A stretch of DNA of 64,000 nucleotides from Schumannella soli (GTDB lineage: Bacteria > Actinomycetota > Actinomycetes > Actinomycetales > Microbacteriaceae). The notes beneath the pieces are model-generated. The model had not been told where the DNA came from. It saw only the letters and a program-made list of their open reading frames with translations, and ran no database searches. Shown piece by piece: positions 1 to 64,000 of this stretch (position 1 is the first letter of the stretch; every line of letters starts with the position of its first letter). Position numbers and translations under genes: made by a program. The stretch lies in the NCBI RefSeq assembly GCF_006517435.1, contig NZ_VHQG01000002.1, positions 1,010,799-1,074,798 on the forward strand, in the 5' to 3' direction.

Positions 1-1175
1 AGGCGAAGAGCGTCATCTCGATGATGATGATGAGCTTCGGCGCGATCGGTCTGGTCGGAGTCCTGTGGGTCGTCTACGGCTACGCGATCGCGTTCAGCAA
101 CAACGTCGGCATCGACGGGGTCTTCGGCCTCGACATCAACGCGCTGTTCCTGAACAACCAGCTCGAGGTGCCGAAGGACGCGGCGTTCCCGCCGATCGCC
201 TTCGTCTCGTTCCAGGCGACGTTCGCGATCATCACCGTCGCGCTCATCTCCGGCGCCATCGCCGACCGCGCCAAGTTCGGCGCGTGGATGATCTTCGCCG
301 GCATCTGGGTCACCATCGTCTACTTCCCGGTCGCGAGCTGGGTCTTCAACTTCACCCTCGGCAAGGACGGCTCGATCGTCGACGGCGGCTGGATCGTCTA
401 CGGCCTCAGCCAGACCCCGCTGGGTGTCGGCGTGATCGACTTCGCGGGTGGAACCGCCGTGCACATCAACGCCGGTGCCGCCGCCCTCGCCCTGGCGCTC
501 GTGCTCGGCAAGCGCGTCGGCTTCACCAAGGGCGCCTACGCCCCGCACAACCCGCCCTTCGTCCTCCTCGGCGCCGGTCTGCTCTGGTTCGGCTGGTTCG
601 GCTTCAACGCCGGCTCGGAGGTCGCCGCCGACGGCGTCGCCGCCGTCGCCTTCCTCAACACGATCGTCGCCCCGGCCGCCGCGCTGCTCGCCTGGATCGT
701 CGTGGAGAAGATCAAGGACGGCAAGTCGACCTCGGTCGGCGCCGCCTCGGGTGCCGTCGCCGGTCTCGTCGCGATCACCCCGGCCTGTGCCGCGCTGACC
801 CCGGGCTGGGCGATCCTGCTCGGCATCGTCGCCGGCGCCGTCTGCGCCCTGGCGATCGACCTGAAGTTCAAGCTCGGCTTCGACGACTCGCTCGACGTGG
901 TCGGCGTGCACCTGGTCGGCGGTCTCATCGGAACGCTCTACCTCGGCATCTTCGCCAACGGCACCGGCCTGATCTTCAGCGGCAGCTTCAACCAGCTCGC
1001 CGTCCAGGCGATCAGCGCCCTCGCGGTCCTCGTCTACAGCTTCGTGCTGGCCTTCGCGATCGGCTTCGTGATCGAGAAGACGATCGGATTCCGCATCAAG
1101 AACGAGGACGAGGTCGCCGGCATCGACCAGGCGGTTCACGGCGAAGAGGGCTACGTCCTCACCGCCGAGCGCTGA
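1..1175 (+). CDS. amt: Ammonium transporter Amt (5'-truncated by window edge)
   Basis: Integral membrane channel that conducts ammonium/ammonia into the cell as a trimer. The reading frame is open from base 3, so the start lies outside the window; the run of Met codons at 21-32 is the internal SMMMM stretch usual at the end of the first Amt helix, not a start. The two pore histidines are visible in GTAVHINAG and VVGVHLVGG (residues 148 and 297 counted from base 21), as is the DFAGG signature before the first. About 390 residues are present of a usual 400-450. A strong hairpin follows the stop. The next gene is a degenerate relative of this one. Usual Amt partners (GlnK) would lie upstream or elsewhere and are not seen. 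Confidence 0.95.
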   Translation, partial: AKSVISMMMMSFGAIGLVGVLWVVYGYAIAFSNNVGIDGVFGLDINALFLNNQLEVPKDAAFPPIAFVSFQATFAIITVALISGAIADRAKFGAWMIFAGIWVTIVYFPVASWVFNFTLGKDGSIVDGGWIVYGLSQTPLGVGVIDFAGGTAVHINAGAAALALALVLGKRVGFTKGAYAPHNPPFVLLGAGLLWFGWFGFNAGSEVAADGVAAVAFLNTIVAPAAALLAWIVVEKIKDGKSTSVGAASGAVAGLVAITPACAALTPGWAILLGIVAGAVCALAIDLKFKLGFDDSLDVVGVHLVGGLIGTLYLGIFANGTGLIFSGSFNQLAVQAISALAVLVYSFVLAFAIGFVIEKTIGFRIKNEDEVAGIDQAVHGEEGYVLTAER

Positions 1176-1194
1176 TCCTCAGCTCTCCCTGCAC

Positions 1195-1226
1195 CGGCGC
1201 CCCGGCTCTTCGGAGTCGGGGCGCCG
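1195..1226 (+). terminator. Terminator after amt
   Basis: The 10-bp arms CGGCGCCCCG and CGGGGCGCCG pair exactly, and inside them CTC-TTCG-GAG extends the stem around one mismatch. It lies 20 bases after the amt stop. A clear T-tract is missing, as is common in GC-rich actinobacteria. Confidence 0.7.
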
Positions 1227-1266
1227 TCGTGTGCGCGCGTGCTCGACTCGGCGATCGACCGCGAAG

Positions 1267-1287
1267 CGCGGGTCGCGGGTCGCGGGT
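1267..1287. repeat. Three tandem copies of a 7-bp unit
   Basis: CGCGGGT is repeated three times without error between the amt terminator and the next gene. No function is apparent. The stretch after it ends in TAGGGT (1354-1359), a plausible -10 for the gene starting at 1381. Confidence 0.6.
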
Positions 1288-1380
1288 CGATTTCCCGTCG
1301 GATGTCCGGCATCCGCGACCGCGTCGCGGCCGGGCCGCGGCGTCCGCCCCGCCTAGGGTCATGACCGGGAGGTCGCGGCG

Positions 1381-2394
1381 ATGATCTGGACTCTGCCGGC
1401 CGCGATCCTCGCCGCCGCTCTGCTCGCTCTGGCGGGCACGCTGCTCGTCCGCGCCTCGGTGCGGATCCGGTTCTGGGTGCCCCTGGGCGCCGGCCTGCTC
1501 GCGGTGCTCGTGACGGCCGCTCTCGCCGCGGCGCTGGGCGGGATCTCCCCGCTGTTCGGCGCCACGATCGCGAGCGGCGCCGCGCCGATCGCCGTGCCTC
1601 TCGCGGCCGCGCTCTCGCGCGGGCCCCGAACCGGAGTCCGCGAGCACATCGCCGTCGCCGTCTGGGCCGCCGTGATCGTGCCGCTCGCGATCGTCGTGCC
1701 CGCGCGGATCGTCGCGACGTGCCCGCCGACGTCCTGCGTCGTCGAGGACTTCGGAGGAGCGCTGCCCTTCGTCGTCGCGGTCGGGGGCTTCCTGCTCGTG
1801 CCCTCGGTGGGCACCATCGGGCTCAACCGGCTGCGCAACGGCAGCGGCAGCCGGCTGATCGACCTCGTCGCCGGTCTCGCCGTGGTCCCGCTCTTCGCCG
1901 TGTGGCTCGCGGCCGCCGAGGGCGACGTCGACGACTACACGAACGGGCTCGTCATCTCGGGTCTCGCCGCGCCGGCGCTCGGCGCTCTCGGCTGGCTCAC
2001 CGTCGACCGTCTGCGCGGTGTACGGGCCACGACCGGACGGGCGCTGCGGATGGGCGCGATGGCCGGGATGGCGGTGATCCTTCCCGGAGCCGCGGCCATG
2101 ACGCCACCGTGGCTCATCGGACTGGGCTTCGTCGGTGGCTGCGTCGGCGCCCTCGCCCACGACGCCCGCGCCATCGTCTCCGCGCCGGAGGCCCTTCGCG
2201 CCGCCGTCACGGCGCTGACCCTCGGCGCGGTCGGCATGGTCGCCCCCGGCATCCTCGGCACGGCGATCGGCTTCGTCTTCGCCGCCCGCACCGACGTCAC
2301 GGGGTCGCAGTTCGTCGCGACCCTCGCGGTCGCCGCGGGCGCGACCGCGCTGTCGCTCCCCGTCGCCGTCCTCGGCCGCCGCCGCGGCCGCTGA
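1381..2394 (+). CDS. Degenerate Amt-like membrane protein without pore histidines
   Basis: A 337-residue multi-helix membrane protein. It aligns along its length with the amt product next door: the block around TPPWLIGLGFVGG (241-253) matches the Amt block ALTPGWAILLGI, CVVEDFGGALPF (119-130) matches the segment holding the first pore histidine, and ILGTAIGF (291-298) the last. By hand alignment the two pore histidines are Val131 and Ala278 here, and the Trp/Phe-rich helix of Amt is reduced. It therefore should not conduct ammonium by the known mechanism. ATG 1381 follows GGGAGG with good spacing. It could be a sensor, a regulator of the neighbour, or a decaying duplicate that is still intact as a reading frame. 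Homology is read by eye, not from a search. Confidence 0.75.
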   Translation: MIWTLPAAILAAALLALAGTLLVRASVRIRFWVPLGAGLLAVLVTAALAAALGGISPLFGATIASGAAPIAVPLAAALSRGPRTGVREHIAVAVWAAVIVPLAIVVPARIVATCPPTSCVVEDFGGALPFVVAVGGFLLVPSVGTIGLNRLRNGSGSRLIDLVAGLAVVPLFAVWLAAAEGDVDDYTNGLVISGLAAPALGALGWLTVDRLRGVRATTGRALRMGAMAGMAVILPGAAAMTPPWLIGLGFVGGCVGALAHDARAIVSAPEALRAAVTALTLGAVGMVAPGILGTAIGFVFAARTDVTGSQFVATLAVAAGATALSLPVAVLGRRRGR

Positions 2395-2455
2395 CCGGAC
2401 GACCGCCGACGGCGCAGCCCGGCACGCTGCCCGGCGCCGGTGCGAAGATCGCCGG

Positions 2456-2950
2456 GTGAGCGACGAAGCCCTCCGCAGCACGACCGTCACCTGGACCGAC
2501 CCGAGCACGACAGCGTCGGAGATCCGACGGCTCTCGGGCATGGAGTACCTGCAGCGGCTCAGGGATCGCACCCTCCCGGCGCCGCCGATGGGGTCGCTCA
2601 TCGATGCCGAGTTCGCCGCGGTGGAGCCCGGTCGCGTCGTGATGAGGGCGACGCCGGGGGAGCAGCACCTCAATCCGCTCGGCACGGTGCACGGCGGCTT
2701 CGTGTGCACGCTGCTCGACACCGTGGCGGGATGCGCAGCGCACTCGGTGCTCGAAGCCGGGGTCGGCTACACCTCGATCGAGCTGAAGGTCAGCTATCTC
2801 CGAGCGGTCGCGCCCGACGGTCGGCCGGTCACGGCGACCGGGACGGTCACGAAGGCCGGCTCCCGCGTCGTGTTCGTGGATGCGGTGGCCGTCGACGCCG
2901 AAGGCCGCACGGTCGCGACCGCATCCTCGTCACTGCTCGTGCTCCGCTGA
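2456..2950 (+). CDS. PaaI-type hotdog thioesterase
   Basis: A 164-residue single hotdog-fold protein, probably hydrolysing acyl- or aryl-CoA thioesters in the cytoplasm. The segment NPLGTVHGGFVCTLLD (73-88) is the PaaI/YdiI-family active-site helix, with the HGG turn that binds the thioester, and Asp88 sits where many family members place the catalytic acid. GTG at 2456 is chosen because the hexamer GAAGAT ends six bases before it, suggesting a leaderless transcript, and no good ribosome-binding site is present. It stands alone between the amt pair and the tRNA cluster. The substrate cannot be told from sequence. Confidence 0.85.
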   Translation: MSDEALRSTTVTWTDPSTTASEIRRLSGMEYLQRLRDRTLPAPPMGSLIDAEFAAVEPGRVVMRATPGEQHLNPLGTVHGGFVCTLLDTVAGCAAHSVLEAGVGYTSIELKVSYLRAVAPDGRPVTATGTVTKAGSRVVFVDAVAVDAEGRTVATASSSLLVLR

Positions 2951-3005
2951 CGTCCGGATCGCCTCCGAGGGGCCGGGATCGAACCAGCCACCCCGACAAC
3001 GAGCG

Positions 3006-3031
3006 AAGGCCCCCGATTCCTCGGGGGCCTT
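3006..3031. terminator. Bidirectional terminator between thioesterase and tRNA-Val
   Basis: Perfect 11-bp stem AAGGCCCCCGA / TCGGGGGCCTT with loop TTCC. It serves the minus-strand tRNA-Val(CAC) and could also end transcripts of the thioesterase gene. Confidence 0.85.
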
Positions 3032-3054
3032 CCTGCTGTCGTCACCGACTGCGG

Positions 3055-3127
3055 TGGGCGATACCAGACTCGAACTGATGACCTCTTCCGTGTGAAGGAA
3101 GCGCGCTACCAACTGCGCCAATCGCCC
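3055..3127 (-). tRNA. tRNA-Val (anticodon CAC)
   Basis: A 73-base cloverleaf. The acceptor stem GGGCGAT pairs with ATCGCCC, the anticodon stem is CTTCC/GGAAG around loop TTCACAC giving CAC, and the T-loop TTCGAGT is normal. CCA is not encoded. It is transcribed away from the Gly-Cys-Val cluster and ends in the hairpin at 3006-3031. Confidence 0.95.
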
Positions 3128-3220
3128 GTCGGGATGATTCTGCCACACCTCGGAGACCGTTCCCGACCATCCGCGTGAACAGCGTGCGCACGGTCCGCGA
3201 CACGCCCGGGTCTACCCGTT

Positions 3221-3249
3221 TTGGACACCCGCCGCGGATCGGGTACAGT
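3221..3249 (+). promoter_or_regulatory. Promoter of the tRNA Gly-Cys-Val operon
   Basis: TTGGAC (3221-3226) and TACAGT (3244-3249) are separated by exactly 17 bases. The expected start of transcription near 3256 leaves a short leader before tRNA-Gly at 3282. It is the best housekeeping-type promoter I can see in the first 10 kb. Confidence 0.75.
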
Positions 3250-3281
3250 CATTCTCGCCCCGAGGGAAACCGCGGGGAAAT

Positions 3282-3354
3282 GCGGATGTGGCGCAGTTGG
3301 TAGCGCACAACCTTGCCAAGGTTGGGGTCGCGAGTTCGAGTCTCGTCATCCGCT
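3282..3354 (+). tRNA. tRNA-Gly (anticodon GCC)
   Basis: 73 bases. Acceptor GCGGATG pairs with CATCCGC; anticodon stem CAACC/GGTTG encloses TTGCCAA, giving GCC; T-loop TTCGAGT. First gene of the three-tRNA operon. Confidence 0.96.
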
Positions 3355-3386
3355 CGAGTGAAGGCTCGCGGTCCAACGGGCCACCT

Positions 3387-3457
3387 GGTGGCGTGGCCGA
3401 GAGGCGAGGCACCGGCCTGCAAAGCCGTTTACACGGGTTCGAATCCCGTCGCCACCT
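3387..3457 (+). tRNA. tRNA-Cys (anticodon GCA)
   Basis: 71 bases, the usual length for tRNA-Cys. Acceptor GGTGGCG pairs with CGCCACC; loop CTGCAAA gives anticodon GCA; T-loop TTCGAAT. Second gene of the operon. Confidence 0.95.
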
Positions 3458-3483
3458 CGCTCTCAACTGAATAGCCTGTTTAG

Positions 3484-3555
3484 GCGCGATTGGCGCAGCG
3501 GTAGCGCGCTTCCCTGACACGGAAGAGGTCACTGGTTCGATCCCAGTATCGCGCA
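3484..3555 (+). tRNA. tRNA-Val (anticodon GAC), integration target
   Basis: 72 bases. Acceptor GCGCGAT pairs with ATCGCGC; anticodon stem CTTCC/GGAAG around CTGACAC gives GAC. Its last bases plus four downstream (CAGTATCGCGCACCCC, 3544-3559) recur exactly at 5104-5119, so this gene is the attachment site of the cassette described next. The tRNA itself is intact, as expected when an element brings a replacement 3' end. Confidence 0.95.
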
Positions 3556-3559
3556 CCCC
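3538..3559 (+). repeat. Left attachment repeat (tRNA-Val 3' end)
   Basis: Contains CAGTATCGCGCACCCC (3544-3559), identical to 5104-5119. Extending leftwards, CGATC also matches, with one C/T difference at 3543 against 5103. Confidence 0.8.
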
Positions 3560-3587
3560 AAACTCCCCTGGATTTCCAGGGGAGTTT
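3560..3587 (+). terminator. Terminator of the tRNA Gly-Cys-Val operon
   Basis: Perfect 12-bp stem AAACTCCCCTGG / CCAGGGGAGTTT with loop ATTT, starting right after the attachment repeat. By the insertion model this hairpin was brought by the element and replaces the one now at 5162. Confidence 0.88.
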
Positions 3588-3820
3588 CGTTATTTAAGGC
3601 CTCTGAAGCGCCGATTTTCGCGCTATTCCTGCGTAGTGGCTTTAGAGCTCGTGCAACGAGACAGTTCCTCGGCGTGGCGAAGCTGGAAGATGCCCGGCGG
3701 CGAACAACACTGCAGGCGACAGATCGGGTGCCTTCGGCTCACGAGGCGGCGCGAATCCCAGCTCGAATGGGGACGGGCCGTTTCGCCATCACCCCGGCCG
3801 CTTGAATGCCGCGCACACTC
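3588..3820. other. Non-coding left part of the cassette
   Basis: No convincing gene or integrase remnant is visible. The first 50 bases are AT-richer than the surroundings (GTTATTTAAGG). An open frame from 3636 has no sensible product and runs through the palindrome, so it is not called. Confidence 0.5.
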
Positions 3821-3856
3821 CCAAGGGCTGTTCTATGATCATAGAACAGCCCTTGG
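3821..3856. promoter_or_regulatory. Perfect 36-bp palindrome, probable operator/promoter of the HTH gene
   Basis: The left half CCAAGGGCTGTTCTATGA is followed at once by its exact reverse complement, with no spacer and no mismatch. The centre contains TATGAT (3834-3839), a good -10 hexamer, readable on both strands because of the symmetry; a matching -35 is not evident. A start near 3846 would leave a 22-base leader with GAGGAG at 3858-3863 and the ATG at 3869. A dimeric helix-turn-helix protein encoded next door binding here would shut off its own promoter. There is no T-tract, so a terminator is unlikely. Confidence 0.75.
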
Positions 3857-3868
3857 TGAGGAGTAGCC

Positions 3869-4447
3869 ATGACCGTCGTCGAAGACCTTCGCCGTGCACG
3901 GGCCACCAGCCACACCACGCTCAGCCAACTCGCCGAGCTCACCGGCCAGACACGCTCGAACCTGTCGACCCTGCTTGCAGGTACCCGAGACCCGCAAGCG
4001 TCGACCATCGAGCGAGTCGCCAACGGACTCGGGCTCACCGTCATCGCCGCGCCCCTCGGGAACCGTGCCACCGTCGCACAGCTCGTCGACCGCATCGCGG
4101 ACGCCGTCAGCACCGGCAACACCTCTCGCGCGTACCGGTCATACATTCAGATCGCGGACAATCTCGAGGCCGCCGACCCATTCACCCGGATCCTGCTCGC
4201 CGCCCAAGAACCCGCGTCGATCGACGCCCGCTACGACGCCGCAGTAGCCGCAGTCGTCGACTGGCGACTCAGCGCCGCCGGTCTGCCCACCCCGCACTGG
4301 GCCGCCAACCGCTCGGGCGACCCCGAAGACCGCTGGCGCATCCCCGCCGAGTTCGACGACGACCAGCTCCCAGACGCCGCCGACGTGCCCGACTCATTCC
4401 GCAACCGCGGCATCTGGATCGACGCAAAAGAGCTGACCAGCGCATGA
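3869..4447 (+). CDS. HTH regulator, antitoxin-like partner of the nucleotidyltransferase
   Basis: 192 residues. Residues about 15-58 form an XRE-type helix-turn-helix (LSQLAELTGQTRSNLSTLL then ASTIERVANGLGLTV). The second half is a separate domain ending in FRNRGIWIDAKEL (177-189), a C-terminal pattern I associate with actinobacterial HTH proteins paired with DUF6036 nucleotidyltransferases. Start ATG 3869 follows GAGGAG. The stop overlaps the next start as ATGA, so the two are translationally coupled. The family pairing suggests an antitoxin that binds the 36-bp palindrome and represses the operon; this is inference. It sits inside the tRNA-Val cassette, and its codon use differs from the neighbours. 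Confidence 0.8.
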   Translation: MTVVEDLRRARATSHTTLSQLAELTGQTRSNLSTLLAGTRDPQASTIERVANGLGLTVIAAPLGNRATVAQLVDRIADAVSTGNTSRAYRSYIQIADNLEAADPFTRILLAAQEPASIDARYDAAVAAVVDWRLSAAGLPTPHWAANRSGDPEDRWRIPAEFDDDQLPDAADVPDSFRNRGIWIDAKELTSA

Positions 4448-5028
4448 GCAGCGGAGAACTCAGCCGCGACGACATCATCGCCGGCCTCCAGGACATCATC
4501 GCTGCAATGCGCGCCATGAAGCAGAGGGGACGCATCCGCATCGTCGGCGGTGCCGCCATCTGGCTCGGACACTCCGCCCACCGCGAAGCCACAGTCGACG
4601 TGGACGCGCTCATCACACCCCGTGACGAAGTGCTCACCATCGCTCGTACTGTGGCGACCCGCCGCGGCTGGCCCGACGACTGGATCAACGACGCCGCAGC
4701 GCAGTTCCTCCCATCCGGGATGGGGCAACCGGCTGGCTGGATCAGCATCTTCGACGAAGACGGCATCATCGTGGAGTACGCCGACGACCGCACCCTGCTC
4801 GCGATGAAGATGCAGGCCGCCAACCGCCGCGGTCGCCGGGATATGGCCGACATCCTCGCCCTCGTCGCCAAGCTCGGCATCCGAGACGCCGACGAAGCCG
4901 AAGAAATCTACGGCAACTACTATCCCGGGGACGCGCTCACCGAGCGCGCCAGAGTGCTGCTCGACAATGCCTTCGAGCAGGGTATTCCCGACATCGAAAA
5001 CCCAGACCCAATCCCGCCGCTCGGCTAG
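4444..5028 (+). CDS. Nucleotidyltransferase-like protein, DUF6036/AbiEii-type, putative toxin
   Basis: 194 residues from ATG 4444, overlapping the HTH stop by four bases. RIRIVGGAAIWLG (29-41) matches the GG motif and ATVDVDAL (49-56) the paired metal-binding acidic residues of the minimal nucleotidyltransferase fold; both aspartates are present. Proteins of this family occur as the second gene of HTH/nucleotidyltransferase pairs, some of which act as toxins or abortive-infection effectors by modifying RNA or protein. A longer open frame starting at 3802 is rejected because it crosses the HTH gene in another frame. Glu codons are often GAA, unlike the surrounding core genes. Toxicity and target are not shown by sequence. 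Confidence 0.78.
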   Translation: MSSGELSRDDIIAGLQDIIAAMRAMKQRGRIRIVGGAAIWLGHSAHREATVDVDALITPRDEVLTIARTVATRRGWPDDWINDAAAQFLPSGMGQPAGWISIFDEDGIIVEYADDRTLLAMKMQAANRRGRRDMADILALVAKLGIRDADEAEEIYGNYYPGDALTERARVLLDNAFEQGIPDIENPDPIPPLG

Positions 5029-5097
5029 CCGTCGTCGGGCACCCGACAGCACCCGCCAAACCGAGAAGGTCAGGACGGTCGCGCAGCAGCAAGCGGG

Positions 5098-5119
5098 CGA
5101 TCTCAGTATCGCGCACCCC
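5098..5119 (+). repeat. Right attachment repeat
   Basis: Copy of the tRNA-Val(GAC) 3' end: 16 bases identical to 3544-3559, 21 of 22 with the extension. Only the 3' fragment is present, so there is no second tRNA. Confidence 0.8.
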
Positions 5120-5161
5120 GATTCCTCGAGATGGCTCGAGACGGCTTGCTCGAAGTTCATG

Positions 5162-5185
5162 AAGCCCCTGGTTCGCCGGGGGCTT
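5162..5185 (+). terminator. Terminator beyond the cassette, probably the displaced tRNA terminator
   Basis: AAGCCCCTGG pairs with CCGGGGGCTT (one G-T pair) around loop TTCG, followed by TCGTCG. It ends the nucleotidyltransferase transcript now and likely ended the tRNA operon before insertion. Confidence 0.75.
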
Positions 5186-5331
5186 TCGTCGTCTCCGGGG
5201 CGATCCGCGCGCTCTCTGAGATCTTCCTCAGACGAGCGCGCTCGGATCACGCCCGGCGTCCAGAGCGGCTCTCCTAGCCTGCGAGCACGCCATCGATTCC
5301 CGTCCTCCTCAGCATCTGGGGCTTCGACCCC

Positions 5332-6180
5332 GTGGCCGCGACCGTCATCGTCGTGGCCGCCGCGGCGTACCTGATCGGCGTCGCGCGGGTGGCTCGGGCC
5401 GGCGGGAGATGGCCGCTGCACTCGACAGCGCTCTTCGTCGCCGTCGGCCTCGGGTCGTTCGCGGCGGTCTCCTTCGGCGTGCTCGGAGTGCTCAGCGCCG
5501 ATCTTCGCTGGGCCTTCACGACCCGCGTCGCGCTGCTGCTCGTCGTCGTGCCTGCGGCGATCGCCGCGGGTCGCCCGCTGGCGCTGCTCCGTGCCGCCTC
5601 GGGGGAGCGGGGCCGGGCGCGACTCGATCGAGTGCTCGCGAGCCGCGTCGTGCGCCTCTTCGGCAACGCCATGTTCGCAACGCTGTCCTCCGCGGCGGTG
5701 TTCACACTGTTCCTGACGCCACTGGCGGGCATCGCGCGAACCTCGCCCGCGACCGAGGACGCGCTGACCGTGGTCGTCCCGATGCTCGGACTGCTCATGG
5801 TGCTGCCGATCGCCGAGGATGCCGCGGCGCGGACGTCGCTGTTCATCACCGTCGAGTTCCTGCTCGCCTTCGTCGAGCTGATCATCGACGCGATCCCCGG
5901 CATCGTGCTGCGCATCACGCCGGCCGTGCTCGACCAGGTTCCGCGTGCGGCGGCCCTCGCCTCCTGGTGGCCGAGCCCGCTGCGCGACCAGCAGCTCGCC
6001 GGCGACCTGCTGTGGTTCATCGCCGAGGTCGCCGACGTGCCGATCCTGATCGTGCTCGGTATCCGTTGGGCCCGCTCCGACCGGCGCGAGGCGAGGAGCT
6101 ACGACGAGCTCAGTGACGAGGAGCTCGCCGAACTCACCCGGCAGCACCTGCACGGTCCGCGAGCCGCGCCCGACAGATGA
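5332..6180 (+). CDS. ctaG: Cytochrome c oxidase assembly protein, CtaG (caa3) family
   Basis: A membrane protein of at least 282 residues with about seven hydrophobic helices, matching the caa3_CtaG family involved in copper delivery to or assembly of cytochrome oxidase. Recognisable features are the early WPLHSTALF segment, FGNAMFATLSSAAVF, and the late WWPSPLRDQQLAGDLLW. The start is uncertain. GTG 5332 is the only standard start in frame, but the frame is open to 5278 and encodes SIPVLLSIWGFDP just upstream, which looks like genuine family N-terminus. An ATT at 5296 is the only near-cognate candidate there. The gene lies 150 bases after the cassette's terminator, so its original promoter may have been separated from it by the insertion. 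Confidence 0.8.
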   Translation: MAATVIVVAAAAYLIGVARVARAGGRWPLHSTALFVAVGLGSFAAVSFGVLGVLSADLRWAFTTRVALLLVVVPAAIAAGRPLALLRAASGERGRARLDRVLASRVVRLFGNAMFATLSSAAVFTLFLTPLAGIARTSPATEDALTVVVPMLGLLMVLPIAEDAAARTSLFITVEFLLAFVELIIDAIPGIVLRITPAVLDQVPRAAALASWWPSPLRDQQLAGDLLWFIAEVADVPILIVLGIRWARSDRREARSYDELSDEELAELTRQHLHGPRAAPDR

Positions 6181-6328
6181 GGCACGCGGGCGGGGAGGCG
6201 GACCGCGGCCGAAGGGCGCTCCGCGATGGTCGTGACCGCCGCGCACATCCGTGCGATCCCGACCGAGCAGCACGGCCGCGCACTACGCTGATCGCGACCG
6301 GCGGAGCAGCCGAGCGGAAGGAAGACCG

Positions 6329-6967
6329 ATGGCACTGGGCAGGGAATTCGTCGCCGACTGGATCGCGCGCAGCGCGCAGGCGATCAGCGAGCACCGCAGC
6401 GAGCTCATCACCCTCGACCGGGAGATCGGGGACGGCGATCACGGCGAGAACATGGATCGCGGTTTCACCGCCGTCGCCGTGAAGTCGGGCGACCTGCCCG
6501 CCGACGCGACGCCCGGCGATGTGCTGAAGGTCGTCGCGACGACGCTCATCTCGACCGTCGGCGGCGCATCGGGTCCGCTGTACGGCACCGCCTTCCTCAA
6601 GGGCTCGCAGGCCGTCGCCGACCAGTCCGAACTCGACGGAGCGGCGCTCGTCGCCTTCCTCACCGCCGCCCGCGATGGCATCGTGCTGCGCGGCAAGGCC
6701 GAGGTCGGCGACAAGACGATGATCGACGCCTGGACCCCTGCGGTGGATGCCGCGGCAGCAGCTCAGGCGGAGGGCCGGAGCGAGGCCGAGATCCTCGCCG
6801 CCGCCGCGGACGCGGCTCAGACGGGCGCCGAGTCGACCGATCCGCTCGTCGCGCGCAAGGGCCGTGCCAGCTACCTCGGCGAGCGGGCCATCGGGCACCG
6901 CGACCCGGGTTCGGTGTCGACTACGCTCATCCTGCGCGCCGCAGCCGACGCGGCGGCCGCCGCGTGA
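6329..6967 (+). CDS. dhaL: Dihydroxyacetone kinase subunit DhaL
   Basis: The 212-residue ADP-binding subunit of PTS-dependent dihydroxyacetone kinase, which holds a tightly bound nucleotide that shuttles phosphate from DhaM to dihydroxyacetone bound on DhaK. REIGDGDHGENM (31-42) carries Asp35 and Asp37, which with Asp30 are the magnesium ligands of the family. GGASGPLYG and ASYLGERAIGHRDPGS are also typical. ATG 6329 is preceded by GGAAGGA; a longer open frame upstream has no ribosome-binding site. TACGCT at 6290-6295 could be the -10. The stop overlaps dhaM as GTGA. The usual first gene, dhaK, is not upstream. Confidence 0.93.
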   Translation: MALGREFVADWIARSAQAISEHRSELITLDREIGDGDHGENMDRGFTAVAVKSGDLPADATPGDVLKVVATTLISTVGGASGPLYGTAFLKGSQAVADQSELDGAALVAFLTAARDGIVLRGKAEVGDKTMIDAWTPAVDAAAAAQAEGRSEAEILAAAADAAQTGAESTDPLVARKGRASYLGERAIGHRDPGSVSTTLILRAAADAAAAA

Positions 6968-15253: not shown

Positions 15254-15721
15254 TCAGTCCTCCGTCTCGCGGCCGAGGGAGGCGATGGTGCGACGCACCA
15301 GCTCGGGAAGCCCCTCCGGCTCGTAGGGTTCGTCGGTGGCGGCCAGCTCGTCGACGCTCCACCAGCGATGCTGCTCGAGGTCGACCCGCTCGTCGTCGGT
15401 CCAGTTGTCGTTCGCCGGCGCGAAGGTGTCCGTGCGCAGCGCGTAGTACTCGGCGTGACCGCGATCGTGGTCGGCCTCGTCCCAGGTCACGTCGAAGTCG
15501 AGGCTCCAGATCGGCCCGGTCAGCACGGCGTCGCGCAGCCCGGTCTCCTCCCAGAGCTCGCGCACGGCGGCCTCGCCGTGCGTCTCGTCGCCCTCGACGC
15601 CGCCGCCGGGCGTCATCCACCGCGCGAACCCGCTCGAGTCGGGCGCGCGCGTGAGGAAGAGCAGCACCCGGTCTCGGTCGTCGACGACCAGGATGCGCGA
15701 CGTGCGGCGCAGGCGCGTCAT
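15254..15721 (-). CDS. NUDIX hydrolase
   Basis: 155 residues. The NUDIX box is complete: GGVEGDETHGEAAVRELWEE followed by TGL, giving the magnesium-binding Glu residues. It likely hydrolyses a nucleoside diphosphate derivative. ATG 15721 is used because residues upstream in the open frame are Arg/Ser-rich and antisense in character. It lies in a tight minus-strand run: SDR, NUDIX, UPF0303, ABC ATPase. A second NUDIX protein is at 61545. Confidence 0.9.
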   Translation of the reverse strand: MTRLRRTSRILVVDDRDRVLLFLTRAPDSSGFARWMTPGGGVEGDETHGEAAVRELWEETGLRDAVLTGPIWSLDFDVTWDEADHDRGHAEYYALRTDTFAPANDNWTDDERVDLEQHRWWSVDELAATDEPYEPEGLPELVRRTIASLGRETED

Positions 15722-15725
15722 GCGA

Positions 15726-16487
15726 TCAGCGGGTGAAGCCGCTGATGTCGCCGACGTAGCGCGTGTGATTCTCGGGGATCTGGTCGACCGCGGCCTGTGC
15801 GACCTCGGCCGCGAACTCGTCCACCTTGTAGAGGCGTCCCGCATCCTCGCGACGCGACTGGATCGCGCCCGGGTTGACGCGCTCGAGCAGCGTGGCCGTG
15901 ATGGTGCCCTCGATCATGTCGCCCGAGACGACGACGAACTCGATGCCCTTCTCGGTGAGGCCCGGGATGCGCTCGCGCAGCGCATCCTCGCCGGCGCGCT
16001 TCGACAGGGCGACGGCCTCGTACTCGGGCATCGTCGGGGTGGTCTTGATGAAGTGCGCCTGGTGGCTCGTGACGAACACGACGCGCGCGCCCTCGACCAG
16101 CACCTCCTCGGCGGCGGTCAGCACGTTGACCTGCGCGTCGCGGTTGAGCTTCATGGCGTAGTCCTCGCCGAGCCCCGACTCCATTCCGCCGGAGGCGTTG
16201 AGCACGAGCAGGTCGAGGCCGCCCCAGCGCTCCTGCACCTGCTGGAACATCGCCTCGACGCTCGCCGGGTCGGTCAGGTCGGCGCCGACGGCGAAGGCCT
16301 CTCCCCCGCTCTGCTCGATGCCGGCGACGATCTTGAGCGCGCGCGGCTCCTTGTTGCGGAAGTTGATGACGACCTTCGCTCCCGCCGCGGCGAGGAACGT
16401 GGCCGTGTCCGCGCCGATGCCGCGAGACGAGCCGGTGACGAGGGCGCGGATGCCGGCCAGGGAGCCGGTAGCGAGGGGAGTTTCCAC
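15726..16487 (-). CDS. SDR-family oxidoreductase with unusual active-site spacing
   Basis: 253 residues. The Rossmann motif TGSSRGIGADTA and cofactor-loop residues are clear, and FVTSHQAHF supplies the Ser strand. The catalytic part reads PEYEAVALSKRAGEDAL: Tyr and Lys are seven residues apart instead of the canonical YxxxK. That spelling is, as far as I recall, shared by a set of actinobacterial SDRs, so it may be a subfamily trait. Start GTG 16487; the frame remains open further upstream without a better start. First gene of the minus-strand run ending with the ABC ATPase. Confidence 0.82.
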   Translation of the reverse strand: METPLATGSLAGIRALVTGSSRGIGADTATFLAAAGAKVVINFRNKEPRALKIVAGIEQSGGEAFAVGADLTDPASVEAMFQQVQERWGGLDLLVLNASGGMESGLGEDYAMKLNRDAQVNVLTAAEEVLVEGARVVFVTSHQAHFIKTTPTMPEYEAVALSKRAGEDALRERIPGLTEKGIEFVVVSGDMIEGTITATLLERVNPGAIQSRREDAGRLYKVDEFAAEVAQAAVDQIPENHTRYVGDISGFTR

Positions 16488-16598
16488 GGGATGCGAGCCT
16501 AGCAACGCGACGCGCCGGAGGATTCCTCGATCCGGCCCGCGCTCCGCTCTTCGGTGATAGTTTCGAATCATCGTCGGACTACCCGAGGGAGGCGCCCG

Positions 16599-17072
16599 AT
16601 GGCCGAGTTCTTGACCCAGTGGGCCTGGATCGTGTGGATCGCCCTGATCCTCCTCTTCGTGGTCATCGAGATGATGAACCTCGAGTTCACCTTCCTCATG
16701 CTGGCGGTCGGCAGCCTGAGCGGCCTGGTCTCCAGCCTCTTCAGCGCTCCGTGGTGGGCGCAGATCATCATCGCCGGTGTGACGGCGATCCTGCTGCTGT
16801 TCCTGGTCCGTCCTGCCCTGCATCGGCGCATCCACCGCGGCGCGGATCCGGCCAAGAGCAACGTCGAAGCCCTGCTGGGCCTCAGCGGCAGCGTCGTCAA
16901 GGCCTTCGACGAGGGCCGCGGACAGGTCAAGCTCGCCAACGGCGAGACCTGGACGGCGCGCCTCGGCACCGACTCCCCCTTGCAGCCCCACGACGGCGAC
17001 CGCGTCGTCGTCACCGCGATCGAAGGCTCGACCGCCGTGGTCGAGCCCGCAGAAAGGACCGCACCCCAGTGA
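16599..17072 (+). CDS. nfeD: NfeD-family membrane protein
   Basis: 157 residues. Two or three membrane helices (WAWIVWIALILLFVVIEMM onwards) are followed by a C-terminal OB-fold domain (NVEALLGLSGSVVKAF to DRVVVTAIEGSTAVVEP). NfeD proteins pair with SPFH proteins in membrane microdomains. Here the stop overlaps the SPFH start by three bases. ATG 16599 follows GAGGGAGG. It is the short form, without the serine-protease domain. Confidence 0.92.
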   Translation: MAEFLTQWAWIVWIALILLFVVIEMMNLEFTFLMLAVGSLSGLVSSLFSAPWWAQIIIAGVTAILLLFLVRPALHRRIHRGADPAKSNVEALLGLSGSVVKAFDEGRGQVKLANGETWTARLGTDSPLQPHDGDRVVVTAIEGSTAVVEPAERTAPQ

Positions 17073-18229
17073 ATTCCGGTGAGCTCTTCGGAGCGGCCCT
17101 CTTGGTGATCGTCGTGATCATCGTCGTCATCTTCGTGCTGGTGACGATCTTCCGCTCGATCCGCATCGTGCCCCAGGCCTACTCCGGCGTCGTCGAGCGC
17201 CTCGGCCGCTACCACAAGACCCTCCAGCCGGGTCTGAACCTGCTGGTGCCGTTCATCGACCGTCTGCGCCCCCTGGTCGACATGCGCGAGCAGGTCGTCT
17301 CCTTCCCGCCGCAGCCCGTGATCACGGAGGACAACCTGGTCGTCTCGATCGACACGGTCGTCTACTTCCAGGTGACGGATGCGCGCGCCGCGACCTACGA
17401 GATCGCCAACTACCTGGGTGCCGTCGAGCAGCTCACGACCACCACGCTCCGCAACGTGGTCGGCGGCCTGAACCTCGAAGAGGCCCTGACCAGCCGCGAC
17501 AACATCAACAGCCAGCTGCGCATCGTGCTCGACGAGGCCACCGGCAAGTGGGGCATCCGCGTCGGACGTGTCGAGCTCAAGGCCATCGACCCGCCCGTGT
17601 CGATCCAGGACTCGATGGAGAAGCAGATGCGCGCCGAGCGTGACCGTCGCGCGCAGATCCTCACCGCCGAGGGAACCAAGCAGGCTGCGATCCTGCAGGC
17701 CGAGGGTGGTCGCCAGGCGGCGATCCTCGAGGCCGAGGGTGATGCCAAGGCCCAGGTGCTGCGCGCCCAGGGTGAGGCCGAGGCGATCCAGACGGTGTTC
17801 AACGCCATCCACGCCGGCGACCCCGACGAGAAGCTGCTGGCCTACCAGTACCTACAGACGCTGCCGAAGCTCGCCGAGGGCGACGCGAACAAGCTCTGGA
17901 TCATCCCGAGCGAGCTCACCGAGGCCCTCAAGGGCATCGGGCAGGGCTTCTTCTCGCCGCGCTCCGACCAGCCCTTCGTGCCGAACCCGGTGAAGCCGGC
18001 GTCGAGCCTCGCGAACCTGCACAGCGACTCGAACACCGACCACAGCGAGGCCGCGGCCGGGATCGAGATCCCGGATGTCAGCGTCGCCGACGCGCCGCCG
18101 TCGTTCCCGAGCTCGGTGGACGACCCGCCGGCCGCACCGAGCACGCCGCCGACCGCGCCGCCCGCTCCGCCGGCTGGGCCGACGCCGCCCACGGCGCCGC
18201 CGGCCGGACCCACCGGCCCGGTCGCGTGA
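17069..18229 (+). CDS. SPFH/stomatin-like protein
   Basis: 386 residues. One N-terminal membrane helix, then the SPFH domain (GVVERLGRYHKTLQPGLN, PQPVITEDNLVVSIDTVVYF, VGGLNLEEALTSRDNIN). A coiled segment rich in AEG/EAE repeats (AEGTKQAAILQAEGGRQAA) follows, and the tail is Pro/Ala-rich and probably disordered (about 340-386). The family forms large membrane-attached rings associated with proteases and domain organisation. GTG 17069 overlaps the nfeD stop. The Pro-rich tail is longer than in QmcA-type relatives. Confidence 0.93.
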   Translation: MNSGELFGAALLVIVVIIVVIFVLVTIFRSIRIVPQAYSGVVERLGRYHKTLQPGLNLLVPFIDRLRPLVDMREQVVSFPPQPVITEDNLVVSIDTVVYFQVTDARAATYEIANYLGAVEQLTTTTLRNVVGGLNLEEALTSRDNINSQLRIVLDEATGKWGIRVGRVELKAIDPPVSIQDSMEKQMRAERDRRAQILTAEGTKQAAILQAEGGRQAAILEAEGDAKAQVLRAQGEAEAIQTVFNAIHAGDPDEKLLAYQYLQTLPKLAEGDANKLWIIPSELTEALKGIGQGFFSPRSDQPFVPNPVKPASSLANLHSDSNTDHSEAAAGIEIPDVSVADAPPSFPSSVDDPPAAPSTPPTAPPAPPAGPTPPTAPPAGPTGPVA

Positions 18230-19020
18230 GCTGGGGCGCTCGAATCGGGTCGAGCGCCTACCTGCAGCCCGCTCCCCCGCGCGTCATCGCGCATCGCGGG
18301 CTCGCGGTCGACGCGCCGGAGAACACGCTGCTCGCGTTCTTCCACGCGCTCAACGTCGGCGTCACCCATCTGGAGACGGATGTGCACGGCAGCCGTGACG
18401 CGGTCGCCGTGGTGAGTCACGATCCCGACCTGAGCCGGGTCGCCGGGCGACCCGGCCAGGTCTCCGATCTGACGATGGCGGAACTGCGCCGCGTGCCGCT
18501 CGGCCACGACCAGGGCTACTGCTCGCTCGAGGAGCTGCTCGACGGCTTCCCCGACGCCCGGGTCAACATCGACATCAAGAGCGCGGATGCGATCGGCCCG
18601 GCCATCTCAGCGATCCGACGGACGAAGGCCGAGCACCGGGTGCTGATCGGATCGTTCAGCGGCTCCCGGCGAACCGCCGTCGTGCGCGCGCTGCCCGGCG
18701 TCGCGACCTCCGTCTCGTCGTTCGGCGCGGTGATCGCGGTCGCCGCCGCTTCCGCGGGCCTGACTCCGCTGGTGCGTCGCGCACTGCGCGGGGTGGATGC
18801 GACTCAGCTGCCGACACGCGTGCTCGGCATGGCCGTCGACGCGCCCCGGGTCATCCGCGCCATCCATGCCGCGGGCGCCGAGGCGCACTTCTGGACCATC
18901 AACGACCCGGCCCAGATGTCGGCGCTGCTGGATGCCGGCGCCGACGGGATCGTGACCGATCGCGCGGACCTCGCGATGGCGGTTCTGAGAGCCCGGACAG
19001 GCACCCCCGATCGTCTGTGA
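18226..19020 (+). CDS. Glycerophosphodiester phosphodiesterase
   Basis: 264 residues of the GDPD TIM-barrel. AHRGLAVDAPENTLLAF holds His23-Arg24 and Glu32-Asn33; HLETDVHGSRD carries the metal-binding Glu, Asp and the catalytic His; and FWTINDPAQM and GADGIVTDRAD close the barrel. It cleaves glycerophosphodiesters to glycerol-3-phosphate and an alcohol. No signal peptide is seen, so it is cytoplasmic. GTG 18226 overlaps the SPFH stop, completing a coupled three-gene operon. Confidence 0.92.
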   Translation: MSWGARIGSSAYLQPAPPRVIAHRGLAVDAPENTLLAFFHALNVGVTHLETDVHGSRDAVAVVSHDPDLSRVAGRPGQVSDLTMAELRRVPLGHDQGYCSLEELLDGFPDARVNIDIKSADAIGPAISAIRRTKAEHRVLIGSFSGSRRTAVVRALPGVATSVSSFGAVIAVAAASAGLTPLVRRALRGVDATQLPTRVLGMAVDAPRVIRAIHAAGAEAHFWTINDPAQMSALLDAGADGIVTDRADLAMAVLRARTGTPDRL

Positions 19021-19027
19021 ATGATCT

Positions 19028-19067
19028 GGAAAGGGCCGGTCCCGGGCATCTCCGGAGGACCCTTTCC
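19028..19067 (+). terminator. Weak terminator after the GDPD gene
   Basis: GGAAAGGG (19028-19035) pairs with CCCTTTCC (19060-19067); the 24 bases between are GC-rich and partly self-complementary. A T-tract is missing. Confidence 0.5.
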
Positions 19068-19126
19068 GTTAGACAGTGGTGTCACAGCGACAGTTGTGGC
19101 ACGCAGCGCACAGAGGAGGCCACACG

Positions 19127-19489
19127 ATGGCAGATCGAAGCCTGCGCGGTATGCGACTCGGATCACAGAGCCTGCAGAGCGAAGAGGGCATCGAGTTCTC
19201 ACCGCGCAAGAAGAGCGTCTATCGCACGGAGGAAGGGCAGACCTTCGAGGTCATGTTCTCCGCCGACGCCGAAGTTCCGGAGTTCTGGTCCTCGCCGCGC
19301 ACCGGCCAGGAAGGCCGCCTCGTCGGCGAGGACGGCGAGCTGGTCGAGGTCGAGCAGGTCGAGGCCAAGCCGGCCCGAACCCACTGGGACATGCTGCTCG
19401 AGCGACGCACCGAGGCGGAGCTCGAGGAGCTCCTTCAGGAGCGGCTCGAGTACCTCCGGGCCCGCCGCGGCAGCCGCAAGAGCGCCTGA
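19127..19489 (+). CDS. rbpA: RNA polymerase-binding protein RbpA
   Basis: 120 residues. RGMRLGSQSLQSEEG and the YRTEEGQTFEVMFSADAEVP segment match RbpA, an actinobacterial factor that binds the principal sigma factor and stabilises the open promoter complex. The C-terminal sigma-interacting part is HWDMLLERRTEAELEELL. Unlike many relatives, the core domain shows no Cys residues, so it is a zinc-free form. ATG 19127 follows GAGGAGG. It stands alone with its own strong terminator. RbpA supports actinobacterial identity. Confidence 0.95.
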   Translation: MADRSLRGMRLGSQSLQSEEGIEFSPRKKSVYRTEEGQTFEVMFSADAEVPEFWSSPRTGQEGRLVGEDGELVEVEQVEAKPARTHWDMLLERRTEAELEELLQERLEYLRARRGSRKSA

Positions 19490-19521
19490 CCGCACGTCAC
19501 CCCCGCACTCCCCCCGACATC

Positions 19522-19553
19522 CTGGCGGCACCGTCTCAAGACGGTGCCGCCAG
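19522..19553. terminator. Bidirectional terminator between rbpA and lnt
   Basis: Perfect 14-bp stem CTGGCGGCACCGTC / GACGGTGCCGCCAG, loop TCAA, between convergent genes. Confidence 0.85.
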
Positions 19554-19611
19554 TGTCATCTCCGGCGTCGACAGCCGCGGTCGCGGAGAGACGTGCGCGG
19601 CGAGAACGCGA

Positions 19612-21213
19612 TCAGAGCCGGGCGCGACGATCGAGACGTGAGCGGATGCCGGACGCGGCGAGCAGCAGCAGACCGCCGAGCGCGAGGAACCACTCCAGCT
19701 GCAGACCCACCGCGACGGCGGGCGTCGTGCCCGTGCGCAGCGGCACATCATCCACGATGACGCCCGGCTCGTAGGTCGGCAGCCGGTGCGTCACGGTCCC
19801 GTCGGGCAGCACGACCGCCGAGGTGCCGACCGTGGAGATGTTGACGACCGAGCGTCCCAGCTCGAGCGCGCGCACCTGCGCGATCGCGAGCTGCTGCACG
19901 CTCTCGTCGGTGTCCTCGCCGAAGTCGGCGTTGTTCGTCTGCGCGAGGATCACCTGCGCCCCGTCATCGACGCTCTGCCGCATGATCGCGTCGTCGACGA
20001 TGTCGAAGCAGATCGCGAACCCGGCGACGGCTTTGCCCACATCCATCACCGTGTCGGTCGTGCCGGGCGTGTACTCGCGCTGCACGAGGTCGATCAGGTC
20101 GGGTGCGAAGGGACGCCAGAAGGCCCGGTCGGGGATGTACTCGCCGAACGGCACCGGATGCTTCTTGTCGTAGTGGTCGGCCGCCTCGCCGTCCTTCCAG
20201 AGCAGCGAGGTGTTGAAGTACTCGTCGCCGCGGTGCGTGATCGTGCCGCCGACGATCGGCGCATCGGCCTCAGCGGAGACGAGGTCCCAGATGCGCGCGG
20301 CCCAGCCGTTGCGCAGCGGGTCGACGTCGGAGGCGCCCTCCGGCCAGACGACCACATCCACGTTCTGGTCGAACACCGGCTCGGTCGCCCGCGCCTGACC
20401 GAGCAGGTTGTCGCCGACGTTCTCGGGCGGGTCGAAGTAGCCCGCTTTGGTGTCGCCCTGCACGGCGCCGACGCGCAGCGTGCCGTCGGGCGTGGTCGGG
20501 AACGTCGGCACGATCAGCACCGCGAGCGCGACCGCTGTGACGACGGCGCCGCGCAGCGCGCGACGACCGGCGGGATCGAGCACGATCTCGATCGCGGCCG
20601 CGACGAGCAGCACCATGAGGAAGCTGAGGCCCGAGGAGCCGAGCCAGCTGAACAGGCTCTGGAACGGCGAGTCCGACTGCGAGAACGCGACACGACCCCA
20701 CGAGAAGCCGCCGTAGGGCCAGATGCTCGACACGCCCTCGCGCAGGATCCAGAGACCCGCGACCACGGCCGGGAGCAGCACCAGCCGTCCGACGCGGCCG
20801 GGCACGACCCGCGGCAGCCAGCGGTAAGCGAGCGTGATGAGCATCGCGCCGGCGCCCATCCACAGCGACATCAGGGTCGCGAGCGCCGCCCACGGCAGCA
20901 CGCCGAGGAACCGCGAAGCCCAGCCGATGTGCGGGAACCAGAACGCGGCGCCGAATACGAGACCGACGAGCAGAGCCGCGCCGAGACGACGGCCCCGCAG
21001 GGCGACCAGGGCGATCGCGATGGCCGGGAACGCGAGGACCCAGACCGCCGGGCCGGGGAATGCGGCGCGCAGCAGCAGGCCGCCGGCCGCGGCGAGGAGC
21101 ACGGAGGCGAGCAGCGGGATGCGCCCGCCGAGCACGAACCCGTCGCAGCGAGCACGGTCATCCGCGACCCCCGCGGGCACCACAGCGCGCCGCGGGATGA
21201 CGAACTCGCTCAC
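19612..21213 (-). CDS. lnt: Apolipoprotein N-acyltransferase
   Basis: 533 residues. Six or more membrane helices in the first 230 residues, then the nitrilase-like extracytoplasmic domain. The catalytic triad is visible as Glu in VVWPEGASD (about 291), Lys in YDKKHPVPFGEYIP (about 350) and Cys in GFAICFDIVDD (about 401). It N-acylates the lipid-modified Cys of lipoproteins, several of which are encoded in this window. ATG 21213 overlaps the helicase stop by four bases. It is the last gene of the long minus-strand run. Confidence 0.95.
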   Translation of the reverse strand: MSEFVIPRRAVVPAGVADDRARCDGFVLGGRIPLLASVLLAAAGGLLLRAAFPGPAVWVLAFPAIAIALVALRGRRLGAALLVGLVFGAAFWFPHIGWASRFLGVLPWAALATLMSLWMGAGAMLITLAYRWLPRVVPGRVGRLVLLPAVVAGLWILREGVSSIWPYGGFSWGRVAFSQSDSPFQSLFSWLGSSGLSFLMVLLVAAAIEIVLDPAGRRALRGAVVTAVALAVLIVPTFPTTPDGTLRVGAVQGDTKAGYFDPPENVGDNLLGQARATEPVFDQNVDVVVWPEGASDVDPLRNGWAARIWDLVSAEADAPIVGGTITHRGDEYFNTSLLWKDGEAADHYDKKHPVPFGEYIPDRAFWRPFAPDLIDLVQREYTPGTTDTVMDVGKAVAGFAICFDIVDDAIMRQSVDDGAQVILAQTNNADFGEDTDESVQQLAIAQVRALELGRSVVNISTVGTSAVVLPDGTVTHRLPTYEPGVIVDDVPLRTGTTPAVAVGLQLEWFLALGGLLLLAASGIRSRLDRRARL

Positions 21214-23657
21214 GACACCGCCGAATCGGAGACGACGCCGCGCCGGATGCCGTCGATCGCCCGCCGGGCGGTCGGGCCGACGCGGCCCTCGGCGACGAGC
21301 GAGATCTGGTCGAGCAGGTCGATGACCTGCTTCATCCAGCGCACGAAGTCGCCTGCGGCGAGGTCGGCGTCGCGCAGCACGCTGTCGAGGCGCGCTCCGC
21401 CGGCCCAGCGATAGGCGGCCAGCGAGAGACCCGCGGCGGGCGCGTCCTTCGACGGCAGCCGGTGCTCGTCCTCCAGATCGCTCAGCTGCGCCCAGAGCTC
21501 CTCGGTCGCGCCGAAGGCCTTGCGGAACGGCCCGCGCGGCAGCTCGACCGGCTCGCCCGACTCGCGGCGCGGCTCATAGACGAGCGCGGTGACGAGCGCG
21601 GCGAGAGCCGGCGCATCCAGCTCGTCCCACAGTCCGCGGCGCAGGCACTCGGCGACCAGCAGGTCGCGCTCGCCGTAGATGCGCCGCAGCAGCCGCCCGT
21701 CGACGGTCGTCTCGATCTGGTCGCCCTTGCCGCTGAGGTAGCCGAGCTCGAGCAGCACGTCGGTGACGCGGTCGAAGACCTTCGCGACGGCGCCGGTGCG
21801 CCCCTCGACCTGCGAGGTGAGCTGGTCGGTCTCGCGCTTCAACCGCCACCAGCGCTCGGCCCAGCGCGCGTGCGCCTCGCGGTCGTTGCAGGAGTGGCAG
21901 GGGTGCTGCCGCATCCGCCGCCGCAGATCGGCCATGTGCCGCTGCCGGCGCTCGCGCTCCCCGCGACCGCCGCCGTCGGAGCGCGCGTTCTTGCGCTCCA
22001 GGTCGCTGAGCTCGCGCCGCATCGACGCGTACTCGCGGAAGTCGCCGAGGTGACAGGTCATCGCCTGCGCGTAGCCGTCGAGGCTCTCACGCTGCGCCTT
22101 GACCTTGCGCGCCAGGTCGACGACCGCACGGTCGGCCTGGAACTGCGCGAAGGAGCTCTCGAGGATCTCGCGCGTGCGCACGCGGCCGAACTGCGCGACG
22201 AGGTTGACCGCCATGTTGTAGGTCGGGCGGAAGCTGGAGTTGAGCGGGTAGCTGCGACGGGAGGCCAGCGAGGCGACGGCCTGGGGGTTGAGTCCGCTCG
22301 ACCACTGGATGACCGAGTGACCCTCGACGTCGATGCCGCGGCGGCCGGCACGGCCGGTGAGCTGGGTGTACTCCCCCGGCGTGATCGGCACGCGGGCCTC
22401 GCCGTTGAACTTCTCGAGCTTCTCGAGCACGACCGTGCGGGCCGGCATGTTCACGCCCAGGGCGAGGGTCTCGGTCGCGAAGACGACCTTCAGCAGCTTG
22501 CGCTGGAAGAGCTCCTCGATGACCTCCTTGAACGCCGGCAGCAGTCCGGCGTGGTGGGCGGCGACGCCGCGGGTCAGTCCCTCGAGCCACTCCCAGTAGC
22601 CGAGCACCGCCAGGTCCTCGTCGCGCAGGGTGCGGCAGCGCTCCTCGGCGATCGCGCGGATCTCCTCGCGCTCCCAGGCCTCAGTGAGCCGGATGCCGCT
22701 GCGCACGACCTGGGTGACGGCGGCGTCGCATCCGACCCGGCTGAAGACGAAGAAGATCGCCGGCAGCAGGTTCTTGTCGTCGAGCATGTGCACGAACGCG
22801 GCCCGGTCGACGCGGTCGGCGTTGCGGAAGTCGCGGCGCCCGGTGTCCTTATGGTGGATGCGGCGCAGATCGCCGCCGGCACGCCCGCCGAGCTCCCGCC
22901 CGCCCGCGGCGGCCAGCCGCGCGAGCTCGGGGTTCACGCGGTTCGTGGCCGCCTGCCCGGAGGAGTCGAAGAGGTCGAGCAGCTTCGTGCGCACGAGCAC
23001 GTGCTGATCGAGCGGAACCGGTCGCTCCTCCGACACGATCACGTCGGTGTGACCGCGCACGGCGCCGAGCCAGTCGCCGAACTCCTCTGCGTTCGACACC
23101 GTGGCGCTGAGCGACACCATCCGCACCTGCTTCGGCAGGTGGATGATGACCTCCTCCCACACGGCGCCGCGGAATCGGTCGGCGAGGTAGTGCACCTCGT
23201 CCATCACGACGAACGCCAGGTCGGTCAGCAGCGGCGAGTCGGCGTAGAGCATGTTGCGCAGCACCTCGGTCGTCATCACGACGACGCGGGCGGAGCTGTT
23301 GATGTTGCTGTCTCCGGTCAGCAGGCCGACCTCGTCCGAGCCGTACTCGGCGACGAGCTCCGCGTACTTCTGGTTCGACAGCGCCTTCATCGGGGTCGTG
23401 TAGAAGACCTTGTCGCGCGGTTCGAACATCGCCAGGTAGACGGCGAACTCGGCCACGATCGTCTTGCCGGCGCCCGTCGGAGCGGCGACGAGGACGCTCC
23501 GTCCCTCCTCGAGGGTGCGGCAGGCGGCGAGCTGGAAGGGGTCGAGATCGTAGGCGAGCTTCGCCCGGAACGCCTCGAGTCGCGGCGACCCGCGGCGCGC
23601 CCGTGACTGGGCGTAGCGCTCGGAGGGGCTCGGAGCGCTCGATTCGGCCGTGCTCAT
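21210..23657 (-). CDS. helY: Ski2/Mtr4-like DEVH RNA helicase (HelY type)
   Basis: 815 residues. SF2 motifs in order: Walker A APTGAGKT (59-66), TPMKALSNQKY, DEVH at 153-156 (FVVMDEVHYLAD), SATVSNAEEFGDWLG, then the second RecA domain with LALGVNMPARTVV and QLTGRAGRRGID. A C-terminal helical region follows. Actinobacterial HelY is related to eukaryotic exosome helicases, suggesting RNA processing, but its role is little studied. The order tatA-tatC-helY is conserved in actinobacteria. ATG 23657 overlaps the tatC stop; a longer frame to 24071 is antisense-like and rejected. Confidence 0.93.
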   Translation of the reverse strand: MSTAESSAPSPSERYAQSRARRGSPRLEAFRAKLAYDLDPFQLAACRTLEEGRSVLVAAPTGAGKTIVAEFAVYLAMFEPRDKVFYTTPMKALSNQKYAELVAEYGSDEVGLLTGDSNINSSARVVVMTTEVLRNMLYADSPLLTDLAFVVMDEVHYLADRFRGAVWEEVIIHLPKQVRMVSLSATVSNAEEFGDWLGAVRGHTDVIVSEERPVPLDQHVLVRTKLLDLFDSSGQAATNRVNPELARLAAAGGRELGGRAGGDLRRIHHKDTGRRDFRNADRVDRAAFVHMLDDKNLLPAIFFVFSRVGCDAAVTQVVRSGIRLTEAWEREEIRAIAEERCRTLRDEDLAVLGYWEWLEGLTRGVAAHHAGLLPAFKEVIEELFQRKLLKVVFATETLALGVNMPARTVVLEKLEKFNGEARVPITPGEYTQLTGRAGRRGIDVEGHSVIQWSSGLNPQAVASLASRRSYPLNSSFRPTYNMAVNLVAQFGRVRTREILESSFAQFQADRAVVDLARKVKAQRESLDGYAQAMTCHLGDFREYASMRRELSDLERKNARSDGGGRGERERRQRHMADLRRRMRQHPCHSCNDREAHARWAERWWRLKRETDQLTSQVEGRTGAVAKVFDRVTDVLLELGYLSGKGDQIETTVDGRLLRRIYGERDLLVAECLRRGLWDELDAPALAALVTALVYEPRRESGEPVELPRGPFRKAFGATEELWAQLSDLEDEHRLPSKDAPAAGLSLAAYRWAGGARLDSVLRDADLAAGDFVRWMKQVIDLLDQISLVAEGRVGPTARRAIDGIRRGVVSDSAVS

Positions 23658-24472
23658 GCGCCGGCGGGGAGGCCGGCGTCGGTGCCGGCGATCGCCGCAG
23701 CGGTCTTCCGATCGACCGAGCGGTCGTGCAGAAGCGAGACTCCGACAGCGGCGAAGTACAGCGCGACCATGGGCACAGCGAGCAGGAACATCGAGAAGAG
23801 GTCGGCTGCCGGGGTCGCCGCCGCTGTGAAGAGCGTGATCGCGAGGATCGCCCAGCGCCACCCCTTGAGGATCGACTTGCCGCGAAGGATGCCGGCGAAG
23901 TTCAGCAGCACGAGGAAGACCGGCAGCACGAACGCCACCCCCGTGGCTAGAACCAGCTTGAGGATGAAGTCGAGGAAGTACTTCGCGTCGAAGAAGGTCG
24001 TGCCACCCTTGGGCACGAATCCGGCCATCAACTCGACGATGTGCGGCATGACATAGAAACCGGCCGCGCATCCGGCCAGGAAGAGCGGGATCGCCGAGAA
24101 AAAGAAGCCGAAGACGTAGCGCTTCTCGGTCTTGGTCAGCCCGGGAGTGAGGAAGCCGAAGATCTGCAAGAGCCAGATCGGACTCGAGATCACGATGCCG
24201 ACGGCCAGTGCGACCTGGAGCCGGACGTCGAATCCGGTCGCGATCCCGGAGAAGTTGATCGACACCGCATTGTGCTTGGCCTCCGACAGCACCGTCACCG
24301 GCGCCGACAGGATCGGCCAGATGAAGTCGTAGAGGATGAACCCGGCGACGGTACCCACGAGGATGCCCGCGGCGCCGATCATCAGGCGATTGCGGAGTTC
24401 GACCAGATGCTCCCCGAGGGACATCCGCCCTTCAGGGTTGCGCTGCCGCTTCCGCTGAGTGCGCGCGGCCAC
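23654..24472 (-). CDS. tatC: Sec-independent translocase subunit TatC
   Basis: 272 residues with six membrane helices. MSLGEHLVELRNRL (17-30) is the conserved N-terminal cytoplasmic motif that binds twin-arginine signals, and the following FDVRLQVALAVGIVISSPIWL and FGFLTPGLTKTEKRY are standard. The Glu in the periplasmic side of helix 4 region and the Pro-rich helix 5 are present. GTG 24472 gives a 16-residue basic extension; the Met at residue 17 is an alternative. Forms the Tat receptor with TatA next door (and TatB elsewhere). Five bases separate it from tatA. Confidence 0.96.
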   Translation of the reverse strand: MAARTQRKRQRNPEGRMSLGEHLVELRNRLMIGAAGILVGTVAGFILYDFIWPILSAPVTVLSEAKHNAVSINFSGIATGFDVRLQVALAVGIVISSPIWLLQIFGFLTPGLTKTEKRYVFGFFFSAIPLFLAGCAAGFYVMPHIVELMAGFVPKGGTTFFDAKYFLDFILKLVLATGVAFVLPVFLVLLNFAGILRGKSILKGWRWAILAITLFTAAATPAADLFSMFLLAVPMVALYFAAVGVSLLHDRSVDRKTAAAIAGTDAGLPAGA

Positions 24473-24477
24473 CCGCG

Positions 24478-24732
24478 TCAGGGCTTGTCGACGGGCGGAG
24501 CGCTCGTCGTCGTCGCCGACGAGGTCTCAACGGGGGCCGCGGTGTTCTCGACGGTTGCGGCAGGGGCGTCCTTGCCCTTGTCGTCATCCTTGAGTTCGCT
24601 CTTGAGGATCTTGGCCGACTGACCGACGCTGCGCGCGAGGGCCGGGAGCTTGGTCGCGCCGAAGATCAGGACGATGACCGCGAGAACCAGCAGAAGGTGC
24701 CAGCCCGTGAATGCGTTGCCGAGGAATCCCAT
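24478..24732 (-). CDS. tatA: Sec-independent translocase subunit TatA
   Basis: 84 residues. A short N-terminus, one membrane helix (HLLLVLAVIVLIFGATKLPAL) with the FGxxKLP hinge, an amphipathic helix (ARSVGQSAKILKSELKDD) and an acidic, Ala/Thr-rich tail. It forms the protein-conducting part of the Tat pathway. ATG 24732 is chosen since the helix follows at the usual distance; a longer open frame adds an Arg-rich extension that is not TatA-like. Confidence 0.95.
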   Translation of the reverse strand: MGFLGNAFTGWHLLLVLAVIVLIFGATKLPALARSVGQSAKILKSELKDDDKGKDAPAATVENTAAPVETSSATTTSAPPVDKP

Positions 24733-24808
24733 GATCCGATCCTTACGTGGTCGGGAAGTGTCCTTCAGTGTAACCCCGGCATCCCGTTCTCCGGCGATGG
24801 GCCCGGGA

Positions 24809-25807
24809 TCAATCGACCGAGTAGCGCTCCAGCGCCGCCTGTGCCCAGGCTTCGACGGCCGCACGCGCCTCCGGCGGTCCGACGACGGTGGCGACGCCCG
24901 GCATCCCGGCGACCAGCCGCTTCAGCACGTCGAGGTGCGAGATCGGCAGCTCGAGGCGCACCAGGTCTCCGTGCGTCGATCGCGGCGCGCCGTCGGGGAT
25001 GTAGTCGTCGAGCAGCGGGACGGCCGCGGACGCGACGTCGAGCGTCACCACCAGCTCGGTCGTCGCGCCCTCGAAGAGCTTGTCGGGGAGAGCGACCTCG
25101 TCGACACGGTGCTCGATCGGACGGTCGGTGACGACGACATCCGACATGCGGTCGAGCCGGAAGGTGCGCACGGCCTGACGCAGGTGGCACCAGCCGCGCA
25201 GATACCAGTCGGTGTCGTTCGAGTCGATGCGCAGCGGGTCGACGCGGCGGCGCTCGTGCTCGCCCCGCGAGTTGAGGTAGTCGAGCTCGAGCTGCACGCC
25301 GCGGCTGACGGCGTCGCGGATGGTCGCGAGGCGTCCGTCCGTCGCCTCACCAGCCACGCCGACGGGTGCGACCGGGCCGGAGGCACCCCGGGAGAGCTTG
25401 CCCATGAGGGTCGCGATCGCGGCGCTGTCGGCCGTCTCGGGCAGCGACGAGAGGTACTGCAGCCCGGCGATGAGGGCTGCCGCCTCACGGGCGGAGAAAC
25501 GCGGGGCGTCGTCGATCGCCACGAGGTTCGTCAGCACGATCTCGCCGCGATCCTCGAAGGCGTCCCAGGCGATGTCGAACAGGTCGCCGTGCTGGTACGA
25601 CGACGTGTCACCCGGCACGCCGCTGACCGCGATGAGCTCGACCGACTCGCGCACCAGGTCGGCATCCACGTCGAAGTGGGCGGCGGCCTCGTCGACCGTG
25701 ACGCGCTCGTGGTCCATGAGCCACGGCACCAGCGCGAGCAGAAAGGCGAGACGGTCGCGGGCGCTGAACTTCGGCGCGCGCACGGCATCGGGATCACGCC
25801 GGGGCAT
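24809..25807 (-). CDS. pafC: WYL-domain transcriptional activator PafC
   Basis: 332 residues. A winged-helix region (LAFLLALVPWLMDHERVTVDEAAAHF), a WYL domain with WYLRGWCHLRQAVRTFRLDRM, and a WCX C-terminal region. With PafB it forms the heterodimeric activator of the LexA-independent DNA-damage response described in mycobacteria, where the WYL domain senses single-stranded DNA. Overlaps pafB by 14 bases. The proteasome accessory genes (pafA, pup) that often precede it are not here, as expected in lineages that lack a proteasome. Confidence 0.93.
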   Translation of the reverse strand: MPRRDPDAVRAPKFSARDRLAFLLALVPWLMDHERVTVDEAAAHFDVDADLVRESVELIAVSGVPGDTSSYQHGDLFDIAWDAFEDRGEIVLTNLVAIDDAPRFSAREAAALIAGLQYLSSLPETADSAAIATLMGKLSRGASGPVAPVGVAGEATDGRLATIRDAVSRGVQLELDYLNSRGEHERRRVDPLRIDSNDTDWYLRGWCHLRQAVRTFRLDRMSDVVVTDRPIEHRVDEVALPDKLFEGATTELVVTLDVASAAVPLLDDYIPDGAPRSTHGDLVRLELPISHLDVLKRLVAGMPGVATVVGPPEARAAVEAWAQAALERYSVD

Positions 25808-26834
25808 GCGCCGCTCCGATCAGAGTGAGGCGCTCGCGCACGGCGGAGCGCAGGGCGGCGGGCTCGAGCACGACGACCTCCGGCCCGAAGGCGGCGAGCT
25901 CGTCGGCGAGGATCGCGAGGTCGACGAAGTGCAGCCGCAGGCGCAGGGACTCCCCGGCGTTCGAGGAGCCGCCGTCAGTGCTCACGACGCCATGTCGTTC
26001 GGCCCCGGCCCGGCTGCCCAGCCGTCGGTCGGCATCGCTGCCGGCGACGACCTCCAGCTCGGCGATCCCGGCCTCCCACACCTCGGCCAGCGAGGCCAGC
26101 GCCTGCGCGGCGAAGTCGCCGTCGCGCTGCGGTGCGGGCCTACCCGTCGTCACCGCGCCGACGATGCGGCGCAGCAGGAACATCTTGCGTCGGCCGGTCT
26201 CGGGCTCCTCGGCCGAGAGGTGCCACCGCCCCTGGTACTGCACGAGCGCGAGCGGGATGACGTGACGCTCGCTGGCCTCGGTCTGGCCCGGCTTCAGATA
26301 GCGGAAGCGCACGGTCAGGTGCTTCTCGAGTGCGGCGTCGATCGCCGCGAAGGCCGCATCCCGCGACCGCAGTCGGGGCGCGTAGCCGAGCACCGGCTGC
26401 TGCGCCTGGGCGCCGCCGAGACCGCGCAGCTTGAGCAGCGCGCGCCGCGACTCCCCCGAGAGCGCGCCTTCGCGCCACACCATGGCGGCGAGGTTGAGCA
26501 TCGACGTCTCCTCGGCCGAGAAGCGCACATCGGCGGGGAGCTCGTAGGCGCCCTTGCGGATGCGGTAGCGCAGCAGCTGGTTGTTGCCCGCGTCGCCGGG
26601 CGACTCCACGGTCTCGAGCGGGACGCCGAGGTCGCGGATGTCGTCTTTGTCGCGCTCGAACTGGCGCTCGAGGTTCGCGTTGTCGCCGCCTTTGTCGAAG
26701 CGCTGACGGTAGCCCTGCACGGTCGACAGGATCTCGCTCTTGCTCAGACCGCCCTCGGTGGCGAGCAGCGCCAGCACCAGGCTGAAGAGACGCTCCTCGA
26801 CGGCGACGCGCGGCGCGGTTCTCGATGCGGACAC
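25794..26834 (-). CDS. pafB: WYL-domain transcriptional activator PafB
   Basis: 346 residues, the partner of PafC with the same architecture: N-terminal HTH (RLFSLVLALLATEGGLSKSEI), central WYL region (LTVRFRYLKPGQ ... QYQGRWHLSAEE with RRKMFLLRRIVG) and a C-terminal helical part. ATG 26834. The promoter motif recognised by PafBC in mycobacteria is found in this window upstream of 13361. The pair sits directly before tatA and tatC, a conserved actinobacterial order. Confidence 0.93.
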   Translation of the reverse strand: MSASRTAPRVAVEERLFSLVLALLATEGGLSKSEILSTVQGYRQRFDKGGDNANLERQFERDKDDIRDLGVPLETVESPGDAGNNQLLRYRIRKGAYELPADVRFSAEETSMLNLAAMVWREGALSGESRRALLKLRGLGGAQAQQPVLGYAPRLRSRDAAFAAIDAALEKHLTVRFRYLKPGQTEASERHVIPLALVQYQGRWHLSAEEPETGRRKMFLLRRIVGAVTTGRPAPQRDGDFAAQALASLAEVWEAGIAELEVVAGSDADRRLGSRAGAERHGVVSTDGGSSNAGESLRLRLHFVDLAILADELAAFGPEVVVLEPAALRSAVRERLTLIGAAHAPA

Positions 26835-26907
26835 GTGAAGGATCCTAGATCGGGGACACCCGGCCGTGTCCGTTGCGAGAGAGGCGGAGAGGGTCTTCGC
26901 CCCGGGG

Positions 26908-27837
26908 TCAGCTGACGACGCCGAGCAGATCGATCACGATGATCTGCGGGGCGGCGTTCGCGGCGCCCGTGGCGTCGGCCGGCACGACCTGGATGAGCTG
27001 GGTGCCGAGCTTCTTGCCCACGAGCTGCGGCGAGAACGGGTAGGTCGACGAGTCGTCGCCGGCGGGGACGAGCGACGGGGAGTTGTTCTCCCAGGTCGAC
27101 TGACCCGCAGTCGCGGTGTCGCCCCACTGGAAGACGGAGTACTGAACGAGCACCTTCTCGCCCTTGCGGACGGTCTTGCCGCCGCCGGCCTTGACGACCG
27201 CGGTCGTCTTCTCCTTCGGGGCGGGGTCGCCCGGGAGCACGATGCCGGGCTGGCCGTCGGGCGCCGTGACGATCGCGGGGAGCCCCGGGGTCTGCAGCTG
27301 GTTCACGCCGTCGGCCTTGCCGGGAAAGCGCTTCACGATGTCGGTCACGAGCACGAGCGTCGCGCTGTCGGCGATGCCCTGCTGCGCGAGGGCGCCCTCG
27401 CCGAAGATCTGCTTCGCCGTGGCGGTCAGCGCGATGCGCGACCCGACAGTCTGGCAGAGCAGCGACTTCGCGAGCGCATCCTTCTGCTTCGTCCACCAGA
27501 AGGCGTCGCCGTTGGCGTCGTAGCCGACCGCCTGCAGCTTCTGACCGGTGCGCGCGAGCGAGATGGTCGTCTTGAACTGCACGACATCGCCCTGGCCGAC
27601 CTGAGCGCCGTCGCCGCGCACGAGCGCGCTGACCTGCGCGCTCTTCGCGCGCAGCGGCGTCGGGAAGTCGATCTTCGGCTCGGAGCCGACCTTGCCGCTC
27701 GCCGTCACGGTCGAGCTCGCCGCTCCCGAGCGGTACGGGTTGCAGGAGACGTCCTTGCCGGTCTCAGCCGGCGCGCAGGCGCTCAGCGAGGCGATCGCCA
27801 GAGCGGCGATGGCGAGAACGGGGGCGATGCGACGCAC
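26908..27837 (-). CDS. FKBP-type peptidyl-prolyl isomerase lipoprotein
   Basis: 309 residues. RRIAPVLAIAALAIASLSAC is a lipoprotein signal with lipobox LSAC at its end. Two FKBP-like regions can be outlined: a divergent first one (VQFKTTISLARTG ... LLCQTVGSRIALTAT) and a second (GEKVLVQYSVFQW ... SPQLVGKKLGTQLIQVVP) ending ITVIDLLG-like IIVIDLLG. It probably helps fold exported proteins. GTG 27837 fits the signal sequence and is the start chosen. It lies between trmI and pafB, the order seen in related genomes. Confidence 0.88.
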   Translation of the reverse strand: MRRIAPVLAIAALAIASLSACAPAETGKDVSCNPYRSGAASSTVTASGKVGSEPKIDFPTPLRAKSAQVSALVRGDGAQVGQGDVVQFKTTISLARTGQKLQAVGYDANGDAFWWTKQKDALAKSLLCQTVGSRIALTATAKQIFGEGALAQQGIADSATLVLVTDIVKRFPGKADGVNQLQTPGLPAIVTAPDGQPGIVLPGDPAPKEKTTAVVKAGGGKTVRKGEKVLVQYSVFQWGDTATAGQSTWENNSPSLVPAGDDSSTYPFSPQLVGKKLGTQLIQVVPADATGAANAAPQIIVIDLLGVVS

Positions 27838-27868
27838 GGGTGTCCTTCCGAAGGGGCCGAGGGAGAGT

Positions 27869-29629
<1,761 letters not shown>

Positions 29630-29681
29630 CTATTGTTGTGCAGGACAGTCGGCCGGGTCGGCCGACGGGACGGATGACGGC

Positions 29682-30545
29682 ATGGCGGATGAGCAGGGCT
29701 TCGGCGCGGGACCCGTCGTCGTCGTCGCCTTCGAGGGCTGGAACGACGCCGGAGAGGCCGCGAGCGGCGTCGCCCGGGCGCTGCGAGACCAGCTCGAGCT
29801 CGATCCGCTCACCAGCATCGACCCCGAGGACTACTTCGACTACCAGTTCAACCGCCCCAGCGTCGTCACCGACGAGAACGGCGACCGGGTGCTGCAGTGG
29901 CCGGAGGTGACCCTCTACGGCGACCGCGGCAGCGCCTCGCCGGTCATGCTGCTCATGGGCACCGAGCCCTCGCGCGGCTGGCGCACCTTCGCCGCCGAGA
30001 TCACCGACAAGGTGCTCGCGACGGGCGCGAGCGGCGTCGTCTTCCTCGGCGCGATGCTCGCCGACGTGCCGCACACGCGGCCGATCTCGGTGTTCGCGTC
30101 GAGCGAGAGCCGGGAGATCCGCGAGCGCTTCGGCCTCGAGCGCTCGAGCTACGAGGGGCCCGTCGGCATTCTCAGCGTGCTCGGCGACTCGCTCGATCGC
30201 GCCGGCGTGCCGACCCTCTCGATCTGGGCCTCGGTTCCGCACTACGTGCACAACTCCCCCAGCCCCAAGGCCACCCTCGCGCTGATCGAGCGGCTCGAGG
30301 ACTTCATCGACGTGCAGATCGCGCGCGGCTCGCTCGTCGAGGAGTCGGCGGCGTGGGAGGACGGGATCGACGCTCTCGCCGGCGACGACGACGACATGGC
30401 CGCCTACATCCAGCAGCTGGAGCAGGCGCGTGACACGGTCGACTCCCCCGAGGCGAGCGGCGACGCGATCGCGGAGGAGTTCGAGCGATACCTGAGGCGC
30501 CGCGACGGCAAGGCCGGCGGCGACCCCGACCGGCCGCGCGGCTGA
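29682..30545 (+). CDS. PAC2-family protein
   Basis: 287 residues. GPVVVVAFEGWNDAGEAAS, SIDPEDYFDYQFNRP and the GASGVVFLGAMLADVPHTRP segment are the PAC2 family pattern, a fold linked to proteasome assembly chaperones in eukaryotes and common in actinobacteria without known function. The tail is acidic and helical. ATG 29682. It is divergent from the HAD gene and 23 bases ahead of the VanZ-like gene, so they may share a transcript. Confidence 0.88.
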   Translation: MADEQGFGAGPVVVVAFEGWNDAGEAASGVARALRDQLELDPLTSIDPEDYFDYQFNRPSVVTDENGDRVLQWPEVTLYGDRGSASPVMLLMGTEPSRGWRTFAAEITDKVLATGASGVVFLGAMLADVPHTRPISVFASSESREIRERFGLERSSYEGPVGILSVLGDSLDRAGVPTLSIWASVPHYVHNSPSPKATLALIERLEDFIDVQIARGSLVEESAAWEDGIDALAGDDDDMAAYIQQLEQARDTVDSPEASGDAIAEEFERYLRRRDGKAGGDPDRPRG

Positions 30546-30568
30546 CGGCGGAACGGCCCGAGCCCGCC

Positions 30569-31216
30569 ATGAGCGCGTCGACGAAGCGGGATGCCGGATC
30601 GACGCGCGCCGCGGATGCCGACCGGGCGGGCGCACAGCACCGCACACCGCACTCCGCTCGACACCACGCCCACCGACGCGCGCTGCGACGCTCGCGGATC
30701 GTGGTGATCGCGCTCGCCGTCATCTACATCGCCGGTCTCGGCGCGGTGCTGCTCTGGCCCGAGCGCGTCGACGGACCGGGCGGGGCGCGCATCCGATGGC
30801 TGCTCGACCTGCTCGCCGGCTGGGGCGTCGATCGCACGAGCGCCTACGACCTGCTCGAATCCGCCGCGAACGTGGCCCTGTTCGTGCCGGGCGGGCTGCT
30901 GCTGGTGGCGCTGCTGTCGTTCCGCTGGCGCTGGTGGCTGCCCGTGATCGGCGTCGCGCTGTCGACCGCCGCCGAGGTCGCCCAGTACCTGTGGCTGCCC
31001 GACCGGGTCGCATCGAGCGCCGACATCGTCGCGAACGCAGCCGGGTTCACGATCGGAGCGCTCCTCGGCGCCGCGGTCGGGGCGGCGCTGCATCGACGCC
31101 ACCACGGTGCGGGCGGTGTCGTCGCGACGATACCGTCGGCGCCCGCGGATCAGCTGGCGGCGAGCACTCCCGTGCCGAGCAGCACCAGCAGCACCGCGCC
31201 CAGGGCCACGCGGTAG
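30569..31216 (+). CDS. VanZ-family membrane protein
   Basis: 215 residues. A basic, His/Arg-rich N-terminal 40 residues precede four membrane helices; [22 protein letters not shown] followed by [16 protein letters not shown] is the VanZ signature. VanZ relatives include a low-level teicoplanin-resistance protein, but most have unknown roles. The last 67 bases overlap the 3' end of uppP on the other strand; the conserved domain ends before the overlap, which encodes a Ser/Ala-rich tail. Confidence 0.83.
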
Positions 31217-32004
31217 ATCACGAAGGGCAGGAACGAGCCCTTCGAGACGTAACGCAGGAAGAAGTGGATGACGGCGAAGCCGACCACGCCCGCGATCACG
31301 GTCGCCACGAGCGTCTCGACCGGACCGAAGACCTCGGGGGTGCAGACGGCGCCGGGGTCGCATCCCTTGACCGACTTGTAGACCTGGTAGAGCCCGCTGC
31401 CGAAGACCGCCGGCAGGGCGAGCAGGAACGAGTACCGCGCCGCGGCGGGACGGTCGTAGCCCATGAGGCGCCCGGCGGTGATCGTGCCGCCCGAGCGCGA
31501 GACGCCGGGGATGAGCGCGGCGGCCTGCGCGAGGCCGAAGACGATGCCGTGCGGCAGGGTCAGCTGGTCGAGCGTGCGCTTGCGGCTCGCGAAGCGGTCG
31601 GCGACGCCGAGCAGGATGCCGAAGACGATGAGCGAGATCGCGACGAACCAGAGCGAGCGCAGGGTCGTCTCGATGTCGTTCTGGAAGAGCAGGCCCAGCA
31701 CGACGATCGGGATCGTGCCGAGGATGATGAACCAGCCCATCTTCGCGTCGGGCGCGTTGCGGGGCGCCTTGCCGACGAGCGACTTCGCCCAGGTCGCGAT
31801 GATGCGGGTGATGTCGCGCCAGAAGTAGATCAGCACGGCCAGCTCGGTGCCGATCTGCGTGATCGCGGTGAACGCGGCCCCGGGATCCCTGCCGCCGAGC
31901 AGGAACTCGCCGACGATGCGCAGATGCGCGCTCGAGGAGATGGGCAGGAACTCGGTCAGACCCTGGACGAACCCGAGGATGATCGCGTTGAGGAGATCGT
32001 TCAC
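31150..32004 (-). CDS. uppP: Undecaprenyl-diphosphatase UppP
   Basis: 284 residues with about eight membrane helices. Both signature motifs are present: [16 protein letters not shown] (15-30) and the [15 protein letters not shown] motif near residue 170. It dephosphorylates undecaprenyl diphosphate to recycle the carrier used for peptidoglycan and other wall polymers. Convergent and overlapping with the VanZ gene, and 14 bases downstream of the M20 peptidase gene, probably in one operon with it. Confidence 0.95.
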
Positions 32005-32018
32005 GGGGTAGGAGTCTG

Positions 32019-33317
32019 TCAGCAGTTGCGCAGGAGGTCGCCCAGAACCCGCCGACCGAACGTGAGAGCACTCAGAGGAACCCGCTCGTCGACGCCGTGG
32101 AACATGGCCGGGAAGTCGAGGTCGGAGCCGAGCTGCAGCGGAGCGAAGCCGTAGCCGGCGATGCCGAGCTTCGACAGCGCCTTGTTGTCGGTGCCGCCGC
32201 TCAACAGGTAGGGCAGCACGGCCGCCTCGGGGTCGGCGCGGCGCAGGGCCGCCGACATGTCCTCGACGAGGCGACCGGAGAACGGGTTCTCGAGGCCGAC
32301 GTCGCGGTGCAGGATCTCGATCTCGACATCGGCGCCGACGATGCGCTGCACCTCGGCGAGCACCTTGTCCTCATCGCCCGGCAGGGTGCGGATGTCGACG
32401 AGCGCCTCGGCGCGGTCGGGCACCACGTTGTGCTTGTAGCCGGCGTCGAGCACCGTCGGGTTCGAGGTGACGCGCAGGGCGCCGTGCAGGAAGCCCGCGC
32501 CGGTGCCCGTCAAGCGCAGCAGCTCTTCGGCATCCGTCGCCGCCGGATCGACGCCGTGCAGCTTCGCGAGCTCGGCCAGCAGCTCCTCGGTCGTGCCGGT
32601 CAGCTCGACCGGCCACTCCGTGCGTCCGAGTGCCGCGACCGCCTCGGCCAGCCGGGTGACCGCGTTGTCGCGCACGACGCGCGAGCCGTGCGCCGCGGTG
32701 CCGCGGGCGATGAGCTTGATCCAGAGCAGCGCCTTCTCCCCCGTCTGCAGCAGATAGGCGCGGCGGCCGGCGACGTCGATCGAGTAGCCGCCGACCTCGC
32801 TGATCGCCTCGCTCGCTCCGGCGAAGAGCTCGGGACGCTCATCCACCAGGTGGTGGGCCCCGAAGACGCCGCCGTTCTCCTCGTCGGCGAAGTAGGCCAC
32901 GATCACGTCGCGCGCCGGGCGCTCCCCCGCCTCGTGCAGGTCGCGGAGCGCGGTGATCATCATCGCGTCCATGTCCTTCATGTCGACGGCGCCGCGGCCC
33001 CACAGCAGACCGTCGCGCACCTCGCCGCCGAAGGGATCGACGGTCCAGTTCGCGGGGTCGGCGGGCACGACGTCGGTGTGCCCGTGCAGCACGAGCGCCG
33101 GGCGGCTCGGGTCGGCGCCCTCGACGCGGGCGATCACGCTCGTGCGCCCGGGGGCGGCGCCGAAGAGCTGCGGCTCGAGCCCGATCGAACGCAGCTCGGC
33201 CTCCAGATACTCGGCCGCGTCGCTCTCTCCGTTCGACTTGCCCGAGCCGTAGTTCGAGGTGTCGAAGCGGATCAGATCACGGGCGATGCGGGCGGTGTCC
33301 TCGAGCTCGTCGGCCAT
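32019..33317 (-). CDS. M20-family metallopeptidase
   Basis: 432 residues from ATG 33317 (an in-frame GTG nine bases upstream is an alternative). Metal-binding motifs: [38 protein letters not shown], and the late His in [12 protein letters not shown]. The central dimerisation domain ([14 protein letters not shown]) is complete. It matches the M20/ArgE/DapE group often annotated as acetylornithine deacetylase or dipeptidase; the true substrate is unclear. Leads the operon with uppP. Confidence 0.92.
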
Positions 33318-33584
33318 GGCATCCACGCTACCCGCGGCGTCGGACGCCGCGTCGCCGGATGACGGATGCGGCGAGCGGCATGTGCGCGAGACGTCGAGGA
33401 TGCGGACGGCGATGCGGGGCGGGGCGCGAGTCGCGATGCGGTGCGCGCGCGCAGGCGACGCGGGGGCGAACAGCGCGCGACGCGCCCGGGAACGACGGTC
33501 GGCGCCGAAGTGGTCAAAGCGGCCTCGCGCAGCGTGCTACTGTCGTCACTCGGTGCTGCTGCTGAACACAGCGGAACCGGACTC

Positions 33585-33669
33585 GCGCGGGTGGCGGAAA
33601 TGGCAGACGCGCTAGCTTGAGGTGCTAGTGCCCGTATAGGGCGTGGGGGTTCAAGTCCCCCCTCGCGCA
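33585..33669 (+). tRNA. tRNA-Leu (anticodon GAG)
   Basis: 85 bases with the long variable arm of a class II tRNA. Acceptor GCGCGGG pairs with CTCGCGC (one G-T pair); loop TTGAGGT gives anticodon GAG; T-loop TTCAAGT. CCA is not encoded. TACTGT at 33538-33543 could be its -10. I see no downstream copy of its 3' end. Confidence 0.95.
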
Positions 33670-33676
33670 CGCGAGT

Positions 33677-33712
33677 CGAAGGGCCCGGATCAGGAATGAT
33701 CCGGGCCCTTCG
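33677..33712 (+). terminator. Terminator of tRNA-Leu
   Basis: Perfect 16-bp stem CGAAGGGCCCGGATCA / TGATCCGGGCCCTTCG with loop GGAA, eight bases after the tRNA. Confidence 0.92.
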
Positions 33713-33780
33713 CGCATCCGCTCGCTCGCATCCCTCTTCGCGCCGCGCTGACGCCGGCGCCCCTCTCCTCGGAGGAGCTC

Positions 33781-34311
33781 ATGGAGCAGGAAGCCGCGTT
33801 CGATCAGGTCGCCACCGCGCTGCGGGCCTCGTCGGGACTCTGGGAGTCCGACGGGTTCATCGCCGCGTTCCCCGGCGGCTTCGAGCGTCTCGTCTCCGGC
33901 CTCGTGCACACGATCGGACCTGAGCGCATCGAGTGGATCGAGTCGCGCTTCATCCCGGCGAGCCCCAAGGCCGAGGCGGTCGTGCTCGCCGACGGACTCG
34001 TGCTGCACGCCGTGCTGACGGGCGAGGGCTTCGGCCTGCACGTGCGCCCGCTGGTCGTGCGGGCGCTCAGCGTGACGGCGACGCCGCTCGTGCACCCGCG
34101 CGCGGCCGCGACGTCCATGGGCACGGGCGAGTCCGGCGAGTCCGCCCTGACCGAGCAGATCACGGCGGCGGAAGGCGAGGAGTCGGCGTTCCGCTTCTCG
34201 GCCGAGATCGACGGCCTCGACCAGCTCGCCTTCCCCTGGCAGCCGGAGACGAGCGCGCAGCTCGCCCGACTGTCGGCGCAGTACCAGCGGATGCTCGCGC
34301 GCCTGCACTGA
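33781..34311 (+). CDS. Hypothetical protein upstream of imuA'
   Basis: 176 residues, soluble, no signal or membrane segment. The start ATG 33781 is supported by a strong GGAGGAG. FERLVSGLVHTIGPERIEWIESRFIPASP (split here: FERLVSGLVHTIG then ERIEWIESRF) suggests a regular alpha/beta domain, and the C-terminus is helical. I do not recognise the family. It lies between tRNA-Leu and the LexA-controlled imuA', with 91 bases and the imuA' promoter between, so it is probably a separate unit. Confidence 0.65.
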   Translation: MEQEAAFDQVATALRASSGLWESDGFIAAFPGGFERLVSGLVHTIGPERIEWIESRFIPASPKAEAVVLADGLVLHAVLTGEGFGLHVRPLVVRALSVTATPLVHPRAAATSMGTGESGESALTEQITAAEGEESAFRFSAEIDGLDQLAFPWQPETSAQLARLSAQYQRMLARLH

Positions 34312-34367
34312 GACCGGAGATCGCGCTCTCCGGATCCTCTGAGGCGCGCCCGTCATGTCGGCGGCCT

Positions 34368-34396
34368 TTGACACGATCGAACACATGTTCGATGCT
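34368..34396 (+). promoter_or_regulatory. LexA-controlled promoter of imuA'
   Basis: TTGACA (34368-34373), 17 bases, GATGCT (34391-34396), and ATG 34403 six bases later. The spacer and first two -10 bases contain TCGAACACATGTTCGA (34377-34392), a perfect match to the actinobacterial SOS box TCGAAC-N4-GTTCGA. LexA bound here would cover the promoter. Confidence 0.9.
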
Positions 34397-34402
34397 GGGG
34401 CC

Positions 34403-35443
34403 ATGGGATCGGGAGCGACACGGGGCGCGGCGGCCGCCGCCGTGCTCGAGATCGCGCCCGATCTGCTCGGCGACGAGTTCGGCGACGAGCCCGGCGACGC
34501 TCTCTCCAGGGATGAGCACGAGGGTTCGGATGGCCGCTTCGCAGCGACGTCAGCGACGTCAGCGACGTCAGCGACTGATCGTCGACGCGATCCCGGGCAG
34601 GGCCTCCGAGGACTGGATGCGCTGCGCCCCGCCTCCGCGCTCGCCGCCCCGGCCCGCAGGAGGAACGCCTCCGCGCCGCACGGCGCCGCCGACGCTGGCT
34701 CCGCTCCTCCGGGCTCCGCTTCTCCTGATCGCGCTCGCACCGTCGAGGAGCTGCAGGGGCGGATCCGCGGGATGCAGCGGCGGCGACTCGACAGCAGAGC
34801 CCTGCCGACCGACGAGGCCCTCGGCGAGCTGCTGCCGGGCGGCGCCCTCAGCGCGGGCTCGGGCTATGCCATCAGCGGATCGACCTCGCTCGCCCTCGCG
34901 CTGCTGCGCGCCCCCAGCCGAGCCGGGGCCTGGTGCGCGATCGTCGGCCTTCCCGATCTCGGTCTCGAAGCCGCCGCAGGACTGGGGCTCGACCTCGAGC
35001 GCGTCGTGCTGGTGCCGCATCCCGGCGAGCACTGGATGGCCGTGGTGTCCGCCCTCGTTGACGTGGTCTCGATCGTGCTCGTGCGCCCGCCGCTGCGAGA
35101 GGGGCGCGCCCGTGTCGGCGAGACGGCCGCGACGCGGCTCGCCTCGCGCCTGCGGCAGCGCGAGGCCGTGCTGCTGGCGATGGACGACTGGCCGCGCGCC
35201 GAGGCCCGCCTCGCCGTGACCGACGCGAGCTGGTCGGGTGTGGGCGCCGGTTTCGGCCACCTCAGCGGCCGTCAGGTCACCGTCACCTCGGCGGCGCAGG
35301 CCTGGGCGGGTCGTGAGCGATCGCGCCGACTGTGGCTGCCGGCGGCCGACGGCGGGATCACGCCCGTCACCGCTGCGGCCGTCTCGACGAGCGCGACCGA
35401 CTCGCGCGACGCCGACCAGCCGCGACTGCGCAGCGTGGGCTGA
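34403..35443 (+). CDS. imuA': ImuA'-like RecA-fold mutasome protein
   Basis: 346 residues. The N-terminal 90 residues are low-complexity and include a DNA-level 9-bp repeat (CAGCGACGT, 34542-34575) encoding ATS triplets. From TVEELQGRIRGMQRRRLDS the protein follows the ImuA'/RecA-like pattern without a Walker A box (GYAISGSTSLALALL), as known for ImuA'. In mycobacteria ImuA' and ImuB carry DnaE2 to damaged DNA. The start is set to ATG 34403 because earlier in-frame ATGs (34355, 34385) lie upstream of or inside the SOS box and promoter. The transcript is likely leaderless. Unlike the compact cassette elsewhere, imuB is 2 kb away. Confidence 0.8.
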   Translation: MGSGATRGAAAAAVLEIAPDLLGDEFGDEPGDALSRDEHEGSDGRFAATSATSATSATDRRRDPGQGLRGLDALRPASALAAPARRRNASAPHGAADAGSAPPGSASPDRARTVEELQGRIRGMQRRRLDSRALPTDEALGELLPGGALSAGSGYAISGSTSLALALLRAPSRAGAWCAIVGLPDLGLEAAAGLGLDLERVVLVPHPGEHWMAVVSALVDVVSIVLVRPPLREGRARVGETAATRLASRLRQREAVLLAMDDWPRAEARLAVTDASWSGVGAGFGHLSGRQVTVTSAAQAWAGRERSRRLWLPAADGGITPVTAAAVSTSATDSRDADQPRLRSVG

Positions 35444-35465
35444 TCGGATCGTCGAGAAAGGGCGA

Positions 35466-36965
35466 TCAGCTCCAGCGCACCACCGGGGTGCCCGAGGTGA
35501 AGTCGACCAGCGGCGACTTCAGCGACGGCCCGAAGAGGATGCTGCAGGTGCCGGTCGCGGAGCCCTTCGTGCAGGTGGCCGTCGTGGTCACGCCGCCGAT
35601 GTAGCCGCCGCGCACGACCAGCGGCGTCGTCGATGAGGAGGTCTCCGGCTGCAGGTTCGCGAGCGCCGTCTGCGCATCGCCCGACAGGGTGCGGGTGATG
35701 GACCCCTCCTGCAGGATCGTGCCGTCGGACAGCGGGCTCTTGAGGTCGAGACCGCATCCCGCCGCGAAGTTCTTCGACGCGATGCAGGCGTCGACCGCCG
35801 TCGTCACCGCCGTGCGGAACGTCTCGACGCCGTCATCCGTCAACGACACCTTGACGTCGCGCAGGGTGTCATAGGTGTCGTCGCCCGCGGCGACCAGCTT
35901 CTCGCCGTTCTCGACCTGGAATCCCTTGACGTCGAGAGCCAGCGTGTAAGCACCGGGGAACAGCACCCAGGTGTCGCTCGAGGGCGCTTTCTGGCCGTTG
36001 ATCGTCACCGGCGCGCTCTTCAGCGAGCTCGGGTACAGCGCGACGGTGCCGCCGCTGATGGTGAAGGCGCCGTCGCTGTCGCGGGTGAGGCGGAACTCCT
36101 GGGTGACCGACTCGGATCCGATCGCGAACTTCGCCCGCACCTGCGGGAAGTACTTGCTGCCCGAGACGGTCGTGGTCGCCTTGCCGATCTTGGCGATCTT
36201 GTTCGACTCCTTGAGCACCGCGGAGGTGAGCAGAGTGTCGTCGTCGGGCTTCTCCAGGAAGGTCAGCGCCTTCTTCGCGTCGCCGGCACGCAGGGCGTCG
36301 AGATAGCCGGTCACCGTGGCGGCCGGATCGGCCGATGCGGGGCGGCTGGCGTTGATTCCGGCCGTGATGCCCACGACCGCGCCGATCACGAGGACGAGAG
36401 CGCCCGCGATGATGCCGATGACGGCGCCGGTTCCCAGCCGGCGCTTGCGCGGCGGAGGGGTGGGGACGCCGTACTGCGGTGCGCCGTACTGCTGACCGGA
36501 CTGCTGCGGAGCCGCGTACTGTTGCTGTGCGTACTGGGGCTGAGCAGGCTGCTGACCGTACTGCGGCTGACCGTTCTGCGGCTGACCGCCGTACTGCTGG
36601 GCGCCGTACTGCCCCGGCGTCGACTGGCCGTACTGCTGAGCGCCGGGCTGCGGGGAAACGCCGTACTGGGGAGCGCCGTAGTGAGGCTGCCCCGGCTGGG
36701 ACTGACCCGGCTGGTGCTGACCCGCCGGCGACGGCTCGCCGCCCTGGCGCTGACCGAAGCGCAACTGGGTCTCGTCCGCTTCGCCGTACTGCGGCGGCCC
36801 GGACTCCTGGGGCGGTGTCGGCGACTGGTACTGCGCATAGGGCGAGGGGCCGACCGTGCGCGGCGGGATCTGCGGTGCGCCATCGCCACCGCCCTCACGA
36901 CCTCCGGCAGCAGAAGCCAGCGGCGTCGAGCGGTCGGCGGGATCCTGATCACGAGGGTCGGTCAT
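35466..36965 (-). CDS. Single-pass membrane protein with PQYG-repeat cytoplasmic region
   Basis: 499 residues. Residues 1-175 are low-complexity, rich in Gln, Pro, Tyr and Gly, with many QYG and PQYG repeats. A basic PPPRKRR stretch leads into one membrane helix (AVIGIIAGALVLVIGAVVGI). The outer part (about 205-499) has DPAATVTGYLDALRAGDAKKA, like the stalk domains of secreted stress or lipoprotein-like proteins, and two Cys pairs (DACIASKNFAAGCG and TATCTKGSATGTCS). The architecture recalls actinobacterial membrane-anchored proteins with DUF4878-like domains. Function unknown. It lies convergently between imuA' and imuB and splits the mutasome. Confidence 0.75.
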   Translation of the reverse strand: MTDPRDQDPADRSTPLASAAGGREGGGDGAPQIPPRTVGPSPYAQYQSPTPPQESGPPQYGEADETQLRFGQRQGGEPSPAGQHQPGQSQPGQPHYGAPQYGVSPQPGAQQYGQSTPGQYGAQQYGGQPQNGQPQYGQQPAQPQYAQQQYAAPQQSGQQYGAPQYGVPTPPPRKRRLGTGAVIGIIAGALVLVIGAVVGITAGINASRPASADPAATVTGYLDALRAGDAKKALTFLEKPDDDTLLTSAVLKESNKIAKIGKATTTVSGSKYFPQVRAKFAIGSESVTQEFRLTRDSDGAFTISGGTVALYPSSLKSAPVTINGQKAPSSDTWVLFPGAYTLALDVKGFQVENGEKLVAAGDDTYDTLRDVKVSLTDDGVETFRTAVTTAVDACIASKNFAAGCGLDLKSPLSDGTILQEGSITRTLSGDAQTALANLQPETSSSTTPLVVRGGYIGGVTTTATCTKGSATGTCSILFGPSLKSPLVDFTSGTPVVRWS

Positions 36966-37056
36966 GTGTCCACCCTGGCACCTTTCTGCGAATCATGACG
37001 ACATCTCTCGCGCTCGGGTCGCGGGCCCACCTGCGGACGGCGGCATCGGCATCCGC

Positions 37057-37404
37057 TCAGCCGTCGAGAACGCAGAAGGCGTTGCCCTCGGGATCGCGCA
37101 GAACCGTGTAGTCGGCGTCGTCCTCGTATCGCCAGTCGTCGACGCGGGTCGCGCCGAGCGAGACCAGGCGCGCGATCTCCGCCTCGGCATCGTCGGGCTG
37201 GAGGTCGAGGTGATGGCGGCGCGGCTTCTCGGAGGTGGCGAGCTGCAGGGCGAATCGCGGGAGGGTCTCGCCGTCGCGCGGGACGAGCACGGTCCACTCG
37301 CCATCCGAGCCCGGCTTCACCTCGTAGTCGAGCGCGGCGGTCCAGAAGGCCACCGCTCTGCGCATGTCGGTGACGCCCCAGACGAAGGTTCTGATCTTCA
37401 GCAT
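37057..37404 (-). CDS. VOC-family (glyoxalase-like) protein
   Basis: 115 residues of the vicinal-oxygen-chelate fold: VWGVTDMRRAVAFWTAALDY at the start and YTVLRDPEGNAFCVLDG at the end. The metal-binding pattern is partial (His in RRHHLDLQ, Glu in DPEGN), so it could be an enzyme or a binding protein. ATG 37404 lies 98 bases from imuB on the other strand. Confidence 0.85.
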   Translation of the reverse strand: MLKIRTFVWGVTDMRRAVAFWTAALDYEVKPGSDGEWTVLVPRDGETLPRFALQLATSEKPRRHHLDLQPDDAEAEIARLVSLGATRVDDWRYEDDADYTVLRDPEGNAFCVLDG

Positions 37405-37468
37405 GGCCGCAGTCTGCACCGCACCGCGGACATCGAGGACGCCTCCCGGAGGCTGTGGAGAATCCGAG

Positions 37469-37497
37469 TTGACGCATTCGAATATGTGTTCGAATAT
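37469..37497 (+). promoter_or_regulatory. LexA-controlled promoter of imuB
   Basis: TTGACG (37469-37474), 17 bases, GAATAT (37492-37497), ATG 37503 five bases later. TCGAATATGTGTTCGA (37478-37493) is the SOS box with one change (T for C at the sixth base). The layout copies that of imuA'. Confidence 0.88.
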
Positions 37498-37502
37498 ATG
37501 GC

Positions 37503-39119
37503 ATGCGCTTCCGACCTGCCGGCTTTCTCGCCGAGCCCGACGCCGCCGACGACGGCGACCGGCTGCTCGTGCTCTGGGCACCCGACTGGCCGGTGATCGC
37601 GCACGCCCGCGCCGAGCGGCTCTCCGAGAGCGCACCCATCGCGCTGGTCGAACGCGGCGAGGTGCTGGCCTGCTCGCGCTCAGCCCGTGACGAGGGCGTG
37701 CGCCGCGGGCTGCGGCAGCGTGAGGCGCAGTCCCGATGCCCGGGGCTGACGGTTCTGCGCTACGACTCCTCCCTGGATGCGCGTGCCTACGAGCCGATCA
37801 TCACCGGGCTCGAGCAGCTGCTGCCGGCCGTGCACCCGATCCGCCCCGGCATGCTCGCCGTGGCGGCACGCGGACCTGCGCGTTTCTACGGCGGCGAGAA
37901 GGCGGCGGCCCTCGCGCTGCTCGGCGCGCTGCGCGAACTCGGGGTCGCCGACGGGCGGGCCGGGATCGCCGAGGGGCTGTTCGCGGCCACGCTCGCGGCG
38001 CGGGCGACGCGTCCCGGCCAGCCGACGCTCATCGTGCCGGAGGGCCGTTCGGCCGACTTCCTCGCGCCGCTGCCGGTGCGGCTGCTCGAGTCGCCGGAGC
38101 TGTCGGTGCTGCTCCCCCGGCTGGGCGTGCACGATCTGGGTTCCTTCGCCGCGCTGCGGCCGCACGACGTCGCGGCGCGTTTCGGCGCCGAGGGCGCGCG
38201 GCTGCACGTGCTCGCGCGCGGGCGCGATGCGCGAGCGGCGACGCCCCGTACGCCACCTCACGACGCGACGGCCGTGATCGACTTCGAGCCGGCGCTCGAC
38301 CGGGTCGACCAGGTCGCCTTCGCCGTGCGCACCGCCGCCGACGAGATCGTCACCACGCTGCTCGAGCAGAAGCTGGTGTGCACGGCGCTGCGGGTCGTGT
38401 TCGAGGGCGAGGAGGGCGAGCAGAGCGACCGGCTCTGGCTGCACCCCCGCTTCTTCCAGGCGACCGAGATCGTCGACCGGGTGCGCTGGCAGCTCAGCGG
38501 CGCGCTGCGCAGCGGCGAACGACGTCACGACCCGGATGCGGCGGGAGAGCTGCGCAGCGCCGTCGTGCGGGTGCGCATCGAGCCCGAGACCGTCGATGCG
38601 GCGGGCAGCCATGAGCGCGGACTGTTCGGCTCGGGGCCGGAGGAGGGCGTGCACTCCGGGCTGTCGCGGGTGCAGGGCCTGGTCGGGCATCGCGGCGTGC
38701 TGACCGCGACGCCGACAGGCGGCCGCTCCCCCGGCGAGCGGCAGACCCCGGTCGCCTGGGGCGACCGTGCGGTCGTGACCCGCGACCGCACCCGTCCCTG
38801 GCCCGGGCGGCTGCCCGACCCCGCGCCGGCGACCGTGTACGAGATGCCGCGCGAGCTGCGGGTGCAGGATGCGACGGGTCGCGAGGTGAGCGTCAGCGCA
38901 CGCGGGGTGATCAGCGCGCCGCCCGCTGCCCTGGTCGCTCCGGGCGGGGAACGGCTCGACGTGAGCTCGTGGGCCGGCCCCTGGCCGCTCGACGAACGCT
39001 GGTGGGATGCGCGCACCGCTCGCCGTGCGCATCGCTTCCAGATGGTGGACGGCACCGGCGGCGCCTGGCTGCTCGTGCTCGACGAGCGCGGCTGGTGGGC
39101 GGAGGGCCGCTATGACTGA
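37503..39119 (+). CDS. imuB: ImuB, inactive Y-family polymerase-like mutasome hub
   Basis: 538 residues. LLVLWAPDWPVIAHARAE opens the DinB-like fold. Where active polymerases have SIDE acidic residues, this one reads GPARFYGGEKAA, consistent with the catalytic loss known for ImuB. HhH and little-finger regions follow, and the C-terminal 170 residues (from RTRPWPGRLPDPAPAT) include the protein-interaction tail and the RWWD/GGAWLLVLD segment typical of ImuB. It joins the beta clamp, ImuA' and DnaE2. ATG 37503 sits at the predicted transcription start, so translation is probably leaderless. DnaE2 lies 0.8 kb downstream. Confidence 0.9.
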   Translation: MRFRPAGFLAEPDAADDGDRLLVLWAPDWPVIAHARAERLSESAPIALVERGEVLACSRSARDEGVRRGLRQREAQSRCPGLTVLRYDSSLDARAYEPIITGLEQLLPAVHPIRPGMLAVAARGPARFYGGEKAAALALLGALRELGVADGRAGIAEGLFAATLAARATRPGQPTLIVPEGRSADFLAPLPVRLLESPELSVLLPRLGVHDLGSFAALRPHDVAARFGAEGARLHVLARGRDARAATPRTPPHDATAVIDFEPALDRVDQVAFAVRTAADEIVTTLLEQKLVCTALRVVFEGEEGEQSDRLWLHPRFFQATEIVDRVRWQLSGALRSGERRHDPDAAGELRSAVVRVRIEPETVDAAGSHERGLFGSGPEEGVHSGLSRVQGLVGHRGVLTATPTGGRSPGERQTPVAWGDRAVVTRDRTRPWPGRLPDPAPATVYEMPRELRVQDATGREVSVSARGVISAPPAALVAPGGERLDVSSWAGPWPLDERWWDARTARRAHRFQMVDGTGGAWLLVLDERGWWAEGRYD

Positions 39120-39135
39120 GCGCGCGATCGCCCGA

Positions 39136-39807
39136 TCAGCCCAGCTCCCGGCGCAGGATCCAGCGCGTCCGGCCCCCGCTGTGCGCCGTCGTCTCGGCGA
39201 CCCGATGGAAGCCGTGCTGCTCGAAGAGGCGCACGGTTCCGACGTAGCCGGAGATCACATCCACCCGGCCGCTGACGCCGCCGTCGGCGTCGCCGTGTCC
39301 GGGCTCGGCGCCCCGACCGGATCCGCTCGGCGCACCGGCAGCGGGGTCGAGGTCGACGGGGTAGCCCTCGATCACCTCGGCCCCGTGCGCCGCAGCGTGC
39401 TCGACGGCCCCGTCGAGCAGCGTGTGCATGACCCCGTGCCCGCGGAACCCGGCTCTCACCACGAAGCACACGGCCACCCAGGCGTCGCGTTCGTCGACGA
39501 ACGGGATCGTGCGCGAGTTCATGAGTCGGCGATAGCTCGAGCGCGGCGCCACCGAGCACCAGCCCGCGACCTCGCCGTCGACATAGGCGAGCACACCCGG
39601 CCCGGGTTCGGTCGCGCACTCGGCGCGCATGTACTCCGGCCGCTCGGTGTTCGACAGGCGGGCGTCGCGGTAGCTCATGCACCAGCATCCGCCGCCACCC
39701 GGCTTCTTCACGCCGACGACCTCGGCGAAGTCGTCGAAGCGGTGCACGGCCGAGCGCACCGTCAGCTCGGGCTCATGGTCGGTGGGATACCGCGGTCGGC
39801 TCGCCAT
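39136..39807 (-). CDS. GNAT-family acetyltransferase
   Basis: 223 residues. PGVLAYVDGEVAGWCSVAPR, VAVCFVVRAGFRGHGVMHTLL (acetyl-CoA loop R/QxxGxG/A variant RGHGVM) and the C-terminal GYVGTVRLFEQHGFHRV are GNAT signs. A Cys-rich GGGGCWCMSYRDA near residue 40 is unusual and may bind metal; it occurs in some actinobacterial relatives. ATG 39807 is chosen; the open frame extends 24 residues further without a better start. It lies between imuB and dnaE2 on the opposite strand. Confidence 0.85.
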   Translation of the reverse strand: MASRPRYPTDHEPELTVRSAVHRFDDFAEVVGVKKPGGGGCWCMSYRDARLSNTERPEYMRAECATEPGPGVLAYVDGEVAGWCSVAPRSSYRRLMNSRTIPFVDERDAWVAVCFVVRAGFRGHGVMHTLLDGAVEHAAAHGAEVIEGYPVDLDPAAGAPSGSGRGAEPGHGDADGGVSGRVDVISGYVGTVRLFEQHGFHRVAETTAHSGGRTRWILRRELG

Positions 39808-39878
39808 GGCCGGAGCGTAGACCGCGCCGCCGACAGTCGAACGGGGTCCACCGCCAGTCGAGCGGGATACGTCGCCCA

Positions 39879-39892
39879 TCGAGCAGGTTCGA
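39879..39892 (+). promoter_or_regulatory. Degenerate SOS-like site before dnaE2
   Basis: TCGAGC-AG-GTTCGA has both half-sites of the LexA box, but with a two-base instead of a four-base spacer and one change. A lone TCGAAC lies at 39837. No clean box as in imuA' and imuB is present, so LexA control of dnaE2 is uncertain. Confidence 0.35.
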
Positions 39893-39911
39893 CCGACGGG
39901 GAGGTGCGCTG

Positions 39912-42900
39912 ATGGGCTGGAGCAATCCCCCGATCCCCTGGTCGGAGTTCGAGCGCGCCCTGTCGGACGTGCGGCGCCCCGCCGAGCAGCCGGCCGATGT
40001 CGACGGCGGCGACAGTCCGGCCTGGGGTCCGAAGCGGCCGCGCTACCGCGTGCCCGAGACGGTCGTGCGCGCCGAGGATCCGTTGCCCTACGCCGAGCTG
40101 CACGCGCACTCGAGCTACAGCTTCCTCGACGGCGCGTCCGGCCCCGAGGAGCTGCTCGAGGAGGCGGAGAGGCTCGGCCTGCACGCGCTCGCGCTCACCG
40201 ATCACGACGGCTTCTACGGCGTCGCCCGCTTCGCTGAGGCGGCCGAGCCGAAGCAGATCCAGACCAGGACGGTGTTCGGCGCCGAGCTCTCGCTCGGGCT
40301 CTCCGGCCCGCAGAACGGCGAGGCCGACCCCGAGGGCAGCCACCTGCTCGTGCTCGCTCGCCGGGAGGAGGGCTACCACCGGCTCTCCTCCGCGATCACC
40401 GCCGCGCAGCTCGCCGGCGGCGAGAAGGGACGGCCGATCTACGATCTCGACGACCTCGCCCGACGGGCCGGAGGGCACTGGATCGTGCTGACCGGATGCC
40501 GCAAGGGCGCCGTGCGGCAGGCGCTCGAACGCGAGCTGCCGACCGCACGGGTGCAGGAGCAGCGGGGCGCCGACTTCGCCTTCCCCGAGACCGTGGGCGA
40601 GCTCGACCGTCTCGTCGCGCTGTTCGGGTCGCAGAACGTGGTGGTCGAGATCTTCGATCACGGCGAACCGCTCGACAGCGAACGCAACGACGTGCTCGCG
40701 GCGCTCGCCGCACTGCGCGGGCTGCGGCTCGTCGCGACCGGCAACGTGCACTACGCCACCCCCGACCGACACCAGCTGGCCACCGCGGTCGCCGCCGTGC
40801 GCGCGCAACGCAGCCTCGACGAGCTCGAGGGCTGGCTGCCGCCCTCGGGCGCGGCGCACCTGCGCAGCGGCCGCGAGATGCGCGCCCGCTTCTTCCGCTA
40901 CCCCGGTGCCGTCGAACGCACGGTCGAGGTGGCCGACGAGCTCGCCTTCGAACTGCGCAGCGCCAAGCCCAAGCTGCCGACCCAGCCGGTACCCGAGGGC
41001 TTCACGCCGATGTCGTGGCTGCGCAAGCTCGTCTGGGATGCGGTGCCGACCGTCTACCCCGACGCCGACGACGCCGTGCGCGACCGCATCGAGCGCGAGC
41101 TCGCCGTCATCGAGATGAAGGACTTCCCCGGCTACTTCCTCATCGTGCACGAGATCGTCGCCTTCGCTCGCGGCGAGGGGATCCTCTGCCAGGGCCGCGG
41201 CTCGGCCGCCAACTCCGCGGTCTGCTACCTGCTGAACATCACCGCCGTCGACGCGATCTTCTACAAGCTCCCCTTCGAGCGCTTCCTCTCCAGCCTGCGC
41301 GACGAGGAGCCCGACATCGACGTCGACTTCGACTCCGACCGGCGCGAGGAGGTCATCCAGCACGTCTTCGAGACCTACGGGCGCGACCGGGCGGCGCAGG
41401 TCGCCAACGTCATCCAGTACCGGCCCAAGAACGCCGTGCGCGACATGGCGAAAGCCCTCGGGCACTCCCCCGGCCAGCAGGATGCCTGGTCGAAGCAGGT
41501 CGAACGCTGGGGCGCGCAGCTCACGAGCGACGAGGGCAACGACATCCCGCAGCCGGTGATCGACCTCGCCACGCAGCTGCTGAAGTTCCCGCGCCACCTC
41601 GGCATCCACTCCGGCGGCATGGTGCTGACCGAGCGACCCGTCGGCGAGGTCGTGCCGATCGAGCACGCCCGCATGGAGAAGCGCACCGTCGTGCAGTGGG
41701 ACAAAGACGACTGCGCCTGGATGGGCCTGGTCAAGTTCGACCTGCTCGGCCTCGGCATGCTGGCGGCGCTGCAGCACTGCTTCGACCTCATCCGCGCCGC
41801 CACCGGGGAGGACTGGAGCCTGCAGACCCTGCCGAAGGAGGAGCCAGGGGTCTACGACATGCTCTGCCGAGCCGACTCCATCGGAGTGTTCCAGGTCGAG
41901 TCGCGGGCGCAGATGGGTCTGCTGCCGCGCCTGCAGCCGCGACGCTTCTACGACCTCGTCGTGCAGATCGCGCTCGTGCGGCCCGGTCCGATCCAGGGCG
42001 GCGCCGTGCATCCCTTCGTGCGCCGCAAACTCGGGCAGGAGCCGATCAGCTACCTGCACCCGAAGCTCGTCGAGCCGCTCGAGCGCACGCTCGGGGTTCC
42101 GGTGTTCCAGGAGCAGCTCATGCAGATGGCCGTCGCGGTCGGCGGATGCACCGGCGAGGACGCCGACAAGCTGCGGCGGGCGATGGGATCCAAGCGCGGG
42201 CTCGAGAAGATCGACTCGCTCAAGGCGAAGCTGTACGAGGGCATGGCCGAGAACGGGCTCGTCGGCGAGATCGCCGACGACATCTACGGCAAGATCCAGG
42301 CCTTCGCGAACTTCGGCTTCGCCGAGAGCCACAGCCTCAGCTTCGCCCTGCTCGTCTACGCCTCGTCGTGGATCAAGCTCCACTACCCGGCGGCCTTCCT
42401 GGCCGGGCTGCTGCGCTCGCAGCCGATGGGCTTCTACTCGGCGTCGTCGCTCACCGCCGACGCCCGACGGCACGGGGTCACGGTGCGCCGGCCCGACCTG
42501 CAGCGCTCCGGCTGGCAGGCGGAGGTCGAGCCGCTCGACGAGTCCGCGCCGATCGCGCCCGGGGGCGGCGGTGCGCAACCGCAGCCGGTCAGCGGGCGCG
42601 CGAGCTGCGCCGACCACGTGCAGCCGCTCGTCGAAGCGTTCGACGCGGCCGCGCCGAACGAGGATGCCGCCCACCGCCGCGACGACCACCTCGCGGTACG
42701 GCTCGGACTGGCCTCCGTGACGCGGATCGGCGACGCCGTCGCGAAGCGGATCGTCGCCGAGCGCGAACGCGCGGGCGCCTACCGCGACATGGAGGATCTG
42801 GTGCGCCGCACCGGGCTCACCACGCCGCAGCTCGAGGCGCTCGCCTCCGCCGGCGCCCTCGAGTGCTTCGGACTGAGCCGACGCTCGGCGCTCTGGCGAG

Positions 42901-43394
42901 CAGGGAGCGCCGCCCAGGATCGGGCCGAGTTCCTGCCCGACACGGTCGTGACCGTGCAGCCGCCCCTGTTCCCCGATCCGACCGCCTTCGAGACGCTCGC
43001 CGCCGACCTCTGGGCGACCGGAGTCAGCGTCGACGACCACCCGCTGCGGCATCTGAGAGCACGGCTCGACGAGCGGAGAGTGCTCACCTCCGCCGGCCTG
43101 CGCACGGGTGAGAGCGGGCGGCGCATCGAGGTCGCCGGGGTGGTCACCCACCGGCAGCGGCCCGCGACCGCGAGCGGCATCACCTTCCTCAACCTCGAAG
43201 ACGAGACCGGGCTGACCAACGTGATCGTCTCGATGGGCGTGTGGGGGCGCTTCCGACGGGTCGTGCGCGACTCCCCCGCGCTCATCGTGCGCGGCATGCT
43301 CGAACGCAGCAGCGAAGGAGTCACGAACGTGCTCGCCGACCACATCGAGCCGCTGCGGCTCGACGTCAAGCACCGCAGTCGCGACTTCCAGTGA
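39912..43394 (+). CDS. dnaE2: Error-prone DNA polymerase DnaE2
   Basis: 1160 residues, C-family polymerase. PHP domain from YAELHAHSSYSFLDGASG (about 57); palm with the catalytic PDIDVDFD (about 466); GRAGRRG-type finger regions; FANFGFAESHSLSFALLVY in the thumb; C-terminal OB fold (RRIEVAGVVTHRQRPATA). DnaE2 lacks proofreading partners and extends lesions in the ImuA'/ImuB/DnaE2 complex. GAGGTG precedes ATG 39912. A long open frame on the opposite strand is its shadow. Because the GNAT gene is divergent, it needs its own promoter. Confidence 0.95.
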   Translation: MGWSNPPIPWSEFERALSDVRRPAEQPADVDGGDSPAWGPKRPRYRVPETVVRAEDPLPYAELHAHSSYSFLDGASGPEELLEEAERLGLHALALTDHDGFYGVARFAEAAEPKQIQTRTVFGAELSLGLSGPQNGEADPEGSHLLVLARREEGYHRLSSAITAAQLAGGEKGRPIYDLDDLARRAGGHWIVLTGCRKGAVRQALERELPTARVQEQRGADFAFPETVGELDRLVALFGSQNVVVEIFDHGEPLDSERNDVLAALAALRGLRLVATGNVHYATPDRHQLATAVAAVRAQRSLDELEGWLPPSGAAHLRSGREMRARFFRYPGAVERTVEVADELAFELRSAKPKLPTQPVPEGFTPMSWLRKLVWDAVPTVYPDADDAVRDRIERELAVIEMKDFPGYFLIVHEIVAFARGEGILCQGRGSAANSAVCYLLNITAVDAIFYKLPFERFLSSLRDEEPDIDVDFDSDRREEVIQHVFETYGRDRAAQVANVIQYRPKNAVRDMAKALGHSPGQQDAWSKQVERWGAQLTSDEGNDIPQPVIDLATQLLKFPRHLGIHSGGMVLTERPVGEVVPIEHARMEKRTVVQWDKDDCAWMGLVKFDLLGLGMLAALQHCFDLIRAATGEDWSLQTLPKEEPGVYDMLCRADSIGVFQVESRAQMGLLPRLQPRRFYDLVVQIALVRPGPIQGGAVHPFVRRKLGQEPISYLHPKLVEPLERTLGVPVFQEQLMQMAVAVGGCTGEDADKLRRAMGSKRGLEKIDSLKAKLYEGMAENGLVGEIADDIYGKIQAFANFGFAESHSLSFALLVYASSWIKLHYPAAFLAGLLRSQPMGFYSASSLTADARRHGVTVRRPDLQRSGWQAEVEPLDESAPIAPGGGGAQPQPVSGRASCADHVQPLVEAFDAAAPNEDAAHRRDDHLAVRLGLASVTRIGDAVAKRIVAERERAGAYRDMEDLVRRTGLTTPQLEALASAGALECFGLSRRSALWRAGSAAQDRAEFLPDTVVTVQPPLFPDPTAFETLAADLWATGVSVDDHPLRHLRARLDERRVLTSAGLRTGESGRRIEVAGVVTHRQRPATASGITFLNLEDETGLTNVIVSMGVWGRFRRVVRDSPALIVRGMLERSSEGVTNVLADHIEPLRLDVKHRSRDFQ

Positions 43395-43440
43395 GCCGAG
43401 CGCTTCGGGACCAGACAGGGGGCGCAACCGCGCGGCGCGG

Positions 43441-43470
43441 CGCTGCGCGGCGCTGCGCGGCGCTGCGCGG
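43441..43470. repeat. Three tandem copies of a 10-bp unit after dnaE2
   Basis: CGCTGCGCGG three times, preceded by similar CGCGGCGCGG. Between dnaE2 and the HAD gene; could fold into GC hairpins, possibly acting as terminator. Confidence 0.6.
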
Positions 43471-43529
43471 CGACGTCGATGCTGGAGCAAGCGGTCGGGC
43501 ACGTTCCGCGCAGATGGAAGGATCGACGG

Positions 43530-44369
43530 GTGAGTGAGACTCCCCGCCTCGGCCTGCTGCTCGACGTCGACGGCCCCATCGCCAGCCCCATCACGCGCAC
43601 CGTCGCCATCCCCAGCATCGCCGACGACCTCGTCGCGATCGCGAACGCCGGCAACCCGGTCGTGTTCAACACCGGGCGGTCGGATGCCTTCATCCGCGAT
43701 GTGGTCATCCCCGCGCTCGTCGACGCCGGCCTCGACGCATCGGCCCCCGTGCACGCGATCTGCGAGAAGGGCGGCAGCTGGTTCTCGCTCGACCCCGCCG
43801 CGGCCGACCTCACCGGCACCGTGCAGACCGATCCGCGCCTGCAGACCCCCGCCGCATTCGGCGACTTCGTCCGCACCGTCGTCGCCGAGCGCTACAGCGA
43901 CCTCATGTTCTTCGACGAGACCAAGCTGACGATGATCTCCGTCGAGCAGAACGTCGGCAGCGACGACGCCGCCTACCGGGAGGCGCAGGCGCGCTTCGAT
44001 GCCGAGGCGCTCGCCTGCATGGAGCAGCACGGCCTCACCGCCGACTTCCGCATCGACCCCACGATCATCTCCACCGACATCGAGCATCGCGACACCGGCA
44101 AAGACCTCGGCGCGCGCCGCGCCCTCGAGCTGATCAGCGCCCGCGGACCGCTGCCGCGCCGCTGGTACACCGCCGGCGACTCGCGCAGCGACTACGCCAT
44201 GGCCGACGCGCTGCACGAACTCGGCTACGACGTCGAGCACCTCGACGTGCGCCCGCTCGACGGCGTGCCCGCCACCCCCTACCCGGTGCTGCGCGCCGCC
44301 GACGACGCCGTCATCCACGACGCGGCGACGGCGGGATTCCTGTCGACTTGGCGCGCTGCCGCCCGCTGA
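43530..44369 (+). CDS. HAD-superfamily hydrolase (trehalose/sucrose-phosphatase-like)
   Basis: 279 residues. Motif I LLLDVDGPIASP (8-19) with both Asp; motif II Thr in VFNTGRSDAF; motif III Lys near RDTGKDLGARRALELI; motif IV WYTAGDSRSDYAMADAL with catalytic Asp residues. This is the Cof-type C2-cap architecture. The substrate is not assignable. GTG 43530 is chosen because AAGGAT ends six bases before it, another leaderless layout. Confidence 0.85.
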   Translation: MSETPRLGLLLDVDGPIASPITRTVAIPSIADDLVAIANAGNPVVFNTGRSDAFIRDVVIPALVDAGLDASAPVHAICEKGGSWFSLDPAAADLTGTVQTDPRLQTPAAFGDFVRTVVAERYSDLMFFDETKLTMISVEQNVGSDDAAYREAQARFDAEALACMEQHGLTADFRIDPTIISTDIEHRDTGKDLGARRALELISARGPLPRRWYTAGDSRSDYAMADALHELGYDVEHLDVRPLDGVPATPYPVLRAADDAVIHDAATAGFLSTWRAAAR

Positions 44370-44517
44370 TCGCGCTACGCACCGAGACACCCGCGGCAGC
44401 ACGAGGAGACGCAGTCCGCGCTAGCGCGCCCGACAAAACCACGTCATCGCACCGACACCGCACGCCACGAGCGCTGTCCACTGATCCAGTCGACCCCTCG
44501 GGCCCGTCCGGGCAGGA

Positions 44518-44967
44518 TCAGTCGGGCAGCGGGGCGTCGCCGGGCGGCCAGACGTAGGGCAGATCGTCGGGGACGTCGCCGAAGAGCGGACGATAGAACT
44601 CCGGCGCCTTGCGCACGAGGTTCGAGCGGTGGCTGAGGTGCAGGGTCTCGTCGCCGAGCCACGACGGCAGCGGCACGGCGTCCTGACCGACACCGTCGAC
44701 CTCGGGAGCGAACTCCAGCAGCTGGGCACGCACCGTGTCCGCGTGGCCGTCCGCGATCCAGCGATCGGTCATCGCGAGCCCGTAGAGCACGAGCGCCGGA
44801 AGACGTCCGGCCCACATCCGCGCCGCCGGGTGATGTCGCCAGCCGTAGCCCGGCATGGTATTCGCCCGCAGCAGCTGCAGCGTCTCCACCCGCTGCTTGC
44901 CGAGCCGCGCCTGATCGAGCGCGGCCGCCGACTCGGCGAACGACGGATACGGGAGGAAGGTCTGCAT
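44518..44967 (-). CDS. MSMEG_6728-family protein (pyrimidine-dimer-glycosylase-like)
   Basis: 149 residues. MQTFLPYPSFAESAAALDQA, LGKQRVETLQLLRA and GYGWRHHPAARMWAGRLPAL are the family hallmarks; the conserved Thr2/Glu and His-rich patch echo the T4 endonuclease V-like fold, with which this family is grouped. Activity is unproven. Its place among imuB, dnaE2, helicase and dinB fits DNA repair. ATG 44967. Confidence 0.85.
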   Translation of the reverse strand: MQTFLPYPSFAESAAALDQARLGKQRVETLQLLRANTMPGYGWRHHPAARMWAGRLPALVLYGLAMTDRWIADGHADTVRAQLLEFAPEVDGVGQDAVPLPSWLGDETLHLSHRSNLVRKAPEFYRPLFGDVPDDLPYVWPPGDAPLPD

Positions 44968-45011
44968 CGCGCGTCACGCTAGCGGCGCGACAGCCGAGGA
45001 GCGGGCTCGCT

Positions 45012-46100
45012 TCAGCCCGCATCCAGCCCGAGCAGAGCGGCGGTCGCGCGGCGGCGACGCCCCGAGTCCAGGAGCAGATCCACGCTGTCGCTCCACTGCC
45101 CGGGCACGCCGAGAAGCGGCAGCGACCGCAGACCGTCGTCCCTGATCGCGTCGCGCAGCGTCTCCGGCATCGGGCGCAAGCCGTGGAAGGGGCGGTCGCA
45201 GAACGGCTCGGCCACCGGCACGACTGCCGGGAGACCGAGCTCCCCCTGACGCAGCGCGAGCGCCTCGAGCGCCGCGACCAGCGCCGTCTCGCGATCCGAG
45301 CCCGATCGTGCCGACAGAGCGCGGCGCAACGGAGCCCGCAGCGCGCCGACACCGGGAAGCGCGGCGAACTGCGTTCCCGGCCACTTCGAATACGGCGCCC
45401 ACCGCTCCTCGAGCACGAAGCCCAGGTGCATGACCGTCCGCACGAGGCGGGCGGCGACCACAGTCGCTCCGAGCTCGTCGCCGCGCTCTGCGGCACGGCC
45501 GAGGAACGGCAGCTCCTGACCGATGCGCTGCCAGCCGCTCGCCAGCAGCCAGCTGCGGACGTCATCCGGATAGCGAGCCAACGCTTCACGCTCCGCGGTG
45601 AGCTCGCCGGTGTCGTCGCGGAAGACCGGGCCGGCGGTGGCCTCGAGCACCGATTGACCGGTCAACGACAGCCAGTCGAGCAGCGTCATGCCGGATGCCG
45701 CGGAGGCGACGGACGCGCCGGGCACGACCGCGCCGAGTTCCAGACCGGTGCGCGACGCCAGCAATCCCGCCAGCGACACCACCTCGGCCCGCTGATGCTC
45801 CCAGCGATCTCAGGTGACCGGGAACCGCACCGGATGCCCGCGGAAGGTGGCGGGCAGCGCACGCTCGAGCCGCGCATCCACCTCGTCGACCGCCTCGGGC
45901 GGTGCCACGACCGCGAGCCGCAGTCCCCAGTCGTGATCGCGGGAGCGCAGGTCGTCGAGCCCGAGCACATCCGACCCGGAGCCGAGCCGGGCGAGCGCGA
46001 TCGGCATGCCCGGGAAGGCCTCGTCGAGCAGCGGCCCCACGATCTCGTGCGCGCAGGCGGCGGCGAGCTGCGTTCCCGACGCCGTTCCAGTTCCGGTCAT
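45012..46100 (-). pseudogene. DUF4037 protein interrupted by in-frame TGA
   Basis: Residues before and after 45810-45812 belong to one DUF4037 protein in a single frame: the first part has RLGSGSDVLGLDDLRSRDHD, the nucleotidyltransferase-like GS...D.D motif, and ends FRGHPVRFPVT; the second starts DRWEHQRAEVVSLAGLL and holds WYPDD-like RYPDDVRSWLL, KWPGTQF and PFCDRPFHGL. Without the stop it would be 362 residues, the usual family length. One base change (TGA from, for example, TCA or TTA) is enough. It may be a recent pseudogene or a sequencing error; translation of the second half alone from GTG/ATG 45782 is possible but would lack the catalytic half. Confidence 0.8.
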
Positions 46101-46158
46101 GTCGACACCCCGCCCTCCATCGCGTCCGCCGTCCGTCGTTCAGGTCTGCCCTGTGCCG

Positions 46159-47964
46159 TCAGCCGTGGTGCAGCCGTCGGCGCAGGTGCTCGATGCGCGC
46201 CTGCAGCTGCACGACGGTCGCCTTCGCGACCTCCGGCCCACCGCAGAGGCGGCGCACCTCGGCGTGAACCTGCCCGTGCGTCATGCCGCTGTTGCGGGCC
46301 TGGATGGAGACGAGGCTGTTGAGCAGCTTGCGCTGCTCGGCCATCGTGCGGTGCAGGGCGACCGGCTCGGCCGCGATCCGCTCGGCCTCGGGCATCTGCC
46401 GTCGACGCTCCTCGGCGCGCCGCGACTGCCGCGCCTGCCGCTGCCGCAGCAGGTCGCTGACCTGCTCGGGCTCGAGCAGTCCCGGAAGCCCGATGAAGTC
46501 CCACTCCTCGTCGCTGCCCGGTTCGGCCAGCTGGCCGAACTCGTGCCCGTCGAACATGACCTTCTCGAACTCGGCGACCGAGCCGAGCGCCTGCCAGGTG
46601 AATTCGTCGACGAGCGCCTCGCTCGCCTTCTCCTCGCGGTTGGCGCTCTCGATCAGGCTGTCGTCGAGCAGTCCGGCATCGTCATCCGTGTCCTTGTCGA
46701 GGGCGTGGTCGCGCTCGCGCTCGAGCTGCGCGGCCAGCTCGGTGAGGATCGGCACGCTCGGCAGGAAGATCGACGCGAGCTCGCCGCGACGCCGGGCGCG
46801 CACGAAGCGGCCGATCGCCTGGGCGAAGAACAGGGGCGTGGAGGCGCTGGTCGCGTAAACGCCGACGGCGAGGCGCGGCACGTCCACACCTTCCGACACC
46901 ATGCGCACGGCCACCATCCACCGCTGGCTGCCGTTCGAGAACTGCTCGATGCGCTCGCTCGCGCCGGCGTCGTCGCTGAGCACGACGACGGGCTCGTAGC
47001 CGGTGATCTGGGTGAGGATCTCGGCGTAGGCGCGCGCCTGCGTCTGATCGGTCGCGATCACGAGGCCGCCGGCGTCGGGCACCGCGTGTCGCACCTCGGT
47101 GAGGCGACGGTCGGCGGCGGTGAGCACGGCCGGGATCCACTCGCCGCCGGCGTCGAGCGCGGCGCGCCAGGCCTGCGAGGTGACGTCTTTCGTGTCGTCC
47201 TGCCCGAGCCGCGCCTCCATCTCGTCGCCCTGACGGGTGCGCCAGCGCATCGAGCCGGCGTAGGAGAGGAAGATCACCGGGCGCACGACGCCGTCGCGCA
47301 GGGCGTGACCGTAGCCGTAGCTGTAGTCGGTGCGCGAGAGGCGGATGCCGCGCTCGTTCGGCGCGTAGTCGACGAAGGGGATCGGCGCGGTGTCGCTGCG
47401 GAACGGCGTGCCCGACAGCGAGAGCCGCCGTTCGGCCGGCTCGAAGGCCTCGCGCACGGCGTCGCCCCAGCTGAGCGCGTCGCCGGCGTGATGCACCTCG
47501 TCGAGGATCACGAGACTGCGCGCCGACTCGGTCAGCTGCCGGTGCAGCGCCGCGCGCACCGCGACCTGGGCGTAGGTGACGACGACGCCGTGATAGCCGC
47601 GGCCCTCGCGCCGGTGCCGGTTGCTGAAGCGGGGGTCGAGGTGGATGCCGGCCCGGTGCGCCGCATCCGCCCACTGCACCTTGAGGTGCTCCGTCGGAGC
47701 GACGACGGTGACGCGGTCGATCACGCGCTCCTGCAGCAGGGTGCTGGCGAGGCGCAGAGCGAAGGTCGTCTTGCCGGCGCCGGGCGTCGCGGCGACGAGG
47801 AAGTCCTTCCGGCCTGCCCGGGCGTAGGCCTCGAGCGCCTCCTGCTGCCAGGCCCGCAGCTTCTGCACGGTGCCGCGGGCGGCGCGATCCGGGAACGCCG
47901 GCGAGAGGTGATCCGCGGCGGCGGTGGCGCGGAAGGCGGCACTGCTCGCGGAGGTCTCGGTCAT
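46159..47964 (-). CDS. SF2 DEVH-box helicase
   Basis: 601 residues. Walker A AATPGAGKTTFAL (58-70), Walker B ILDEVHHAGD, SLSGTPFRSD (motif III-like SGTPF), second RecA domain with AIGRFVRARRRGELASIF as motif VI. The architecture is that of the restriction-subunit/UvrB-like SF2 helicases (ResIII) common in actinobacteria, without a nuclease domain. Acts on DNA, probably in repair. A candidate PafBC-like promoter precedes it. ATG 47964. Confidence 0.9.
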   Translation of the reverse strand: MTETSASSAAFRATAAADHLSPAFPDRAARGTVQKLRAWQQEALEAYARAGRKDFLVAATPGAGKTTFALRLASTLLQERVIDRVTVVAPTEHLKVQWADAAHRAGIHLDPRFSNRHRREGRGYHGVVVTYAQVAVRAALHRQLTESARSLVILDEVHHAGDALSWGDAVREAFEPAERRLSLSGTPFRSDTAPIPFVDYAPNERGIRLSRTDYSYGYGHALRDGVVRPVIFLSYAGSMRWRTRQGDEMEARLGQDDTKDVTSQAWRAALDAGGEWIPAVLTAADRRLTEVRHAVPDAGGLVIATDQTQARAYAEILTQITGYEPVVVLSDDAGASERIEQFSNGSQRWMVAVRMVSEGVDVPRLAVGVYATSASTPLFFAQAIGRFVRARRRGELASIFLPSVPILTELAAQLERERDHALDKDTDDDAGLLDDSLIESANREEKASEALVDEFTWQALGSVAEFEKVMFDGHEFGQLAEPGSDEEWDFIGLPGLLEPEQVSDLLRQRQARQSRRAEERRRQMPEAERIAAEPVALHRTMAEQRKLLNSLVSIQARNSGMTHGQVHAEVRRLCGGPEVAKATVVQLQARIEHLRRRLHHG

Positions 47965-47973
47965 CGTTCCTCG

Positions 47974-47996
47974 ATGGTAGGTCAGTCCGGCGACAC
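47974..47996 (-). promoter_or_regulatory. Weak PafBC-like promoter of the SF2 helicase
   Basis: On the minus strand GTGTCGCCG, eight bases, TACCAT; two mismatches (CC for GT) in the TGTCRGTG part, with spacing and TAnnnT exact. The -10 ends nine bases before the ATG at 47964. GAGG follows, so a short leader with a ribosome-binding site is also possible. Confidence 0.35.
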
Positions 47997-48108
47997 GGAT
48001 GCGGTCGCGGCGGGGTCGTCCGGCGCGTCGCCGAGAGGGTCGGGCGTGTCGTGCGGAGGCGACGCTGAGAGATCAGCCGCGTCGCTCGTGCCGTCAGGAT
48101 CGAGCGCG

Positions 48109-49344
48109 CTACTCGATCCGCATCCGCCGCCGCGTCTGCTTGCCGAGCAGCGTCGCCGGGCGCAGCGCGGCCGAGCCGAAGCGCTCGGTGATCCCATCGA
48201 CCGTGCGCTCGGCGTCGCGCCACTGCTCGTCGTCGTCCCAGAGGCCGAGCCCGGCCGCTCCCCCGCCGAGCTGCTCGGCGCGCACGCCGATCAGCCGCAC
48301 CGGTCGCCCGTTCTGCGACGCCTGATCGTAGAGCTCGCGGGCGGCCTCGTAGATGCGCCGGCTCACGTCGGTCGGCTCGGCGAGGGTGCGCGAGCGGGTG
48401 ATGGTCGAGAAGTCGCCGAAGCGCAGCTTGAGCACGACCGTGCGCGCGGTCACTCCGGCCGTGCGCAGGCGCGACCCGACCCCGTCGGCGAGACGCAGCA
48501 GCTCGCGGTGCAGCTCGGCGCGATCGCTGACGTTGTGCTCGAAGGTCGTCTCGTGCCCGATGCTCTTCTCCTCGCGCTCGGTGCTGACCGGACGCGGGTC
48601 GCGACCCCAGGCGAGCTCGTGCAGGCGCTCGGCGCCGGCGTCGCCGATCGCGCGCCGCAGGGTGTCGACCGGGGTCGTGGCGAGATCGCCGACAGTGCGG
48701 ATGCCGAGGCGGGTGATCTTCTCCTCCGTCGTCGCGCCGACGCCCCACAGCGCCGAGACGGGCTGCGGGTGCAGGAAGTCGATCGTCTCCCCGCGGGGCA
48801 CCACGAGGAGCCCGTCGGGCTTGGAGCGGGAGGAGGCGAGCTTGGCGACGAATTTGGTTGCGCCGGCCCCGACCGAGCAGACCAGTTGCGTCTCGCGCAG
48901 CACCCGCTCGCGGATCGCGGCGCCGATCTGCCAGGGCGAGCCCATCAGCCGCAGGGCGCCCGTCACATCCAGGAAGGCCTCGTCGATGCTCAGCCGCTCG
49001 ACCAGCGGGGTGACGTCGTCGAGGATGCCCATGACCTGCTTCGAGGCGGCCGCGTAGAGCTCGAAGTGCGGCTCGAGCACGATCGCGTTGGGACAGCGCT
49101 GCAGCGCGAGCGACATCGGCATCGCCGAGTTCACGCCGTATCTGCGCGCCTCGTAGGTCGCGGCGGTGACGACGCTGCGTGCGGAGTCGTGGCCGACGAT
49201 CACCGGCTTGCCACGCAGCTCCGGGCGCCGCAGCAGCTCGACGGAGGCGTAGAACGCGTCCATGTCGACGTGCAGAACCGTGGCCGTGAGGTCGCCGGAG
49301 TCGGCGTCGGTGACCTGCCGACCGCGGCCGTCCTGCTTGCTCAC
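48109..49344 (-). CDS. dinB: DNA polymerase IV DinB
   Basis: 411 residues, Y-family. VLHVDMDAFYASVELLRRPE (23-42) and RLSIDEAFLDVTGALRL carry the catalytic Asp, Asp and Glu, all intact, unlike ImuB. Helix-hairpin-helix (RLGIRTVGDLA) and little-finger (GHETTFEHNVSDRAELHREL) follow. The C-terminus is Arg-rich, possibly a clamp-binding tail. No SOS box is seen upstream. Start ATG 49344. It precedes the SF2 helicase in transcription order with 144 bases between, in which I see nothing else except the weak PafBC-like site. Confidence 0.95.
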   Translation of the reverse strand: MSKQDGRGRQVTDADSGDLTATVLHVDMDAFYASVELLRRPELRGKPVIVGHDSARSVVTAATYEARRYGVNSAMPMSLALQRCPNAIVLEPHFELYAAASKQVMGILDDVTPLVERLSIDEAFLDVTGALRLMGSPWQIGAAIRERVLRETQLVCSVGAGATKFVAKLASSRSKPDGLLVVPRGETIDFLHPQPVSALWGVGATTEEKITRLGIRTVGDLATTPVDTLRRAIGDAGAERLHELAWGRDPRPVSTEREEKSIGHETTFEHNVSDRAELHRELLRLADGVGSRLRTAGVTARTVVLKLRFGDFSTITRSRTLAEPTDVSRRIYEAARELYDQASQNGRPVRLIGVRAEQLGGGAAGLGLWDDDEQWRDAERTVDGITERFGSAALRPATLLGKQTRRRMRIE

Positions 49345-49379
49345 GCGCCCATCCTCGCACCCACCGCCGACACGGCGAC

Positions 49380-49410
49380 GGGGCGCCGATCCGTCGTCGA
49401 TCGGCGCCCC
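49380..49410 (-). terminator. Terminator after the GlsB gene
   Basis: 11-bp perfect stem GGGGCGCCGAT / ATCGGCGCCCC with a nine-base loop, between glsB (ends 49436) and dinB (starts 49344). Confidence 0.8.
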
Positions 49411-49435
49411 GTCGTGCGAGCGGTCGCGGTCGTGA

Positions 49436-49705
49436 TCAGGTGCGCGCGCCCTTACGGCCGGTGATGAGACCCCAGACCAGCAGCACGATGATCGAGCCGA
49501 TGACGGCGAGGATGATGCTGCCGATGTTGATGCCGGTCACGTCGCCGGCCCCGAACAGCGCGCCGCCGATGAAGCCGCCGACGAGACCGCCGATGATGCC
49601 GATGACGATCGTGGCGATGATGCCGCCCGGCTGCTTGCCGGGCAGAATCAGCTTGGCGATGGCTCCGGCGATGAGCCCGAGCACGATCCAGGCGAGGATT
49701 CCCAT
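49436..49705 (-). CDS. GlsB/YeaQ/YmgE-family stress membrane protein
   Basis: 89 residues, almost wholly membrane: GILAWIVLGLIAGAIAKLI, Gly-rich GGIIATIVIGIIGGLVGGF and a third helix. This is the transglycosylase-associated/GlsB family, induced by stress in several bacteria, role unknown. ATG 49705 follows GGGAGGTCGC. A longer frame to 49774 lacks family similarity. Confidence 0.92.
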   Translation of the reverse strand: MGILAWIVLGLIAGAIAKLILPGKQPGGIIATIVIGIIGGLVGGFIGGALFGAGDVTGINIGSIILAVIGSIIVLLVWGLITGRKGART

Positions 49706-49913
49706 GATGCGACCTCCCAGTCGGTCGTGGTGCGCACGGGGTGTGCGCGGCCCGTCGTGGGGGCCTGAGACCACGGTGACAGCGCACGACGGTCAGGACA
49801 ACGAGGAACTGACTGGGCGCGACCTGCGCGCGAGCCGTGCGTTCCTGGACGTCGGCGGCGAGACGTGGAGCCCCACGTCTCGAGGTGGGATGGTGATCGG
49901 CCGTCCCGGCGGA

Positions 49914-51155
49914 TCAGCCCAGGGAGCCCGGGTTCGACAGCCGCCACCAGGGCCCGGGGTCGGTGATCTTCTTCGAGAGGGTGAGCGGCACCTCGACCGT
50001 GTTCGGCCCCGCCGAGAACACCGCGGTTCCGAGCTTGGCGCCCTTGAGCGCGACGCCGGTCTGGGCGGCCGTCACCTTCACCGCGATCGGGGTGTCCGAC
50101 CAGACGAGCAGCGATTCCTTTTTGGCGGCGACGGCCTGGGACTTCTGGCCCCACACCGTCTGATAGCTGGCGAAGGCCGTGCCCTCGGCTGCGACATCCA
50201 CCGAGTGGAACCCGGCGCGCGTGGTCGTCAGCAGGGTGACCAGGTCTCCGCGCAGCGTCTTGTGGTCAGGTGCGCCGACGACGACGCCGACGATGCGCAC
50301 CGAGTGACCGCCGATCTTCCACGTCGCCGAGAACAGCAGGTTCGCGCCGTAGCCGTCGAGCGTCCCGGTCTTGATCCCGTCGACACCGTCGTGGCCGAGC
50401 AGGTAGTTGGTGTTCTCGACCTCGCCGACGCCCGGGATGGTCATCTTCTTGGTGTCGACGATCTGCGCGAGCGCCGGCTGGGTGAGGGCGATCTTGCCGA
50501 GCTCGACGAGGTCGGTCGCCGTGCTCGTGCTGCCCGGGTCGAGGCCGATCGTGTCGGCGACGGTCGTCGACGTCAGCTTGTGCGCGACGAGCCAGTCCTT
50601 CGCGGCGGCGAGGTAGGCCTCTTCGCTGCCGTAGGCCCACACCGCCGTGGTCTGCGCGTAGTTCGCGGCCGACTCGATCAGGGTCAGCTCGAGCAGCTGC
50701 CGCTCCGTGTAGACGGCGCCGGACTTGACCGGCTTCACCGAGCCGTTCATCGCCTGGTAGTGGCTGTAGTAGCCGACGTCCTTCGCGGTCATCGTGACCG
50801 AGGGGCCGTCTTCGTCGGCGGCCAGCGGATGCTTCTCGAGCACGACGAGGGTCGTGATGATCTTCGTGATGCTCGCCATCGCGTGCGGCTGGCCGTCGCC
50901 GCTCTGGGCGAGCACGCCATCCCAGCCGATCGCGCCGATGGCGCCGACGCCGTAGCCGGGGAAGGACGGCGCCGCGGCGGCCTGCGGCGCAGCAGGCGAG
51001 GAGATGGTCTGCGCGCTCGCCTTCGAGAGGGGCGCGAGCAGCGTCAGCGGCAGGTAGACCAGCAGCGCGACGACGACCACGAGGATGACGCCGACCGTGA
51101 TGCGACGCCGGCGGTAGACTTGCGCGCGCGAACGGGGAGCGGTCGGGTTCGGCAC
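49914..51155 (-). CDS. D-alanyl-D-alanine carboxypeptidase (PBP5-type)
   Basis: 413 residues, one N-terminal membrane anchor (TVGVILVVVVALLVYLPLTL). The penicillin-binding motifs are SITK (95-98), SAAN (in LTLIESAANYAQ) and KTGT (in GIKTGTLDGYG). It trims the terminal D-Ala of peptidoglycan stem peptides outside the cell. The C-terminal 90 residues form the beta domain of PBP5-like enzymes. The start follows a basic Pro/Arg segment; ATG 51155. Confidence 0.92.
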   Translation of the reverse strand: MPNPTAPRSRAQVYRRRRITVGVILVVVVALLVYLPLTLLAPLSKASAQTISSPAAPQAAAAPSFPGYGVGAIGAIGWDGVLAQSGDGQPHAMASITKIITTLVVLEKHPLAADEDGPSVTMTAKDVGYYSHYQAMNGSVKPVKSGAVYTERQLLELTLIESAANYAQTTAVWAYGSEEAYLAAAKDWLVAHKLTSTTVADTIGLDPGSTSTATDLVELGKIALTQPALAQIVDTKKMTIPGVGEVENTNYLLGHDGVDGIKTGTLDGYGANLLFSATWKIGGHSVRIVGVVVGAPDHKTLRGDLVTLLTTTRAGFHSVDVAAEGTAFASYQTVWGQKSQAVAAKKESLLVWSDTPIAVKVTAAQTGVALKGAKLGTAVFSAGPNTVEVPLTLSKKITDPGPWWRLSNPGSLG

Positions 51156-51274
51156 CGGGTCATGCTAGCCGCGCCCGCCCGAGCGGACGCCCCGACCCGC
51201 CTGCGTCGACCGGCGCGCGTGCCGGAGTCGGCGTACTCGCGGATACGGCTGGGGCGCGCGCCGAGCGACGATCC

Positions 51275-52093
51275 TCAGGTCGGAGTGCGCAGCGCCCAGA
51301 GCGCGACGGCGCTCGCCGCGGCGACGTTGAGCGAGTCGACGCCGTGCCGCATCGGGATCGTGACGACGCGATCCGCGCCGCGGAGTGCCGCGCGGCTGAG
51401 ACCGTCGCCTTCGGTGCCGAGCATGAGCGCGACGCGCTCGGGGGCGGATGCGGCGTAAACATCCAGCGTGACCGCATCGTCGGCGAGGGCGAGCGCCGCG
51501 ATCTCGAAGCCGGCGTCGTGCAGCTGGTCGGCGCCTTCGGGCCACTCCGCGAGGCGGGTCCACGGCACCTGGAGCACCGTGCCCATGCTGACGCGCACGC
51601 TGCGACGGTAGAAGGGATCGGCGCAGCGCGGGGTGACGAGCACCGCATCCGCCCCGAGTCCCGCGACCGCCCGGAAGATCGCGCCGACGTTGGTGTGGTC
51701 GACGACATCCTCGATCACGACGACGCGGCGGGCGTCGGCGAGCAGCTCGGCGACCGGCAGCAGCGGCGGGCGGTGCATCGCCGCGAGAGCTCCCCGGTGC
51801 ATGACGTAGCCGGTGAGCTGCTCGAGCACGCTCGACTCCCCGACGAAGACGGGGATGTCGTACGCCTCGACGAGCGGGCCGATCTCGGCCAGCCACTTGC
51901 GCTGCAGCAGCACCGAGCGCGGGCGGTGCCCGGCGGCGAGGGCCCGCTCGACGACCTTGGTCGACTCGGCGATGTAGAGGCCGCCCTCGGGCTCCGTCTT
52001 GCGTCGCAGCACGACGTCGGTGAGCCGGGTGTAGTCCTCGAGCCGCGGATCGGCGGGGTCGTCGATCTCGATCAGCTGCACTCGCGGAAACAT
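51275..52093 (-). CDS. TrmH/SpoU-family RNA methyltransferase
   Basis: 272 residues. The N-terminal substrate-binding part is short (LRRKTEPEGGLYIAES); the SPOUT domain has VVVIEDVVDHTNVGAIFRAV (motif 1, NxGxxxR), ALMLGTEGDGLS (motif 2) and IPMRHGVDSLNVAAASAVAL (motif 3). It 2'-O-methylates ribose in rRNA or tRNA. ATG 52093. The region 51156-51274 to its left holds no recognisable element. Confidence 0.93.
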   Translation of the reverse strand: MFPRVQLIEIDDPADPRLEDYTRLTDVVLRRKTEPEGGLYIAESTKVVERALAAGHRPRSVLLQRKWLAEIGPLVEAYDIPVFVGESSVLEQLTGYVMHRGALAAMHRPPLLPVAELLADARRVVVIEDVVDHTNVGAIFRAVAGLGADAVLVTPRCADPFYRRSVRVSMGTVLQVPWTRLAEWPEGADQLHDAGFEIAALALADDAVTLDVYAASAPERVALMLGTEGDGLSRAALRGADRVVTIPMRHGVDSLNVAAASAVALWALRTPT

Positions 52094-52163
52094 ATCCGAA
52101 AACTCGTGCGTTTACTCTGGCGAGGCACGGGTCTGCTCCTCGACCCGTCGGAAGGAGTCGTCG

Positions 52164-53033
52164 GTGACGACGGACGCGACCAGCACCAGCGCCGCGGTGC
52201 GCACGGCAGGGCTCGACGAGGCCGTCGACGCGATGACGGACATCCTCGTCGGGCGGCCGATCGCGATCCTCACCGGCGCGGGTCTCAGCACCGACTCCGG
52301 CATCCCCGACTACCGCGGCGAGGGCTCGCGCGTCGTCAACCCGATGACGATCAGCCAGTTCCTCGGCGACGAGACCGCGCGCAAGCGCTACTGGGCCGGC
52401 AGCCACCTCGGCTGGCGGCGCTTCATGGCGGTGCAGCCGAACGCCGGGCATCGCGCGATCGCGGCGCTCGAGCTCGCCGGCGTCGCGAACGGCGTCGTCA
52501 CGCAGAACGTGGATGGGCTGCACCTGCGGGCCGGATCGCGGCGGGTCGTCGACATCCACGGCTCGTCCGACCGCGTGCGCTGTCTGCAGTGCGGGCAGAT
52601 CTTCTCCCGCGACGGGGTCGCCGAGCGGATGGCCGCCGCGAACCCGTGGCTCAATGCGCCCGAGGGCGTCGAGCTGAATCCCGACGGCGACGTCGTGATC
52701 GAGCACTACGGCGACATGGTCGTGCCGAGCTGCACGGTGTGCGGCGGCGATCTCAAGCCTGAGGTGGTGTTCTTCGGCGAGTTCGTGCCGACCGAGAAGT
52801 TCGCGGAGGCGAGTGCACTCGTGCGCGGCGCCGAGGCGCTCGTGATCGCGGGCTCGTCGCTCACCGTGAACTCGGGGATCCGCCTTCTCGACCAGGCCGC
52901 GAAGCGCCGCATCCCGATCGTGATCGTCAACCGCGGCACGACGAAGGGCGACGCCCGCGCCACGCTTAAGATCGACGCGGGGACCTCGGAGGTGCTCGGC
53001 GCTCTGGCCGAGCGGCTGACCGCGAGCGTCTGA
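52164..53033 (+). CDS. cobB: Sir2-family NAD-dependent protein deacylase
   Basis: 289 residues. ILTGAGLSTDSGIPDYRGEG and TQNVDGLHLRAG bind NAD; the catalytic His is in VVDIHGSSD; and two Cys pairs (VRCLQCGQ, PSCTVCGG) hold zinc. VIAGSSLTVNSG completes the fold. It removes acyl groups from lysines, for example on acetyl-CoA synthetase. GTG 52164 has GGAAGGAG upstream. It shares a 70-base intergenic gap with the divergent TrmH gene, and the phosphatase gene follows after 30 bases. Confidence 0.93.
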   Translation: MTTDATSTSAAVRTAGLDEAVDAMTDILVGRPIAILTGAGLSTDSGIPDYRGEGSRVVNPMTISQFLGDETARKRYWAGSHLGWRRFMAVQPNAGHRAIAALELAGVANGVVTQNVDGLHLRAGSRRVVDIHGSSDRVRCLQCGQIFSRDGVAERMAAANPWLNAPEGVELNPDGDVVIEHYGDMVVPSCTVCGGDLKPEVVFFGEFVPTEKFAEASALVRGAEALVIAGSSLTVNSGIRLLDQAAKRRIPIVIVNRGTTKGDARATLKIDAGTSEVLGALAERLTASV

Positions 53034-53063
53034 CCTCCTGAGTCGCGGTCCCGGAGAAGGACC

Positions 53064-53687
53064 ATGACCGAGCTCTTCCTCGTGCGTCACGGCGAGACCG
53101 ACTGGAACCTCGCCCGGCGCATCCAGGGCCGCACCGACATCCCGCTCAACGACACCGGCCGCGCGCAGGCGAAGGCCGCCGGCGAGCTGCTCGCCCGACG
53201 CAGCTGGGACGGCGTGTATGCCAGTCCGCTGTCGCGCGCGACCGAGACGGGCGCGATCATCGCCGCCGAGCTCGGCCTCGCCGCCCCCGCGCCGGTTCCC
53301 GGTGTGGTCGAGCGCGAGTACGGCGAGGCCGAGGGGCTCACCTGGGAGCAGATCGAGCAGAAGTTCCCCGAGGGCGCCGAGGTGCCCGGACGCGAGACAC
53401 GCGAGCAGGTGGCCGAGCGCGTCGTCGGCGCGCTCTGCGAGCTCGCCGCCGCGCACCCGGGCGAGCGGCTCATCGTCGTGAGCCACGGCGGCGCGATCCG
53501 CTCGGTGCTGCAGCACGCGGAGCCGGACACGCAGCACCCGATGATCACGAACGGATCGGTGCACAGCTTCCGGGTGACGGATGACGGCCTCGAGCTCATC
53601 GCGTTCGACGACCCGATCGGGGCCGAGTCGGTGGGCGACGGCGGCGACATCGAGGAGCAGAACGCGCTGGAGCACCGGCCGAGCTGA
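53064..53687 (+). CDS. Histidine phosphatase-family protein (phosphoglycerate-mutase-like)
   Basis: 207 residues. LFLVRHGETDWNLARRIQGR carries the phospho-His of the RHG motif; the second catalytic His is in VVSHGGAIRSVL; VYASPLSRATETG and YGEAEGLTWEQ are conserved. Likely a broad phosphatase. GGAGAAGGA precedes ATG 53064. Confidence 0.93.
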   Translation: MTELFLVRHGETDWNLARRIQGRTDIPLNDTGRAQAKAAGELLARRSWDGVYASPLSRATETGAIIAAELGLAAPAPVPGVVEREYGEAEGLTWEQIEQKFPEGAEVPGRETREQVAERVVGALCELAAAHPGERLIVVSHGGAIRSVLQHAEPDTQHPMITNGSVHSFRVTDDGLELIAFDDPIGAESVGDGGDIEEQNALEHRPS

Positions 53688-53720
53688 GCCGGGTCGCCCG
53701 TTCTCGCGAGCGACCCGGCT
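53687..53720. terminator. Terminator between convergent phosphatase and glycoside hydrolase genes
   Basis: 11-bp perfect stem AGCCGGGTCGC / GCGACCCGGCT with a 12-base loop, starting on the last base of the phosphatase stop. Confidence 0.82.
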
Positions 53721-53732
53721 CCTCTACGGGAA

Positions 53733-56700
53733 TCAGCTCGTCAGCACCTGCACGCGGTCGAGCGTGATGGTGCCCGGGTCGAGCCGCAGGGCGAACGCCG
53801 GATGCCACGCCGCGAGCTGGTCGGCCGGGATCGCGACCGAGACCGGCGCGCTGCGCAAGCGCGTCCAGGTGCCCGCGTGCTCGATCCAGCTCGACAGCCG
53901 GCCGTTGCTCACGACGGTCGCGAGGCGGTCGCCCGGCTGCCAGGTGACGGCCGATGAGCCGCCGCCCTCGGCATCCCCGCGGCCCTGACCGCCGACGACG
54001 ACGTTCACGCCGCTCGACTGACCGCGGTGGTTGTACCAGCTCATCGCGATGTCGTCCGGGCCGTTCGTCAGGCCGAGGAAGAGGCTGTTCTCGCCCCCGT
54101 CGCCGGCAGCGAACGACTTCGGCGTCATCACGACGGCCGACTGCGCGCCGGCCGCGACCGGGACGGTGAACAGACCGCGGTCGCGACCGCCGGTCGACGT
54201 CACCACCAGGGTTCCCGCAGCCGTGTCGACCGTCGCGGTCGGCGCCGGCTCGCCGAGCTGGCCCTGCAGCCCGTACCGCGCGAGCTCGTCGGTCGAGAAG
54301 TCGTCGTTCCACGCTGTCGTCGGGAACGCCGCCGGGTCGAACGCCGCCCGCGCGACGACCACGGTGTCGGCCGTGAAGCCGCGACGCGTCGAGTCGACCG
54401 CGTAGCGCAGCGGCGCATCCGCTCCGATCGCGAGATCGGCGGGCGGCGTCACCTTCCACTTCGAGGTGTAGGTGCCGGGGCGCGGCTTCGTGACGCCGCG
54501 GTCGAGCCGCTCGACCTTCCAGCCGACAGGAGCGACGAGCTTGTCGCTCGCGACGGTGCTGTCGCGACTCGTGATCTTCAGCGTGGTCGTCACGGTGGTC
54601 GGCGTCGCCGCAGTGACCGCGATCGAGCCGTCGGCCGCGGTCGCGATCGACGCCCGGATGCTCGCGTCCACCGGTCGCCAGGCCCCGAAGGAGGTCACGC
54701 CGAACGCGGCTCCCGACTGCGGCGTGCCGACGAGACGCAGCGCGTCGGTCGTCACGGGTGTGGTGAGCTGGATGCGGTTGAGCGCCCCGCCCACCGGCGT
54801 CGCGGGCGTCGGCGCTCCGGGCACCGCGGCCCAGCTCCCGTCGGACTTGCGGTACTCGACGCGGTACGACGCCGGCACCTTCACCCCGCCGCCGTCGTCA
54901 TAGAAGGTCGTGCGCACATCCCGCACGGTCGTGGCCGTGCCGAGATCCACCTGCAGCCAGTCGCTCGCGTTCGGCGAGCCGTAGGTCGTCCAGCGCGTGC
55001 CGGGCACGTCGAGCTGGAAGTCCTGACCGTCGATCGCCTCGGCCGGGCTGTCGTCGCGCCAGCTGTAGCTCGCGGTCGCGACCGGGTAGGCGCGGCCGTC
55101 GGGCGCGGCGAGGTCGTCGGCCTCGGGTGCGAGCTGAGCGCGGGCGCCCTTCGCGGGAACGCGGACCGTGACGTCGCCGAGCTTCTTCTGGCTCAGCACC
55201 TTCTTGCCGTCGAGCCACACGCTGAGGCCCTTGCCCGCCGCGTAGTGCGAGCCGTCCCGATCCCACACGACCGTGAGGTTGCGCCCGTGATACGGCACGT
55301 TCTCGGCGGCGAAGTGGTCCCATCCGCCGACCTGCGGATCGATCCGCACGCTGTCGCCGGTCTGCCCACGGATGCCGAGCAGCGATCCGAGCACCAGGTC
55401 GGTGTAGGTGGAGTGGTTGTAGTCCTCGCTGTGGCCCGTGCCGTCGTAGAGCCAGCGGTCCTCGTCAGGGTGGTGCGCCTCGGCGACGTAGGGCTTGCCG
55501 TCCTTGCGCTGCGTCAGCGCGTAGCCGTGCATGAGGTCGACGAGATCCTGGCTCGTCACGACCTTCTGCTTCGGGTAGTCGGCGAGCAGGTTGCCGAGCG
55601 CGGTCGCGGTCTGGCTCGTGGCGTAGGGCCACGACGGTCCGCTCCAGCGGCAGCATCCCAGCTCGGCGTCCTTCATGAACAGCGGGCTGCGACGCTCGAC
55701 CGTCGTCGGACCGTAGGCCGCTGTGAAGCCCTGCTCGTCGGTGAGCTGCGCCCAGGCCGCCGTGTGCGCGGCATCCTTCGGAGCCATGTCGAAGGCCCAG
55801 GGGATGAAGCCGATCTCCTCGCGGTCGGCGATCTTGGTGCGCTGCGGGTTGTCATCGCGCATGACGTGCTTGTAGAAGCCCGACTGCGCATCCCACAGGT
55901 ACTTGTCCTGCGCCTTCTGCAGCGCCGCCGCGGCGTCGCGGTACTGCTTCGCCGTGCGGCGGTCGCCGCTGAGGTCGGCGAGCTTCGCGATCGCCTGCGC
56001 GTCGCCGTACTGGTAGGCGTTCAGCGTCGGCCGGTAGCCGGCGCCGCCGTGATACGGATCGTCGCTCTGGTACGAGCTGGCGGTGTACTCCATCGCATCC
56101 CACACCGGCGTCTGCCAGTAGAGGCCCGTGGCCTTGTCGTACTGCGGCGACCACCCCTGCCACTGCTTCTCGAGCGTGCCGAGTCGCGCGGTGGCCTCGT
56201 CGACGCGGCCGTCGACCTCGGCCTTCGCGAGCACGGCGTCGGCGACCCAGAACGAGTACTGGTGCGCCCAGTCGGTCGTGTCGCTGCCGAGTCCGTCGGT
56301 GGCCGGCTTCGCACCCGCGCCAGGACCGGTGAGCCAGTAGTCGAGGTAGTCGTCGACGTAGCGCTGATCGCGCAGCCAGCGGCCCTCGTAGATGTGGTGG
56401 CCGGCCGCGGCCGAGATCGCGCCGCCGGGCGCGGCGTAGCCGACCGGCCCGAGGAACTCGGTGACGATCCAGCCGTTCTCGGGCCCGGTGTATTTCAGCG
56501 CCTCCTTGTAGGTGCGCCAGCGGTAGTAGTACGTGCTCTCGATGTCGGCATCGGGCAGGTCGACGAAGGGGATGTTCGCCTCGAACCACGCCGGATCGGG
56601 CAGTCCGGCGAGCTTCTGCTGATGGTCGAGGAAGCTCGTGCCGGCCCCCACCGCCGGATAGGGCCCCGAATCGCTCGCGCTGCTCTGGTCGTGGGCGAGG

Positions 56701-56792
56701 GCGGGGAGCGCGCTGAGCACGCTGGCCGTCACCGCCATCCCCAGGGTCAGTGCGAACGTATTTCGCACACGATTTCGGACACTCCTGGACAT
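53733..56792 (-). CDS. Large secreted glycoside hydrolase, MGH1-like, with F5/8-type C domain
   Basis: 1019 residues. Signal peptide of about 33 residues ending ALPALA. The catalytic part (about 55-530) has the (alpha/alpha)6 pattern of MGH1/GH63-like hydrolases: YYYRWRTYKEALKYTG, RWLRDQRYVDDYLDYWL, DWAHQYSFWVADAVL, CCRWSGPSWPYATSQTATAL and WLYDGTGHSEDYNHSTYTDL. An F5/8 type C (discoidin) carbohydrate-binding domain follows (about 560-690: ASYSWRDDSPAEAIDG, WLQVDLGTATTVRDV), then an Ig-like segment and a C-terminal concanavalin-like domain (from NDDFSTDELARYG). Substrate not assignable; plant or fungal polysaccharide is likely. Confidence 0.85.
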   Translation of the reverse strand: MSRSVRNRVRNTFALTLGMAVTASVLSALPALAHDQSSASDSGPYPAVGAGTSFLDHQQKLAGLPDPAWFEANIPFVDLPDADIESTYYYRWRTYKEALKYTGPENGWIVTEFLGPVGYAAPGGAISAAAGHHIYEGRWLRDQRYVDDYLDYWLTGPGAGAKPATDGLGSDTTDWAHQYSFWVADAVLAKAEVDGRVDEATARLGTLEKQWQGWSPQYDKATGLYWQTPVWDAMEYTASSYQSDDPYHGGAGYRPTLNAYQYGDAQAIAKLADLSGDRRTAKQYRDAAAALQKAQDKYLWDAQSGFYKHVMRDDNPQRTKIADREEIGFIPWAFDMAPKDAAHTAAWAQLTDEQGFTAAYGPTTVERRSPLFMKDAELGCCRWSGPSWPYATSQTATALGNLLADYPKQKVVTSQDLVDLMHGYALTQRKDGKPYVAEAHHPDEDRWLYDGTGHSEDYNHSTYTDLVLGSLLGIRGQTGDSVRIDPQVGGWDHFAAENVPYHGRNLTVVWDRDGSHYAAGKGLSVWLDGKKVLSQKKLGDVTVRVPAKGARAQLAPEADDLAAPDGRAYPVATASYSWRDDSPAEAIDGQDFQLDVPGTRWTTYGSPNASDWLQVDLGTATTVRDVRTTFYDDGGGVKVPASYRVEYRKSDGSWAAVPGAPTPATPVGGALNRIQLTTPVTTDALRLVGTPQSGAAFGVTSFGAWRPVDASIRASIATAADGSIAVTAATPTTVTTTLKITSRDSTVASDKLVAPVGWKVERLDRGVTKPRPGTYTSKWKVTPPADLAIGADAPLRYAVDSTRRGFTADTVVVARAAFDPAAFPTTAWNDDFSTDELARYGLQGQLGEPAPTATVDTAAGTLVVTSTGGRDRGLFTVPVAAGAQSAVVMTPKSFAAGDGGENSLFLGLTNGPDDIAMSWYNHRGQSSGVNVVVGGQGRGDAEGGGSSAVTWQPGDRLATVVSNGRLSSWIEHAGTWTRLRSAPVSVAIPADQLAAWHPAFALRLDPGTITLDRVQVLTS

Positions 56793-56906
56793 GAAGGAAC
56801 CCCGCTCTCCCCGGTGACGCCGATGTCACCGCCCGTTGACGCTGACGCTATCGAGCGGGGACGGTTCCGGTCAACGATCCCGGGGGCGAGGCGGGTGAGA
56901 GCGGGG

Positions 56907-58016
56907 TCAGCGACGCCGCGCGACCCGCGCGGCGTGCACGCGCTCGAGAACCTCGAGCAGCGCCTCGGCGGCATCCGCCCAGCGATAGTGCGCCGCGCGC
57001 TCACGCGAGGCCGCGGATCGGGCTGTCCACTCGGCCGGATCCTCGAGCGTCCGCACGGCGGAAGCCAGCTGCTCGGCCGAGCCCGGCGCGAAGTAGAGCG
57101 CCGCATCCGACCCGACCTCGCGGAAGATCGGGATGTCGCTGACGACCACCGGGGTGCCGCGACTCATCGACTCGACGAGCGGGATGCCGAAGCCCTCCGC
57201 GCGCGAGGCATGCACGAAGGCGGTGGCGCGGTCGAGCGCGGCGGCGTACTCGGCATCGCTCGCGCCGTTCGCGAAGACGACGGATTCCGGGGTCGGAGCG
57301 AGCGCGGTCAGCCGGGCGCGCTCGGCGTCGGAGACGCGGCTGAGCAGGGTGAGCCGGTAGCCGGGCAGGTGATGCAGCGACCGCACCAGCACATCCACGC
57401 CCTTGTAGGGCATGAACGAGCCCATGTAGACGAGCTCGCGCGGCGCGCCGGTCTGGGCGGCGGCCTCCCCCGGCTCGACCCGCTCGACCGGCGGCGCGAG
57501 CTCGTCGGCCGCGTTCGTCACCACGGTGATGCGCCGCCTCGTGAGCCGGTGCTTCTCGATCAGGCGCTGCGACGTCGCCGAGACCGTCGTGATCTCGTCG
57601 GCGCGGTTGAGCAGCCAGCGCTGCGGCCACCACGACAGGTGGTACAGCCGCCAGAGCAGACGGATGATCTGCGGCAGATCGCGCGGCGGGGTGCGGTTCT
57701 CGTAGTAGATGAGGTCGTGCAGCGTGAGCACCAGCCCGTACTTCCTGCCCGCCGATCCGATCGTCTGCATCGGCGACCACACCACGTCGGGCTTCAGCCG
57801 GTTGATCTGCCGGGCGATGAACGGCTCGCGCGCGCTCGTCGGGCCCGAGACCTTCTGCCACGGCAGGTCGGGCAGCATCTCGAGCTGACGTTCGTCGCTG
57901 ATCAGCATCGTCACGTCGTGCAGGCTCGCGAGCGCCTCGACGACGCGCGCGCCGTAGCGGCTGATGCCGTCGTGGAACCCGATGCGGGTGTAGCGGCAGT
58001 CGACGACGACCTTCAC
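56907..58016 (-). CDS. Family 1/4 glycosyltransferase (GT-B)
   Basis: 369 residues. HDGISRYGARVVEAL at the N-terminal nucleotide-sugar site, VLTLHDLIYYENR in the acceptor part, and the C-terminal EGFGIPLVESMSRGTPVVVSD stretch (given in two parts: EGFGIPLVESM, RGTPVVVSD) with the EX7E residues. It moves a sugar from a nucleotide donor to an unknown acceptor, possibly a cell-wall or exopolysaccharide chain. The stop is followed by a gap of 114 bases to the hydrolase start; the start ATG 58016 overlaps the next gene's stop by four bases. Confidence 0.88.
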   Translation of the reverse strand: MKVVVDCRYTRIGFHDGISRYGARVVEALASLHDVTMLISDERQLEMLPDLPWQKVSGPTSAREPFIARQINRLKPDVVWSPMQTIGSAGRKYGLVLTLHDLIYYENRTPPRDLPQIIRLLWRLYHLSWWPQRWLLNRADEITTVSATSQRLIEKHRLTRRRITVVTNAADELAPPVERVEPGEAAAQTGAPRELVYMGSFMPYKGVDVLVRSLHHLPGYRLTLLSRVSDAERARLTALAPTPESVVFANGASDAEYAAALDRATAFVHASRAEGFGIPLVESMSRGTPVVVSDIPIFREVGSDAALYFAPGSAEQLASAVRTLEDPAEWTARSAASRERAAHYRWADAAEALLEVLERVHAARVARRR

Positions 58017-58954
58017 GCGGCGCCCTCGCCGGCGCCATCGACCGTCGTCGATCCGTCGCCCTCTGATCGCTCCGCGAGGAAGCGCTCGATCTCCGCCGCG
58101 GCCTCCCGCGGACGCTCGTAGTGGATGAGGTGCCCGACTCCCGGCAGCTCGACGAGCCGTGCGTCCGGCAGCTTCGTCAGCAGGGCGTGCTGCCCGGCCA
58201 TCGGCGCGATCAGGTCGTCGGAGCCCGCGATCAGCAGCGTCGGCATCGTCAGCGCCTCGGCCGCCCGCGTCACATCGGTGCTCAGCGAGGCATCGAAGCC
58301 CTCGGCCAGCGTGTCGCGGTCGCTGAAGCCCGAGAAGTAGCGGCCGTGCTCCTCGTGGATCCAGCGCTTGAGCACCGCATCGGGCGTCTTCGCCAGCGTC
58401 ACCGACATGAAACGCACGATGAGCGGGTTGCCGAGCCAGGCGCCGCCGGCGCGGGCGGGGAGCTTTCGGCCGACCGTGTAGTAGAGCCGGGTCAGGCGCG
58501 CGAGGGCACCGTTGACGCCCGACATCGGGTCGGTCGAGATCGGGTTCACGAGGATGAGGCGCGGCGTCGGCAGACCGGCCGCGAGGGCGTGCGCGACGAC
58601 GATCGAGCCGAAGCTGTGGCCGAGCAGCGGCACCGTGCCGCGCAGCCCGAGCGCGCCGAGGAACTCGCCGAGCCAGGCCGCGTAGCCGGCGATGCCGTGC
58701 TCCCCCGGCGCCATCGGCGTCGACTCCCCGAATCCGGGCAGGTCGGGGGCGATGATGCGCAGCCCCGGCAGCTGGGCGAGCACGGGTTCGAGGCCGTGAT
58801 GGTCGCCGCGGTAGCCGTGGACCACGACGAGGGCGACGGGTGCATCCGCCGGTCCGTAGTCCCAGTAGCGGGTGCGCGAACCCCGCGCGTCGACCTCGCC
58901 GGTGCGCGTGGGCAGGGCGGCGAGCTGGGCGGCGTAGGGCGAGGGGACGGGCAT
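58013..58954 (-). CDS. Alpha/beta-hydrolase
   Basis: 313 residues. HGYRGDHHGLEPVLAQLPG (oxyanion region), GHSFGSIVVAHAL with nucleophile Ser, DDLIAPMAGQHAL with Asp, and GVGHLIHYERP with catalytic His. A lid region lies between. Substrate unknown. ATG 58954 is used; the same frame runs open across the treS gene on the other strand, which is not real coding. Coupled to the glycosyltransferase gene by a four-base overlap. Confidence 0.9.
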   Translation of the reverse strand: MPVPSPYAAQLAALPTRTGEVDARGSRTRYWDYGPADAPVALVVVHGYRGDHHGLEPVLAQLPGLRIIAPDLPGFGESTPMAPGEHGIAGYAAWLGEFLGALGLRGTVPLLGHSFGSIVVAHALAAGLPTPRLILVNPISTDPMSGVNGALARLTRLYYTVGRKLPARAGGAWLGNPLIVRFMSVTLAKTPDAVLKRWIHEEHGRYFSGFSDRDTLAEGFDASLSTDVTRAAEALTMPTLLIAGSDDLIAPMAGQHALLTKLPDARLVELPGVGHLIHYERPREAAAEIERFLAERSEGDGSTTVDGAGEGAA

Positions 58955-59043
58955 CTCGCTCAGTCTAGGGAGCGCGGGACGGACGGCTCCCCGCCAACCC
59001 GGGCGATTCCTGAACGCCTCTGGGCACGCGAAACGGCTCTGCC

Positions 59044-59049
59044 TAGGGT
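59044..59049 (+). promoter_or_regulatory. -10 element of treS
   Basis: TAGGGT seven bases before GTG 59057. The predicted transcript starts at the start codon. A -35 is not evident. Confidence 0.5.
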
Positions 59050-59056
59050 GAGGAAG

Positions 59057-60784
<1,728 letters not shown>

Positions 60785-60846
60785 GGCGCGCGCCGGCGTC
60801 GTCGTCCTCGGCGGCGCGGGTGACGGAGGGTGTCGGCGGCGCGCCC

Positions 60847-60852
60847 TAGCCT
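60847..60852 (+). promoter_or_regulatory. -10 element of the exonuclease gene
   Basis: TAGCCT six bases before ATG 60859, with no ribosome-binding site, suggesting a leaderless transcript. An upstream GTGACG (60820-60825) could act as -35 but with wide spacing. Confidence 0.45.
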
Positions 60853-60858
60853 GGTGGC

Positions 60859-61548
60859 ATGAACAACTGGTTCGACCTCCTCGGCGTCTTCGATCTCGAG
60901 ACGACGGGAGTCGACACCAGCACGGCGCGCATCGTCAGCGCCCACGTCGGGTTGCTCGACGAGAGCGGCGCCGTGATCGAGCGCGACGACTGGCTCGCCG
61001 ACCCGGGAATCGAGATCCCCGAGCAGGCGAGCGCCGTGCACGGCATCACGACCGAGCGGGCCCGCGCCGAGGGCGCCCCGGCCGCGAACGTCGTCGCCGA
61101 GATCATCGAGACCTTGCGCCGGCTGACCGAGCGCGGCATCCCGATCGTGATCTACAACGCCCCCTACGACCTGTCGCTGCTCCACGCCGAGGCGCTGCGC
61201 CACCACCTCGAGCCGCTCGGCGAGCCGGGCCCGATCATCGACCCGCTCGTGATCGACAAGGCGGTCGACCGCTACCGCAAGGGCAAGCGCACGCTCGTGC
61301 TCGCCGCCGAGCACTACGGCGTGCAACTGGATGCGGCGCACGATGCCGGCGCGGACGCGATCGCCGCCGGGCGGGTCGCGCAGGCCATCGGCCGCACCTT
61401 CCCCGACGAGCTCGGCGTGACCGCCGAAGACCTGCACGGCCGCCAGGAGGTCTGGTTCGCCGAGCAGGCGCGCAGCTTCCAGGACTACATCCACCGGGTG
61501 AAGGGCGACACGTCGTTCGTCGCGCCGACCGCGTGGCCGGTGCGATGA
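60859..61548 (+). CDS. DEDDh 3'-5' exonuclease (DnaQ-like)
   Basis: 229 residues. LGVFDLETTGVDTSTARIVS (Exo I with Asp, Glu), IVIYNAPYDLSLLHAEA (Exo II with Asp) and LDAAHDAGADAIAAGRVA (Exo III with His and Asp) make a complete DEDDh site. It could be a proofreading or RNA-processing nuclease; no polymerase is fused. The stop overlaps the NUDIX start as ATGA. Confidence 0.93.
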   Translation: MNNWFDLLGVFDLETTGVDTSTARIVSAHVGLLDESGAVIERDDWLADPGIEIPEQASAVHGITTERARAEGAPAANVVAEIIETLRRLTERGIPIVIYNAPYDLSLLHAEALRHHLEPLGEPGPIIDPLVIDKAVDRYRKGKRTLVLAAEHYGVQLDAAHDAGADAIAAGRVAQAIGRTFPDELGVTAEDLHGRQEVWFAEQARSFQDYIHRVKGDTSFVAPTAWPVR

Positions 61549-61997
61549 GCGACGCCCCCGTCGCCGCGTCCGACGGCGACGCGTCGGGTCGCACGGTGCT
61601 GCGCATCGCCGCGGCCGTGATCGAGGGCGACGACGGCCGCCTGCTGTTCGTGCGCAAGCAGGGCACGACCGCGTTCATGCAGCCGGGCGGCAAGCTCGAG
61701 CCCGACGAGGCGCCCGACGCCGCCCTCGTCCGCGAGCTCGCCGAAGAACTCGGGCTCGACGTCGCGCCGAGCGAACTGGGCTTCCTCGGCCGGCATCACG
61801 CCCGCGCCGCCAACGAACCCGACACCGACGTGGATGCGTGGGTCTACGACGCGCCGCTGACCACCGAGCCGCGCATCGCCGCCGAGATCGCCGAACTGGC
61901 CTGGGTCGATCCGAGCGACCTCGGCGATCGCGACGTCGCCCCGCTCAGCCGTGACATCCTCGTGCCGCTGGTGCTGGCGCGCCGCGCCGTGCGCTGA
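61545..61997 (+). CDS. NUDIX hydrolase
   Basis: 150 residues. The NUDIX box is GGKLEPDEAPDAALVRELAE followed by ELGL, complete. ATG 61545 overlaps the exonuclease stop. The pairing of an exonuclease with a nucleotide-pool hydrolase suggests nucleotide housekeeping. Confidence 0.9.
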   Translation: MSDAPVAASDGDASGRTVLRIAAAVIEGDDGRLLFVRKQGTTAFMQPGGKLEPDEAPDAALVRELAEELGLDVAPSELGFLGRHHARAANEPDTDVDAWVYDAPLTTEPRIAAEIAELAWVDPSDLGDRDVAPLSRDILVPLVLARRAVR

Positions 61998-62055
61998 GTT
62001 CGAGCGAGCCGCAACCGAGCCGAGCAGCCGCGTCTGCGCGCAGCGCCACAACGCA

Positions 62056-62087
62056 GAAAGGCCCCGACCGCATGGTCGGGGCCTTTC
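62056..62087. terminator. Bidirectional terminator between NUDIX gene and rpmE2
   Basis: Perfect 14-bp stem GAAAGGCCCCGACC / GGTCGGGGCCTTTC with loop GCAT. Confidence 0.92.
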
Positions 62088-62109
62088 GTCGCTCGCGAGG
62101 AGCGGATGC

Positions 62110-62358
62110 TTACTTGCCGAAGTTGGCGAAGCGCTTGTTGAACTTCTCGACGCGGCCGGCGCTGTCCATGATGCGCTGCTTGCCCGTGTAGAACGGGTGC
62201 GAGGCCGACGAGATCTCGACGTCGATGACGGGGTAGGTCTCGCCGTCGAGCTCGATGGTCTTGTCGCTGGTCGCGGTCGAGCGGGTCAGGAAGGTCTCAC
62301 CGCTCGCGAGGTCGCGGAAGACGATCGCGCGGTACTCGGGGTGGGTCTCGGTCTTCAT
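62110..62358 (-). CDS. rpmE2: 50S ribosomal protein L31 type B
   Basis: 82 residues. [16 protein letters not shown] and [13 protein letters not shown] are diagnostic for L31. None of the zinc-binding Cys of the type A protein is present, so it is the zinc-free type B usually expressed under zinc limitation. I see no Zur-type inverted repeat in the 128 bases upstream. ATG 62358. Confidence 0.95.
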
Positions 62359-62486
62359 GGCTCTACCTCGGATGGATCGAATCGTGGGATGGAAAGTCTG
62401 CGGGCCCGAACGGACCAAGGGTCGATGCTACCAGATCGACGCCGCCGCCCGGCCGCAGGATCCGGGGGCGGTGTGTCGGTGTCGGC

Positions 62487-63272
62487 TCAGGCCGCGCGGG
62501 CCGCGAACCGGCCATCATCGCTGCGCTCGACCATGAGCGGCAGACCGAAGGCCTCGCTCAGGTGCGGCTCGGTGATGACGTCCTCGATCGGGCCGGCAGC
62601 GCGCACGCGCGCGTCGGCGATGAGGAGCGCGTGAGTGAATCCCGGCGGGATCTCCTCGACGTGGTGGGTGACCATGACCATGGCCGGCGCCTCGGACGAA
62701 CGGGCGTAGTTGCCGAGCAGCTGCACGAGCTCCTCGCGCGCGCCGAGGTCGAGACTGGCGGCGGGCTCGTCGAGCAGCAGCAGCTCGGGGTCGGTCATGA
62801 CCGAGCGGGCGATCTGCACGCGCTTCTGCTCGCCGTCGCTGAGGTTGCCGAAGCGGCGCTCGGCGAGGTGGTCGAGCTTCCACTCGGCCAGCACGCGGCG
62901 GGCGCGGCGGATGTCGACGTCCTCGTAGTTCTCGTTCCAGCGGCCGGTGACCGAGTAGGCCGCGGTCAGCACGACATCCAGCACGCTCTCGTCGGCGGGG
63001 ATGCGGCGGGCCAGGGCGCTCGACGCGAAGCCGATGCGCGGGCGGAGGTCGAAGACGTCGACCTTGCCGACCGTCTCACCGAGAAGGATCGACTCGCCCT
63101 CGGTCGCGTGGATCGACGCGGACACGACCTGCAGGAGCGTCGTCTTGCCGGCGCCGTTGGGTCCGAGGATGACCCAGCGGTCGGTGGGCTGCACCTCCCA
63201 CGACACGCGATCGAGGATGCGATTGCCGTCACGCACGACCGACACGTCGGTGAGCTGGAGAACACTGCCCAT
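62487..63272 (-). CDS. Second orphan ABC ATP-binding protein
   Basis: 261 residues. Walker A LGPNGAGKTTLL, signature LSDGEQKRVQ, Walker B ELLLLDEPAASLDLG, switch MVMVTHHVEEIP. No membrane component is nearby. It is a paralogue of the ATPase at 13958: same single-domain layout, similar insert after the Q-loop and the same C-terminal segment ending DGRFAAR. ATG 63272 is chosen; the open frame upstream lacks similarity. Confidence 0.88.
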   Translation of the reverse strand: MGSVLQLTDVSVVRDGNRILDRVSWEVQPTDRWVILGPNGAGKTTLLQVVSASIHATEGESILLGETVGKVDVFDLRPRIGFASSALARRIPADESVLDVVLTAAYSVTGRWNENYEDVDIRRARRVLAEWKLDHLAERRFGNLSDGEQKRVQIARSVMTDPELLLLDEPAASLDLGAREELVQLLGNYARSSEAPAMVMVTHHVEEIPPGFTHALLIADARVRAAGPIEDVITEPHLSEAFGLPLMVERSDDGRFAARAA

Positions 63273-63348
63273 GATCCCCAACCCTAGTCGGCTGGAGCCG
63301 GGCGCGGCCGGTACGCCGGCGCGTGTCCGGCGCACGATCCGGATCGGA

Positions 63349-64000
63349 TCAGGCGAGCACCCGGTCGTAGATCGCGCGGGTCGCCTGGGCGATGCTCGAC
63401 CAGCTGAACTGCGAATCGGCGCGGGCCCGCCCGGCCTCGCCGTAGCGACGCGCCTGCTCCGGGTCGGAGACGACCTCGGTGAGTGTGCGCGCGAGATCGT
63501 TCACGAAGGTCTCCGGGTCGATCGGGGTGCCGGTGCCGTCATCCACCTGCTCGATCGGCACCAGGCGGCCGGTGACGCCGTCATCGACGACCTCGGGGAT
63601 GCCGCCCGTCGCCGTGCCGACGACCGCCGCCCCGCAGGCCATGGCCTCGAGGTTGACGATGCCGAGCGGCTCGTACACCGAGGGGCAGACGAAGGTCGTC
63701 GCCTGCGACAGCACGGCGCTGAGCTCGTGGCGACTGAGGATGCGCTCGATCCAGACGACGCCGGTGCGCTCCTGCTGCAGCAAGTTCACGCCCGCCTGCA
63801 CCTCGGCGAGGATCTCGGGGGTGTCCGGAGCGCCGGCGCAGAGCACGAGCTGCACCTCGGGCGGCAGCTGCCGAGCGGCCGCCAGCAGGTAGGGCAGGCC
63901 CTTCTGCCGGGTGATGCGGCCGACGAAGACCACGCTCGGCCGGTCGGGGTCGATGCCGAGCTCGCGCAGCACCTCGCCGTCGTCGACGCGCTGCCAGCGG
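63349..64000 (-). CDS. glgA: Glycogen synthase (GT4 family), 3' part only
   Basis: The frame is open to the window end; about 217 C-terminal residues are visible. SVVFVGRITRQKGLPYLLAA begins the second GT-B domain; FVCPSVYEPLGIVNLEAMAC and GTATGGIPEVVDDG are the donor-binding parts with the EX7E pair. This is the actinobacterial glycogen synthase (GlgA/GlgM type) that extends alpha-1,4-glucan or makes maltose-1-phosphate from ADP-glucose. It connects to TreS at 59 kb through trehalose and maltose-1-phosphate metabolism. The start is outside the window. Confidence 0.9.
   Translation of the reverse strand, partial: RWQRVDDGEVLRELGIDPDRPSVVFVGRITRQKGLPYLLAAARQLPPEVQLVLCAGAPDTPEILAEVQAGVNLLQQERTGVVWIERILSRHELSAVLSQATTFVCPSVYEPLGIVNLEAMACGAAVVGTATGGIPEVVDDGVTGRLVPIEQVDDGTGTPIDPETFVNDLARTLTEVVSDPEQARRYGEAGRARADSQFSWSSIAQATRAIYDRVLA

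Follow-up and report, generated by a model that had tools for sequence, protein, structure and literature searches.

We suggest that a 1.56-kb islet in the genome of Schumannella soli is a toxin-antitoxin (TA) pair that became lodged site-specifically in the 3' end of a tRNA-Val(GAC) gene and that is now most likely immobile, a reading to which we give a probability of about one half. An anonymous gene pair in the window, i.e. in the whole 64,000-nucleotide stretch of DNA that was analysed, becomes in this way a probable MenAT-like TA system in an insertion that is absent from the sister species.

Insertion at the tRNA-Val(GAC) gene

The locus has the following features:
3484..3557, plus strand: tRNA-Val(GAC), the target of the insertion (ARAGORN; Rfam tRNA, 68.9 bits)
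3538..3559, plus strand: left attachment repeat (22-bp direct repeat), the tRNA 3' end plus the next bases, CGATCCCAGTATCGCGCACCCC
3560..5119, plus strand: inserted DNA of 1,560 bp relative to the sister genome G001 (L060)
3560..3587, plus strand: terminator-like hairpin of 12 pairs that came with the insertion and is absent here in G001
5098..5119, plus strand: right attachment repeat, a copy of the left repeat with one mismatch, CGATCTCAGTATCGCGCACCCC
5162..5188, plus strand: original tRNA-Val terminator hairpin, read from the sequence and now past the insertion; G001 has the same hairpin behind its tRNA

The 22-bp duplicate of the tRNA-Val 3' end lies 1,560 bp downstream of the original, and the right copy has E = 4.9e-6 in the searched sequence downstream of tRNA-Val. 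G001 is 98% identical to the window up to the tRNA end. Its single, uninterrupted tRNA end runs into CCCCGATTCCTC, with GAAGCCCCTGGTTCGCCGGGGGCTTTCG next, and the window has CCCCGATTCCTC past the right repeat. Given that the tRNA end of G001 is uninterrupted and leads into the terminator that the window carries at 5162, the segment 3560-5119 is a clean insertion, and a site-specific one with an empty site in the sister species. The E value and the empty site together rule out a chance repeat, and the cassette has the two marks of a tRNA-integrated island, namely a repeat of the tRNA 3' end and an empty site in a relative. The tRNA-Val end is likewise single and uninterrupted in G002 and G004, where the DNA behind it differs, and G003 has other DNA at the locus on a contig that stops soon after. 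The gene pair was not found in G001, G002 or G003, and what G004 has is a distant homologue (34%) located at a different tRNA.

The hairpin at 3560-3587 also forms a 13-bp perfect inverted repeat. A terminator scan found one terminator and, because shuffles average 0.9, is weak proof by itself; it made no call at 5162-5188. The cassette has a GC content of 65.8% versus 71.2% for the window, and GAA/GAG counts among Glu codons are 8/3 in gene 2, 3/5 in gene 1 and 1/10 in the flanking CtaG gene, all of them small numbers.

The sequence-only reading that drew attention to this locus had described a tRNA-Val 3' end duplicated at a distance of about 1.56 kb with one mismatch in 22 bp, a new terminator and a palindrome between the copies, a coupled HTH/nucleotidyltransferase pair of TA type, an old terminator surviving past the right repeat and no recombinase, and all of these were recovered. 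Its expectation that a strain without the cassette would show a single unbroken tRNA end with the terminator of 5162 behind it is borne out by G001, and the genes and both repeats are not common to all relatives, G001-G003 being without the pair. The atypical Glu codon use that it ascribed to both genes holds mainly for gene 2. It had also pointed to other tRNA genes as places where the pair might recur, and the same pair family does recur there.

A probable toxin-antitoxin pair and its relatives

Between the repeats lie a palindrome and two genes:
3821..3856, no strand: perfect 36-bp palindrome in the sequence, likely the operator of gene 1
3869..4447, plus strand: gene 1, 192 aa, an N-terminal HTH and a C-terminal domain (Pfam, profile comparison)
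4444..5028, plus strand: gene 2, 194 aa, nucleotidyltransferase (motifs, weak Pfam matches, structure model)

The ATG of gene 2 overlaps the TGA of gene 1 (ATGA); 4444 is a chosen start, and the automatic open reading frame in the same frame opens far upstream, at 3802. Gene 2 matches AbiEii weakly over 46 residues (17.8 bits, Pfam cut-off 22.5) and DUF6036 below the cut-off (17.1 bits, Pfam cut-off 23.6), and neither NCBIfam nor PADLOC gave a convincing family. G35 G36, D52 D54, K122, R129, R132 and D136 are invariant in 17 aligned gene 2 proteins, and the catalytic motifs GG, DxD, K, RxxR and D are intact in the window protein. The structure model (pLDDT 91.9, pTM 0.87) gives VIA Z values of 8.5 for ANT(2'')-Ia, 7.7 for MenT4, 7.4 for MenT1 and 7.3 for TglT/MenT3, with 7.2-7.7 as the span over MenT1, MenT3 and MenT4, values of 7-8 being middling according to the tool's own note; the alignment profile matches MenT1 (8an4) weakly (E 0.019). 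Since Foldseek returned no match at E < 0.001 with the model, the assignment of a MenT/ANT-like fold leans on these middling Z values and on the motifs. On this basis gene 2 is probably a MenT-like toxin with a predicted MenT/ANT-like fold.

Gene 1 passes the Pfam cut-offs of HTH_31 (3.7e-7), HTH_3 (1.9e-6) and HTH_26 only, and AbiEi gave no match in Pfam, NCBIfam or PADLOC at E up to 1. Its C-terminal domain is common to the antitoxin of the Micromonospora cassette that we call type A. We therefore regard gene 1 as a probable antitoxin and repressor, the palindrome as its likely, predicted operator, and the two genes together as a probable MenAT-like TA pair. According to two papers (PMC10435456, PMC11375011), MenT toxins modify tRNA and so block translation, and diverse MenA antitoxins hold them.

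Homologues of gene 2 are present in 94 of 398 family genomes and 57 of 394 class genomes, the window's own genome being counted in both. The family search gave more than 100 places; the 120 loci that were fetched are the 60 best and 20 weaker family places and 40 of the best class places, and further weaker family places lie outside this set. A gene 1 homologue lies directly upstream in 113 of the 120 loci (114/121 with the window). Twenty-seven plasmid records carry distant gene 2 homologues, all below 60% identity; phage records gave no match at E 0.01, and a phage origin of gene 2 was dropped on that ground. A first scan of genome contigs with gene 2 gave no match.

A tRNA gene lies within ~8 kb in 32 of the 120 loci, and the nearest one turns its 3' end to the pair in 30 of them and its 5' end in two. 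Merging four same-genus, same-tRNA cases, identified by inspection of the locus table, leaves 26 of 28 (one-sided binomial ~1.5e-6, by hand arithmetic). Only 84 of the 120 loci have at least 7 kb on both sides, which lowers the tRNA count and should not bias direction. Within 500 bp of a tRNA there are seven of the 120 pairs, all on the 3' side and none on the 5' side, a count that comes without a whole-genome background. Besides the window pair, six pairs of like orientation have the start of their profile match 169-306 bp past a tRNA 3' end, and one more lies ~210 bp past a copy of a tRNA-Met 3' end. In total, the locus counts suggest that homologous pairs prefer tRNA 3' ends, and most relatives of the pair sit in larger or undelimited surroundings.

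Cassettes anchored at tRNA ends in Micromonosporaceae

The idea of a minimal island class has its best support in Micromonosporaceae, where the TA family of the window pair (type A) counts among several kinds of TA cassette anchored at tRNA genes, nearly all of them free of integrase sequence. An empty-site search for locus L191 covered 61 genomes of its genus. At 85-90% DNA identity the pair lies behind tRNA-Met in G792, behind tRNA-Lys at a distance of ~0.3 kb in G806, behind a partial tRNA end in G774 and at a place with no tRNA nearby in G779; in G491, the genome of L191, it lies at tRNA-Ala. Further matches to the pair at 77-80% identity occur in the same genus.

L191 and L226 have a common motif ~120 bp after the pair. 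Fifty stretches came from an exact scan with 18 bp of this motif, nearly all of them in Micromonospora (including Verrucosispora), Salinispora and Plantactinospora and one in Streptomyces. A 108-bp right-end profile, in which the search fixes the final 18 bp and leaves the preceding 90 free and which was built from stretches that it matches, recovers 48 of the 50 stretches together with L191, L224 and L226; it has no other match among 303 loci, and the Streptomyces stretch is not matched. Because the 18 bp are fixed by the search pattern, the end hairpin of the predicted RNA fold, which lies within them and for which the null shuffles columns only, shows no covariation. No viral contig contains the exact right-end 28-mer, and among the matches listed for plasmids and phages (20 of 97 and 20 of 366 records) the right end hits tRNA or nucleotidyltransferase stretches.

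Cassettes were delimited from a tRNA or a previous site to the next right-end site at less than 2.6 kb, giving 36 and, after removal of L224 (identical to L191) and L289 (identical to L226), 34. They are mostly 0.9-1.8 kb long and are sometimes arranged in tandem. Type B measures 878-881 bp in seven of seven copies, which follow tRNA-Met (1), tRNA-Lys (2), tRNA-Ala (1) or the end of another cassette (3). Type A, the nucleotidyltransferase cassette, measures 1,144-1,146 bp in all three distinct delimited copies (L191, L226 and L255), anchored at tRNA-Ala, tRNA-Met and another cassette's end. Among 60 cassette starts, two duplicate loci included, 31 follow a right-end site, 25 follow a tRNA-like end and four fail the strict pattern, three of these having a site that is visibly degenerate; the match rate of random positions is 0.2-0.3%. 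Cassettes delimited by a tRNA or a right-end site start there partly by construction, and the independent evidence comes from copies of one type, which share their start point behind different anchors and are constant in length.

With Pfam as a guide and translations inspected, TA genes are recognised in 29 of the 34 cassettes. Representative proteins match a FitA-like antitoxin, PIN (three), HTH_3, Gp49 (weakly), Phd/YefM (five), and ParE and YoeB (two proteins). The type A enzyme exceeds the Pfam cut-offs (AbiEii 28.3, DUF6036 32.3 bits), and its antitoxin matches nothing in Pfam. Cassettes without recognised TA genes are found in L258 (794 bp), L266 (2,398 bp), L277 (2,334 bp) and L278 (1,495 bp and 504 bp); L258 had been a candidate nucleotidyltransferase cassette and was dropped for want of a profile match. 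The integrase profile finds no complete integrase in the 34 cassettes and integrase-like fragments in two, L285 (1,895 bp, E 1.6e-7) and L277 (2,334 bp, E 5.8e-4), so that some cassettes are composite. In 8-kb stretches of L231, L232, L243 and L248 an integrase frame stands directly behind tRNA-Ala; the conserved tRNA-Ala flank is therefore partly the end of an integrative element and not an empty site, and these integrases are candidates for action in trans. Three loci count against a tidy system: L225, where the pair lies behind a partial tRNA end and no right-end site follows, and L227 and L228, which have only the gene stretch in common, L228 having no tRNA in the 1.5 kb examined.

The type A antitoxin has no recognised HTH and has the same C-terminal domain as gene 1 (32% over 81 aa; profile 5.8e-21 against a single target), and the gene 2 profile recognises the type A enzyme at ~4e-34. 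By these comparisons the window pair and the type A cassette belong to one TA family. The 108-bp profile gave no match in the window cassette (L001; nhmmer, E 1e-3, 303 loci), its matches being confined to loci of the Micromonosporaceae group. The right end of the window cassette copies its tRNA and the Micromonosporaceae cassettes have one conserved site; because the ends differ, the resemblance holds at most in outline.

Origin, mobility and relation to known systems

In the reading that we favor, (i) site-specific recombination would have placed the TA pair in the 3' end of tRNA-Val(GAC), with a recombinase that either acted in trans or was later lost, (ii) the HTH of gene 1 would repress the operon by means of the 36-bp palindrome and its C-terminal domain would neutralise the toxin, (iii) free gene 2 protein would be a MenT-like enzyme adding nucleotides to RNA, most likely tRNA, and (iv) the cassette would be retained either because the host would pay for losing a TA pair (addiction) or because the cassette protects against phage or stress.

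No integrase was found inside the cassette with a profile run over window positions 1-14000, the two coupled genes being its only ones. This profile, which was made in this analysis and covers only integrases resembling its seeds, matches within 8 kb in nine of the 120 loci (L073, L087, L100, L106, L110, L164, L178, L205 and L209), the integrase being in pieces in L087, L205 and L209 and the matches of L110 lying in two overlapping frames. L073 is a complete small island that carries the pair (4.66 kb at tRNA-Glu, 101-bp repeats, integrase), and L205 carries it in 5.4 kb at tRNA-Arg with a 45-bp copy. L077 is an insertion behind tRNA-Arg, given that the match of eight of nine congeners ends at most 35 bp after the tRNA and that of G093 before it; L084 lies inside an insertion of at most 3.9 kb relative to G129 that carries other genes as well. 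In other genera tRNA-Val(GAC) itself hosts three integrase-bearing islands, L128, L129 and L130, whose integrases form one clade (44-65% identity).

In these three islands and in L073 the inner ends have direct repeats in common (10 bp in L128 and in L129, 11 bp in L130 and 21 bp in L073); the copies lie 34-62 bp in from the left boundary and 126-141 bp in from the right one. The longest direct repeat between the inner ends of the window cassette is 8 bp, equal to the shuffle median of 8, so that there are no arm-type repeats near both ends beyond that median; the only direct 7-bp repeat of the left end is one pair 49 bp apart, and the zone 126-141 bp inside the right end is nucleotidyltransferase coding sequence. 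The contrast is modest and leans also on the shared positions, since 60 single-base shuffles gave maxima of 12 and 11 bp for L129 and L130 and so reached the 10 and 11 bp observed there. A 9-bp inverted match, GGCACCCGA (3724-3732 / 5038-5046), was considered as an arm site and rejected, the islands' repeats being direct and 9 bp lying within shuffles. With two candidates scored per genome, a search of 396 family genomes gave no second copy of the cassette and no clear DNA relative of the noncoding ends apart from one match of 28 bp in G132 (E 5.7e-4), and an all-against-all comparison of the flanks of the 120 other loci yielded nothing related to them. The lack of arm-type end repeats and of a clear relative of the ends is why we think the cassette immobile now. 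G033 (L126) has a second att-flanked tRNA-Val insert, of 2.2 kb and without an integrase match, with a gene for a ParE toxin (Pfam 9.5e-8), a weak antitoxin match next to that gene and a largest open reading frame without a Pfam match, for which a relaxase-like label given by eye was dropped; this insert fits, without proving, the idea that TA genes are what remains of an insert.

Several observations speak against an immobile islet. Both repeats and both genes are intact in a neat unit, which a decayed island need not be; starts ~169-306 bp behind tRNA ends look like a rule rather than decay; related pairs of ~1.1 kb appear to move as a unit in Micromonosporaceae; and other recombinase types need no arm sites. 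As the sequence-only reading had proposed, the cassette may be a minimal but living unit that depends on the integrases of other elements with tRNA targets for insertion and movement in trans. The 3'-facing tRNAs, the Micromonosporaceae TA cassettes at different tRNAs without a complete integrase and the integrases of the tRNA-Val islands in the family agree with such a unit. Against it stand the solitary ends, the missing arm-type repeats and the window genome's own phage-type integrases, of which three were fetched, two being 23-28% identical to the tRNA-Val integrases and the third giving no alignment. We consider this doubtful, if the strongest of the alternatives: movement in trans is only partly supported, and the proposed minimal island class finds a counterpart in the tRNA-anchored TA cassettes of Micromonosporaceae and no second copy of the window cassette.

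Alternatively, the pair could be an ordinary accessory cargo of larger tRNA-targeting islands with no special link to tRNA ends, as its presence in the L073 and L205 islands would allow. TA genes are common on islands, which favors this explanation; it appears improbable to us given that all seven pairs within 500 bp of a tRNA face its 3' end, a count without a whole-genome background. A tandem duplication of the tRNA tail, later filled with genes, would not require site-specific insertion at all, and twelve fetched family genomes do have extra copies of the tRNA-Val 3' end at a spacing of 94-137 bp. Those units of ~0.1 kb have a hairpin before the tail copy, which the window has not, and G001 has no such unit; we hold this origin to be very improbable.

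A wider proposal is that tRNA 3' ends are docking sites of a recombinase-less cassette system moved in trans, the window cassette being its Microbacteriaceae counterpart. On this view, single TA modules of Micromonosporaceae would start immediately after the CCAC of a tRNA 3' end; the conserved right site (GGTTCG...CCAC) would mimic the T-arm and acceptor end of a tRNA, so that the next cassette could dock there, and a recombinase acting in trans would move the cassettes, the end of the window cassette copying tRNA-Val. As a whole we regard this proposal as tentative and rather unlikely. The usual view is that TA pairs spread as cargo on plasmids, islands and integrons, and the cassettes suggest a further route in which single modules dock on tRNA gene ends and on each other's tRNA-like ends. 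If true, docking would explain integrase-less islets behind tRNA genes, and cassettes with defined ends and lengths and several target tRNAs provide an object with which the missing recombinase might be found. The TA cassettes docked on tRNA ends are the part most worth the attention of specialists. Judged by title or the start of the abstract, no tRNA-docked TA cassette system appears among the literature matches listed, subscription journals lying mostly outside the sources; those listed for TA nucleotidyltransferases and trans-acting integrases likewise hold no such system, and DUF6036 has no mention in the literature searched.

The window object itself is most likely an immobile islet of a known general kind, with a probable MenAT-like TA pair. 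It is like MenAT (MenT1, MenT3/TglT, MenT4) in being a two-gene operon with a nucleotidyltransferase whose predicted fold appears similar and differs in its gene 1, which codes for an HTH protein that has a C-terminal domain of its own. With AbiE (AbiEi/AbiEii) it shares the weak AbiEii match of gene 2, and the type A relative lies above the cut-offs; in contrast, gene 2 itself falls below them and gene 1 has no AbiEi match. Integrase-bearing tRNA islands and actinobacterial integrative elements have the same tRNA 3' target, a direct repeat and a hairpin behind the left repeat (L128-L131), whereas the window cassette, at 1.56 kb, has neither an integrase nor end repeats of the L128-L130/L073 type. 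The Micromonosporaceae cassettes, finally, differ from integron gene cassettes in docking at a tRNA 3' end rather than at attI beside intI and in carrying no complete recombinase, and they resemble them in being small, one-module, mostly TA units that stand in tandem and have a conserved end site.

Pair homologues at other tRNA genes

A distant homologue of the pair, i.e. of the HTH gene and the nucleotidyltransferase gene that probably constitute a toxin-antitoxin (TA) system, lies 203 bp 3' of tRNA-Lys(ctt) in a genome from the same genus as the window (G004, locus L223:7080-8513). The palindrome TGTAGCTGTAGCTACA is found upstream of this homologue, and the tRNA-Lys site differs among congeners. 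In locus L111, tRNA-Met is followed at a distance of 5.2 kb by a 36-bp copy of its 3' end (7183-7218), and ~210 bp separate this copy from the start of the pair. This layout resembles what the insertion of a later island between tRNA-Met and the pair would leave.

TA cassettes in Micromonosporaceae are mostly 0.9-1.8 kb in size (loci L254-L303, L191 and L226). They start after the 3' end of tRNA-Met, -Lys or -Ala or after another cassette, and their right end is a conserved site of 108 bp. Part of these cassettes are arranged in tandem, and L300 contains four consecutive right-end sites.

Other insertions and duplications at tRNA-Val(GAC)

Another insert in tRNA-Val(GAC), 2.2 kb in length, carries a ParE-toxin gene (L126:1340-3550); no integrase match was seen in this insert. 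The genes of the tRNA-Gly/Cys/Val trio have been duplicated together in several genomes (L124, L125, L127, L132, L133), where 0.5-3.8 kb separate the copies of the block.

Short repeat units behind tRNA-Val(GAC)

In 12 Microbacteriaceae genomes, units of ~94-137 bp, some in tandem, are present 3' of tRNA-Val(GAC):

L137, L157 (1403-1631), L158, L155, L135, L136, L124, L125, L152-L154, L156: tRNA-Val(GAC) tail units

The usual order within a unit is a terminator-like hairpin, a long hairpin and a copy of the tRNA tail; RNA folding was carried out for L157 and L136. An Rfam search of four of these loci (L137, L155, L157, L158) gave no matches besides tRNAs. The rtT repeats 3' of tyrT in Escherichia coli have a similar arrangement.
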